In this document: in pieces, positions 1 to 38,958 of the stretch
Numbering within the stretch: position 1 is the first letter of the stretch
How the letters are laid out: the number at the start of each line of letters is the position of its first letter
NCBI GenBank assembly: GCA_035461305.1
Contig: DATHVN010000118.1
Span: 1 to 38,958 of the forward strand
DNA: 38,958 nucleotides
Source of the DNA: Euzebyales bacterium
Lineage (GTDB): Bacteria; Actinomycetota; Nitriliruptoria; Euzebyales; JAHELV01
Direction: 5' to 3'
The notes under the pieces: generated by a model
What the model was told of the DNA's origin: nothing
What the model saw: the letters and a program-made list of their open reading frames with translations, nothing else
Database searches by the model: none
Translations under genes and position numbers: made by a program

Positions 1-784
1 CACCAGGTACAGCTCGTCGCCGGGTGCGCCCTGCTCGGTCAGCGTGGCGCCCTGCTTGAGCCGGCGGATCTCCGGCTTCGCGCCGCCCCGCATCACGATG
101 GCCGACAGCTGCCGTTCAAGCGCGCTCTCGGCCTCGGCGACCGTCGTCTGGTGCTCGTGGCCACCCCATGGCGACCAAGCGCCGAACGACTCGCCGTGCC
201 ACGTTCGGAAGTCCGCCACACCGGACTTGCGGATCAGCCGGCCATCCTCGTCATAGATCCAGTGCCGGGGGAAGGGGCTCGCGCCGACAACCTCCCGCTG
301 CACCGTGCCGTCGGCGTGCAGGGTCAACGCCAGGGTCGTCCACACTGTCGGACCGGAGATCTGCACGTACGGCGGACGGTTGACCATCCGCGGGTCGGCC
401 ACGCCGGGACGACCCCCCATCGTCTGCACGAACCGCACCCACCCGTCGCCGACCTGGCTCGTGTCCGATGTCGGGATATCCGATGGCGGGCACCGTCCGT
501 CGGACGCCGGCGAGCTTGAGCGTGGTCGCGCCCATGTGGCCGCCCCCTGCGTGGCCGGCGTCTGTGATGCGGCCGTCGCCGTCGACGTCGATCCAGGCCC
601 GCAGCTCGTTGGCGAACCGAAACCGGTCCGCTGCGCGGAGGGCGTCGAGATCGTCGGGGCGCACACGCTCCGGCGGCGGCGGGTCCCAGTGCAGGAAGCC
701 GATGACGAACGGCACCTTCATTACGCCGCCGACGGCCTCCGAGGGGATCCAGGACAGGGATGTGACTGCTGCTGTGAAGCGCAT
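1..784 (-). pseudogene. Cyclic-nucleotide-binding-domain protein, frameshifted, runs off left edge
   Basis: A cytoplasmic protein of a type common in actinobacteria: a long N-terminal domain of unknown fold followed by a CRP-like cyclic-nucleotide-binding domain. ATG at 784 has GAGGAG at 791-796. The reading frame begins MRFTAAVTSLSWIPSE and includes an EF-hand-like loop, DVDGDGRITDAG. It is good down to about 470 (VPAIGYPDI), after which the protein continues in another frame (DGWVRFVQTMGGRPG, then SPFPRHWIYDEDGRL and SALERQLSAIVMRGG) to the edge, where LTEQGAPGDELYLV is the beginning of the cNMP-binding beta roll. One indel near 460-480 therefore breaks the gene, unless it is a sequencing error. 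The 3' end lies outside the window. The cyclase at 11441 is a possible source of its ligand, but that is inference. Family confidence is good; ligand and role are unknown. Confidence 0.75.
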
Positions 785-825
785 CGTGTGCTCCTCGTGA
801 CGACCGCCGCAGCATGCCCCGGCCC

Positions 826-846
826 CCGTGACGGACCCGTTACGGG
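826..846 (-). promoter_or_regulatory. CGTAACG/CGTCACG direct heptamer pair upstream of the cNMP gene
   Basis: Read on the minus strand, CGTAACG and CGTCACG lie 11 bp apart (start to start), about 40 bp upstream of the ATG at 784. A near-identical pair lies at 5189-5210 before the SpoIIE gene, and two CGTAACG copies lie at 3852 and 3869. Direct heptamers about 11 bp apart are the usual layout of SARP binding sites, and a SARP-like regulator starts at 3769. Binding is inferred, not shown. Confidence 0.35.
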
Positions 847-874
847 GCGCCACGCCGGGACGGGCCGTGCGCCG

Positions 875-3769
875 TCACCAGTCGACGAGCTTCCAGATCT
901 CGGGCGCGGCACTGGCCTGGTCGCCGACCTCGGCGAACAGCGTGACAGCGGTCGTCAGGTGCGCCATGGCCTCCTCCTCGCGTCCGGCGCCGTGGAGCAG
1001 GTCTGCGATGTTGTTGTGCAGCGCCGCCTGGCGATGGCGATCGCCGATGCGCTCGCACAGGCGCACAGCCGTGCGTGCATGCTCCAGCGCGTGCTCGTAC
1101 CTGCGGGCGTCGCCCAGCACGAGCGCGAGGTTGTTGAGCGCCGTGATCTGCGCGTCCGGCTCGGGCAGGGCCGCGGCCAGGTCGGCGCTGTACTCCAGCT
1201 GTCGTTCCGCCTCGTCGAGACGTCCCGTGCGACGCGCCAGCAGGCCCAGGATGTTCCGCGCCTGGGCCAGCGCGCGTCGGTCGTTGGCGCGCTCGGCGAG
1301 GTCGAGTGCACGGCGCGCCTCCAGCTCGGCCTCGTCGATCGCGCCGGCACGGGCGGCCGCCAGGCTGCGTTCGGCTGCGATGCGCGCCCGCAACTCCGGC
1401 TCCTCGGCGTCCCTGAGTGCGGTGACGGCTGCGTCGAGCCGCGCCCGTGCCGCACCGCTGTCGCCCATGCGCACGTGCACGTGCGCGCACTTGTGCTCGA
1501 GCCCCGCCAGAGCGGGTCCGACCGCCGTCGCCGCGGCGTTGTCATAGCTGACAAGCGCCGCGGCGTAGTCCCCGCGCAGGGTCTCCAGGTCGCCGACCGC
1601 CTCGTGCAGGTCCGCCGCGTCGGGATGGCCGAGCGCGAGGGCCTGCCGCAGGTGGTCGAGGGCCTCGGTGTTGGCGTACAGCGCGCGGGCCTGCTCGCCG
1701 GCCAGCGCGAACATCTCGGCAGCACGCGCGTCGCGGCCCGCGAGCTGCTCGTGCCGTGCGATCAGGCCCGCCACGGCGAGGGGCTGGTCACCGGTTCGGG
1801 GCCGGCTGCGCAGGGCGTCGGCGACCCTGCCGTGCAGCAGACGACGCCGCGCCAGGCTCGCGGCGTCGTAGACCACGGACCGCAGCTTGTCGTGGGTGAA
1901 GTCGAACAGCGGCGTACCGGCCGGGCCCTCGAGCTCGCGCACCATGCCACGCATGGTCAGGGTCTCCAGCGCGGCCACGGTCTCGCCGTCGGTGCGGCCG
2001 CTGGCGGCCATCGCCGTGTCGAAGTCGAACGACCTGCCGATGGCGGCTGCCGCCGTCAGGACCTGTCGGGCCGTCTGGTCCAGGCTCGCGACCCTGGTGC
2101 GGAACAGGTGCTCGAGGCTGTGCGGCAGCGGCCAGTCCCCGTCGCTGATCGGGCCGTCGAGCTCCTCGAGGTACGCGACGACGGCCAGCGGCAGCCCCTC
2201 GGCCTCCGCATGGAGACGCGTCGCCAGACGGGAGTCGATCCGGTCATGGGCATCCGTGGTGCTGGCGAGCAGGGCCTCGATGTGGTCGATGTCGAGCCGG
2301 CCGAGCGTGAGGACGGTCCCGGAGCCGGCGTCCTGTGCCGCCCGCACTGTGTCGCTCCAGCGGTTGTGCTCGGTCAGCTCGTCGTCGCGCCAACAGCACA
2401 GGAGGGCCAGGCGGCGGCCGCGCAGGCGGGTGATCACATACGTCAGGAGCTGCAGCGTGGCGTCGTCGGCCCACTGCAGGTCGTCGACGACCAGCAGCCC
2501 CGGGGCATCGCCGTCGAGGGCGGCGCCGAGCACCTGCCACACGCCCTCGACGAAGCGTGCCTGCGCGCCGGGTGAGGTGAGCGGCTCGGTCGATGTCACG
2601 CCGTCGGCTGCGATGGTCGGCACGAGCCGACCGGCCTCGGCGCGCCAGTGCGGTGCCACGTGCGCCAGCCGAGCCTGGGCGTCCGCGTGCCCAGCGGCGT
2701 CGCGAAGGGCCTCGGCCACCGGCGCGTACGCCAGGCGCTGGTCGCCGGGCTGGCAGCGGACGGCGATCACGGTCGCTCCCCGCTCCGCAATGCGAGCGCC
2801 GATCTCCTCCGCGAGCCGGGTCTTGCCGATCCCCGCCTCGCCGGTGACGGCGAGCAGCCGACCGCCTGCGCCGACCTGCGAGTACGCCTCCATCAGCTCC
2901 GCGACGGCGTCTTCGCGACCGACCAGCGGCGTGGCCAAGCGCCGTGGCGGCGCCACCTCCGTCCTCGGGGCCCGCGCGACCGCTGGCGCGGCCGCCTGCT
3001 CGGCGCGCGGTGGGGGAGGCACGCGGTCCTCCAGGATCGCCTGGTAGAGCGCCACCGTGTCGTCGAGCGGCCGAACGCCCAGCTCGCGATCGAGCGTCGC
3101 GACGCAGGCGCGGTACTGGTGGATCGCGTCCCCACGCCGGCCGTGCCACGCGTAGAGCTGCATCAGACGTCGGTGCGCCGGCTCATGCAGAGCGTCGAGC
3201 GCGACAAGGCGATGCGCGTGCGTGATCGCCTCCTCGAGCCGACCGGCGGCCGTCAGCCCGTCGACCAGACGCTCGAGCACCCCGCTGCACTCGCGGCGCA
3301 GTGCCTCGGTCTCGACGATCATCCATTCGTCGAACGCGGCGCTGTCGCGCAGCGTGAAGCCGGACAGGAAGTCCCCGCGGTACAGGGCGGCTGCCTCGCC
3401 GAGCCGGTCGAGGCACCGCTCGCAGACCTGCCCGGTGTGGGCGTGATCGGCCGGTCCGGCGGCCGCCCGGAACACCGTGACGTCGCACCACCGGTCGTCG
3501 CCGTCCAGCGCGACCCGGTCGCGTGCGCTGTCGAGCCAGCGCCCGCCGAGCGCGCGGTTCAGGACCGACAGCGTGCGACGCAGCGCCGCGCGCGCCCTGG
3601 TGTCGGTGCTGTCCGGCCACAGCAGGCCGGCGAGCGACTCGCGGCTCTGTGAGCCCTCGAGTGCCAGGTAGGCCAGGACCGCGACGGCCTTGCGGGTGTC
3701 GACGTGCATGGCCGCGCCATCGATCTCAACCGATGGTGGGCCGAGCAGTCGAAGCCTGAGTCCCCGCAT
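875..3769 (-). CDS. SARP/BTAD-family transcriptional regulator with AAA ATPase and TPR domains
   Basis: A large cytoplasmic STAND-type activator of 964 aa. Residues 1-95 form an OmpR/SARP-like winged helix (RKAVAVLAYLALEG, LAGLLWPDS, RRTLSVLNRAL). Residues 97-245 form the bacterial transcriptional activator domain (YRGDFLSGF, EWMIVETEALRRE, LYQAILEDRV). From about 280 there is an AAA domain with Walker A TGEAGIGKTR (309-318) and Walker B GLLVVDDLQWADD (424-436). The C-terminal 400 residues are helical tetratricopeptide-like repeats. ATG 3769 is preferred because GCGAGG lies just upstream and the winged helix begins immediately; an in-frame GTG at 3814 would add 15 residues. It is transcribed toward the cNMP gene, leaving 90 bp between them, and divergently from the membrane-protein remnant. 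Target genes cannot be read from the protein; the heptamer repeats nearby are candidates. Confidence 0.9.
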   Translation of the reverse strand: MRGLRLRLLGPPSVEIDGAAMHVDTRKAVAVLAYLALEGSQSRESLAGLLWPDSTDTRARAALRRTLSVLNRALGGRWLDSARDRVALDGDDRWCDVTVFRAAAGPADHAHTGQVCERCLDRLGEAAALYRGDFLSGFTLRDSAAFDEWMIVETEALRRECSGVLERLVDGLTAAGRLEEAITHAHRLVALDALHEPAHRRLMQLYAWHGRRGDAIHQYRACVATLDRELGVRPLDDTVALYQAILEDRVPPPPRAEQAAAPAVARAPRTEVAPPRRLATPLVGREDAVAELMEAYSQVGAGGRLLAVTGEAGIGKTRLAEEIGARIAERGATVIAVRCQPGDQRLAYAPVAEALRDAAGHADAQARLAHVAPHWRAEAGRLVPTIAADGVTSTEPLTSPGAQARFVEGVWQVLGAALDGDAPGLLVVDDLQWADDATLQLLTYVITRLRGRRLALLCCWRDDELTEHNRWSDTVRAAQDAGSGTVLTLGRLDIDHIEALLASTTDAHDRIDSRLATRLHAEAEGLPLAVVAYLEELDGPISDGDWPLPHSLEHLFRTRVASLDQTARQVLTAAAAIGRSFDFDTAMAASGRTDGETVAALETLTMRGMVRELEGPAGTPLFDFTHDKLRSVVYDAASLARRRLLHGRVADALRSRPRTGDQPLAVAGLIARHEQLAGRDARAAEMFALAGEQARALYANTEALDHLRQALALGHPDAADLHEAVGDLETLRGDYAAALVSYDNAAATAVGPALAGLEHKCAHVHVRMGDSGAARARLDAAVTALRDAEEPELRARIAAERSLAAARAGAIDEAELEARRALDLAERANDRRALAQARNILGLLARRTGRLDEAERQLEYSADLAAALPEPDAQITALNNLALVLGDARRYEHALEHARTAVRLCERIGDRHRQAALHNNIADLLHGAGREEEAMAHLTTAVTLFAEVGDQASAAPEIWKLVDW

Positions 3770-3850
3770 GGTCGACGCCTCGCGGTCGTGTGGTCGCCCC
3801 AGCCGGTAGCGCACGATAGTGGGTTACCGGCGTCCGAGGCCACAGGCAGG

Positions 3851-3881
3851 TCGTAACGATCATCAACTCGTAACGTTCATC
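3851..3881 (+). promoter_or_regulatory. Direct repeat TCGTAACG(A/T)TCATC, two copies
   Basis: Two 14-nt copies, 3851-3864 and 3868-3881, differ at one position and have a 17-bp period. They lie in the divergent gap between the SARP-like regulator (start 3769) and the membrane-protein remnant (from 3973). The core CGTAACG is shared with the pairs at 826-846 and 5189-5210. Possible operator for the neighbouring SARP-like regulator; inferred from position and repeat layout only. Confidence 0.45.
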
Positions 3882-3972
3882 GGACGCCCGGTCTGCGAGC
3901 TTTGGGCCGCATGCTCGAGCGGCCACGTCATCCGCTCGGCGCCTGCACCTCGCGCACGATGCTGCCCGCGGG

Positions 3973-4984
3973 GTGGCCGTGAACGCCCGCCGGATCGTCG
4001 CGCTCGCCGTCGTCGGCTTCTACGTCGTCACCGTCGGGAAGGCATGCTGCTGCAGGTGGCCGGCGGCGCAGCACCGACCTGCTGGAGGGCTGGCGTACCT
4101 GGCCGCGTTCGGCCTGTTCGCGGTGCTCGGCGCGATCCTGATCGCACGACGTCCCGGGCACGTCGTGGGACCGCTGTTCGCCACGATCGGGCTGCTGCCG
4201 GCGATCGGGTTCCCCGGCGAGACGTTCGCCGCCCTGCGGGTTCCTCGAGGGCAGCGCCACGCCGCTGTGGGGCCGCCTGCTGGCATGGCCGAACACCTTC
4301 TACTGGTATGTGGTCCTGGTCATCATGGTGGTCTACGTCCCGCTGCTGTTCCCCGACGGGCACCTGCCGTCGCGGCGCTGGCGGTGGGTCACGTGGCCGG
4401 TCGGCGTGGGGGTCGTCGTCATCTGCGGCATCTCCGCGGTCGCCGAGCGCATCCTGCTCCAGACGCTGGGATCAGACGGAAGGCCCTGTACGTCGTCAAC
4501 CCGTTCGGGATCGCCGACATGCCCTTCGGGGGACAACCGGCTGTTCGACCCGGCCTGTACGAGATTGACCGTCTCATCAGCAGGACCGTAACCTACGCGC
4601 TGGTGACGGCGACGCTGCTCGTCACCTACACGGCCATCGCCACACTGCCGGGTGTGATCATCGACCTGCGATCGGATGTGCTTGTGGCGGCGGCGACGGC
4701 GGCGGCGGTGTTCGTCCCCGTGCGGCGTCGGGTGCAGGCAGTGGTCGACCGGCGGTTCGACCGGGCTCGCTACGACGCGCAGCAGGTCGTCGACCGGTCC
4801 GGTGCGAGGTTGCGCACCGAGCTGGACCTGGACGGCCTGGCCGATGACCTGCGCGGTGTCGTCGCGTCGACCGTGCAGCCGAGCGCACGTCTCGCTCTGG
4901 CTCGCCCGGGAGCGCCCATGATGAGCGCACCCGGAGCCGGCCCACGTGTCCCTGAGGCTGCGCACGCCGGAGCCGATCCCATGA
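3973..4984 (+). pseudogene. Decayed multi-pass membrane signalling protein
   Basis: Remains of an actinobacterial integral membrane family that often precedes SpoIIE phosphatases. Recognisable blocks are scattered over all three frames: RIVALAVVGFYVVTVG (about 3985), LAYLAAFGLFAVLGAILIA (about 4089), FYWYVVLVIMVVYVPLLFPDG (about 4299), then EIDRLISRTVTYAL (4560), RRRVQAVVDRRFDRARYDAQ (4726) and LRTELDLDGLADDLRGVVAST (4813). At least five indels are needed to join them (near 4038, 4075, 4240, 4480 and 4885). The stretch expected between the NPFGI motif (4499) and LYEIDRL (4555), normally roughly a hundred residues with further membrane helices, is missing. GTG 3973 or 3979 is the likely old start. 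The final frame could close at 4921 or at 4984. Not functional as it stands; in intact relatives the product is thought to be a membrane partner of the downstream phosphatase. Confidence 0.75.
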
Positions 4985-4986
4985 TG
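4876..4986 (+). repeat. Imperfect tandem duplication of the membrane-gene tail
   Basis: Two diverged copies, 4876-4923 and 4934-4986, each encode the family's C-terminal signature in some frame (AHVSLWLARERP then stop; PAHVSLRLRTPEPIP then stop) and each ends in an ATGATG that would overlap the stop as ATGA. It looks like a duplicated gene end or the end of a second, lost family member. Confidence 0.45.
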
Positions 4987-5188
4987 CTCCGTAGGCCGGC
5001 CGCCCGGATCCTGTCGCGGCGTCCGGTCGCGGCGGTCGGTGGCCGTGTGGGTGTTCCCCACGACCGTGATCGCCTGCTGCCTCGCAACCCTCGTCGGCCT
5101 CGTCCAGCGGTACCGGCGGGCGCAGGGTGGCCTCGGTGCACGTGTTGCTGTGGCTCCCCCGGACGGAGGGCCGAGTCGAGATCGACCG
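4985..5188 (+). other. Non-coding remnant with a displaced membrane-helix fragment
   Basis: No intact gene. In the frame starting near 5030 the DNA reads SVAVWVFPTTVIACCLATLV followed by GLVQRYRRAQG (to about 5119). This resembles the membrane helix and RYRRA(R/Q)G motif normally found in the middle of the membrane family decayed just upstream, exactly the part missing there. It may be the end product of a rearrangement or of the loss of a second gene copy. A TAA at 5193 closes one frame. Confidence 0.4.
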
Positions 5189-5210
5189 CCCGTAACGCTT
5201 TCCGTCACGG
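5189..5210 (+). promoter_or_regulatory. CGTAACG/CGTCACG heptamer pair upstream of spoIIE-type gene
   Basis: CGTAACG (5191-5197) and CGTCACG (5203-5209) lie 12 bp apart, 47 bp before the SpoIIE-type start. The flanks (CC before, GG after) and the TCC between the heptamers also match the pair at 826-846. Candidate activator site for the phosphatase/STAS operon. Confidence 0.35.
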
Positions 5211-5256
5211 TTCCGGGACACCGTGGTGGTGTCATGGACGCCGAGGAGGACGACCG

Positions 5257-6855
5257 ATGGCCGGACGGCTGGAACGGTGGCGCGCCACACGTCGCGCCCG
5301 CAGGCAGGCGGGGGCAGTCATCGACATGCCCGTGCCGGCGGACACGAGGCTCGACCCGTCGCCGGTCGACATCCCGCCCGACGACCCCGCCCTCGCCCAC
5401 TTCCAGAACGCGGGCGGCCCGGTCGACCTCGAGGAGGTGACGTTCGATTCCAAGGCCGTGCGCAACCTCCGCGACGCCGGCGTCAAGCTGGTCGTCCCGC
5501 TGGTCGCCCAGGGCGAGCTGATCGGCCTGATCAACCTGGGACCGCGGTTGTCGGAGCAGGAGTACACGTCCGACGACCACAGGCTGCTCGAGAACCTCGC
5601 GAGCCAGGCCGCCCCGGCGCTGCGCATCGCCCAGCTGGTCCGTGAGCAGGAGGCCGAGGCGACCGAGCGCGAGCGCATCGCACAGGAGCTGCGGGTCGCG
5701 ACGGTGATCCAGCAGAATTTCCTGCCGCGCGAGCTCCCGGAGCCCGACGGCTGGGACGTCGCCGCCTTCTACAAGCCCGCCCGTGAGGTCGGCGGGGACT
5801 TCTACGACTTCGTCGAGCTTCCCGACGGCCGCCTCGGCGTGTTCACCGGCGACGTGACCGACAAAGGTGTGCCGGCGGCGTTGGTGATGGCGGCGACACG
5901 TGCCATCCTCCGCGCGACCGCCCAGCGGCTCGACAAGCCCGGCGAGGCCCTGTCGCGGGTCAACGACCAGGTGCAGCCGGACATCCCGGCGCGCATGTCC
6001 GTGACCTGCCTGTACGGCGTGCTCGACCTCGAGTCGGGACGGTTCGTGTTCGCCAATGCCGGTCACAACCTGCCCTGCGTGGGCCGGCGTGACGGCGCCT
6101 TCGAGGCCAGGGCGGTCGGGATGCCGCTGGGTATGATGCCGGGCCAGGACTACGAGGAGGCAGAGGTCACCCTCGCGCATGGGGAAACGCTGGTCCTCTA
6201 CAGCGACGCCCTGCCCGAGGCGCACAGCCCGCAGCGGGAGATGTACGGGTTCCCGCGGTTGCTCGGCCAGGTCGGCAGGGGTCCGCGTGGTCCGCAGCTG
6301 ATCGACCACCTGCTGACCGACCTGCGCGCCTTCACGGGCGAGGAGCGGGAGCAGGAGGACGACATCACACTGCTGATCCTTCACCGCGCGGGTGCCACAC
6401 CTGACGCGCAGCTGCGCCGCAGCCGCAGGATCGCGGAGTTCACCGTGGCCAGCCGGCCCGGCAACGAGCAGATCGCCGTCGACCGCGTGATGGAGGCGGT
6501 GCGCGACCTGCCGAGACGCATCGAACGGCTGCGCACCGCCGTGGCCGAGACCACCATGAACGCCATCGAGCACGGCAACGAGAACAACCCCGAGCTCCAC
6601 GTCGAGGTCGAGGTCTATGCCGCGCCGTCCGCCCTGCTCGTCCGCGTGTCGGACCACGGTGGCGGCCCACCGCCGGGACCCGTCGAGGCCCCGGACATCG
6701 CCGCCAAGCTCCGTGGCGAGCAGACACCGCGAGGCTGGGGTCTGTTCCTCGTCCGCAACATGGTCGACGACGTCCACGTCACCGCCGAGGGCGACCGACA
6801 CACCGTCGAGCTCGTCATGGCACTGAAGGGGGATGACGATGAGCTTCCACGTTGA
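5257..6855 (+). CDS. SpoIIE-type PP2C phosphatase fused to RsbW-like anti-sigma kinase
   Basis: A 532-aa cytoplasmic partner-switching protein that should dephosphorylate STAS anti-anti-sigma factors and carry its own kinase/anti-sigma domain. ATG 5257 has a perfect AGGAGG at 5244-5249. Residues 55-130 are a short GAF-like domain (KLVVPLVAQGELIGLINLG). Residues 145-378 are the PP2C domain with metal-site motifs GGDFYDF (D181), GDVTDKG (D199, D202), NAGHN and EDDITLL (D368, D369); the usual LY(S/T)DG motif reads LYSDALPEA, with Ala for Gly. Residues 390-525 are a HATPase_c domain with N-box ETTMNAIEHGNEN, G1 VSDHGGG and G2 PRGWGLFLVRN. It heads an operon with two STAS genes and overlaps the first. 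The sensor that would control it may have been the decayed membrane protein upstream. Function is well supported; the signal and sigma factor are unknown. Confidence 0.92.
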   Translation: MAGRLERWRATRRARRQAGAVIDMPVPADTRLDPSPVDIPPDDPALAHFQNAGGPVDLEEVTFDSKAVRNLRDAGVKLVVPLVAQGELIGLINLGPRLSEQEYTSDDHRLLENLASQAAPALRIAQLVREQEAEATERERIAQELRVATVIQQNFLPRELPEPDGWDVAAFYKPAREVGGDFYDFVELPDGRLGVFTGDVTDKGVPAALVMAATRAILRATAQRLDKPGEALSRVNDQVQPDIPARMSVTCLYGVLDLESGRFVFANAGHNLPCVGRRDGAFEARAVGMPLGMMPGQDYEEAEVTLAHGETLVLYSDALPEAHSPQREMYGFPRLLGQVGRGPRGPQLIDHLLTDLRAFTGEEREQEDDITLLILHRAGATPDAQLRRSRRIAEFTVASRPGNEQIAVDRVMEAVRDLPRRIERLRTAVAETTMNAIEHGNENNPELHVEVEVYAAPSALLVRVSDHGGGPPPGPVEAPDIAAKLRGEQTPRGWGLFLVRNMVDDVHVTAEGDRHTVELVMALKGDDDELPR

Positions 6856-7210
6856 CATCCAACGGGACGGAGACACGGCAGTGCTGCGCATGCGCGGTGA
6901 GTTGGACGCCGTGGCCGACGTCGCACTGCTCGGCGCCCACGACGACGCGGTCGCCGACGGACCTGGCGAGGTGCTGCTCGACTTCACCGCCGTGGACTAC
7001 ATCAACTCCAGCGGCATCGCGCTGATCGTCACGCTGCTCACCGACGCGCGGCGCGCGCACCGCACGGTGCGGGCCACGGGGTTGTCCCCGCACTACCGTC
7101 ACATCTTTGAGATCACCCGGTTGACCGACTACCTGGTGCTGGACGGCGACGGGACCGTCCGGACCGACCGAGGCGCGTTGACGGCGCGCGAGGAGGCGGC
7201 ACATGGCTGA
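6839..7210 (+). CDS. STAS-domain anti-sigma factor antagonist (first of two)
   Basis: A single STAS domain of about 123 aa, homologous to SpoIIAA/RsbV, expected to bind the RsbW-like domain of the preceding protein and be switched by phosphorylation. The core is GELDAVADVALLG, EVLLDFTAVDYINSSGIALIV, and the C-terminal helix FEITRLTDYLVL. In SpoIIAA the phosphorylated serine is the first of the D-S-S-G motif; here the motif is N-S-S-G, so the serine is kept. ATG 6839 is preferred because GGGGG (6828-6832) stands six bases before it; the in-frame ATG at 6833 would sit directly on that site. The gene overlaps the end of the phosphatase gene and the start of the next STAS gene, so the three are almost certainly cotranscribed and translationally coupled. 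Confidence 0.92.
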   Translation: MSFHVDIQRDGDTAVLRMRGELDAVADVALLGAHDDAVADGPGEVLLDFTAVDYINSSGIALIVTLLTDARRAHRTVRATGLSPHYRHIFEITRLTDYLVLDGDGTVRTDRGALTAREEAAHG

Positions 7211-7553
7211 GACGATGACCACGATGAACACGCGGGCGGTGACCGATGCCATATCGGTCATCGACATCGTCGGCGACGTGGTACCGAGCACAGAGGACAT
7301 GCTGCTCGAGGCGTTCGCGAAGTGTGAGCCGGCGAGCACCGTCGTCCTGAACTTCACCGACCTCGCCTACATGAACAGCGGGGGGATCGGCCTGCTCGTC
7401 ACGATGCTCGTCCGTGCCCAGCGCAACGGCCAGGCACTGCGGGCGTACGGGTTGTCCGATCACTACTGTCACATCTTCCAGCTGACCAGGCTCGACGAGA
7501 CGATCCGGCTGCACGACTCCGAGGTTGACGCCATCGCGGCCGTGGAGACCTGA
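7203..7553 (+). CDS. STAS-domain anti-sigma factor antagonist (second of two)
   Basis: A second STAS protein, 116 aa, with AGGAGG at 7191-7196 before ATG 7203. Motifs are TVVLNFTDLAYMNSGGIGLLV and IFQLTRLDETIRLHD. It is clearly paralogous to the first: both share LSPHYRHIF/LSDHYCHIF and the ending of the domain. The phosphoacceptor motif is N-S-G-G: the first serine is kept, the second replaced by glycine. Two antagonists behind one phosphatase-kinase fusion suggest that the module integrates two states or regulates two kinases, one of which may be encoded elsewhere. The gene ends 20 codons after the domain without any extra region. Confidence 0.9.
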   Translation: MAETMTTMNTRAVTDAISVIDIVGDVVPSTEDMLLEAFAKCEPASTVVLNFTDLAYMNSGGIGLLVTMLVRAQRNGQALRAYGLSDHYCHIFQLTRLDETIRLHDSEVDAIAAVET

Positions 7554-7584
7554 CCGGCCCGGCGCCGCCGTCGGGCGCACCGGT
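7553..7584 (+). terminator. Weak imperfect hairpin after the STAS operon
   Basis: ACCGG-(G)CCCG pairs with CGGGC-(GCA)-CCGGT directly after the stop of the second STAS gene. The stem is broken and there is no T-run, so termination is only suggested by position. Confidence 0.3.
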
Positions 7585-7638
7585 CGCACTGCACACATGC
7601 TCTGCCTGATCATCATGCACGGACGGCAGTTGCAGGAC

Positions 7639-7915
7639 ATGCATGACAACCCTGTGCACGGCACGTGTCCACGGATCCGATCGCGGTCGCGGCGCCTGCC
7701 GTGGCTCGCCGCGCTGCCGGTGGCGCTCGCGCTGCTGTCTGCCTGCGGTGGAGCGGCCGACAGCAGCGACGAGGCGCCTCGTCCGAGCCTGCACCCGAGG
7801 TCGCGAGCGAGCCGGCGAGCGAGCCGATGACCAGCGAACCGGCGGCGGCCGACGCCGACGCCACGATCACCGCCGTCGACTACGCCTTCGAGGTCGGTGA
7901 CGTCGCTGCGGTCAC
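7639..7915 (+). pseudogene. Truncated, frameshifted secreted lipoprotein
   Basis: From ATG 7639 the frame encodes a lipoprotein signal peptide: basic RIRSRSRRLP, hydrophobic WLAALPVALALL and lipobox LSAC followed by GG. It then needs one frameshift near 7780: the continuation SSEPAPEVASEPASEP, an acidic Pro/Ser-rich linker, and ADATITAVDYAFEVGDV lie in another frame. The sequence ATITAVDYAFE is typical of the start of a small beta-sandwich (cupredoxin-like) domain in actinobacterial lipoproteins, but the domain is cut off where the convergent LigD-polymerase gene ends. Only the N-terminal quarter of such a protein remains. It could not give a working product. Confidence 0.6.
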
Positions 7916-9171
7916 TGCTCCGCGTCGCGCAGACCCGTCCACGGGTCGTGATCGACCTCCAGCGCCTCCTGCGGCGGTCGGCGGTCCTCGGGGACGTGCA
8001 CCAGGTTGAGACGGATGCGGGTCCACATGCTGCTGCGTCCGCGCATGGCGTCGACCAGCACGTCGGCGGACTCGAGGTACTGCCAGACGTCGGGGTGGCG
8101 CTGCTTCCACCGCTCCAGGCCGGCCATCGCCTCGTCGGTGGTGCGCGCGCGCGCGATCTCGATCAGCGGCATCGACGACCGGCGTCGACCCGACGCGCCT
8201 CTGCTGTGGCCAGGGGCCGGCGCGGCGACCTCCCCGGTCGTGGGCACGTCCTGTTCCCGGGCGTCGAGGTCGTCGGCCAGCGTGAGCAGCTCGTCGAGAC
8301 CGCCGACCGTGTCGTCCAGCGTGGCCGTCAGGTCACCGAGGGCCGCGTAGCGCGTCGGCACCGTGTGGATCGTGAACGCGGCGGGGTCGCAGTCGGCGAC
8401 CTCGTCCCAGCGCAGCGGGGTCGAGACGCGGGCGTCGGGCGTCGGGCGGACGGAGTACGCCGACGCGACGGTGCGGTCACGTGCGTTCTGGTTGTAGTCG
8501 ACGAATACCCCGTGGCGCTCCTCCTTCCACCAGCTGGCGGTCGCCAGATCGGGCGCTCGCCGCGCCACCTCACGCGCGAGCGCCTCGGCCGCGCGACGCA
8601 CCTCGTCGAACGTCCACCGGCGTGCGATGCGGCAGACGACGTGGAAGCCGCGCGACCCGGAGGTCTTGGGCACGCCGACCAGGCCGACGTCGTCCAGGAC
8701 GGTCCTGACCACGAGGGCGACCTCGCGGATCTGCGGCCACTCCACGCCCGGCACGGGGTCGAGATCGACGCGCAGCTCGTCGGGGTGGTCGAGATCGTCG
8801 GCACGCACCAGGTGGGGGTTCAGGTCGATGCACCCCAGGTTGACGGTCCACACGAGCTGCGCGGCGTCGTGCAGTACGACCTCGTCGGCGGACCGTCCCG
8901 ACGGGTAGTCCAGGCGGACCGTGTCGATCCACTGAGGCCGCGTGCGCGGTGCCCGCTTCTGGAAGAAGAAGGGCTGGTCGACGCCGTTGACGAACCGCTT
9001 CAGGACGACCGGGCGGCCACGGACGCCGCGCAGCGCGCCGTCGGCCACGGCCAGGTAGTAGCGGACGACGTCGAGCTTGGTGTGGCCGGTCCGAGGGAAC
9101 CACACCTTGCCGGGGTTGCTCACCCGCACCTCACGGCCGGCGGCCTCGACCATCGCGGCAGGTGCAGCCAT
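7912..9171 (-). CDS. ligD: LigD-type DNA polymerase domain protein (prim-pol, NHEJ)
   Basis: A 419-aa stand-alone homologue of the polymerase domain of LigD, which fills gaps and adds ribonucleotides during non-homologous end joining. Visible motifs are VSNPGKVWFPRTGHTK, the catalytic metal-binding pair in RVDLDPVPG, the phosphate-binding KTSGSRGFHVVCRI, and a third acidic site in GVFVDYNQNARDRTVASAYS. The core ends near residue 300. The last 120 residues form an extension (PLIEIARARTTDEAMAGLERWK) seen in actinobacterial relatives. There is no ligase or nuclease domain in this protein; a separate LigC-type ligase is at 35544-36608, and no Ku is present in the window. An in-frame ATG at 9153 (MVEAAGREVRVSNP) matches the usual family start and is an alternative to ATG 9171. 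Confidence 0.93.
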   Translation of the reverse strand: MAAPAAMVEAAGREVRVSNPGKVWFPRTGHTKLDVVRYYLAVADGALRGVRGRPVVLKRFVNGVDQPFFFQKRAPRTRPQWIDTVRLDYPSGRSADEVVLHDAAQLVWTVNLGCIDLNPHLVRADDLDHPDELRVDLDPVPGVEWPQIREVALVVRTVLDDVGLVGVPKTSGSRGFHVVCRIARRWTFDEVRRAAEALAREVARRAPDLATASWWKEERHGVFVDYNQNARDRTVASAYSVRPTPDARVSTPLRWDEVADCDPAAFTIHTVPTRYAALGDLTATLDDTVGGLDELLTLADDLDAREQDVPTTGEVAAPAPGHSRGASGRRRSSMPLIEIARARTTDEAMAGLERWKQRHPDVWQYLESADVLVDAMRGRSSMWTRIRLNLVHVPEDRRPPQEALEVDHDPWTGLRDAEQ

Positions 9172-9184
9172 ACGCTGCAGCGTA
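9171..9184. promoter_or_regulatory. 14-bp palindrome overlapping the ligD start
   Basis: TACGCTGCAGCGTA is a perfect palindrome whose first base is the last base of the ATG at 9171. Its position could serve as an operator if transcription starts upstream of it. If ATG 9153 is the true start it lies in the leader. No regulator is assigned. Confidence 0.3.
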
Positions 9185-9304
9185 CGTCACGGGCGGTGGC
9201 GCCGCGTCGTAACAGCATCCTGTGGCGATGAGCTCGGTCACGCTCGTGTCGAGGGCCCGAAGCCTGGGCGAACACGCGGTGCTGTCAACCGTTCGCGCCG
9301 TGAG

Positions 9305-9617
9305 TCAGAGCGCTCGGTGCCGCCCTCGAGCACCCCAGGTGTCGCCGGTCAGGCCGAACCGGGCGAGGATCTGGACCGCCCCCCGCACCGTCCACGTGCG
9401 CCAGTCGGCATCGAGGTGGCGGCCGTACCAGGCGCGGGTGGACCCCCACACGATTTGGACCGGCTGCACGTCGCGGCGGGGTACGCGGTGGCGGTCGCAC
9501 CAGCGTCGACGTCGGCACGGCGAAGCGCGCCGCGAGCTCAGCGGTGGTCGGTGCCGTGCCGCGCGCTGCGAACGTCGTCAGGATCGCGTGGTGCAGGGCG
9601 CCGGTGGAGGGCCGCAT
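9305..9617 (-). pseudogene. MerB-like/winged-helix remnant with frameshift and deletion
   Basis: From ATG 9617 the frame reads MRPSTGALHHAILTTFAARG followed by TAPTTAELAARFAVP. This resembles the helix-turn-helix start of alkylmercury-lyase-like proteins. The frame then degenerates. In the next frame, to a TGA at 9305, the sequence becomes protein-like again: VQIVWGSTRAWYGRHLDADW and ILARFGLTGDTW, resembling the C-terminal end of the same kind of protein. The middle, which would carry the catalytic cysteines, is absent. About 100 codons remain of a protein normally about twice that length. The family assignment is tentative; that it is broken is clear. Confidence 0.45.
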
Positions 9618-9745
9618 GCCTGCAGTATCGCGGTCGTTCGCCATGCCGCTGTGTGCTCGTGGTGCGTCGCACCTCCGCGCGCCACCAGCCGCGCCCAGGA
9701 TCGAGCCGGTCCGGTCACGGTCCGCGACTCCGGCCGCGGCCCGCG

Positions 9746-10063
9746 TCAGGGCTCGACACGACGGTCGCCGCCGACGTGCACGCCCTCCGCCTCGAGCAGC
9801 GGGCGCTGCGTGGGCGCGTGCGTGCGGTACAGCCGGCCGCTGGTGGGGATGACGCGCCACCACGGCAGGTCCGGCACGCGCCGCAGGACGTTGGCGACTG
9901 CCTGCGCGGAGCCGGGGCGCCCGATCTCCATCGCGACGTCGCCGTAGGTGACGACCTCGCCGGGCTCGAGCTCGCGCACGACGTCGACGACGGCCTGCTG
10001 GAACGTCGTCAGCCCCGCCTCCGGCGGCTGCGGGTCGGCGTTCGGCGGCGGCGGAGTCGTCAC
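9746..10063 (-). CDS. Alkyltransferase-like protein (ATL, MGMT C-terminal domain) 1
   Basis: A 105-aa protein made only of the DNA-binding domain of O6-methylguanine-DNA methyltransferase. Motifs are FQQAVVDVVRELEPGEVVTYGDVA, the winged-helix recognition segment AQAVANVLRR, and LPWWRVIPTSGRL. The active-site PCHR of true methyltransferases reads PWWR, so the alkyl-accepting cysteine is missing. ATLs of this kind bind O6-alkylguanine and flag it for nucleotide excision repair. The GTG start at 10063 overlaps the stop of the GrpB gene (GTGA), implying cotranscription. An unrelated second ATL is encoded at 25011-25286. Function in this organism is inferred from the family. Confidence 0.88.
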   Translation of the reverse strand: MTTPPPPNADPQPPEAGLTTFQQAVVDVVRELEPGEVVTYGDVAMEIGRPGSAQAVANVLRRVPDLPWWRVIPTSGRLYRTHAPTQRPLLEAEGVHVGGDRRVEP

Positions 10064-10581
10064 CGGCCTGCGCGCCGCTCGTGCAGGGAGGCGGTCACGA
10101 ACCCGGTCTTGCCGTCCGTGTAGGCCTCGCGGACGCCCTGGTGTCGGCCGGCGAGCGCCCGCTTGTGCTCCTCGTACCGCCGGCGCAGGTCCGCGTCGTC
10201 GCGCAGCAGGTCGCGGAACGCCACGTGCTCGCGCCACCACGTGCCGCCATGCACCACCACGTGGGCGTGGGCCAGCCGTCGGCCGTCGGCGCGGCGCAGC
10301 GCGAACACGTGCAGATCGGTGTTGTCGCTGTCAGGATCGTCGCGGTGGGCGTAGCCGGCGGCGCGCAGCCGCTCGGCGGCCGGACGGGTCGCGGCGGGGT
10401 CGGCCACGCCGACCATCAGGTCGACCACCGGCTTCGCGGCCAGCCCCGGGACCGCCGTGCTGCCGATGTGCGCAATCGCCACTGCAACGTCGCCGAGCAC
10501 GTCCGCGATGGCAGCGCGCTCGCGCTCGTAGCGCTGCGCCCACGTGGGGTGTGTCGCACCAGGTCGACCGGATCCTGCCAC
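10060..10581 (-). CDS. GrpB-family protein (nucleotidyltransferase-like fold, UPF0157)
   Basis: About 173 aa. Typical motifs are WAQRYERERAAIADVLGD, IAHIGSTAVPGLAAKPVVDLM (the GS-x10-D motif of nucleotidyltransferases), HVFALRRADGRRLAHAHVVV, WWREHVAFRDLLRDDADL and YEEHKRALA. The biochemical role of the family is not established; dephospho-CoA kinase fusions and nucleotidyltransferase similarity suggest nucleotide chemistry. GTG 10581 is chosen as the last start before the conserved block; the frame is open upstream to 10809 but that stretch is not protein-like. It runs into the ATL gene with a 4-bp overlap, and its 5' end overlaps the reading frame of the damaged hydrolase. Confidence 0.82.
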   Translation of the reverse strand: MAGSGRPGATHPTWAQRYERERAAIADVLGDVAVAIAHIGSTAVPGLAAKPVVDLMVGVADPAATRPAAERLRAAGYAHRDDPDSDNTDLHVFALRRADGRRLAHAHVVVHGGTWWREHVAFRDLLRDDADLRRRYEEHKRALAGRHQGVREAYTDGKTGFVTASLHERRAGR

Positions 10582-11353
10582 GACCGTCGCCTCGGCGTCG
10601 GCGATGTGTGCACACAGTACCGCCCTGAACGGACGCCCGTCAGGTGCGCGGCGTGCCCGGCGGCGTGCTGAACGTGGTGGCGACCGCCGGTGACCCGCGC
10701 GACGTCCTCGCCGATGCGGTGCATCGCGGCGGGGCTGCGCGCACCGGTCACGACCAGGACCGGCACCGTCACGCCCGCCAGACCCGCCGGCGACAGCGGG
10801 GTCCGCCACACGCGCAACTCGCCGGCGCGACGTGGATGCCGGGGGTCGTCCGCGGCGACGGGCACCTGGATGCGTCCCAGGGCACGCCGGTCCATGTACG
10901 CGAAGAGGTCCCGTGCGGCCGCCGGCCCGTCGCCCTCGACCGCGCGGTCGTACAGGGCGGCCAGGCGCGCGCGCACGTCGAGCGCGTCAGGATCGCGACC
11001 GCACAGCGTCACCGTCCGCGCCTCGACGACGGTGAGGCTGGCGAAGAGGCGGCGCTCGAGCTGAAGCGCGGTCAACGCGACCAGCTTGCCGAACGAGAAG
11101 CCGAGCACGTGGGCGTGCCCCCCGGCGTGGGCGTCGATGAATGCTCGAGGTCGCGTGCGTGGGCGGCCAGCGTCCCACCGGCACCGCGGGAGAGCTCGAA
11201 CCCACGGCGGTCGGGCACAAGGACACGGAACCGCTGTGCCCAGTCGGCCAGCACCGGTCCGAAGGCCGGCCGCCCGGACAGCAGGCCGCCGTGCACCGCC
11301 ACCAGGGTCGGCCCGTCACCGGCGGCGACGTGACCGAGCCGGACCGGTTGCAT
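10416..11353 (-). pseudogene. Alpha/beta hydrolase, single-base frameshift, C-terminus eroded
   Basis: Cytoplasmic alpha/beta hydrolase. ATG 11353 has a strong CGGAGGGAG upstream. The first part reads VRLGHVAAGDGPTLVAVHGG, LLSGRPAFGPVLADWAQRF and VLVPDRRGFELS. At about 11140 one base is missing: restoring it gives DLEAFIDAHAGGHAHVLGFS and the nucleophile elbow G-F-S-F-G. The second frame continues with VPVLVVTGARSPAAMHRI (acid site) and GRHHVQHAAGHAAHL (His site). No stop follows at the expected place near 10630; the frame runs on to 10416 as a shadow of the GrpB gene, so the 3' end also appears lost. The interpretable part is about 10630-11353. Substrate unknown. A single sequencing error would explain the first defect but not the second. 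Confidence 0.65.
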
Positions 11354-11440
11354 CGTGCTCCCTCCGGGTGCGCAGGTCGCCGCGCATCCGTCGTGACGAA
11401 TGGACATGGTGCCGACGGCGGCCGATACTACGGTGCAGCC

Positions 11441-13168
11441 ATGACCGCGGTGACTGATCAGCGCGTCGACGATCTGCGTCGCCGCCATGCTGTCGTGCTC
11501 CACGCCGACGTCGCCGACTACAGCCGGCTGATGGCCGACGACCCGTCGGCCACCGTCGCGACGATGCGGACGTACCACGAGCTCGTGACCCACGCGGTGA
11601 CCGAGGTCGACGGCACGCTCGTCAACTTCGTCGGCGACAGCTTCCTGGCCGTCTTCGACGACGCCGCGTCGGGCATGCGCGCCGCGATCCGCATCTGCTC
11701 CGCGGTCCGTGAGCGCAACGTGGACCTTCCACGTGCTCGTCGCGCCTGGTTCCGGCTGGGGCTGGACGCTGGCGACATCGTGACCGCGGCCGACGGCCGG
11801 CACTTCGGCGACGCCCTGAACATCGCGGCACGCATCCAGGCGATCGCCGAGGTGGGCGGCATCAACGTGACCGAGACCGTGTACCGGGCGCTCGACGAGC
11901 CGGCGCTGCGCCTCGTGCCCCTCGGTCTGCGGCGGCTGAAGAACATCCCCGAGCCGGTGCGGGTCTACCGCCTCGCCGGCGTCGGGCGACCGGACGGCCG
12001 GCTGCCCGTGCCGGGGACGGTCGAGCCGGTCATCGCCGTGCTGGGCACCTCGCATGGCGATGACCCTGCCGACCGCCGGGTGGCCGATGCCCTGCGCGCC
12101 GAGCTCGTTGCCGCGCTCGGCGCCGTTCCGGGACTGGGGGTCGTGGACGGAGGCGACAACCCGTCCGGCCATGACGGCCCCGGAGCCAGCTACTTCCTCG
12201 ACACGGTGACGGTGCGGTCGGGGGAACGGGTGCGGTTCTACGCGAAGCTCGTCGAGCTCGAGACGTTCAACCTCGTATGGAGCGGTCGATGGCAGGGCAC
12301 GACCGACGACCTGTTCACGCTGCAGGACACCGTCGCGGCCGAGACCGTCCGCGCCATGGAGGTCGAGCTGGTCGTGGGCCAGCCCGCGATGATCTACCGC
12401 ACGGAGCTCGACGCCGGGGAGCGGGCGGCGGTCTACACGGGCTGGTACCACCTGGACCAGGGCACCCGGGACGGGTGGCTGCGGGCCGTCGAACTGTTCG
12501 AGTCGGTGACGCGGTCGCGTCCCGACTCGGTCAGCGGGCACGGGCTCACCGCGTTCGCGCGCTGGTGGGGCGCAGCGGAGGGGCTGTCGGACACGCCGGC
12601 CGAGGACCTCCGGACGGCGGCGCGACACGCCACCAGGGGCGTCGAGCTGGGCGACCCGTCGGGACTCAGCCACCTGGTGCTGGCCGCGCTGCGGCTGCAC
12701 GAGGGTGGCGACCTGCAGAACGCGCTGGCGGATGCCGAGCAGTCCCTGGCGCAGCGGCCGACCTGCGACGTGACGTTGGCCGTGCTCGGCAGCGTGCGGC
12801 GCTATCTGGGAGACTGGCGGGCCGCGGTCGAGGCGTGCGAGCGCGCGCAGGCGCTGAGCCCCGTCCGCCGGCCGTGGTTCGCAACAGTGCAGGCGAGCGC
12901 GTGGTACGTGGGTGAGCGCTACCACGACGCCATCCAGGCCGCGGAGTGGATCGTCGACCGCCAGCCCGACAACCTCGAGGCCCTCCTCGTGCTCGCCGCG
13001 TCGCAGCAGGCACTGGGGCTGAACCGCCGGGCCCGTGCGACCGTCGGGATGCTGCTCGACCGCCACCCCCACGTCCGGCGTGACGATCTGCCCCAACGCC
13101 ACCCGTTCCGCGACGCCGACATCATCGCGCGGTGGTCGGCGCACCTGGCGGCCGCCGGGGTCCCCTGA
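11441..13168 (+). CDS. Class III adenylate/guanylate cyclase-domain protein with TPR region
   Basis: A 575-aa soluble protein. Residues 15-170 are a class III cyclase domain: LHADVADYSRLM (first metal aspartate), TLVNFVGDSFLAVF (second metal aspartate in GD) and DALNIAARIQAIAEVGGINV (the N..AAR transition-state motif). The purine-recognising lysine usually found two residues into V-K-x-I-G-D is Asn here, so nucleotide specificity or activity may differ. Residues 190-320 resemble the TolB-like domain often fused to such cyclases (IAVLGTSHGDDPADRRVADAL, VWSGRWQGTTDDLFTLQDTVA). The remainder is TPR-like (GWYHLDQGTRDGWLRAVELF, SVRRYLGDWRAAVEACERA). The gene is divergent from the hydrolase with 87 bp between. 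No clear ribosome site precedes ATG 11441; the start is chosen from the domain boundary. Confidence 0.88.
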   Translation: MTAVTDQRVDDLRRRHAVVLHADVADYSRLMADDPSATVATMRTYHELVTHAVTEVDGTLVNFVGDSFLAVFDDAASGMRAAIRICSAVRERNVDLPRARRAWFRLGLDAGDIVTAADGRHFGDALNIAARIQAIAEVGGINVTETVYRALDEPALRLVPLGLRRLKNIPEPVRVYRLAGVGRPDGRLPVPGTVEPVIAVLGTSHGDDPADRRVADALRAELVAALGAVPGLGVVDGGDNPSGHDGPGASYFLDTVTVRSGERVRFYAKLVELETFNLVWSGRWQGTTDDLFTLQDTVAAETVRAMEVELVVGQPAMIYRTELDAGERAAVYTGWYHLDQGTRDGWLRAVELFESVTRSRPDSVSGHGLTAFARWWGAAEGLSDTPAEDLRTAARHATRGVELGDPSGLSHLVLAALRLHEGGDLQNALADAEQSLAQRPTCDVTLAVLGSVRRYLGDWRAAVEACERAQALSPVRRPWFATVQASAWYVGERYHDAIQAAEWIVDRQPDNLEALLVLAASQQALGLNRRARATVGMLLDRHPHVRRDDLPQRHPFRDADIIARWSAHLAAAGVP

Positions 13169-13193
13169 AACGGCGGGTGTCCCCCCGATGGCG

Positions 13194-13213
13194 GTCCCCG
13201 CGCCGTCGGGGAC
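13194..13213 (+). terminator. Hairpin after the cyclase gene
   Basis: GTCCCCG (13194-13200) pairs perfectly with CGGGGAC (13207-13213) across a 6-nt loop, 25 bp after the cyclase stop. GC-rich, without a T-run, as is common in high-GC actinobacteria. Confidence 0.5.
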
Positions 13214-13219
13214 GCCGCG

Positions 13220-13238
13220 GGTCACGCATTGCGTGACC
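13220..13238. promoter_or_regulatory. Perfect 19-bp palindrome upstream of the LuxR-type regulator
   Basis: GGTCACGCATTGCGTGACC has two 9-bp arms around a single central T and lies 43 bp before the ATG at 13282. The length, symmetry and position fit an operator for a dimeric regulator, either autoregulation by the LuxR-type protein or control by a TetR/CRP-like protein. The half-site GTCACGCA is unlike the CGTAACG heptamers. Confidence 0.55.
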
Positions 13239-13281
13239 TGGCGCTCGATCCTTCGTGCCGTGTGAGGTTACGCTACGGGCC

Positions 13282-15873
13282 ATGCGCCTGTTGGAGCGGG
13301 ACGATCAGACGCGGGTGCTCGACGCGGCCCTCGAGCGCGCGTCGGATCGGCGTGGGCGGGTCACTCTGGTGCACGGGCCCGCCGGCATCGGCAAGTCCAG
13401 CCTGGTGCGCGCGTTCGCTGCCTCCGCCGAGGCCGCCGGCGCGGTCGTGCGGGTCGGCGTCTGTGACGACCTGCTGACGACCCGTGCGTTCGCGCCCTTC
13501 CGCGACATCGCGCGTGGGCAGAGCAAGCTGGGCCGGGCGCTGGACTCGGGCGCGGACGCCGCCGAGGTGCTCGATGCGATCCTGGAGGAGCTCGACGACC
13601 CGCTGCACCCCGTCGTCGTCGTCATCGAGGACCTCCAGTGGGCCGACGACGCGACGCTGGACGCGCTGGTCGTGGTCGCGCGCCGCATCGAGCGCCTGCC
13701 GGCGTTGCTCGTGGCGACCTACCGCGACACCGAGATCGAACGCACCCACCCGCTGCGGCGCGTGCTCGGCGCACTCGGCGCGGCCGGCGTGGAGCACATC
13801 GCCCTGGGTCCGCTGTCCAAGGCGGCCGTGGCAGAGCTGGTTGGCGACGCCGAGCGGGCCGCCGAGATCCACCGCGTCACCGGCGGCAACCCCTTCTACG
13901 TGCTCGAGCTTGCGGCCGCGACGCCGGGCACGGTGCCCACAACCGTGCGCGACGCCGTCCTGACCCGCGTGCTCGCCCTGCCTCGCCCCACCCAGGAGGC
14001 GCTCGAGGTCCTGGCGGTCATCCCCACACGTGCCGAGCGCTGGCTGGTCGAGGCGGTGCACCCCGGCGGCGGCAGCGCGCTCGACGCCGCCGAGCGCGCG
14101 GGCCTGGTCACCGGCGATGCGGACACGGTGGCCTTCCGCCACGAGATCGCCCGTCGCGCCGTCGAGTCGGACCTGCCGACCGGGACCCGGGTCGCACGAA
14201 ACGCCGCGGTCGCCGCCGCGCTGATCGCCCACGACGCCGACGCGACCCGCATCCTGCACCACGCCATCGAGGCGGGTGACGCCGACGCGGTGCTGCGCCA
14301 CGGGCCCGACGCGGCACGTGAGGCGTCGCGGCTGGGCAGCCACCGGGAGGCGTTGCAGGCGTATCGCCAGGTCCACCGGTTCATCGACCGCCTGGCGCCC
14401 GACCAGCGGGTGGGCCTGGCGGTCGCCTACGCCTACGAGCTGCAGCTGGGCAACCGGCACGGCGAGGCCGCAGCGGTCGCACGCGAGGCCGTGGAGGAGC
14501 TCGAACGGGTCGGCGACACCGAGGACCTCGCCGACGCCCTGCTGGTGCTGTCCAGGGCCGTGTACTGGCACCGGGGTGCGGGCGACGCCCTGCCCCATGT
14601 CGAGCGGGCCATTGCGCTGCTCGACGGCGCCGACTCCTCCCCGGTGCTCGCGATGGCCTACGCCCACATGTCGCGCCTCCACCTGCTCGCGAACCGCAAC
14701 GCCGATGCCGCCGAGTGGTCGGCGCGGGCGCTGGAGGTCGCCGCGCGGTCGGGGCACCTGCCGGCCGAGGCGGGTGCGCGCATCACCCACGGTGCGGCGA
14801 CACTGAACCTCGGTGACGACACCGGCCTCGACGAGGTCACCCAGGGTCTCGAGCTCGCGCGCACCCACGGGTTCCACGAGTCGGTCATCCGGGGCTACTT
14901 CCAGATCGCCGTCGAGCACATGCGACGGGGCGAGCTGGACCGGGCCGAGACCACGGTGCACGAGGGCCGGGCCTACGCGGCCGACCACCAGGTCACATAC
15001 GGCGCGTTCCGGCTCGACGGCCTGCTCGGCTGCCTGGCGTTGAACCGCGGGACGGCGGACGACGCGCAGCGCATCCTGACCCAGACGATCGCCTCCGAGG
15101 TCGAGCCGGCAATCGCGGGCGTGCAGCCACGCGCCTGGCTGGCCCAGGCACTGGCCCGGCTCGGCGACCCGGAGGCCTCGACCGTGGCGGCGGAGGCGTG
15201 GTCGTTGGCGTCCACGTCCGACGAGGCGCCACTGCTGGGCGCGGCGGCGGCGTCCCTGCTCGAAGCCGCATGGCTGTCGGGGGCGACGGAGGGCGTCGAC
15301 GAGATGGCGGCGCAGGCCCTGGTGGCGGCGGACGCGACGGGCCATCCCTGGTACGCCGGCGACCTCCGGGTGGGGCTGCGCCGCGCAGGGCTGGCCGCCC
15401 CACCACCCGTCGACCCCTCGGTGCTGCTCGACGCCCACGCTGCGTCGCTGCGTGGTGACCACCTCGCCGCGGCGGAGGCGTGGGAGGCGGCCGGCTACCG
15501 CTACGAGCAGGCCGTGGAGCTTGCCCACGCCGAGGACCGCGACAGCATGCTCGACGGCCTGCGCATGCTCGACGACCTCGGTGCGGTCGGCACGGCCAAC
15601 CGGGTGCGGGCGACGCTGCGCGCCCGCGGCGTGACGTCGGTCCCGCGCGGGCCGACGCGCGGGACGCGTCGCAACCCGGCCGGCCTGACCAACCGCCAGG
15701 TCGACGTGCTGGTCCTGCTCACCGAGGGTCTGACGAACGCCGAGATCGCAGACCGGCTCGTGGTGTCGGTGAGGACCGTGGACCACCACGTGTCCGCGAT
15801 CCTAGACAAGCTCGACGTGTCGACCCGGCAGGAGGCCGCCGCGCTCGCGACCGAGCTGGGGATCACCGGCTGA
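13282..15873 (+). CDS. LuxR-family transcriptional regulator with AAA ATPase domain (LAL type)
   Basis: An 863-aa large ATP-binding LuxR regulator. N-terminal AAA domain with Walker A HGPAGIGKSSL (residues 30-40), Walker B VVVVIEDLQWADD (about 115-127), sensor-like LLVATYRDTEIER, and GGNPFYVLELAAA, a conserved motif of this STAND family. A long helical TPR-like middle follows. The C-terminal 65 residues are the LuxR helix-turn-helix: GLTNRQVDVLVLLTEGLTNA, EIADRLVVSVRTVDHHVSAI and LDKLDVSTRQEAA. ATG 13282 is chosen because the domain begins with RLLERDDQ; GTG 13255 in frame would add nine residues. It converges with the PIG-L gene with an 11-bp overlap. The palindrome at 13220 is its likely control site. 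Ligand and regulon unknown. Confidence 0.93.
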   Translation: MRLLERDDQTRVLDAALERASDRRGRVTLVHGPAGIGKSSLVRAFAASAEAAGAVVRVGVCDDLLTTRAFAPFRDIARGQSKLGRALDSGADAAEVLDAILEELDDPLHPVVVVIEDLQWADDATLDALVVVARRIERLPALLVATYRDTEIERTHPLRRVLGALGAAGVEHIALGPLSKAAVAELVGDAERAAEIHRVTGGNPFYVLELAAATPGTVPTTVRDAVLTRVLALPRPTQEALEVLAVIPTRAERWLVEAVHPGGGSALDAAERAGLVTGDADTVAFRHEIARRAVESDLPTGTRVARNAAVAAALIAHDADATRILHHAIEAGDADAVLRHGPDAAREASRLGSHREALQAYRQVHRFIDRLAPDQRVGLAVAYAYELQLGNRHGEAAAVAREAVEELERVGDTEDLADALLVLSRAVYWHRGAGDALPHVERAIALLDGADSSPVLAMAYAHMSRLHLLANRNADAAEWSARALEVAARSGHLPAEAGARITHGAATLNLGDDTGLDEVTQGLELARTHGFHESVIRGYFQIAVEHMRRGELDRAETTVHEGRAYAADHQVTYGAFRLDGLLGCLALNRGTADDAQRILTQTIASEVEPAIAGVQPRAWLAQALARLGDPEASTVAAEAWSLASTSDEAPLLGAAAASLLEAAWLSGATEGVDEMAAQALVAADATGHPWYAGDLRVGLRRAGLAAPPPVDPSVLLDAHAASLRGDHLAAAEAWEAAGYRYEQAVELAHAEDRDSMLDGLRMLDDLGAVGTANRVRATLRARGVTSVPRGPTRGTRRNPAGLTNRQVDVLVLLTEGLTNAEIADRLVVSVRTVDHHVSAILDKLDVSTRQEAAALATELGITG

Positions 15874-16642
15874 GCATCGCCGGCGCACTGACGGCGACGT
15901 CGGCGGCCACCGGGCCGGGGATCATCGACAGCGCCGCGCGGAACGTCTCCGTCGAGGTCCAGGCGCGGTAGACCTGCTCACCCATGGCGGCGATCAGGTC
16001 TGCCGTCTGGCTGGCCTGGGCCCGCAGCGCGACCAGCTTGCGGTCGGCCAGCGCGCCGTCGAGCACGACCTCCAGCGCGATCTGGTCAGGTGAGGTGCGC
16101 ATCGGCAGGTCAGGGTCCATGTAGATGTCGAAGCGGTCGTGCAGGTGCTGCCAGCGCTCGACGAACGATGTGGTCGTCGTGGCGTACAGCAGCCGCGCGT
16201 CCGGGGCGACGAGCTCGCGCGCGACGGTCGTCCAGGTCGACACACGGCGGTGGTCGGCGTGGCCGGTCAGCCCGTCGGGTCCGAACGTGACGATGGTGTC
16301 GGGACGGACCGCCGTCATGATCTCGGCGACGCGTCCGATGGCCTCGTCGAGGTCCTGGTGGGGCAGCGTGCCGTCGACGTAGCCGAGGAAGTGGTGCTCG
16401 GTGACGCCCAGGGCCGAGAGCGACGCGCTGAGCTCGGCCTCGCGCACCCGAGCGAGGCGCCGGGGTGGCCACACGTCGGGATCGGAGGTACCCGCCTCGC
16501 CCCGGGTCGCGGTGGCGACCACGACGTGCTGGCCGGCCTGCCGCGCCAGCGCCATCAGCCCACCGGTGAGGTAGGCCTCGTCGTCGGGGTGGGCCCAGAC
16601 GCCGAGTATCGTGCCAAGGTCCGTGGTGGTCAGGCGGGTCAT
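15863..16642 (-). CDS. PIG-L family zinc-dependent deacetylase
   Basis: A 259-aa protein of the LmbE/PIG-L family, which removes acetyl groups from N-acetylglucosamine-containing substrates; in actinobacteria this includes MshB and Mca of mycothiol metabolism. Zinc motifs are visible: WAHPDDEAYLTGG (H-P-D-D) near the start and GPDGLTGHADHRRVS (H-x-x-H) in the middle. Other family marks are VVVATATRGEAGTSDP and HHFLGYVDGTLP. ATG 16642 has GGAG just upstream; a start 11 codons earlier is possible. It follows OsmC on the same strand, but a strong hairpin lies between them, so it is probably a separate transcript. The exact substrate cannot be told; Mca-like detoxification is possible. Confidence 0.9.
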   Translation of the reverse strand: MTRLTTTDLGTILGVWAHPDDEAYLTGGLMALARQAGQHVVVATATRGEAGTSDPDVWPPRRLARVREAELSASLSALGVTEHHFLGYVDGTLPHQDLDEAIGRVAEIMTAVRPDTIVTFGPDGLTGHADHRRVSTWTTVARELVAPDARLLYATTTTSFVERWQHLHDRFDIYMDPDLPMRTSPDQIALEVVLDGALADRKLVALRAQASQTADLIAAMGEQVYRAWTSTETFRAALSMIPGPVAADVAVSAPAMLSR

Positions 16643-16670
16643 CGGAGCTCCGATCGTGCGCCGCGCGGTG

Positions 16671-16706
16671 ACCACGGTCCCGCCGGGTCAGCGGCGGGAC
16701 CGTGGT
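16671..16706 (-). terminator. Strong 15-bp stem hairpin downstream of OsmC
   Basis: ACCACGGTCCCGCCG (16671-16685) pairs perfectly with CGGCGGGACCGTGGT (16692-16706) around a 6-nt loop. It lies directly after the OsmC stop and upstream of the PIG-L start on the minus strand. No T-run, but the stem is exceptionally long and stable. Confidence 0.75.
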
Positions 16707-16712
16707 TGGGGC

Positions 16713-17279
16713 TCACGCGACAGTGACGTCGACGGGCACGCCGTTGGTGATCACGTCGAACACGGCCGAGCGACGACGCGACTGCTCCACGATCTCGTGC
16801 AGCGTCTCGTCATCCGCGTCGCCCTTGATGCTGAAGCTGACGCGGATGTTGCTGTAGCCGTTGCGCACCTCGTCGGACAGCCCGAGGATGCCCTGCAGGT
16901 CGACGTCACCGGTGACGGTCGAGGTGACCTCGGTCAGGTTGACCTTGCGGGCGGCGGCGATGTTGGCGATGCCGTGGGTCAGGCAGGCGGCCAGCGCGTG
17001 CAGCAGGTACTCGGCGCCGGTGGGACCGTGGTCCCCACCGACCAGGACCGGCGGGTGGTCGGCGTCGGCGGTGTACGCCTCCTTGTGCTCGTGCTCAGCG
17101 CCCGCGCCGTAGAAGTCGGCGAAGGTCGAGCGGTTGTGTGTGCCGTTGACCCACTGGTTGCGGACGCGGAACTGGAACTTGGCCAGCTCGGGCTGAGCGT
17201 CGACGGCGTCGAGGGTGGCGAACAGGGTCGCAGTGTCGACGCCGTTGCGGACAGCGTCGGTGCCGATGGTGTCGGTCAT
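16713..17279 (-). CDS. OsmC family protein
   Basis: A 188-aa cytoplasmic OsmC-like protein. ATG 17279 has AGGAGG a few bases upstream. Motifs are KFQFRVRNQWVNGTHNRSTF, PPVLVGGDHGPTGAEYLLHA, LAACLTHGIANIAAARKVNL and RSAVFDVITNGVPVDV. The first reactive cysteine of OsmC/Ohr peroxidases is present in ALAACLT; the second, normally near the start of the C-terminal helix, is replaced in RRRSAVFD, so a classical two-cysteine organic hydroperoxide reductase mechanism is unlikely. The gene is downstream of the flavin monooxygenase, with a 267-bp gap holding inverted repeats, and is followed by its own terminator. Redox role inferred from family. Confidence 0.9.
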   Translation of the reverse strand: MTDTIGTDAVRNGVDTATLFATLDAVDAQPELAKFQFRVRNQWVNGTHNRSTFADFYGAGAEHEHKEAYTADADHPPVLVGGDHGPTGAEYLLHALAACLTHGIANIAAARKVNLTEVTSTVTGDVDLQGILGLSDEVRNGYSNIRVSFSIKGDADDETLHEIVEQSRRRSAVFDVITNGVPVDVTVA

Positions 17280-17411
17280 TTGGTCTTCCTCCTACAGGAA
17301 GGGTTCGATCAACTGGCGTCATGCTGACCGGCCGCGATGCGTTTCCCATCGGTGGGTGTTGCCCATCTCGGACCGTTTGACCACCTAGCCGCAACGCCCC
17401 GAGCCGCCACC

Positions 17412-17510
17412 CCACGAAGCACAACCACTCCCGGAACCGCAGCCACCTCGCGTCGCGGCGCGAGCGCGAGGTGGTGCGCGGGGTCAAGGGGTGGTTGTCG
17501 GAGTGCGTGG
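17412..17510. repeat. Nested inverted repeat between the monooxygenase and OsmC
   Basis: Three pairs of complementary blocks are nested: CCACG (17412-17416) with CGTGG (17506-17510), ACAACCAC (17421-17428) with GTGGTTGT (17491-17498), and the inner CCACCTCGCG (17443-17452) with CGCGAGGTGG (17465-17474). Together they could fold into one long cruciform or RNA hairpin about 99 nt long. It lies just after the monooxygenase stop (minus strand), so it may terminate that transcript. Confidence 0.5.
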
Positions 17511-17546
17511 TCGGTCGTACGGACCGCAACCACCGCGCAAAGTGGG

Positions 17547-18794
17547 TCAGGCGCGCACTGCGGCGGCGACGGTACGCCGCGCTATCACACCGGCGAGGTG
17601 CTCCGCGTCGGCGCCCACACCGTGGATCGTGTCCGACCCCCGGCGGTACATCCAGCGCAGGCCCAGGAAGAACAGGCCGTCCGCGGTCGTCACCCCGCGT
17701 CGCTGCAGCGGTTCGCCGGTCGCGTCGAACACGTCCGCGTCGATCCAGCTGAAGTCACGCCGGTAGCCGGTCGCCCACAGCACGGAATGGATGCCGGCGT
17801 CGTCGAGCTGCAGCCGGCGCGGTGCCTGTCGCACCCACGCGCCCGGCGGCGGCGGTTCGTCGTCAGGCGCAGCGGCGGGCACGCCGCTGCGCGCCACGAA
17901 GTCGTCGACGCTGTTGCGGAACTCCTGCCGGTGACGGTCGGCGGCTGCGACCGTGGCAGCCAGATCGTCGCCGAACCACACGGTCGCGCCCTGGACGCCG
18001 GCGAGGCGACCGGTCGGGGTCACCCCGCGGGCGACCAGGCGCCGGAGATCCATGTCGTGGCGGCCGCCAGCCAGCACGAAGGCGGGCGTGGATCGCACGG
18101 CCTGGGGGTCGGCGAGGCTGTCGATCGTGCGGTCGAACGCACTCATCCGGTGCATCCACCAGTGGGCGTCGCGGCCGCGGTAGCGGCGTGGCAGGGTACG
18201 GTGCCGACCGGCGGCCAGCACGACCCGGCGACCCGCCAGGGCGAGCTCCTCGGCGATCTGCTGACCCGACGGCCCGGCACCCACGACGAGCACGCCGCCG
18301 TCGGGCAGCTGCTGCGGGTTGCGGTAGTGGCTGGTGTGCAGCTGGACGATGTCGGCCGGCAGGCGGACGGCGGGCTCCATCGGGATGCGAGGCAGCGCGT
18401 GGTGGCCGGTCGCGACGACCACGTTGTCGGCGATGAACGACCCGTGGTCGGAGATCACGCACCAGGCGCCTCCCGCGGGACGGATCCTGTGCACCGCGAC
18501 CCCGGTGTGCACCGGCGCGTCGAAGGACCGCGCGTAGCGCTCGAAGAGGTCGACGACCTCGGCTCTGTCCATGAACCCGTCGGGGTCGTCCCCCCGGTAG
18601 TCCAGGCCCGGCAGGCCCGTCTGCCAGTTCGGCGTGAGCAGCTTGAACGAGTCCCAGCGCTCGCTGCGCCAGCGCTCGCCGACGCGGCCGCGGTCGAGGA
18701 GCAGGTGCGGTCGTCCGTGCGCCGTCAGGTGGTGACTCAGCGTGAGGCCTGCCTGCCCGGCACCGACGATGAGGGTCTCGACACGCGTTCCCAT
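17547..18794 (-). CDS. FAD-dependent NAD(P)-binding oxidoreductase (flavin monooxygenase family)
   Basis: A 415-aa flavoprotein. ATG 18794 has AGGAGC upstream. N-terminal FAD dinucleotide motif LIVGAGQAGLTLSHHL (G-x-G-x-x-G), followed by RVGERWRSERWDSFKLLTPN. A second Rossmann motif for NADPH, GGVLVVGAGPSGQQIAEEL, lies near residue 170. VVVATGHHALPRIP and SVLWATGYRRDFSWI are the ATG motifs common to class B flavin monooxygenases. FLGLRWMYRRGSDTIHGVGAD closes the domain. The substrate is not known; position next to the pca genes may suggest hydroxylation of an aromatic or related compound, but class B enzymes act more often on ketones, amines or sulfides. It is separated from pcaC by 160 bp. 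Confidence 0.85.
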   Translation of the reverse strand: MGTRVETLIVGAGQAGLTLSHHLTAHGRPHLLLDRGRVGERWRSERWDSFKLLTPNWQTGLPGLDYRGDDPDGFMDRAEVVDLFERYARSFDAPVHTGVAVHRIRPAGGAWCVISDHGSFIADNVVVATGHHALPRIPMEPAVRLPADIVQLHTSHYRNPQQLPDGGVLVVGAGPSGQQIAEELALAGRRVVLAAGRHRTLPRRYRGRDAHWWMHRMSAFDRTIDSLADPQAVRSTPAFVLAGGRHDMDLRRLVARGVTPTGRLAGVQGATVWFGDDLAATVAAADRHRQEFRNSVDDFVARSGVPAAAPDDEPPPPGAWVRQAPRRLQLDDAGIHSVLWATGYRRDFSWIDADVFDATGEPLQRRGVTTADGLFFLGLRWMYRRGSDTIHGVGADAEHLAGVIARRTVAAAVRA

Positions 18795-18955
18795 TACGCT
18801 GTGCTCCTGCGATCGATCCGGTTAAGTGTCCGTGATCGCACGGTAGGCCCGGGCGTGGCGCCAGCCCTCGGCACCCATTGCCCATGTCGGTGCCCGCCCT
18901 GCCTACGCCGCGCGGTCCTGCGGCAGGGTTCGGTTGCCGGCCCGCGTCGGGCGCG

Positions 18956-19354
18956 TCAGTCGTCGGACAACGCCGCGGCCAGCCCCATGTCCGCCAGCGT
19001 CCGCTGTGCCACCGCCATCGCGGCGTTCGCGGCCGGCACCCCTGCGTACACCGCGGTGTGCAGCAGCACCTCAGCGATGTCATCGGCGTCGAGCCCGTTG
19101 CGGACCGCGGCGCGCACGTGCAGCGCCAGTTCGGCCTCGTGGCCCAACGCGGCCAGGAGCGCCAGGGTCAGGCAGCTGCGGGTGCGGCGGTCGAGGCCTT
19201 CACGGGTCCACACATCGCCCCAGGCGTTGCGCGTGATGTACTCCTGGAACGGCCGTGTCATCCGGGTCGCGCGCGCGGTCGCCTGCGCGACGTACTCGTC
19301 GCCGAGCACCTCGCGACGCACCTGCATCCCGGCGTCGTACCGTTCGTCCGTCAT
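18956..19354 (-). CDS. pcaC: 4-carboxymuconolactone decarboxylase
   Basis: A 132-aa enzyme of the CMD/AhpD family that decarboxylates 4-carboxymuconolactone to 3-oxoadipate enol-lactone in the protocatechuate branch of the 3-oxoadipate pathway. Motifs are YDAGMQVRREVLGDEYV, FQEYITRNAWGDVWTREGLD, RRTRSCLTLALLAALGHEAE, DDIAEVLLHTAVYAGVPAAN and AQRTLADMG. Length and sequence match stand-alone PcaC rather than the fused PcaL. The start ATG at 19354 overlaps the stop of pcaD by 4 bp (ATGA), so it is translated from the pca operon as the last gene. Confidence 0.95.
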   Translation of the reverse strand: MTDERYDAGMQVRREVLGDEYVAQATARATRMTRPFQEYITRNAWGDVWTREGLDRRTRSCLTLALLAALGHEAELALHVRAAVRNGLDADDIAEVLLHTAVYAGVPAANAAMAVAQRTLADMGLAAALSDD

Positions 19355-20130
19355 TGCTGTCCCTCCGAATCGAGGTGGGCGAGGATGTGCCCTGAGACGG
19401 CGTCGGGCTGCTCGACGTTGGCGAGGTGCGCGGCGGGGCCGACCATGACGATCCGTGCCCCGGCCACGCCTGCGGCGATGACCTCCGCGTGCTCCCGCGG
19501 CGTCGCGGGGTCCTCGTCGCCGACGATCAGCAGGGTCGGCGTCGTGATCGATGCCAGGTCGTCGCGTAGGTCCATGGTCGCGATCGCCTCGCAGCAGCCT
19601 GCGTAGCCCTCATCAGACGTCCCGCGGACCATCGCGAGCAGGCGCTCGACCAGGGCGGGGTCAGCCGTGGCGAGGCCGTCGGTCAGCCACCGGCCGACCA
19701 CGGCGTCGGCGACGGCGCGGACGCCGTCGTCGCGGACGGTCGCGGCACGGTCGTGCCACCGCCGGGCGGGCGGCAGGTGAGCGGATGTGCAACACAGGAC
19801 CAGCCGGTCCACGCACGCGGGTACGGTCGCCGCCAGCTGCATCGCGATCATGCCGCCCAGTGACAGGCCGACGTGGTGCGCCCGCCCGACGCCGAGGCGG
19901 TCGAGGAGCGCCGTGACGTCCTCCGCCAGGTCCGCCATGGTGTAGGGACCGATCGGCGCAGGCGACCGACCGTGGCCTCGCAGGTCGTAGCGCACGACGC
20001 GTTGGCGCCCGGCCAGCGGTACCACCTGGGGTTCCCACATGTCGAGGCTGCTGCCCAGCGAGTCGTGGAGGACGACCACCGGTGCGTCGACAGGGCCGGT
20101 GACGACGTGGTGCACCTCGACGGCGGTCAC
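19351..20130 (-). CDS. pcaD: 3-oxoadipate enol-lactonase
   Basis: A 259-aa alpha/beta hydrolase that opens 3-oxoadipate enol-lactone. The catalytic serine is in HHVGLSLGGMIAMQLA, the acid in TPTLLIVGDEDPATP, and the histidine in GPAAHLANVEQPD. Early motifs VVVLHDSLGSSLDMWEPQV and RVVRYDLRGHGRSPAPIGPYT are typical of PcaD. The order pcaH-G-B-D-C and 4-bp overlaps at both ends support the assignment over a generic hydrolase. ATG 20130 lies inside the end of pcaB. Confidence 0.94.
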   Translation of the reverse strand: MTAVEVHHVVTGPVDAPVVVLHDSLGSSLDMWEPQVVPLAGRQRVVRYDLRGHGRSPAPIGPYTMADLAEDVTALLDRLGVGRAHHVGLSLGGMIAMQLAATVPACVDRLVLCCTSAHLPPARRWHDRAATVRDDGVRAVADAVVGRWLTDGLATADPALVERLLAMVRGTSDEGYAGCCEAIATMDLRDDLASITTPTLLIVGDEDPATPREHAEVIAAGVAGARIVMVGPAAHLANVEQPDAVSGHILAHLDSEGQQ

Positions 20131-21494
20131 CGGGTCGCCGCAGTGGCGTCGTGACGGGCCAGCGCGCGGTCCACCAGCACCGTCGCGTTGCCGGTCGCAC
20201 CGGTGGGATCCAGCAGCCGGCGGAGCTCGTCAGGCGGACAGACGTCCGTGATCACGCGGTCTCGACTCAGTTGGCTGAGCAGGTCGGAGCCTTCGGCCTC
20301 TGCGCGGTCGGCGGCAGCCGCCACCAGGTCGTGTGCCGCGAGCCGCCCGAGCGCGTCGGTCAATGCGGCAGTCACGCGCTCGGCCTGGAGCAGCCCCCCG
20401 GTCAGCTCCAGGTTCGCCCGCATGCGGTCCGAATGGACCCGCAGGTTGCCGACGCTGTCGCGCAGCCACGCCCCGGCCGAGCCGGTGGCGCGCAGCAGCT
20501 GCGTGCACGGACGCCACTCGGCGTGCCAGGCGCCGGCGGCTCGTTCGTGCTCCTGGCACATGGTCGTCAACAGGGTTGCGACGAGGCCGGGCACCGTCAT
20601 GGCGGCCGCGAGCGCGGCCACCGCGGCGACGGGGTTGCGCTTGTGCGGCATGGTCGACGACCGCCCGCGGCCCTCGACGCCCTCGGACACCTCGCCGACC
20701 TCGGTCTGGGCGAGCAACGTGATGTCACGCGCCACCTTGGCGCAGACGCCCGCGGCGGAGCCGAGTGCACCGGCCAGCTCGGCGATCGGGGTGCGGATGG
20801 TGTGCCAGGGCATGACCGGCGCGACCAGGTCCAGCCGGCGGGCGAACGCCACGGCCACGCCGGGGCCGGCCTCGCCGAGTGAGGCCAGCGTGCCGGCCGC
20901 GCCACCCAGCTGGGCCGGCAGACCCCTGCGGACGGCGCGCAGCTGCGCGAGGGCCGCATCCAGACCGGTCATCCAGCCTGCCGCGCGGCAGCCGAAGGTG
21001 GTCGGCACGGCCTGCTGCAGCAGCGTGCGGCCGACCATCGGCAGGTCACGGTGGATGCGGCCGAGCTCCGCTGCGGCGTCGGCCGTCGCCGTGAGGTCGT
21101 CGATGATGACGTCGAGCGCCTGGCGTGCCACGAGCATCGTCGCGGTGTCGAGCACGTCCTGGCTCGTCGCGCCCCGGTGCACGTGCGCGGCCGCGCCACC
21201 GTCCACGGCGGCCGTCAGCGCGCGCACGAGCGGGACGACGGGGTTGCCGGCGGCCGTGGCGGCGGCGCCGATCTCTACGGCGTCGAACGCCCTGGCGTCG
21301 CAGGCGGCTGCGATGTTGTCCGCGTCCTCGTGGGCGATCACTCCGCGGTCGGCAGCGGCGGTGGCCAGCGCCGCCTCGACGTCGAGCATCGCCTGAAGCC
21401 ACGCGCGGTCGCCCGTGACCGCGCGCACACGGCCGCGCGCCAGCACGAGATCGAACAGTGCGTCGGTGTCAGGCGTCGAAGAAGACGGTGGCAC
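20127..21494 (-). CDS. pcaB: 3-carboxy-cis,cis-muconate cycloisomerase
   Basis: A 455-aa member of the fumarase/aspartase superfamily that lactonises 3-carboxy-cis,cis-muconate. The superfamily signature G-x-S-x-M-P-x-K-x-N is present as GRGRSSTMPHKRNP; other marks are HVHRGATSQDVLDTATMLV, GRTLLQQAVPTTFG and CQEHERAAGAWHAEW. The apparent start is GTG 21494, overlapping pcaG by 26 bp; the protein-like sequence begins at DALFDLVLARGRVRAVTGDR. It is the third gene of the pca operon and is coupled to pcaD by a 4-bp overlap. Confidence 0.95.
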   Translation of the reverse strand: MPPSSSTPDTDALFDLVLARGRVRAVTGDRAWLQAMLDVEAALATAAADRGVIAHEDADNIAAACDARAFDAVEIGAAATAAGNPVVPLVRALTAAVDGGAAAHVHRGATSQDVLDTATMLVARQALDVIIDDLTATADAAAELGRIHRDLPMVGRTLLQQAVPTTFGCRAAGWMTGLDAALAQLRAVRRGLPAQLGGAAGTLASLGEAGPGVAVAFARRLDLVAPVMPWHTIRTPIAELAGALGSAAGVCAKVARDITLLAQTEVGEVSEGVEGRGRSSTMPHKRNPVAAVAALAAAMTVPGLVATLLTTMCQEHERAAGAWHAEWRPCTQLLRATGSAGAWLRDSVGNLRVHSDRMRANLELTGGLLQAERVTAALTDALGRLAAHDLVAAAADRAEAEGSDLLSQLSRDRVITDVCPPDELRRLLDPTGATGNATVLVDRALARHDATAATR

Positions 21495-22026
21495 GATCGC
21501 CCTGCAGGTGGATGTCCAGGTCGTAGCCGCCGTCGACGGATGACGCGAGCAGCGTGGAGCGGCGCGCCTCGGGCAGGTCGCTCAGCACAGGGTCCGCGGC
21601 GTTGGCATCGACCTCGTCCGCGAAGTAGATGCGGGTGAACAGCTGGCGCAGCAGGCCACGGGCGTGGATCGTGCAGTCGAGGTGCGGTGCCTGCGTCGTG
21701 CCCGCCGGGCCGGGCACCGGTCCCGGTCTGACGGTGACGATCCGCCACCGGCCGTCGGCGTCGGTGGCGCACCGCGCCCAGCCGCGGAAGTCGCCGTTCG
21801 CCGCCCCTCGCGGGTCCTCGGCGCTGGCGAACCGGCCATCGGCATCGGCCTGCCATGTCTCGACGAGGGCGTCAGTGACCGCCTCACCCGCGCCATCGGT
21901 GATGCGGCCGGTCAGCACGATCGCCGCGGCGTGGTCCTCGGCGACCGCGGTCGCGCCGTCGGGCCACAGCAGCCCGATGTGCAGGAACGGGCCGGCTGTC
22001 TGGGCCGGAGTGATCTGGCGGCCCAT
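21469..22026 (-). CDS. pcaG: Protocatechuate 3,4-dioxygenase alpha subunit
   Basis: A 185-aa intradiol dioxygenase subunit without the iron site. It starts QITPAQTAGPFLHIGLLWPD and contains IVLTGRITDGAGEAVTDALV, ETWQADADGRFA, RGWARCATDADGRW and HLDCTIHARGLLRQLFTRIY, all typical of PcaG. It pairs with PcaH to form the heteromultimeric enzyme that cleaves protocatechuate. The start ATG at 22026 shares one base with the pcaH stop (TGATG). Confidence 0.95.
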   Translation of the reverse strand: MGRQITPAQTAGPFLHIGLLWPDGATAVAEDHAAAIVLTGRITDGAGEAVTDALVETWQADADGRFASAEDPRGAANGDFRGWARCATDADGRWRIVTVRPGPVPGPAGTTQAPHLDCTIHARGLLRQLFTRIYFADEVDANAADPVLSDLPEARRSTLLASSVDGGYDLDIHLQGDRATVFFDA

Positions 22027-22754
22027 CAGTGCTCGTCCTCGTCGTCGGGGTCCTCGAACACCCCTGCATCGCGGCCCCGGAGCACGATGTCGAAGTTGAA
22101 TGCCAGCGCCCACTCGGGGACGGTCTCGTCCAGGTCGAACGAGGAGATCATCGCCTGCCGTGCCCGCTCGTCGCGCACCGCGTTGAAGATCGGGTCCTGC
22201 CAGAAGAGCGGGTCGCCGGGGAAGTACATCTGGGTGATCAGCCGCTGCACGAACGCGCGACCGAAGACCGAGAAGTGGATGTGGGCCGGCCGCCACGCGT
22301 TGTGGTGGTTGCGCCACGGGTACGCGCCGGGGCGGATGGTGGTGAACCGGTAGCGTCCCGCGCTGTCGGTGAGGCACCGGCCGGCCCCGGTGAAGTTGGG
22401 ATCCAGCGGTGCGTCGTGGCGGTCGCCCTCGTGAGCGTAGCGGCCGGCGGCGTTGGCCTGCCAGATCTCCACGAGCGTGTCGGGCACGCCGCGACCGTCG
22501 CTGTCGACCACGCGCCCGTGGACGATGATCCGTTCACCGAGCGGCTCGGCGTCGTGGCGGCGCGTCAGGTCCGCGTCGTCCGCCGTCACGCGGTCCTCAC
22601 CGAACGCGGGGCCGGTCACCTCCGTCAGCGTGTGGGGCAGGATGACCAGCGGTCGGTCGGGCGCGCGGTGCTTCGTTGAACCGTACTCCGGCGTCGCGAG
22701 CGCCGGATCGCCGGCCTCGCGCCGGTAGCCGGGCACGATGAGGGTGTCGGTCAT
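22026..22754 (-). CDS. pcaH: Protocatechuate 3,4-dioxygenase beta subunit
   Basis: A 242-aa catalytic subunit that binds the non-haem Fe(III). Iron-ligand motifs are visible: DPNFTGAGRCLTDSAGRYRF, GAYPWRNHHNAWRPAHIHFS (tyrosine and the H-x-H pair) and the signature LVEIWQANAAGRY of intradiol dioxygenases. ATG 22754 gives MTDTLIVPGYRRE; an in-frame start at 22775 would add seven residues. It is the first gene of pcaH-G-B-D-C. The 370 bp upstream hold no recognisable PcaR/PcaQ/PcaU-type regulator and pcaIJF are not in the window, so 3-oxoadipate must be processed by genes elsewhere. Confidence 0.95.
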   Translation of the reverse strand: MTDTLIVPGYRREAGDPALATPEYGSTKHRAPDRPLVILPHTLTEVTGPAFGEDRVTADDADLTRRHDAEPLGERIIVHGRVVDSDGRGVPDTLVEIWQANAAGRYAHEGDRHDAPLDPNFTGAGRCLTDSAGRYRFTTIRPGAYPWRNHHNAWRPAHIHFSVFGRAFVQRLITQMYFPGDPLFWQDPIFNAVRDERARQAMISSFDLDETVPEWALAFNFDIVLRGRDAGVFEDPDDEDEH

Positions 22755-23124
22755 GTCGGCCACGATGGGGTGCATCCTCTGGGTGTCGGGTGTGGTGGGA
22801 GGCGGCCACGCCCCCACGCATCGTACCGTGGTGGTGATCGAGGACTCCCGCGTGTGCCGGTCGGCACGCCCTACGGCCAGACCCGGGAAGCGCGCGTGCC
22901 CGACCGCGGCTGCAGCTCCCTCGAGCTCGCCCGGCGCGACGACCTCACGGGCCACCACGTGGGACGGGTGCCGGGCGGGTGCGGCGGCACGGAACGCGTG
23001 GACGGGGCGCCACTCGCCGGCTGACGTGTCACGACGCGTCCCGGTCACCGCCCGCCACGTGCGCCCATCGGACGGACGGGTCGGGACGTTCGAGGCGTCC
23101 AGATCCGGGTCTAGCCTGGCGCCC
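22755..23124. other. Intergenic region between pcaH and the sulfotransferase-like gene
   Basis: About 370 bp between divergently transcribed genes. Open frames cross it on both strands, but none reads like a known protein and none has a ribosome site plus protein-like composition. It presumably carries the pca promoter on the minus strand and the promoter of the plus-strand gene; I see no clear -10/-35 or palindromic operator. Confidence 0.5.
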
Positions 23125-24264
23125 ATGGCTGCATCGCCCGACAACATCCTGATCCTCGGTCTGGCCAAGACCGGCAGCACCGGCCTGTACAACAACGTCA
23201 AGGCGGCGCTGGCGGCCGCGGGGCACGACTACTACTGCCTGTTCGAGCCGACTCGGCCCGACCAGCTGGACAGCATTCACCGTTACGCGCCGACGCTGCC
23301 GCTGCTGACGAAGGTCATGATCGCGCGGGAGCCGCACCTGCGCCTGCGCTACGACCTGTTCCCGCGCCGGATGACCCTGCTGCGCGACCCCCGCGACATG
23401 ATCGTGAGCTTCCTGTTGGTCCGGCCCTTCATCCGCGCGGACGTACCGTGGGAGCAGGTCGAGCCGTTCGTCGAGGCGATCCGTGCCAAGGAGCGCGATC
23501 CCGCCTCGTCCTCGGTGCAGGACCTGCACCGCCTCGCCGACGACCTGGGGCTCGCTTCGTACCGGCTCGAGCGCGTCGTGGAGTTCATGGAGTGGCAGGA
23601 GTCGCCTGATCGACCGCCGCGACGTGTTCACGGTGCGCTACGAGGACTTCATCGCCGGACGCCTGGGCGCGCTGAACGCGTACCTGGGCTGGACGTCGAC
23701 AAGAGCGCGGCTGCGTCACCCTGGCTCGCGCACATCCTGCGGTCGGGCGAGTCCGGCGACTGGCGGCACTGGTTCACCGAGGAGGACGTGACGGCCTACC
23801 GCCCCTACGTCACCGACTACATGAAGCGCTTCGAGTACCCGGACGACTGGGTGCTCGCCGACGATCCCGTCATCAGCTCGGAGACGGCGTCGGGTTACAT
23901 CGAGGGCAAGTACCGCAGCCGACGACGGCAGCAGGCGCAGCGCCGCAACGGGCTGACCCTCGACGCCGGTGCGCCGGCGCAGCGCGACCACATGGAGCAC
24001 CTGGCCGAGGACGGCCACTCGCAGGCGATGTACCGCCTGGCGAAGGCGGCGGTGGGTGGCACCGACGAGCCCGACCGCGCGTTCCGGCTGGCCCACAGGG
24101 CGGCGGTCCAGGGCCACCGGCCGGCCATGCGCCTGCTGGCCGACCTGTACCGGCGTGGCCACGGCGTCGAGGCCGACGAACGCCAGGCCGAGTTCTGGGC
24201 GTCCGTGGGCAACGGCCACGAGCGTCCACGCGGTGGGCTGCGCCGCCTCCTGGGCCGCCGCTGA
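23125..24264 (+). CDS. Sulfotransferase-like protein with C-terminal Sel1 repeats (two compensating frameshifts)
   Basis: A 379-codon open frame. The N-terminus has a PAPS-binding loop, NILILGLAKTGSTGLYNNV, and a later TLLRDPRDMIVSFL motif matching the 3'-phosphate-binding region of sulfotransferases. From about 23605 to 23695 the frame reads arginine-rich nonsense, while the neighbouring frame reads RLIDRRDVFTVRYEDFIAGR followed by LGALNAYLGW, the conserved VRYEDF motif. Two indels of opposite sign therefore flank about 30 codons. After that, SPWLAHILRSGESGDWRHWF and TDYMKRFEYPDDW return to family sequence. Residues from about 285 form two Sel1-like repeats (HMEHLAEDGHSQAMYRLAKA, AVQGHRPAMRLLADLYRRGH). 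As written the protein would be full length but with a scrambled core, so activity is doubtful unless these are assembly errors. Substrate unknown. Confidence 0.7.
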   Translation: MAASPDNILILGLAKTGSTGLYNNVKAALAAAGHDYYCLFEPTRPDQLDSIHRYAPTLPLLTKVMIAREPHLRLRYDLFPRRMTLLRDPRDMIVSFLLVRPFIRADVPWEQVEPFVEAIRAKERDPASSSVQDLHRLADDLGLASYRLERVVEFMEWQESPDRPPRRVHGALRGLHRRTPGRAERVPGLDVDKSAAASPWLAHILRSGESGDWRHWFTEEDVTAYRPYVTDYMKRFEYPDDWVLADDPVISSETASGYIEGKYRSRRRQQAQRRNGLTLDAGAPAQRDHMEHLAEDGHSQAMYRLAKAAVGGTDEPDRAFRLAHRAAVQGHRPAMRLLADLYRRGHGVEADERQAEFWASVGNGHERPRGGLRRLLGRR

Positions 24265-24270
24265 CGGCCG

Positions 24271-24299
24271 CGCGGCCCTCCGACGTCGGGCGGGCCGCG
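24271..24299 (+). terminator. Hairpin after the sulfotransferase-like gene
   Basis: CGCGGCCC (24271-24278) pairs with GGGCCGCG (24292-24299); the loop itself contains the palindrome CCGACGTCGG (24280-24289). It lies seven bases after the stop codon at 24264. Confidence 0.6.
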
Positions 24300-24308
24300 T
24301 GACCCGGG

Positions 24309-24568
24309 TCAGGTGCCGTCGTCGTCGACCAGGATGTCCTGCACGCCCCGGACGCAGGTGCCGCCGGCGCGCTTGGCCCGGTACAGACCGTCGTCGGCCT
24401 CGCGGTACAGCGCGACGCCGCTGCGGGCGCCCACGCGACACCCACGCTGACGGCGACCTCGAGGCCACGGAGACCGTGGCCCAGGTGGGATCCTGACACC
24501 GAGGATCCACACGCCGGTCGTTCGCGGCCGTCCCCGTCACGAGCTCCAGTCGTGGGTCCGCAGGTCAC
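24309..24568 (-). pseudogene. C-terminal remnant of a GGDEF (diguanylate cyclase) domain
   Basis: On the minus strand one frame reads LEVAVSVGVAWAP (about 24470-24430) and the next frame reads SGVALYREADDGLYRAKRAG to a stop at 24309. These match the last strand and helix of a GGDEF domain (V-x-x-S-x-G-x-A ... A-D-x-x-L-Y-x-A-K-x-x-G). The GG(D/E)EF catalytic loop and everything before it are absent, and one frameshift near 24430 separates the two pieces. About 80 codons of a gene remain, next to another decayed gene. Confidence 0.6.
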
Positions 24569-24867
24569 GGAGAGATCGGTGGCGTAGGCCGCCGGCGGGG
24601 TGCCGAACGGATGAGCGAGTCCGGCGTCACGAGCGGGGGTTCGAGCTCACGCCCCTCGAACGGCCTGCCGTCCGGGCCGGGGAGCGCCTCGACCTCCAGC
24701 TGCGCGGCCGGCGCAGCGCCGGGCCGGGCGATGCCGCCGGTGCGGACGACGCGGTGTCCGGCGCGATGGCGACGGTGCTCTCGGTACCCCTAGCTCGGCC
24801 GTGCACATCCGGCCAGCAGCGCGCACAGCACGACGCCGCAGACAAGGGCGGGTCGTGGAAGTCGCAT
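24565..24867 (-). pseudogene. Lipoprotein gene with in-frame amber stop
   Basis: ATG 24867 starts MRLPRPALVCGVVLCALLAG followed by CARPS: a short basic start, a hydrophobic helix and a clear lipobox LAGC. An in-frame TAG (24790-24792, codon 26) follows directly. The same frame then continues with protein-like sequence, VVRTGGIARPGAAP, AAQLEVEALPGPDGRPFEG and RELEPPLVTPDSLI, to a TGA at 24565. After LI the neighbouring frame (FGTPPAAYATDLSVTC) looks more protein-like, suggesting a further frameshift. A nonsense mutation in a small secreted lipoprotein is the simplest reading. Family unknown. Confidence 0.5.
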
Positions 24868-25010
24868 CGCAGTCGTCCACCGGAGGCCGGTGTCGGTCGG
24901 CGGCGGCCGTCCGGCGATGACGCGGGCGTCGCCGGTCACGTGGGAGGAGTAGGGCCGCCGTGCCGCCGTCCACGGGGTCGTGGCCGCCCGGCGGCTGGTT
25001 GAATGGTCGT

Positions 25011-25286
25011 GTGGCTGACCGCCGCTTCACTGACGACGTCGAGGCCGTGCTGCGCGCGCTGCGGCCCGGCCAGATCGTGACCTACGGCGAGGTCGCGGCG
25101 GAGGCCGGACATCCCGGTGCGGCACGGGCGGTCGGGACGGTGCTGCGCACGAGCAGCGGCCTGCCGTGGTGGCGGGTCGTCGCAGCCAGCGGGCGCGTCA
25201 ACCCGCACGCAGCCGTCGAGGCGACCTGGCTGCTGCGTGCCGAGGGCGTGGAGGTACGTGACGGTCGTGTGGTCCGGCGGCACTGA
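25011..25286 (+). CDS. Alkyltransferase-like protein (ATL, MGMT C-terminal domain) 2
   Basis: A 91-aa second ATL. Motifs are FTDDVEAVLRALRPGQIVTY, GEVAAEAGHPGAARAVGTVL and GLPWWRVVAASGRVNPHAA. As in the first ATL (9746-10063), the methyl-accepting cysteine of PCHR is replaced (PWWR), so it should recognise rather than repair O6-alkylguanine. The two ATLs share the architecture but differ in most of their sequence, so they are old paralogues or of separate origin. GTG 25011 is chosen because the conserved block begins directly after it; an in-frame start at 24960 would add 17 poorly conserved residues. It stands alone between pseudogene remnants and the convergent aldo/keto reductase. Confidence 0.85.
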   Translation: MADRRFTDDVEAVLRALRPGQIVTYGEVAAEAGHPGAARAVGTVLRTSSGLPWWRVVAASGRVNPHAAVEATWLLRAEGVEVRDGRVVRRH

Positions 25287-25303
25287 CCCCGCCACCGTGC
25301 CGT

Positions 25304-26275
25304 CTACCAGGCGTAAGCCTCCGGCGCAGGCCCGCCGGGACCGGGGAAGATGTCGTCCAGCCGTTCCAGCGCCTGGTCGTCGAGCTCGACCGCCAGCGCG
25401 TCGAGGGCCGATGCGAACTGGTCCATCGTGCGCGGACCGACGATCGGGGCGGTGACGGCGGACTGGTGGCACAGCCACGCGAGTCCGACCTGCGCCGGGG
25501 CGTGCCCGAGCTCGTCGCAGAGGTCCTCGTACCGCTCGATCTGGTCGCGGTGGCGTTCGAGCAGCGAGCGCGTGCGCTCCGTCGCGGACCGTCCCTCGCG
25601 CTCCTTGCGCAGGATGCCCGCGAGCAGGCCCTGGGCGAGCGGGCTCCACGGGATGACACCGACGCCGTAGGCCTCGCACGCCGGCAGCACCTCCAGCTCC
25701 ACCGTGCGCTCGAGCAGGTTGTACAGCGACTGCTCGCTGACCAGGCCGTTGAAGTGGCGTCGCCCGGCCGCCTCCTGGCCCTGCACGATGTGCCAGGCCG
25801 CATGGTTCGACGAGCCGACGTAGAGTACCTTGCCCTGCGCGACGAGCGTCTCCATCGCCTCCCAGATCTCGTCCCAGGGTGTGTTCCGATCGACGTGGTG
25901 CATCTGGTACAGGTCGACCCAGTCGGTCTGGAGGCGCCGCAGGGAGCCCTCGCAGGCCCGAATGATGTTGCGCTTGCTCAGGAACGTGTCGTTCGGCCAG
26001 TCCGACATCGACCCGTACAGCTTGGTGGCCAGGACCGTCCGCTCGCGGCGCCCGTCGCCCTTGGCGAACCAGCGTCCGATGATCTGCTCGGTCCACCCCT
26101 CGCCCTTGCGCCACCCGTACACGTTGGCGGTGTCGAAGAAGTTGACCCCGTGCTCGTGCGCGGCGTCCATGATCGCGTGGGCGGCGTGCTCGTCGGTGTG
26201 GGGGCCGAAGTTCATCGTGCCGAGACACAGGCGGCTGACCGACAGCCCGCTGCGTCCGAGGTGGGTGTCATCCAC
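25304..26275 (-). CDS. Aldo/keto reductase
   Basis: A 323-aa NADPH-dependent TIM-barrel oxidoreductase. Catalytic tetrad residues are visible in HGVNFFDTANVYGWRKGEG (Asp, Tyr), TVLATKLYGSM (Lys) and DLYQMHHVDRNTPWDE (His). KVLYVGSSNHAAWHI, IPWSPLAQGLLAG and TAPIVGPRTMDQFASALDAL are further marks of the YghZ/L-glyceraldehyde reductase-like branch. The opening MDDTHLGRSGLSVSRLCLGT is the standard family start, so ATG 26275 is secure. No operon partner; substrate cannot be predicted. Confidence 0.93.
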   Translation of the reverse strand: MDDTHLGRSGLSVSRLCLGTMNFGPHTDEHAAHAIMDAAHEHGVNFFDTANVYGWRKGEGWTEQIIGRWFAKGDGRRERTVLATKLYGSMSDWPNDTFLSKRNIIRACEGSLRRLQTDWVDLYQMHHVDRNTPWDEIWEAMETLVAQGKVLYVGSSNHAAWHIVQGQEAAGRRHFNGLVSEQSLYNLLERTVELEVLPACEAYGVGVIPWSPLAQGLLAGILRKEREGRSATERTRSLLERHRDQIERYEDLCDELGHAPAQVGLAWLCHQSAVTAPIVGPRTMDQFASALDALAVELDDQALERLDDIFPGPGGPAPEAYAW

Positions 26276-26340
26276 GCTGCCGTCCTCCGTCTCAGGTGCG
26301 GGGCCGATGGTACCGACGACCCCGGCCGCACCACGGCGAT

Positions 26341-26798
26341 GCTGCGGCGCGGACTGCTCGACCGGGTCGGCGTGTCCAATCGCCCGTTCTGCTGGCTGGA
26401 CGTTGACGCAATCGACCTCGCCGGCGCCCGCGCCAGCTACGAGGTCGCGTCGTCGACGGGGGCCTGGACCTGGTCGTCCTGGGCCTCGGCGTCCACGGCC
26501 CCGTCGGCCTGGACGAGCCCGGATCGGGGCCGGACACGATGACGCGCGTCGTGACGCTGACCGAGGTGTCGCGGCGCGCGTCGCTGCAGTACGGGGTGGC
26601 GGCGCCGATATCGGGGATCACGGGCGTGCGGACGCTGCTCAGATCTCGTGAGCTCTGGCTCCTCGTCACGGACCGCCACAAGCGGGCGGTGCTCGTCGGT
26701 CCGGTGACGGCCGACCTGCCCCTGTCCCTGCTCCGCACCCACGCACGCGTGACGTGCTGGGCCGATGCCGACGCGCTGCCGAGGTCGTCCGGCGCTGA
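26341..26798 (+). pseudogene. Remnant of glucosamine-6-phosphate deaminase (NagB-like)
   Basis: From 26341 one frame reads LRRGLLDRVGVSNRPFCWLD then VDAIDLAGARASYE. After a shift near 26450 the next frame reads GGLDLVVLGLGVHGPVGLDE (to PGS), then RVVTLTEVSRRA, TGVRTLLRSRELWLLVTDRH and VTADLPLSLLRTHARVTCWA. A second shift near 26776 would give AAEVVRR and the TGA at 26798. This order matches the middle and end of NagB. The N-terminal third, with the first catalytic aspartate, is missing. In the second active-site motif (normally G-x-D/N-G-H-I-x-F-N-E-P) the Asp and His positions read His and Pro. It cannot be an active deaminase. Confidence 0.65.
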
Positions 26799-26802
26799 GG
26801 TT

Positions 26803-27330
26803 TCAGGCGTTCGAGATCGCGTCGAGCAGTGCCCGCATCCACGGTCCGAGGTCGTCGGGCGTGCGCGCCGAGATCAGGTTGCCGTCGACGACCGTCTCCT
26901 CGTCGACCCAGTCGACGCCGGCGTTGACCATGTCGTCGCGGATCGCGCCGACGCTGGTCGCGCGACGTCCCTTCAGGATCCCGGCCGAGATCGGTACCCA
27001 GCCGGCGTGGCAGATGAACGCGATCGGCTTGCCGTCCTGGTCGAACGAGCGGACCAGGTCGAGCACGTGCTCGTCGCGGCGCAGCTTGTCGGGGGCGAAG
27101 CCGCCCGGCACGACCAGGGCGTCGAAGTCTTCCGCCGCCATGTCGGCGATGTCGGCGTCGGCGGCGACGGGGCCGTGCCCCTTCTTGCCGGTCACGTCGG
27201 CCCCGCCGAGGCTGGCGAGGGTCACGTCGACGTCCTCCTCGCGCAGGCGGTACAGCGGATACAGCAGCTCCATGTCCTCAAACAGGTCGGCGGCGAGGGT
27301 CAGGACCCGGGCCTCGGACAGTGCGGGCAT
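26803..27330 (-). CDS. DJ-1/PfpI family protein
   Basis: A 175-aa member of the class I glutamine amidotransferase-like DJ-1/PfpI family (PfpI/YhbO branch, linked to glyoxal stress and protein repair or proteolysis). ATG 27330 has GAAGGAGC 10 bases upstream. The nucleophile elbow is in PIAFICHAGWVPISAGIL (Cys followed by His); the acid residue is likely the Glu in DMELLYPLYRLREEDVDVTL. DALVVPGGFAPDKLRRDEHV and WVDEETVVDGNLISARTPDD are strong family marks. It is convergent with the NagB remnant and separated from the antiporter by about 90 bp. Confidence 0.92.
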   Translation of the reverse strand: MPALSEARVLTLAADLFEDMELLYPLYRLREEDVDVTLASLGGADVTGKKGHGPVAADADIADMAAEDFDALVVPGGFAPDKLRRDEHVLDLVRSFDQDGKPIAFICHAGWVPISAGILKGRRATSVGAIRDDMVNAGVDWVDEETVVDGNLISARTPDDLGPWMRALLDAISNA

Positions 27331-27418
27331 ATCGAGTGCTCCTTCGGGCTCAGTGCGACGGGGTTGAGCGTTCCCGCGCGGCACACCGATTACGCCGCCA
27401 GCGTCGCGACCGCCCGCA

Positions 27419-28675
27419 TCAATGGGAGTCTGGGCCCTGGTGTGCCGCGCGGCGATCGGGACGGTGCTCAGCGTGCTCGTCGCTCATCGTGGCCACGTGC
27501 CTGCCGTACGCCTGCGCTGCCGGTCTGGCCGACATGCCGTGGGCGAACACGCTGAGCAGCACGGTCCAGCTCACGATTGTCACGATCTGGGACTCCACGG
27601 CGAGGTCGGCTTCCTCGACGATCAGCACTGCGAAGAGGATCGAGGCCAGCCCGCGCGGACCGAACCAGCCGACGAAGCCCAGGGTCAGGGCGCTCAGCCC
27701 GGTACCCAGAAGCGACACCGCCACCGGCACCATTCGCACGACGGTCAGACTGAGCACGGCGTACAGGACGGTCGGGACGTCACCGTCGGTCAGCGCGGGA
27801 CCGGCGAGCGACGTGCCGAAGACCAGGAACGTCAGCATCGTCAGCAGCTGGCCCTCGTCCTCCGCGAAGTCGGCGGCGTGCGGGCACTGCTCACGTGCCA
27901 CCTGACCGAAGGCGAGCCCGGCCACGAAGGCTGCGATGAAGCCGTTGCCACCGAACACCTCCGACAGCGCGAACGCGCAGACCGCGACCGCGAACGTCGA
28001 CAGCTGGCGGAACACCCCGTCCATCCACCCGCGGCGCGCCATGCGGTCGATCACGACACCCCCGACGAACCCGACGAGCGCACCGACGAGTGTGCCGATG
28101 CCGAGCTGCATGGCGACGAACGAGACGATGCCCCGGCCGGACAGCACGCCCTCCTCACCGGCGGCCAGGCCGAGGAACAGGGTCACGAGCGGGAGCGCGA
28201 TGCCGTCGTTGAGGCCGCTTTCGACCGACAGGGTCTCGCGGATGCGCACCGGCACGTCGGGGTTGGTCCCGACGGCCTGGCCGAGCGCCGCGTCGGTCGG
28301 TGCGAGCACCGCGGCCAGCAACGCCGCCTCCCACGGGAGCAGGTCGAACAGCAGCAATGCCGCCGCGGTCCCCAGCACCACGGTGCCCGGCAGGCCGACG
28401 GTCAGCAGGCGGCCCGGCAATTGCGCCTCGTGGACCAGGCGCGGCAGCCTGATCTGGATCGCATCGACGAACAGGACGAGCACCAGCGTGGCCTCCGCGA
28501 GGATGTGGACGCCCTCCTCCTCGAGACCGAGGTCGAGCACCCCGAGCCCGGCGTCGCCCAGCAGCAGACCCGCGGCGACGAACGCCATCGGCCCGGTCAC
28601 CAGCGTTGACTCGAGTCGGCGCGAGACCACGCCGTACGCCACGACCAGCGCGGCGGCGATCGCGACGGACTCCAT
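27419..28675 (-). CDS. Cation:proton antiporter, CPA1 (NhaP-like) family
   Basis: A 418-aa inner-membrane Na+(K+)/H+ antiporter with about 11-12 hydrophobic segments. Key sites are LAPTDAALGQAVGTNPDVP and SVESGLNDGIALPLVTLFLG, holding the conserved acidic residues of the cation path, and GFVGWFGPRGLASILFAVLI near the C-terminus. The N-terminus MESVAIAAALVVAYGVVSRR starts inside the first helix. The last 30 residues are hydrophilic and cytoplasmic. No TrkA-C or other regulatory tail. Expected role: pH and sodium homeostasis. The start ATG at 28675 is about 70 bp from the acyltransferase gene on the same strand. Confidence 0.92.
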   Translation of the reverse strand: MESVAIAAALVVAYGVVSRRLESTLVTGPMAFVAAGLLLGDAGLGVLDLGLEEEGVHILAEATLVLVLFVDAIQIRLPRLVHEAQLPGRLLTVGLPGTVVLGTAAALLLFDLLPWEAALLAAVLAPTDAALGQAVGTNPDVPVRIRETLSVESGLNDGIALPLVTLFLGLAAGEEGVLSGRGIVSFVAMQLGIGTLVGALVGFVGGVVIDRMARRGWMDGVFRQLSTFAVAVCAFALSEVFGGNGFIAAFVAGLAFGQVAREQCPHAADFAEDEGQLLTMLTFLVFGTSLAGPALTDGDVPTVLYAVLSLTVVRMVPVAVSLLGTGLSALTLGFVGWFGPRGLASILFAVLIVEEADLAVESQIVTIVSWTVLLSVFAHGMSARPAAQAYGRHVATMSDEHAEHRPDRRAAHQGPDSH

Positions 28676-28748
28676 TGCGGCTCCGGGGTCGGGGTCGGTC
28701 GTGCCCCAGTCAAGCAGCGCCGTGCCGCCGGTGGCGGCATCCGCGGCC

Positions 28749-29456
28749 TCAGCCCCTCGTGGTCGGCGGCGTCCAGGTCACGCCGGTGGCCGCGGCGATG
28801 GCGGTCATCATCCGGTCGATGTCGACGTCGACGGCGCCCGTGGTCGTCAGCACCTCACCCCACCGCAGAAGGATGCGCGGGCGGTGCCATGGTCGCCAGC
28901 TCGCCAGCTGCGGTCCCGGGTGCGGCTCATGGATCACGCCGAGCACCTGGATGGGCACGCCGGCGGCGTGGGCGATCCGCACGGCGCCGGTCCTCGGGTA
29001 GCGCAACATGAGCTCTGGTTGCCAGCCACCCTCCGGTGCGATCCACACGCGGCCACCGCGCCTGACGTGCGCGAGCGCGTCGGCGAACGCGCCGCGGTGG
29101 GGGCGCACCGGCGTGCCCGTCGTGGTGACGACGCAGTCCGCGATCCACATCCCGCCCCGCAGAAGCGGGACCCGGTGCCACCGGGCGATCGGCCGCAGGC
29201 TGGGATCGGCGAGCAGCACGACCAGTCCGTCGATCACGTGGGGGTGGTTGGACACCACGACTGCGGGGCCCTCGAAGCGAGGGCCCTCGACGCGGATGTG
29301 CAGTCCGCTGCGCAGCGACAACCAGAACAGCAGGCGCAGCGGGGTGCGCACGATCCGCGCCAGGGGCCCGCCTCCCGGCTGGTCCAGGAGCACGTCACGG
29401 AGACCGGCGATCCGGGACGGTCCGGGCACGCCGCCGTGCTCGGCCCTGCCGCTCAT
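28749..29456 (-). CDS. 1-acyl-sn-glycerol-3-phosphate acyltransferase-like protein (PlsC family)
   Basis: A 235-aa lysophospholipid acyltransferase-like enzyme. ATG 29456 has GGAGG five bases upstream. The acyltransferase H-x4-D motif is in VVVSNHPHVIDGLVVLLAD; the glycerophosphate-binding motif appears as RVWIAPEGGWQPE (P-E-G). VVTTTGTPVRPHRGAFADAL and IAHAAGVPIQVLGVIHEP are typical of the family. It probably acylates a lysolipid at the membrane surface. It lies upstream of the antiporter on the same strand. Substrate not predictable; phosphatidic acid synthesis is the default assumption. Confidence 0.87.
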   Translation of the reverse strand: MSGRAEHGGVPGPSRIAGLRDVLLDQPGGGPLARIVRTPLRLLFWLSLRSGLHIRVEGPRFEGPAVVVSNHPHVIDGLVVLLADPSLRPIARWHRVPLLRGGMWIADCVVTTTGTPVRPHRGAFADALAHVRRGGRVWIAPEGGWQPELMLRYPRTGAVRIAHAAGVPIQVLGVIHEPHPGPQLASWRPWHRPRILLRWGEVLTTTGAVDVDIDRMMTAIAAATGVTWTPPTTRG

Positions 29457-29583
29457 GCACCTCCGTCCGATCACTGGCCCGCGGGCCAGCGTACGCGGAC
29501 CTGGTAGCGGTCCTCGTCCGTCCCATCCCGCACGGCGATTTCCGCGATCCGGCGTGATGCCGTTGGATTCGACCGTTCCTTCT

Positions 29584-29621
29584 GCACGCACGCGGCAGGG
29601 CCTGTCGCCCTGTGTGCGTGC
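29584..29621. promoter_or_regulatory. Bulged inverted repeat upstream of the DUF2637 gene
   Basis: GCACGCA (29584-29590) pairs with TGCGTGC (29615-29621) and CAGGG (29596-29600) with CCCTG (29608-29612), giving a bulged stem with a 7-nt loop, 27 bp before the ATG at 29648. It could be an operator or an RNA leader hairpin. Confidence 0.4.
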
Positions 29622-29647
29622 GCGTCGCACGCATCTGAGGTGACAGC

Positions 29648-30580
29648 ATGGAGCGCATCACGGTCTGGTTGGCCCGGATCGGATTCCTGATCATCGCGGC
29701 CTGCACACCGGCCTGTCGTTCGATGCGATCCGCGACGTGGCCCAGAACACGGGCGCGGTCGATCCCTCGCTCGCCTGGATCGTGCCGCTCGCCGTCGACG
29801 GGATGATCGTCACCGCGACGGCGGTCCTGTGGACCGAGTCGCTGTCGGGCCGCGGCTGGCACATGTTCCCGCTCCTGGCCATCATCGGCCCGGCCGCGCT
29901 GTCGATGTGGGCCAACGTGGCTCATGCCTCGGGCACCACCCTGCTGGCTCAGGTGCTGGCCGCCGTCCCTCCCGCCGGCCTGATCCTGTCGCTCGAGCTG
30001 GTGGCCTGGCAGATCCGCCATGAGCACACCATGGCGCCACGGTTCACGCCCGCGTGGGTCGACCGCGAACGACGGTCCGCAGCGCGTGCGGGTGGCCGCC
30101 GAGGTGCCCGCCGCACGCCCGGCCCAGGCCGACGACCTCTCGCAGCGCGCTGCCAGGGCCGTCGCCGAGTACGACCGGCAGGCGGTGTTCGACCACGACA
30201 TGGCCGATGACGGCGAGGTCGGCGACGCCGTGTGGGACGACGAGGTCGACGACGATGGGCGCCGGATCGTGGTGACGGGCACCACTCCACCTGCCGTCGA
30301 CGGGCAGCTGCAGATCGACCGCGACGACACCGGACGACTGCTGCTCGACGTGCCTGCGCAGGCGCCAGGCAAGGAGGTCTGGACGCAGATCATCACGGCG
30401 GTCCAGCAGGCCGGGCAGGTCCCGACGCAGCGCGAACTCGCTGACGAGCTCAACGTCTCCCGGTCGCGCGTGCGCCGCGCCATCGAGCGCAACCGCGACG
30501 AGTGGAACGATCTCGTCGAACACGTCGAGGACCGCGCCGTGCAGGAGCCGGTCACCGCGGGTGGATCCCGGCGACGCTGA
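29648..30580 (+). pseudogene. DUF2637 membrane protein with C-terminal helix-turn-helix, two frameshifts
   Basis: DUF2637 proteins (SpdA-like) are membrane proteins mostly seen on actinobacterial plasmids and integrative elements. ATG 29648 begins MERITVWLARIGFLIIAA. A shift near 29695 is needed to reach GLHTGLSFDAIRDVAQNTGA and DPSLAWIVPLAVDGMIVTAT, GPAALSMWANVAHASGTTLL and ILSLELVAWQIRHEHT (four membrane helices). A second shift near 30065-30095 returns to the first frame for the cytoplasmic tail, AQADDLSQRAARAVAEYDRQ, and a DNA-binding end, QVPTQRELADELNVSRSRVR then RAIERNRDEW. The two indels compensate each other in frame but the middle frame contains the essential membrane part. Either a pseudogene or two assembly errors. 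It stands alone, without other mobile-element genes. Confidence 0.7.
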
Positions 30581-30728
30581 GGCTCAGCCTGGCTCGGCCC
30601 GGGCCTGTGCGGTCCCACACGTTTGCATCACGTGCCGGTCAGGCCTTGACGGGACCCCTCAGAGGACCGACGCTGCAGGTGGTGGGGCGACGGCGGCGCC
30701 CCAAGTTTGCGTCCTGGAGGTGGTCCGC

Positions 30729-31598
30729 ATGCAGGTACCTGCACCGTTCGAGTACGCGCGAGCCACGAGCGTCGACCATGCGCTCGCGCTCCTCGCCGAG
30801 CGTGGTGAGGAGGCGCGGATCATCGCAGGCGGGCACAGCCTGCTGCCGATGATGAAGCTGCGCCTGGTGCGCCCGGAACTGCTGATCGACATCAACGACT
30901 GCGTCGACCTCGACCACATCACCGAGGACGGCGACACCCTGCGGATCGGTGCGCTGACGCGGCACGCCGCGCTGCTCGCATCGGACACGATCGGCCGCCT
31001 GGTGCCAATGATGGTCGACGCCGAGCACGTGATCGCCGACCCGGTCGTGCGCAACCGGGGCACGATCGGTGGCTCACTGTGCCAGGCGGACCCCGGTGAG
31101 GACCTGTCGACCGTTTGCGATGCCATGTTCGCCGAGGTCGTCATCCGCGGTCGCGACGGCGAGCGCACCGTCCCGATGGACGACCTCCACCGGGGGCCGT
31201 ACGAGACAGCGGTCGAGCAGGACGAGATCATGACAGAGATCCGCATCCCGGTGCGTCCTGGCGCGGGCAGCGCCTACGAGAAGGTCGAGCGCCGCATCGG
31301 TGACTGGGCGATCGCCGCTGCCGGCGTGTCGGTCTGGATGACCAATGGCACGATCGACGACGTCGGCATCGGGTTGACGGCTGTCGGGCTGGACGACGGA
31401 CTCGCTACGGCCGCGCAGGACGCGGTGCGGGGACGGGCGCCCGACGAGGACCTGTACGCGGAGGCGGGCAAGCTCGCCGCGGAGCAGTGCGATCCCGTGG
31501 ACGACCAGCGTGGCTCGGCGACGTACAAGCGACATCTGACCGCGGAGCTGACGACGCGCGCACTGCGCCGTGCCGTGGAGCGCGCCCGGACCGCGTAG
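30729..31598 (+). CDS. coxM: Carbon monoxide dehydrogenase medium (FAD) subunit
   Basis: A 289-aa FAD-binding subunit of a molybdenum hydroxylase. ATG 30729 has GGAGG at 30715-30719. FAD motifs are RIIAGGHSLLPMMKLRL and RNRGTIGGSLCQADPGEDLS, both characteristic of CoxM/CutM. VERRIGDWAIAAAGVSVWM and GSATYKRHLTAELTTRALRR mark the C-terminal domain. It passes electrons from the iron-sulfur subunit to the quinone pool. It heads the canonical order coxM-coxS-coxL; the gap to coxS is 11 bp. Confidence 0.95.
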   Translation: MQVPAPFEYARATSVDHALALLAERGEEARIIAGGHSLLPMMKLRLVRPELLIDINDCVDLDHITEDGDTLRIGALTRHAALLASDTIGRLVPMMVDAEHVIADPVVRNRGTIGGSLCQADPGEDLSTVCDAMFAEVVIRGRDGERTVPMDDLHRGPYETAVEQDEIMTEIRIPVRPGAGSAYEKVERRIGDWAIAAAGVSVWMTNGTIDDVGIGLTAVGLDDGLATAAQDAVRGRAPDEDLYAEAGKLAAEQCDPVDDQRGSATYKRHLTAELTTRALRRAVERARTA

Positions 31599-31609
31599 GA
31601 GGGAACGCG

Positions 31610-32128
31610 ATGGATGTGACCCTGACCGTCAACGGCGTCGAGCATCAGCGCGACGTCGAGCCCCGCATGCTGCTGGTCCACTTCCTGCGCGACGAGCTCG
31701 GGCTGACCGGCACGCACTGGGGTTGTGACACCAGCAACTGCGGCACCTGCGTGGTGCTGATCGACGGCGAGCCCGTCAAGAGCTGCACGACGCTGGCGGC
31801 GATGACCGTCGGCCATGAGGTACGCACGGTCGAGGGACTCGCACAGGACGGCGAGCTCGACCCGGTGCAGCAGGGGTTCATGGAGCACCACGGGCTGCAG
31901 TGCGGGTTCTGCACCCCCGGCATGATGCTGACGGCCCGCGCGCTGCTCGACGCCAATCCCGACCCGTCAACCGCCGAGATCCGCGAGGCGATCAGCGGGC
32001 AGCTGTGTCGTTGCACCGGCTACGCGACCATCGTGCGCTCGATCCGCTGGGCCGCCGAGCACGGCGGCGGAGACGAAGCCACCACGCCCGCGACGCCCGA
32101 GGCGCAGCAGCAGGAGGTCGGATCGTGA
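31610..32128 (+). CDS. coxS: Carbon monoxide dehydrogenase small (2Fe-2S) subunit
   Basis: A 172-aa subunit with two [2Fe-2S] clusters. ATG 31610 has AGGAGGGA upstream. The N-terminal plant-ferredoxin cluster is held by GCDTSNCGTCVVLIDGEPVK and the cysteine in SCTTLA; the C-terminal cluster by LQCGFCTPGMMLTARALLD and ISGQLCRCTGYATIV. All eight cysteines are present. The C-terminus has a 20-residue tail rich in Glu, Thr and Gln. The stop overlaps the coxL GTG start (GTGA). Confidence 0.96.
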   Translation: MDVTLTVNGVEHQRDVEPRMLLVHFLRDELGLTGTHWGCDTSNCGTCVVLIDGEPVKSCTTLAAMTVGHEVRTVEGLAQDGELDPVQQGFMEHHGLQCGFCTPGMMLTARALLDANPDPSTAEIREAISGQLCRCTGYATIVRSIRWAAEHGGGDEATTPATPEAQQQEVGS

Positions 32129-34491
32129 CGACGGCACCCGAGCAGGAGCGGCCCATCGGCTTCGGGCGGCTCAAGCGCAAGGAGGACCCGCGTTTCGTCC
32201 GCGGGCACGGCACCTACATCGACGACATCGTCCTGCCAGGCATGCTGCACGGCGCGATCCTGCGGTCGCCCGTCGCGCATGCCCGGCTCACCTCGATCGA
32301 CACGAGCGAGGCCGTCGCGCACCCGAAGGTGCGGGCGGTGGTCACCGGCGCTGACCTCGAGCCGCTGGGCCTGGCGTGGATGCCGACGCTGTCGCACGAC
32401 ACCCAGTCCGTGCTGGCGACCGACAAGGTGCGCTTCCAGGGACAGGAGGTCGCGTTCGTCATCGCCGACGACCGGTACGCCGCGCGTGACGCCCTCGAGC
32501 TGATCCACGTCGAGTACGACGTCCTCGACCCCGTCATCGACCCGCACCACGCGCTCGACGAGGACGCGCCGGTCATCCGCGACGACTTGGAGGGCAAGAC
32601 CGACAACCACATCTTCGACTGGGAATCGGGCGACGCCGAGGAGTGCGACCGCGTCTTCGCCGAGGCCGACGTCGTCGTCACGCAGGAGATGGTCTACCCG
32701 CGCGTGCACCCCGCGCCGCTGGAGACGTGTGGCGCGGTCGCCGACTACGACCAGATCACCGGCAAGCTGACCCTCTACGAGACGACGCAGGCACCCCACG
32801 CACACCGGACGCTGTACGCGATCGTCGCGGGCATCCCCGAACACAAGATCCGGGTCATCTCGCCCGACGTCGGTGGCGGGTTCGGCGGCAAGGTCGGCAT
32901 CTACCCCGGGTACGTGTGCGCGGTCGTCGGCTCGATCCTGACGGGCAGGCCGGTGAAGTGGGTCGAGGACCGCACGGAGAACCTGACGTCGACGGCGTTC
33001 GCACGCGACTACCACATGACCGGTGAGATCGCGGCGACGCGCGACGGCACGATCCTCGCGGTGCGCACGACCGTGCTGGCCGACCACGGCGCGCACAACG
33101 GCACGGCCCAGCCGACGAAGTACCCGGCAGGGTTCTTCCACGTGTTCACCGGCAGCTACGACCTGGAGGCTGCGCACTGCAAGGTGACCGGCGTCTACAC
33201 CAACAAGGCACCCGGTGGAGTGGCCTACGCGTGCTCGTTCCGGGTGACCGAGGCGGTGTACCTGGTCGAGCGGATGGTCGACCTGCTGGCCGCCGAGCTG
33301 AGGATGGATCCGGCCGAGCTGCGCATGCGCAACCTGATCCAGCCCGACCAGTTCCCCTACACCACCAGGACGGGGTGGGAGTACGACTCGGGCGACTACC
33401 CGACGACGCTGCGCAAGGCGCTGGCCATCGCCGGTTACGACGACCTGCGGCGCGAGCAGGCCGAGCGGCGCGAGCGCGGCGAGCTCATGGGGATCGGTGT
33501 GGGCTTCTTCACCGAGGCGGTGGGCGCCGGGCCGCGGCGGCACATGGACATCATGGGGCTCGGCATGGCCGACAGCTCCGAGGTCCGAGTGCACCCGACT
33601 GGCAAGGCCGTGGTGCGGCTGTCGGTGCAGACGCAGGGGCAGGGCCACGAGACGACGTTCGCCCAGATCGTGGCCGAGGAGCTCGGCATCCCACCCGAGG
33701 ACATCGACGTCGTCCACGGCGACACCGACCAGACACCGTTCGGGCTCGGCACCTACGGCAGCCGGTCGACGCCGGTCAGCGGCGCCGCGGTGGCCGTCAC
33801 GTCCCGCAAGGTGCGTGACAAGGCCCGCGCGATCGCCGCCGGGATGCTCGAGGTCAGCCCGGACGACCTGGAGTGGGAGAAGGGACGATTCTTCGTCAAG
33901 GGCGACCCCGACAGCGCCAAGACCATCGCCGAGATCGCGATGGCGGCCCACGGCGCGGCCGACCTGCCCGACGGCATCGAGGGCTCGCTCGAGGCGATGA
34001 CCACCTACAACCCGCCGAACCTCACCTATCCCTTCGGGGCATACATCTGCGTGGTCGACATCGACCCGACGACCGGCGAGGTCACGGTCCGCCGGTTCGT
34101 CGCGGTCGACGACTGCGGCACGCGGATCAACCCGATGATCATCGAAGGGCAGGTCCATGGCGGACTCGCCGACGGCGTCGGCATGGCGCTGATGGAGCTC
34201 ATCGACTTCGACGAGTCCGGCAACTGCCTGGGTAGTTCCTTCATGGAGTATCTGCTGCCGACCGCCATGGACGTGCCGGACTGGGAGACCGACTACACGG
34301 TCACCCCGAGCCCGCACCACCCGATCGGGGCCAAGGGCGTCGGCGAGTCGGCCACGGTCGGCTCGCCACCCGTGATCATGAACGCCGTGGCCGATGCGCT
34401 GTCGGTGTACGGCGTGCGTCACATCGACATGCCCGCGACGCCGTCGAAGGTGTGGGAGGCGATCCACGCGGCGACGGCCGGCGACGGCTAA
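32125..34491 (+). CDS. coxL: Form I aerobic carbon monoxide dehydrogenase large subunit (Mo-Cu)
   Basis: A 788-aa catalytic subunit that oxidises CO at a [CuSMoO2] centre. The diagnostic form I loop AYxCSFR is present as AYACSFR (residues 367-373; 33223-33243) with the copper-ligating cysteine at 370; form II enzymes have AYRGAGR here. Other marks: RLKRKEDPRFVRGHGTYIDD, RVISPDVGGGFGGKVGIYPG, QTQGQGHETTFAQIVAEELG (pterin-cytosine-dinucleotide site) and GAKGVGESATVGSPP with the catalytic Glu at about 741. GTG 32125 overlaps the coxS stop. Length is as expected for the family. Role: atmospheric or trace CO oxidation for energy conservation, since no Calvin-cycle genes are seen in the window. coxD, coxE and coxG are not present. 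Confidence 0.97.
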   Translation: MTTAPEQERPIGFGRLKRKEDPRFVRGHGTYIDDIVLPGMLHGAILRSPVAHARLTSIDTSEAVAHPKVRAVVTGADLEPLGLAWMPTLSHDTQSVLATDKVRFQGQEVAFVIADDRYAARDALELIHVEYDVLDPVIDPHHALDEDAPVIRDDLEGKTDNHIFDWESGDAEECDRVFAEADVVVTQEMVYPRVHPAPLETCGAVADYDQITGKLTLYETTQAPHAHRTLYAIVAGIPEHKIRVISPDVGGGFGGKVGIYPGYVCAVVGSILTGRPVKWVEDRTENLTSTAFARDYHMTGEIAATRDGTILAVRTTVLADHGAHNGTAQPTKYPAGFFHVFTGSYDLEAAHCKVTGVYTNKAPGGVAYACSFRVTEAVYLVERMVDLLAAELRMDPAELRMRNLIQPDQFPYTTRTGWEYDSGDYPTTLRKALAIAGYDDLRREQAERRERGELMGIGVGFFTEAVGAGPRRHMDIMGLGMADSSEVRVHPTGKAVVRLSVQTQGQGHETTFAQIVAEELGIPPEDIDVVHGDTDQTPFGLGTYGSRSTPVSGAAVAVTSRKVRDKARAIAAGMLEVSPDDLEWEKGRFFVKGDPDSAKTIAEIAMAAHGAADLPDGIEGSLEAMTTYNPPNLTYPFGAYICVVDIDPTTGEVTVRRFVAVDDCGTRINPMIIEGQVHGGLADGVGMALMELIDFDESGNCLGSSFMEYLLPTAMDVPDWETDYTVTPSPHHPIGAKGVGESATVGSPPVIMNAVADALSVYGVRHIDMPATPSKVWEAIHAATAGDG

Positions 34492-34501
34492 GGGGGCTGA
34501 C

Positions 34502-35398
34502 ATGGCCCGGTTCGCGGTGACGGAGCGGTCCGCCGAGCTCGTCGCGGCCGGGGTACCGCACGTGCGCGCGACCGTGGTCCGCGCCGAGCACCCGACCAGC
34601 GTGCACGCCGGCGACGCGGCGGTCGTGCACGCCGACGGGACCATCGAGGGCTTCGTCGGGGGCACGTGTGCCGAATCGTCGGTGCAGGTGCACGCCCGCG
34701 CCGCGCTCGACAACGGCGAGCCCCTGCTGCTGCGGATCCTGCCCGGCGTCGAGGGCATGACCACCGAACATGGCGCGGTCACGGTGTCCAACCCGTGCCT
34801 GTCGGGCGGCGCCGTCGAGATCTTCCTCGAGCCGCTCGCACCACCCGCGCGGCTGGTCGTGGCGGGCGACACACCGATCGCCCAGGCACTGGTCGACCTG
34901 GCCGGTCCCCTCGGGTTCACCTCCGAGGCGACGACCGCTCCGATCGAGGTCGGCGCCGACGTCGCCGCGGTGGTCGTCGCGTCGCACGGCCGTGGTGAGG
35001 AGCAGGCCTTGACCGCCGCGCTCGAGGCGGGGGTGCCCTACGTCGCGTTCGTCGCCAGCCATCGGCGGGGGAGCGCCGTGCTCGACGGGCTCGACGTGGA
35101 GGACGCGGCGCGCTCGCACGTGTCGGTGCCGGCCGGGCTCGACATCGGCGCCCGCACCGCGCCCGAGATCGCGCTGTCGATCCTCGCGGAGCTGGTCGCG
35201 TCGCGCCGGTCGCAGCGGGCGGGTCTCGCCGAGGGCGTCGCGCCCGACGCCATGTCCGCGCCGCCGGGTACGGCGGTCGACCCGATCTGCGGCATGACGG
35301 TGCTCATCACCGACGACACCGTCACCGCCACGGTCGACGGCGAGACCGCGTGGTTCTGCAGCGCGGGGTGCCGGGACAGCTGGGTCGGCGCCCACTGA
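34502..35398 (+). CDS. XdhC/CoxF-like molybdenum-enzyme maturation protein fused to a YHS domain
   Basis: A 298-aa protein ten bases after coxL, clearly in the cox operon. Residues 10-110 are the XdhC_CoxI N-terminal domain (PHVRATVVRAEHPTSVHAGD, GTIEGFVGGTCAESSVQVHA, NPCLSGGAVEIFLEPL) with the conserved GGTCAE cysteine. Residues 115-235 form the C-terminal Rossmann-like domain (ARLVVAGDTPIAQALVDLA, YVAFVASHRRGSAVLDGLDV, GLDIGARTAPEIALSILAEL). Residues 257-296 are a YHS domain: AVDPICGMTVLITDDTVTAT and AWFCSAGCRDSW with cysteines C-G-M and C-x3-C. XdhC-like proteins protect and insert the sulfurated molybdenum cofactor; YHS domains occur in heavy-metal ATPases and copper-handling proteins. 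A joint role in building the Mo-Cu site is inferred. ATG 34502 follows GGGGG. Confidence 0.9.
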   Translation: MARFAVTERSAELVAAGVPHVRATVVRAEHPTSVHAGDAAVVHADGTIEGFVGGTCAESSVQVHARAALDNGEPLLLRILPGVEGMTTEHGAVTVSNPCLSGGAVEIFLEPLAPPARLVVAGDTPIAQALVDLAGPLGFTSEATTAPIEVGADVAAVVVASHGRGEEQALTAALEAGVPYVAFVASHRRGSAVLDGLDVEDAARSHVSVPAGLDIGARTAPEIALSILAELVASRRSQRAGLAEGVAPDAMSAPPGTAVDPICGMTVLITDDTVTATVDGETAWFCSAGCRDSWVGAH

Positions 35399-35408
35399 CC
35401 GTCCGACC

Positions 35409-35498
35409 GTGGCAGCCGGTGCCGGTGTGCCGGTGTGGGTTGCCACGGTGGCGCGGGTGTGGCGGCTGGTGCCGGTGTGTGCCGGTTTCGGTTGCCAC
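35409..35498. repeat. Two tandem 38-40-nt units bounded by GTGGC...TTGCCAC
   Basis: Unit 1 (35409-35446) and unit 2 (35459-35498) share GTGGC(A/G)GC(C/T)GGTGCCGGTGTG at the start, a CCGGT block, and GGTTGCCAC at the end. In unit 1 the ends GTGGCA and TGCCAC are inverted, so each unit may form a hairpin. They lie between the convergent XdhC-YHS and ligC genes and may act as a bidirectional terminator. Flanks (GTCCGACC at 35401 and GGACGGTCC at 35503) are also partly inverted. Confidence 0.6.
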
Positions 35499-35543
35499 CG
35501 CTGGACGGTCCAACAGATCACCGCACGCAGGACAGGCTGACGG

Positions 35544-36608
35544 TCAGGCGCCGAAGACCTGGTCCAGCTCGGCTGGCGGGGCGACCTCCAGCTGCTCGTA
35601 CGTGCAGTCCTTCGGCGGCTTGTCCGGACGCCAGCGGACGAACTTCGCCGGGTGGCGCAACCGGCCTTCGGTCAGCTGGTTGAACCCGACCTCGGCGACC
35701 CGTTCGATCCGCAGCGGGATCCAGTCCGATTCCCGCTGGCCGGACCACCGCGACGGTGCGCCCGGCATGCGCTGGGCGTCGTGCGCGGCCTCGTCGGTCC
35801 ACGCCGCCCAGGGGTGCTCCGAGACGTCGTCCAGGCGCAGGTCGGCGAGCTCGTCGGCCAGCTCGACGCGCCGCTTCGCCGTGAACGATGACGCCACGCC
35901 GATGTGCTGCAGGTGGTCGTTCCGCCACAGCCCGAGCAGCAGCGACCCCACGCCATCGCCGCTCTTGTGCCAACGCATGCCGGCGACGACGACGTCGGCG
36001 GTGCGCTGGTGCTTGAGCTTGAGCTGCGCGCGGACGCCCTCGGCGTACGGGTCGGCCAGTGGCTTGGCGATGATCCCGTCCACGCCGGCGCCCTCGAAGC
36101 GCTCGAACCAGTCGGACGCCGTCGCGTGGTCATCGGTCGCGGGCGTCAGGTGCAGCGGTGGCGACACGTCGGCGAGCATCGCCTCGAGCCGCGCTCGGCG
36201 CGCACAGAACGGCGTGGCGCGCAGGTCCTCGTCACCGACCGCGAGCACGTCGAACGCGACGTACCGGGCCGGCGTGGTCTCCGCCAGCATCATGACCCGA
36301 GACGCGGCAGGGTGGATCCGCTGTCCGAGCAGGTCGAAGCTCAGGCCGTCGCCGTCGGGCACGACGAGCTCGCCGTCGAGCACCACCCGTGGCGGAAGCT
36401 GTGCGAGCAACGGATCGGCAAGTTCCGGGAAGTAGCGGTTGAAGTGCCTGCCGTGGCGCGACCACAGCTCGATCTCCTCGCCGTCGCGGAAGACCATGCA
36501 CCGGAACCCGTCCCACTTCGGCTCGAACAGCCAGCCCTCGTCGGCGGGCAGCTTCACTGCATTCTTGGCGAGCATCGGCGAGATCGGCGGCATGACCGGT
36601 AGCTGCAT
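35544..36608 (-). CDS. ligC: ATP-dependent DNA ligase, LigC type
   Basis: A 354-aa ATP-dependent DNA ligase. The adenylated lysine is in LFEPKWDGFRCMVFRDG (motif I, K-W-D-G); RVVLDGELVVPDGDGLSFDL is motif III; GVDGIIAKPLADPYAEG is motif IV; AQLKLKHQRTADVVVAGMRW is motif V. An OB-fold domain with WIPLRIERVAEVGFNQLTEG and RHPAKFVRWRPDKPPKDCTY closes the protein. Length and motifs match mycobacterial LigC, the stand-alone ligase that backs up LigD in end joining and base-excision repair. ATG 36608 (MQLPVMPPISPMLAKN) is chosen from the typical family start; in-frame starts upstream to 36758 add unconserved sequence. The polymerase partner candidate is at 7912-9171. Confidence 0.93.
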   Translation of the reverse strand: MQLPVMPPISPMLAKNAVKLPADEGWLFEPKWDGFRCMVFRDGEEIELWSRHGRHFNRYFPELADPLLAQLPPRVVLDGELVVPDGDGLSFDLLGQRIHPAASRVMMLAETTPARYVAFDVLAVGDEDLRATPFCARRARLEAMLADVSPPLHLTPATDDHATASDWFERFEGAGVDGIIAKPLADPYAEGVRAQLKLKHQRTADVVVAGMRWHKSGDGVGSLLLGLWRNDHLQHIGVASSFTAKRRVELADELADLRLDDVSEHPWAAWTDEAAHDAQRMPGAPSRWSGQRESDWIPLRIERVAEVGFNQLTEGRLRHPAKFVRWRPDKPPKDCTYEQLEVAPPAELDQVFGA

Positions 36609-36672
36609 CGCGACGCTTTCGGATCGGACCGGACCCACCGTGCGGCGCCCCGACGGCGGGCTCATGCGGCAC

Positions 36673-37560
36673 TCATGGTAGACGCCGGGCCCGGCCGTCG
36701 GGCGGCGACAGCGCGCCGACCGCCGCGTCGGCGGCGAGGCGGACGACGGCACCCGCATCGTCTTCTCCGGCGATGACGAACGGGCACGTGGTCACCTCCG
36801 CGTCGAACACGTCCGCCAGCAGCGACGTTGTGGCCTGGCGTCTCCGTTGCACCCGCGCGTCGTGGGCGTAGGCGTCGGCCTCGGCCTCGTTGGCGCCGAA
36901 GTCATCGATCACCGCGACCCGGTCTCGCGTTCCCACGATGTCCACCACGGGGCTCCAGAACGCGGAGCTCCGCTTGTGGCAGCCGACGTCGGCGGAGTTC
37001 GCCACGAGCACGGCCCGCTCCTGGCTAGGCGCGTCGGACGGCCGTGCAGGCGGGTCGGCATGGCTTCCAGGTGTGTCGGGACGGACGGCGACCGCGTCGA
37101 CATCGAGGTGTGCAAGTTGGCCGACGATGTGTGCGGTCGCCTCCGCGTAGTGGTCGGTGGCCACGACCACGGCCGTGCGCGGGAGGTCGACGAGTCGGTG
37201 CAGGCACGGCCGCCATGCGTCGTCGATGGTTGATGCCGCGAAGTAGCGGTCGGCGAACCGCTGGACAGCGTTGCGCACCGTTGCGTCGTCAACGGCGGTG
37301 TCGCCCTCCCGCAGGTGCGTCACCGCCGCGGCGGACAGCACGGTCACGTAGCCCTCGGTCGTCGTGCTGCCGCGGGACCACGTCGGGACCACGAGCGCGT
37401 CCCAGAACACCTCCGGCGACGCGATGCCGAGGTTGGCCAGACCCGAGCGCCGCAACTCGTCCGAGAGGCGCGCCTGGGCGGCGAACCTCGCCGCACCGAG
37501 GCTCAGCGTGCCGGAGAAGTCGAGGACCGCCAGTCCGTCGGCGGCGCCTACGGTGGCCAC
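36673..37560 (-). CDS. HAD-superfamily-like protein in the thiamine operon
   Basis: About 295 aa. I do not recognise a named family, but the four HAD motifs appear in order: I, GLAVLDFSGTLSLGAARF (nucleophile Asp; the usual second Asp is Ser); II, RTAVVVATDHYAEAT (Thr); III, SADVGCHKRSSAFW (Lys); IV, RVAVIDDFGANEAEAD (D-D). A helical region between motifs I and II could be a cap. GTG 37560 overlaps the tenA stop by 13 bp; GTG 37596 is another possible start. It follows thiD and tenA on the same strand. In plants a TenA-HAD fusion dephosphorylates thiamine monophosphate, so a related phosphatase role is plausible. The Ser in motif I removes the usual general acid/base, so activity is uncertain. 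Confidence 0.65.
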   Translation of the reverse strand: MATVGAADGLAVLDFSGTLSLGAARFAAQARLSDELRRSGLANLGIASPEVFWDALVVPTWSRGSTTTEGYVTVLSAAAVTHLREGDTAVDDATVRNAVQRFADRYFAASTIDDAWRPCLHRLVDLPRTAVVVATDHYAEATAHIVGQLAHLDVDAVAVRPDTPGSHADPPARPSDAPSQERAVLVANSADVGCHKRSSAFWSPVVDIVGTRDRVAVIDDFGANEAEADAYAHDARVQRRRQATTSLLADVFDAEVTTCPFVIAGEDDAGAVVRLAADAAVGALSPPDGRARRLP

Positions 37561-38210
37561 CGTTCCATCCGGTACGCGCTGTCCCAAAATATCCACTCCA
37601 GCCGGCTCGACGTGACATACGCCGACCGCATGGCGTCACGGGCGGTCTCGCTGGCTGCGGCGGCGACCTCGTCGGTGATGGCGATGGCGCGGTCGACCGC
37701 TGCGGCGAAGTCCACGCCGGCGTACGTGTCGATCCACCGGCGGTACGGGTTGTCGGGCGCCGCCCGTCGGTGGATGGCGTTGCCCACCTCACGGTAGATC
37801 CAGAAGCACGGCAGCAGCGCCCCGACGGCCTCTTCGAGGCTGCGGTGCGCTGCGGTCGCCACCAGGAAGTTCGTGTAGAAGGCGCACGTCGGCGACTGCT
37901 CGAGTCCTTCGGGAACGCCGAACTCCTCGAAGTAGGACTCGTGCAGCGCACGCTCGACCATGACGGCGCCCTCGGCGAAGCGCAGGTGGTCGAGCATCGT
38001 CGCCACGTCACCCGAGCGCGCCCCGACGATCGCGAGGGCGCGGGCGAAGTCCGTCAGGTACAGCGAGTCCTGAAACATGTAGAAGCGGAACCGGTCACGG
38101 TCCAGTGTGCCGGCGGCGAGTTCGACGTTGAACGGCAGTCGCAGGATCGCGTCGTACACCGGTGTCGCGGCGTTCCACAGATCGGCGGTGAACGCGCGCC
38201 CGGCGGTCAT
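37548..38210 (-). CDS. tenA: TenA family aminopyrimidine aminohydrolase (thiaminase II)
   Basis: A 220-aa TenA protein that hydrolyses aminopyrimidine breakdown products of thiamine for salvage. Active-site marks are RFYMFQDSLYLTDFARALAI (Asp of the pyrimidine pocket), GALLPCFWIYREVGNAI (nucleophilic Cys), and RLEWIFWDSAYRMERWP (Glu and Tyr). DTYAGVDFAAAVDRAIAITD is a further family motif. ATG 38210 overlaps the thiD stop in ATGA, proving a shared transcript is likely. The cysteine marks it as the TenA_C (thiaminase II) branch, not the TenA_E type found in the plant TenA-HAD fusion. Confidence 0.95.
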   Translation of the reverse strand: MTAGRAFTADLWNAATPVYDAILRLPFNVELAAGTLDRDRFRFYMFQDSLYLTDFARALAIVGARSGDVATMLDHLRFAEGAVMVERALHESYFEEFGVPEGLEQSPTCAFYTNFLVATAAHRSLEEAVGALLPCFWIYREVGNAIHRRAAPDNPYRRWIDTYAGVDFAAAVDRAIAITDEVAAAASETARDAMRSAYVTSSRLEWIFWDSAYRMERWPP

Positions 38211-38958
38211 GGCTCCCGCCACAGCCGCGCGAAGTGGTGGACCGGCCCGTGACCCGACCCCACGCGCATGGCGGCGCCAGCGCGGATCGCGTCGGTAATG
38301 TAGGTCTTGGAGCCGTCGATCGCGAGCTCAAGGGGCGCGCCGCGGGCCAGGAACGCGGCGATCGCCGACGACAGCGTGCATCCCGTGCCGTGGGTGTTCG
38401 GCGTGTCGATCCGTATTGCGTCGAGGTGCCGCACAGCATCGGTGCGAGCGTCGTAGCTGACGTCCCGGCTGTGGGTGTCGTCCAGGTGCCCGCCCTTGAG
38501 CAGGACCGCCCGCGGCCCCAGCGCGGCCAGCGCCTTGGCGGCCCGTTCCATGTCCTCGACGGTGTCGATGGCCTCGCGGTCGAGCAGGACGGAGGCCTCG
38601 GGCAGGTTCGGCGTGATGACGGTCGCCATGGGCAGCAGTCGGTCGCGCAGCGCTGCGATCGCGTCGTCCTCGAGCAGGACGTCGCCGCTCTTGGCGACCA
38701 TCACCGGGTCGAGCACGACGTTGCGCGCCGCGTGGCGCTCGAGCCCGGTTGCGACTGCCTCGATGATGGCGCTGTTCGAGAGCATGCCGATCTTGACCGC
38801 GGCGATCTCGATGTCGTCGAACACCGCGTCGAGCTGCGCGGTCACGAAGGCCGGCGGCACCTCGTGGATCGCGGTCACCGCGCGGGTGTTCTGCGCGGTC
38901 AGCGCGGTGATCACCGAGCAGCCGAAGGTGCCGAGGGCTGCGAACGTCTTGAGGTCGG
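38207..38958 (-). CDS. thiD: Hydroxymethylpyrimidine/phosphomethylpyrimidine kinase, partial
   Basis: A ribokinase-fold kinase that makes HMP-pyrophosphate for thiamine synthesis. The N-terminus is beyond the right edge. Visible parts begin DLKTFAALGTFGCSVITALT and AQNTRAVTAIHEVPPAFVTA, and continue with KIGMLSNSAIIEAVA, NVVLDPVMVAKSGDVLLEDD, ATVITPNLPEASVLLD, AVLLKGGHLDD and the anion-hole/catalytic DTPNTHGTGCTLSSAIAAFL (Asp/Cys signature G-T-G-C). All active-site motifs of the C-terminal two thirds are present. It is the first gene seen of the thiD-tenA-HAD operon; others such as thiE or thiM may lie further upstream. Confidence 0.96.
   Translation of the reverse strand, partial: DLKTFAALGTFGCSVITALTAQNTRAVTAIHEVPPAFVTAQLDAVFDDIEIAAVKIGMLSNSAIIEAVATGLERHAARNVVLDPVMVAKSGDVLLEDDAIAALRDRLLPMATVITPNLPEASVLLDREAIDTVEDMERAAKALAALGPRAVLLKGGHLDDTHSRDVSYDARTDAVRHLDAIRIDTPNTHGTGCTLSSAIAAFLARGAPLELAIDGSKTYITDAIRAGAAMRVGSGHGPVHHFARLWREP

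Follow-up and report, generated by a model that had tools for sequence, protein, structure and literature searches.

A YHS domain on CoxF as a putative copper module for form I CO dehydrogenase in a Euzebyales bacterium

In this study, a stretch of 38,958 nucleotides of Euzebyales bacterium DNA (the window) was analyzed. A gene directly behind the structural genes of form I CO dehydrogenase (CODH) encoded a CoxF-type maturation protein with a C-terminal YHS domain. The protein is probably a YHS-bearing CoxF whose YHS domain serves as a putative copper module for the Mo-S-Cu site of form I CODH. Aerobic CO dehydrogenase is globally important for the removal of atmospheric CO.

All features of the operon lay on the forward strand. 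The FAD subunit gene coxM (30729..31598) matched FAD_binding_5 with 157.6 bits and CO_deh_flav_C with 73.8 bits, and its putative start was the ATG of MQVPAPF. The [2Fe-2S] subunit gene coxS (31610..32128) matched Fer2_2 with 112 bits and Fer2 with 29.8 bits. The molybdenum-copper subunit gene coxL (32125..34491), with a predicted GTG start overlapping the coxS stop, scored 1376.6 bits with TIGR02416 (cut-off 991.15) and carried the form I motif AYACSFR. The coxF frame (34502..35398) was free of stops and gave 298 aa with an XdhC_CoxI domain, an XdhC Rossmann domain and a YHS domain. The coxF gene was thus encoded with form I coxMSL; its ATG followed the end of coxL after a 10-base gap, with an SD-like GGGGG immediately 5′. 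A convergent ATP-dependent DNA ligase gene was found 3′ of coxF. A search for promoter and terminator patterns found none, and comparison with defence families gave no match. The genes coxD and coxE and a YHS-less XdhC gene were located on another contig of the same genome, apart from the form I operon (L122, G000:C123:1-9000), where they followed the end of another molybdenum large subunit.

Both XdhC domains of the window CoxF exceeded the curated Pfam cut-offs. The XdhC_CoxI domain (residues 14–78; 34541..34735), with GGTC, scored 59.5 bits with PF02625 (cut-off 24.3), and the XdhC Rossmann domain (XdhC_C, residues 118–231; 34853..35194) scored 63.3 bits with PF13478 (cut-off 29.7). C56 in the first domain was invariant in 111/111 YHS-bearing and 10/10 YHS-less CoxF. 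Between the two domains was a CxSxG motif (C99, S101, and G103; 34796..34810), whose C99 was kept in 121/121 CoxF; the published putative Cu motif contains this invariant Cys (PMC4240915). The full-length model had a pLDDT of 93.2 and a pTM of 0.84, and its fold matched two solved structures, 2we8 (M. smegmatis Rv0376c homologue; E 2.3e-14) and 3on5 (BH1974). The variable linker before the YHS domain (35195..35266) was the least confident part of the model, low at residues 241–260 (pLDDT blocks of 63 and 79). The within-genus dN/dS of the linker was 0.52–1.95, not clearly purifying; that of the YHS codons was 0.13–0.24, indicating purifying selection. Since the linker was both least certain in the model and drifting in sequence, it may be a flexible tether.

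The YHS/TRASH domain (35267..35395) comprised the stretch VDPICGMTV...WFCSAGC. The window CoxF scored only 14.5 bits with the YHS profile PF04945, under the cut-off of 30.3, and the TRASH-like DUF7576 scored better. PF04945 was matched by 48 of 57 aligned homologues at E ≤ 0.01, and orthologue tails scored, for example, 99.4 and 46.7 bits. The window CoxF contained the ligand pattern D-P-x-C ... C-x3-C. Its putative ligands, D260 (35279–35281), C263 (35288–35290), C286 (35357–35359), and C290 (35369–35371), were invariant in the 57-homologue alignment, where mean column identity was 40%. Among 111 YHS-bearing CoxF, they were conserved in 108, 110, 110, and 111 proteins, respectively. When the tail was modeled alone (pLDDT 98), the best fold matches were all ribosomal L24e with TM of 0.60–0.69 and weak E-values of 0.3–2, so that the TRASH fold was assigned by model. 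The YHS domain of the window CoxF is genuine although weak by Pfam, and it is secured by its relatives.

Some variants of the tail were observed. A CoxF at L014:1303-2391 (reverse strand) had two tandem YHS domains. In the form I coxL operon of Deinococcus sp. AJ005 (L035:7983-9041), the length of the YHS domain was kept, and the Asp and two Cys ligands were replaced (SPVDG...FTCANC).

The spread of the fusion was investigated across 396 genomes from the window's phylum. The CoxF family was detected by protein search in 67 genomes and form I coxL in 57. Of the 53 genomes with a match spanning the YHS part, 49 also had form I coxL (Fisher p = 3e-49), and a chance association was thereby ruled out. 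CoxF was encoded directly downstream of form I coxL on the same strand at 52 of the 59 form I coxL in these genomes; this count was based on coxL and was free of YHS-pattern bias. Several of the other seven lay near contig ends. One genome among them (G261) had CoxF 3.5 kb off on the opposite strand, and G092:C55 and G189:C13 were second form I coxL copies in their genomes.

A collection scan, which used the YHS-motif pattern among others and is therefore uninformative on how often CoxF is YHS-less, yielded 80 named fusion loci. These were from Actinomycetota, Chloroflexota, Thermomicrobiota, Armatimonadota, Acidobacteriota, Verrucomicrobiota, Eremiobacterota, Bacteroidota, and Thermoplasmatota. 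Plasmid records added the fusion in Deinococcus, Halobacteria, and Burkholderiales; YHS-bearing CoxF occurred in at least 10 bacterial and archaeal phyla. A rare or chance fusion was ruled out by this wide occurrence. The upstream coxL had the form I motif at 66/80 loci, usually within ~100 bases. A further eight loci had an upstream coxL fragment with 57–68% identity, some cut by the contig end and some with coxD/coxE between. In total, 74/80 fusion loci had form I coxL, whole or as a fragment, on their upstream side, immediately adjacent in nearly all cases, and form II coxL was beside the fusion at none of the 80. The remaining six loci were L043, L049, L054, L083, L096, and L118. Form I coxL and CoxF occurred in exactly the same 19 plasmid records, and six of these CoxF carried a YHS tail, one of them degenerate.

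Two of the remaining six loci had unusual surroundings or architecture. In a Chloroflexi MAG (L043:9001-10149), a CoxF-YHS with two YHS stretches was flanked by esterase and MazG/tetrapyrrole methylase genes, with no cox gene within 9 kb. In a Thermoplasmata archaeon MAG (L049:2143-3996), a 618-codon frame consisted of a MobA-like transferase, both XdhC domains, and YHS, so that one chain united a cofactor-making enzyme, its chaperone, and a metal tail.

The specificity of the fusion was examined by reading 60 further XdhC loci in the same genomes. Among them, 21 were with form II coxL (YRGAGR) and about 15 with another xanthine-dehydrogenase-like large subunit; YHS was found on XdhC at none of these 21 and about 15 loci. 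The four YHS-bearing XdhC in the 60 stretches were all CoxF, with either form I coxL or a contig-cut coxL as neighbour. YHS as a general feature of XdhC was ruled out by this comparison. Both coxD and coxE were present in 18/21 form II clusters. Since these two genes are common to form II clusters and were on another contig in the window's genome, CoxF-YHS is the form I-specific accessory.

In a tree of the XdhC part, all CoxF, including that of Oligotropha carboxidovorans (Afipia), formed one clade with an SH-aLRT of 100, and CoxF was split from other XdhC by 122 vs 11 rows. The window CoxF was in this clade, apart from CoxI and other XdhC. YHS was present on every deep CoxF branch, with at least five changes along the tree. 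From these sequences, YHS is probably the common and ancestral state of CoxF, and at least five losses are indicated, with the alphaproteobacteria among the lineages affected; the count is approximate, since the tree was quick and the gene is short. YHS-less CoxF beside form I coxL was found in alphaproteobacteria, including O. carboxidovorans, and in scattered actinobacteria. In these actinobacteria, the YHS-less CoxF gene stopped cleanly before the next gene. A stand-alone YHS substitute was not found in alphaproteobacterial cox operons; a 40-aa ORF after Marivivens CoxF was without the YHS motif. Two YHS-less actinobacterial CoxF on the forward strand, L021:1501-2322 and L025:1501-2244, ended in GGCCGHGSG and HCAAHGH, respectively, and these Cys/His tails look like makeshift metal-binding tails.

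A comparison of alphaproteobacterial CoxF tails (L037:8965-9807, L184, L185, L186, L187, and L189) showed that the proposed histidine acid phytase motif RHGQRQS of O. carboxidovorans CoxF was only partly kept in the nearest relatives and was missing from the remaining tails. It was set aside as a CoxF feature, as it was not conserved in most alphaproteobacterial tails examined. The motif was located where other CoxF have the linker to YHS.

In the preliminary description of the window, three domains had been read in one frame 10 bases after coxL, and the protein had been placed in form I CODH assembly. Translation, profiles, and relatives confirmed the former, and the form I coxL together with the CoxF clade supported the latter. 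The proposed co-occurrence of the fusion with form I coxL, to the exclusion of form II, was borne out by the genome and locus counts. The fusion had also been presented as unusual, but it is common and probably ancestral in CoxF. A need for YHS everywhere does not hold, since CoxF without YHS occurs beside form I coxL, and YHS is thus not strictly required in every lineage.

The need of CODH copper for CoxF was reported only for O. carboxidovorans, the sole experimental model (PMC4240915). CODH of its coxF mutant had 0.04 Cu vs ~1.5 in the wild type, with normal Mo and near-normal sulfane sulfur; this F::km mutant was also without CoxE protein, so the copper phenotype was not from CoxF alone (PMC4240915). 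Copper is thought to enter the sulfurated Mo (Mo-SH) of already folded apo-CODH in this organism (PMC4240915). The YHS domain of an adenylyl cyclase from Mycobacterium phlei was activated by Cu2+, whereas Zn, Fe(II), Fe(III), Cr, Co, and Ni had no such effect; its likely ligands are Asp and three Cys (PMC4626032). A copper role is therefore well founded on the need for O. carboxidovorans CoxF and the copper-specific behaviour of this YHS. The earlier suggestion of copper assembly stood to this extent, although a "single-chain factory" exceeded the evidence. Its further proposal, that the molybdenum cofactor held by the XdhC part receives the copper, disagreed with copper entry into folded apo-CODH in O. 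carboxidovorans.

In the proposed mechanism, the YHS domain would bind one copper ion, probably Cu(I), via Asp260, Cys263, Cys286, and Cys290. The flexible linker would let the YHS domain swing, and the XdhC body would dock on apo-CODH whose Mo already has a sulfido ligand. Copper might then be handed to the Mo-SH/coxL-Cys site, perhaps with Cys56 and Cys99 of the XdhC body as relays, and its arrival would close the Mo-S-Cu cluster.

Other readings of the YHS domain were considered. It may act as a copper sensor or gate, with CoxF releasing or engaging apo-CODH only when copper is present and the domain keeping its own copper. The M. phlei cyclase YHS, the only experimentally studied YHS found, works as a copper sensor (PMC4626032), and the YHS losses suggest dispensability, as expected of a gate. 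This reading is nevertheless doubtful; copper delivery accounts just as well, or better, for the tight restriction of the domain to a Mo-Cu enzyme and for the lack of copper in CODH of the coxF mutant. A structural zinc site, or a docking module that binds CoxF to CODH or CoxE, in either case unrelated to copper, would agree with the structural use of related TRASH folds in ribosomal L24e; the nearest solved sequences to the tail were L24e and YHS in phenol hydroxylase. According to a passage of PMC4626032 that cites it, the TRASH site of L24e held Cd in a solved structure. A docking module, however, need not be confined to a copper enzyme, and one YHS domain was copper-specific among several metals (PMC4626032), making this explanation improbable.

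The three YHS cysteines could also relay persulfide sulfur for Mo sulfuration instead of inserting copper, as XdhC proteins handle sulfurated molybdenum cofactor (PMC2997495). That is highly improbable: CODH of the coxF mutant had near-normal sulfane sulfur and almost no copper (PMC4240915), and XdhC of other enzymes of the sulfurated family were without YHS. Copper delivery by the YHS domain stays the preferred reading. A broader version, in which YHS is the ancestral dedicated copper donor domain of CoxF and was lost in the O. carboxidovorans lineage, has about an even chance of being right. The published copper-binding and phytase motifs would then describe an exception, because the model organism belongs to a lineage of YHS loss.

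The conserved CoxF YHS offers a concrete candidate, with four residues, for the copper route to the Mo-S-Cu site, and YHS-bearing CoxF occurs in tractable hosts such as Mycolicibacterium. CoxF-YHS is also a possible genome marker for the copper-containing form of CODH. O. carboxidovorans CoxF is not typical of CoxF, and readers of the published biochemistry should be cautious. A literature search for XdhC-YHS, or for YHS with CODH, found no description, within a coverage smaller than all literature. The parts were known already; for the union of XdhC and YHS, we found no description in the literature searched.

Compared with known systems, the window CoxF was closest to the 280-aa CoxF of O. 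carboxidovorans, which has the same two XdhC domains with the C56 and C99 positions kept and is likewise encoded in a form I coxMSL operon. The CxSxG motif is the CoxF counterpart of its putative Cu motif MCPSHGTM, and 2we7 has TCGG at the aligned position. O. carboxidovorans CoxF is without YHS, and its gene follows coxD and coxE, whereas the window coxF directly follows coxL. The XdhC/PucA/PaoD-type chaperones and CoxI (solved structures 2we7/2we8 and 3on5) share the XdhC_CoxI domain and Rossmann fold with CoxF. They form a separate clade, have SG-x-C where CoxF has GG-x-C, are without YHS, and their genes adjoin form II or xanthine dehydrogenase-like genes. The YHS domains of the M. phlei cyclase and of Cu-ATPases have the same ligand set D-P-x-C ... 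C-x3-C as CoxF (PMC4626032), and the cyclase YHS is a C-terminal fusion like the CoxF tail. Those domains are fused to an enzyme or a transporter, whereas the YHS domain of CoxF is fused to a molybdenum-cofactor chaperone.
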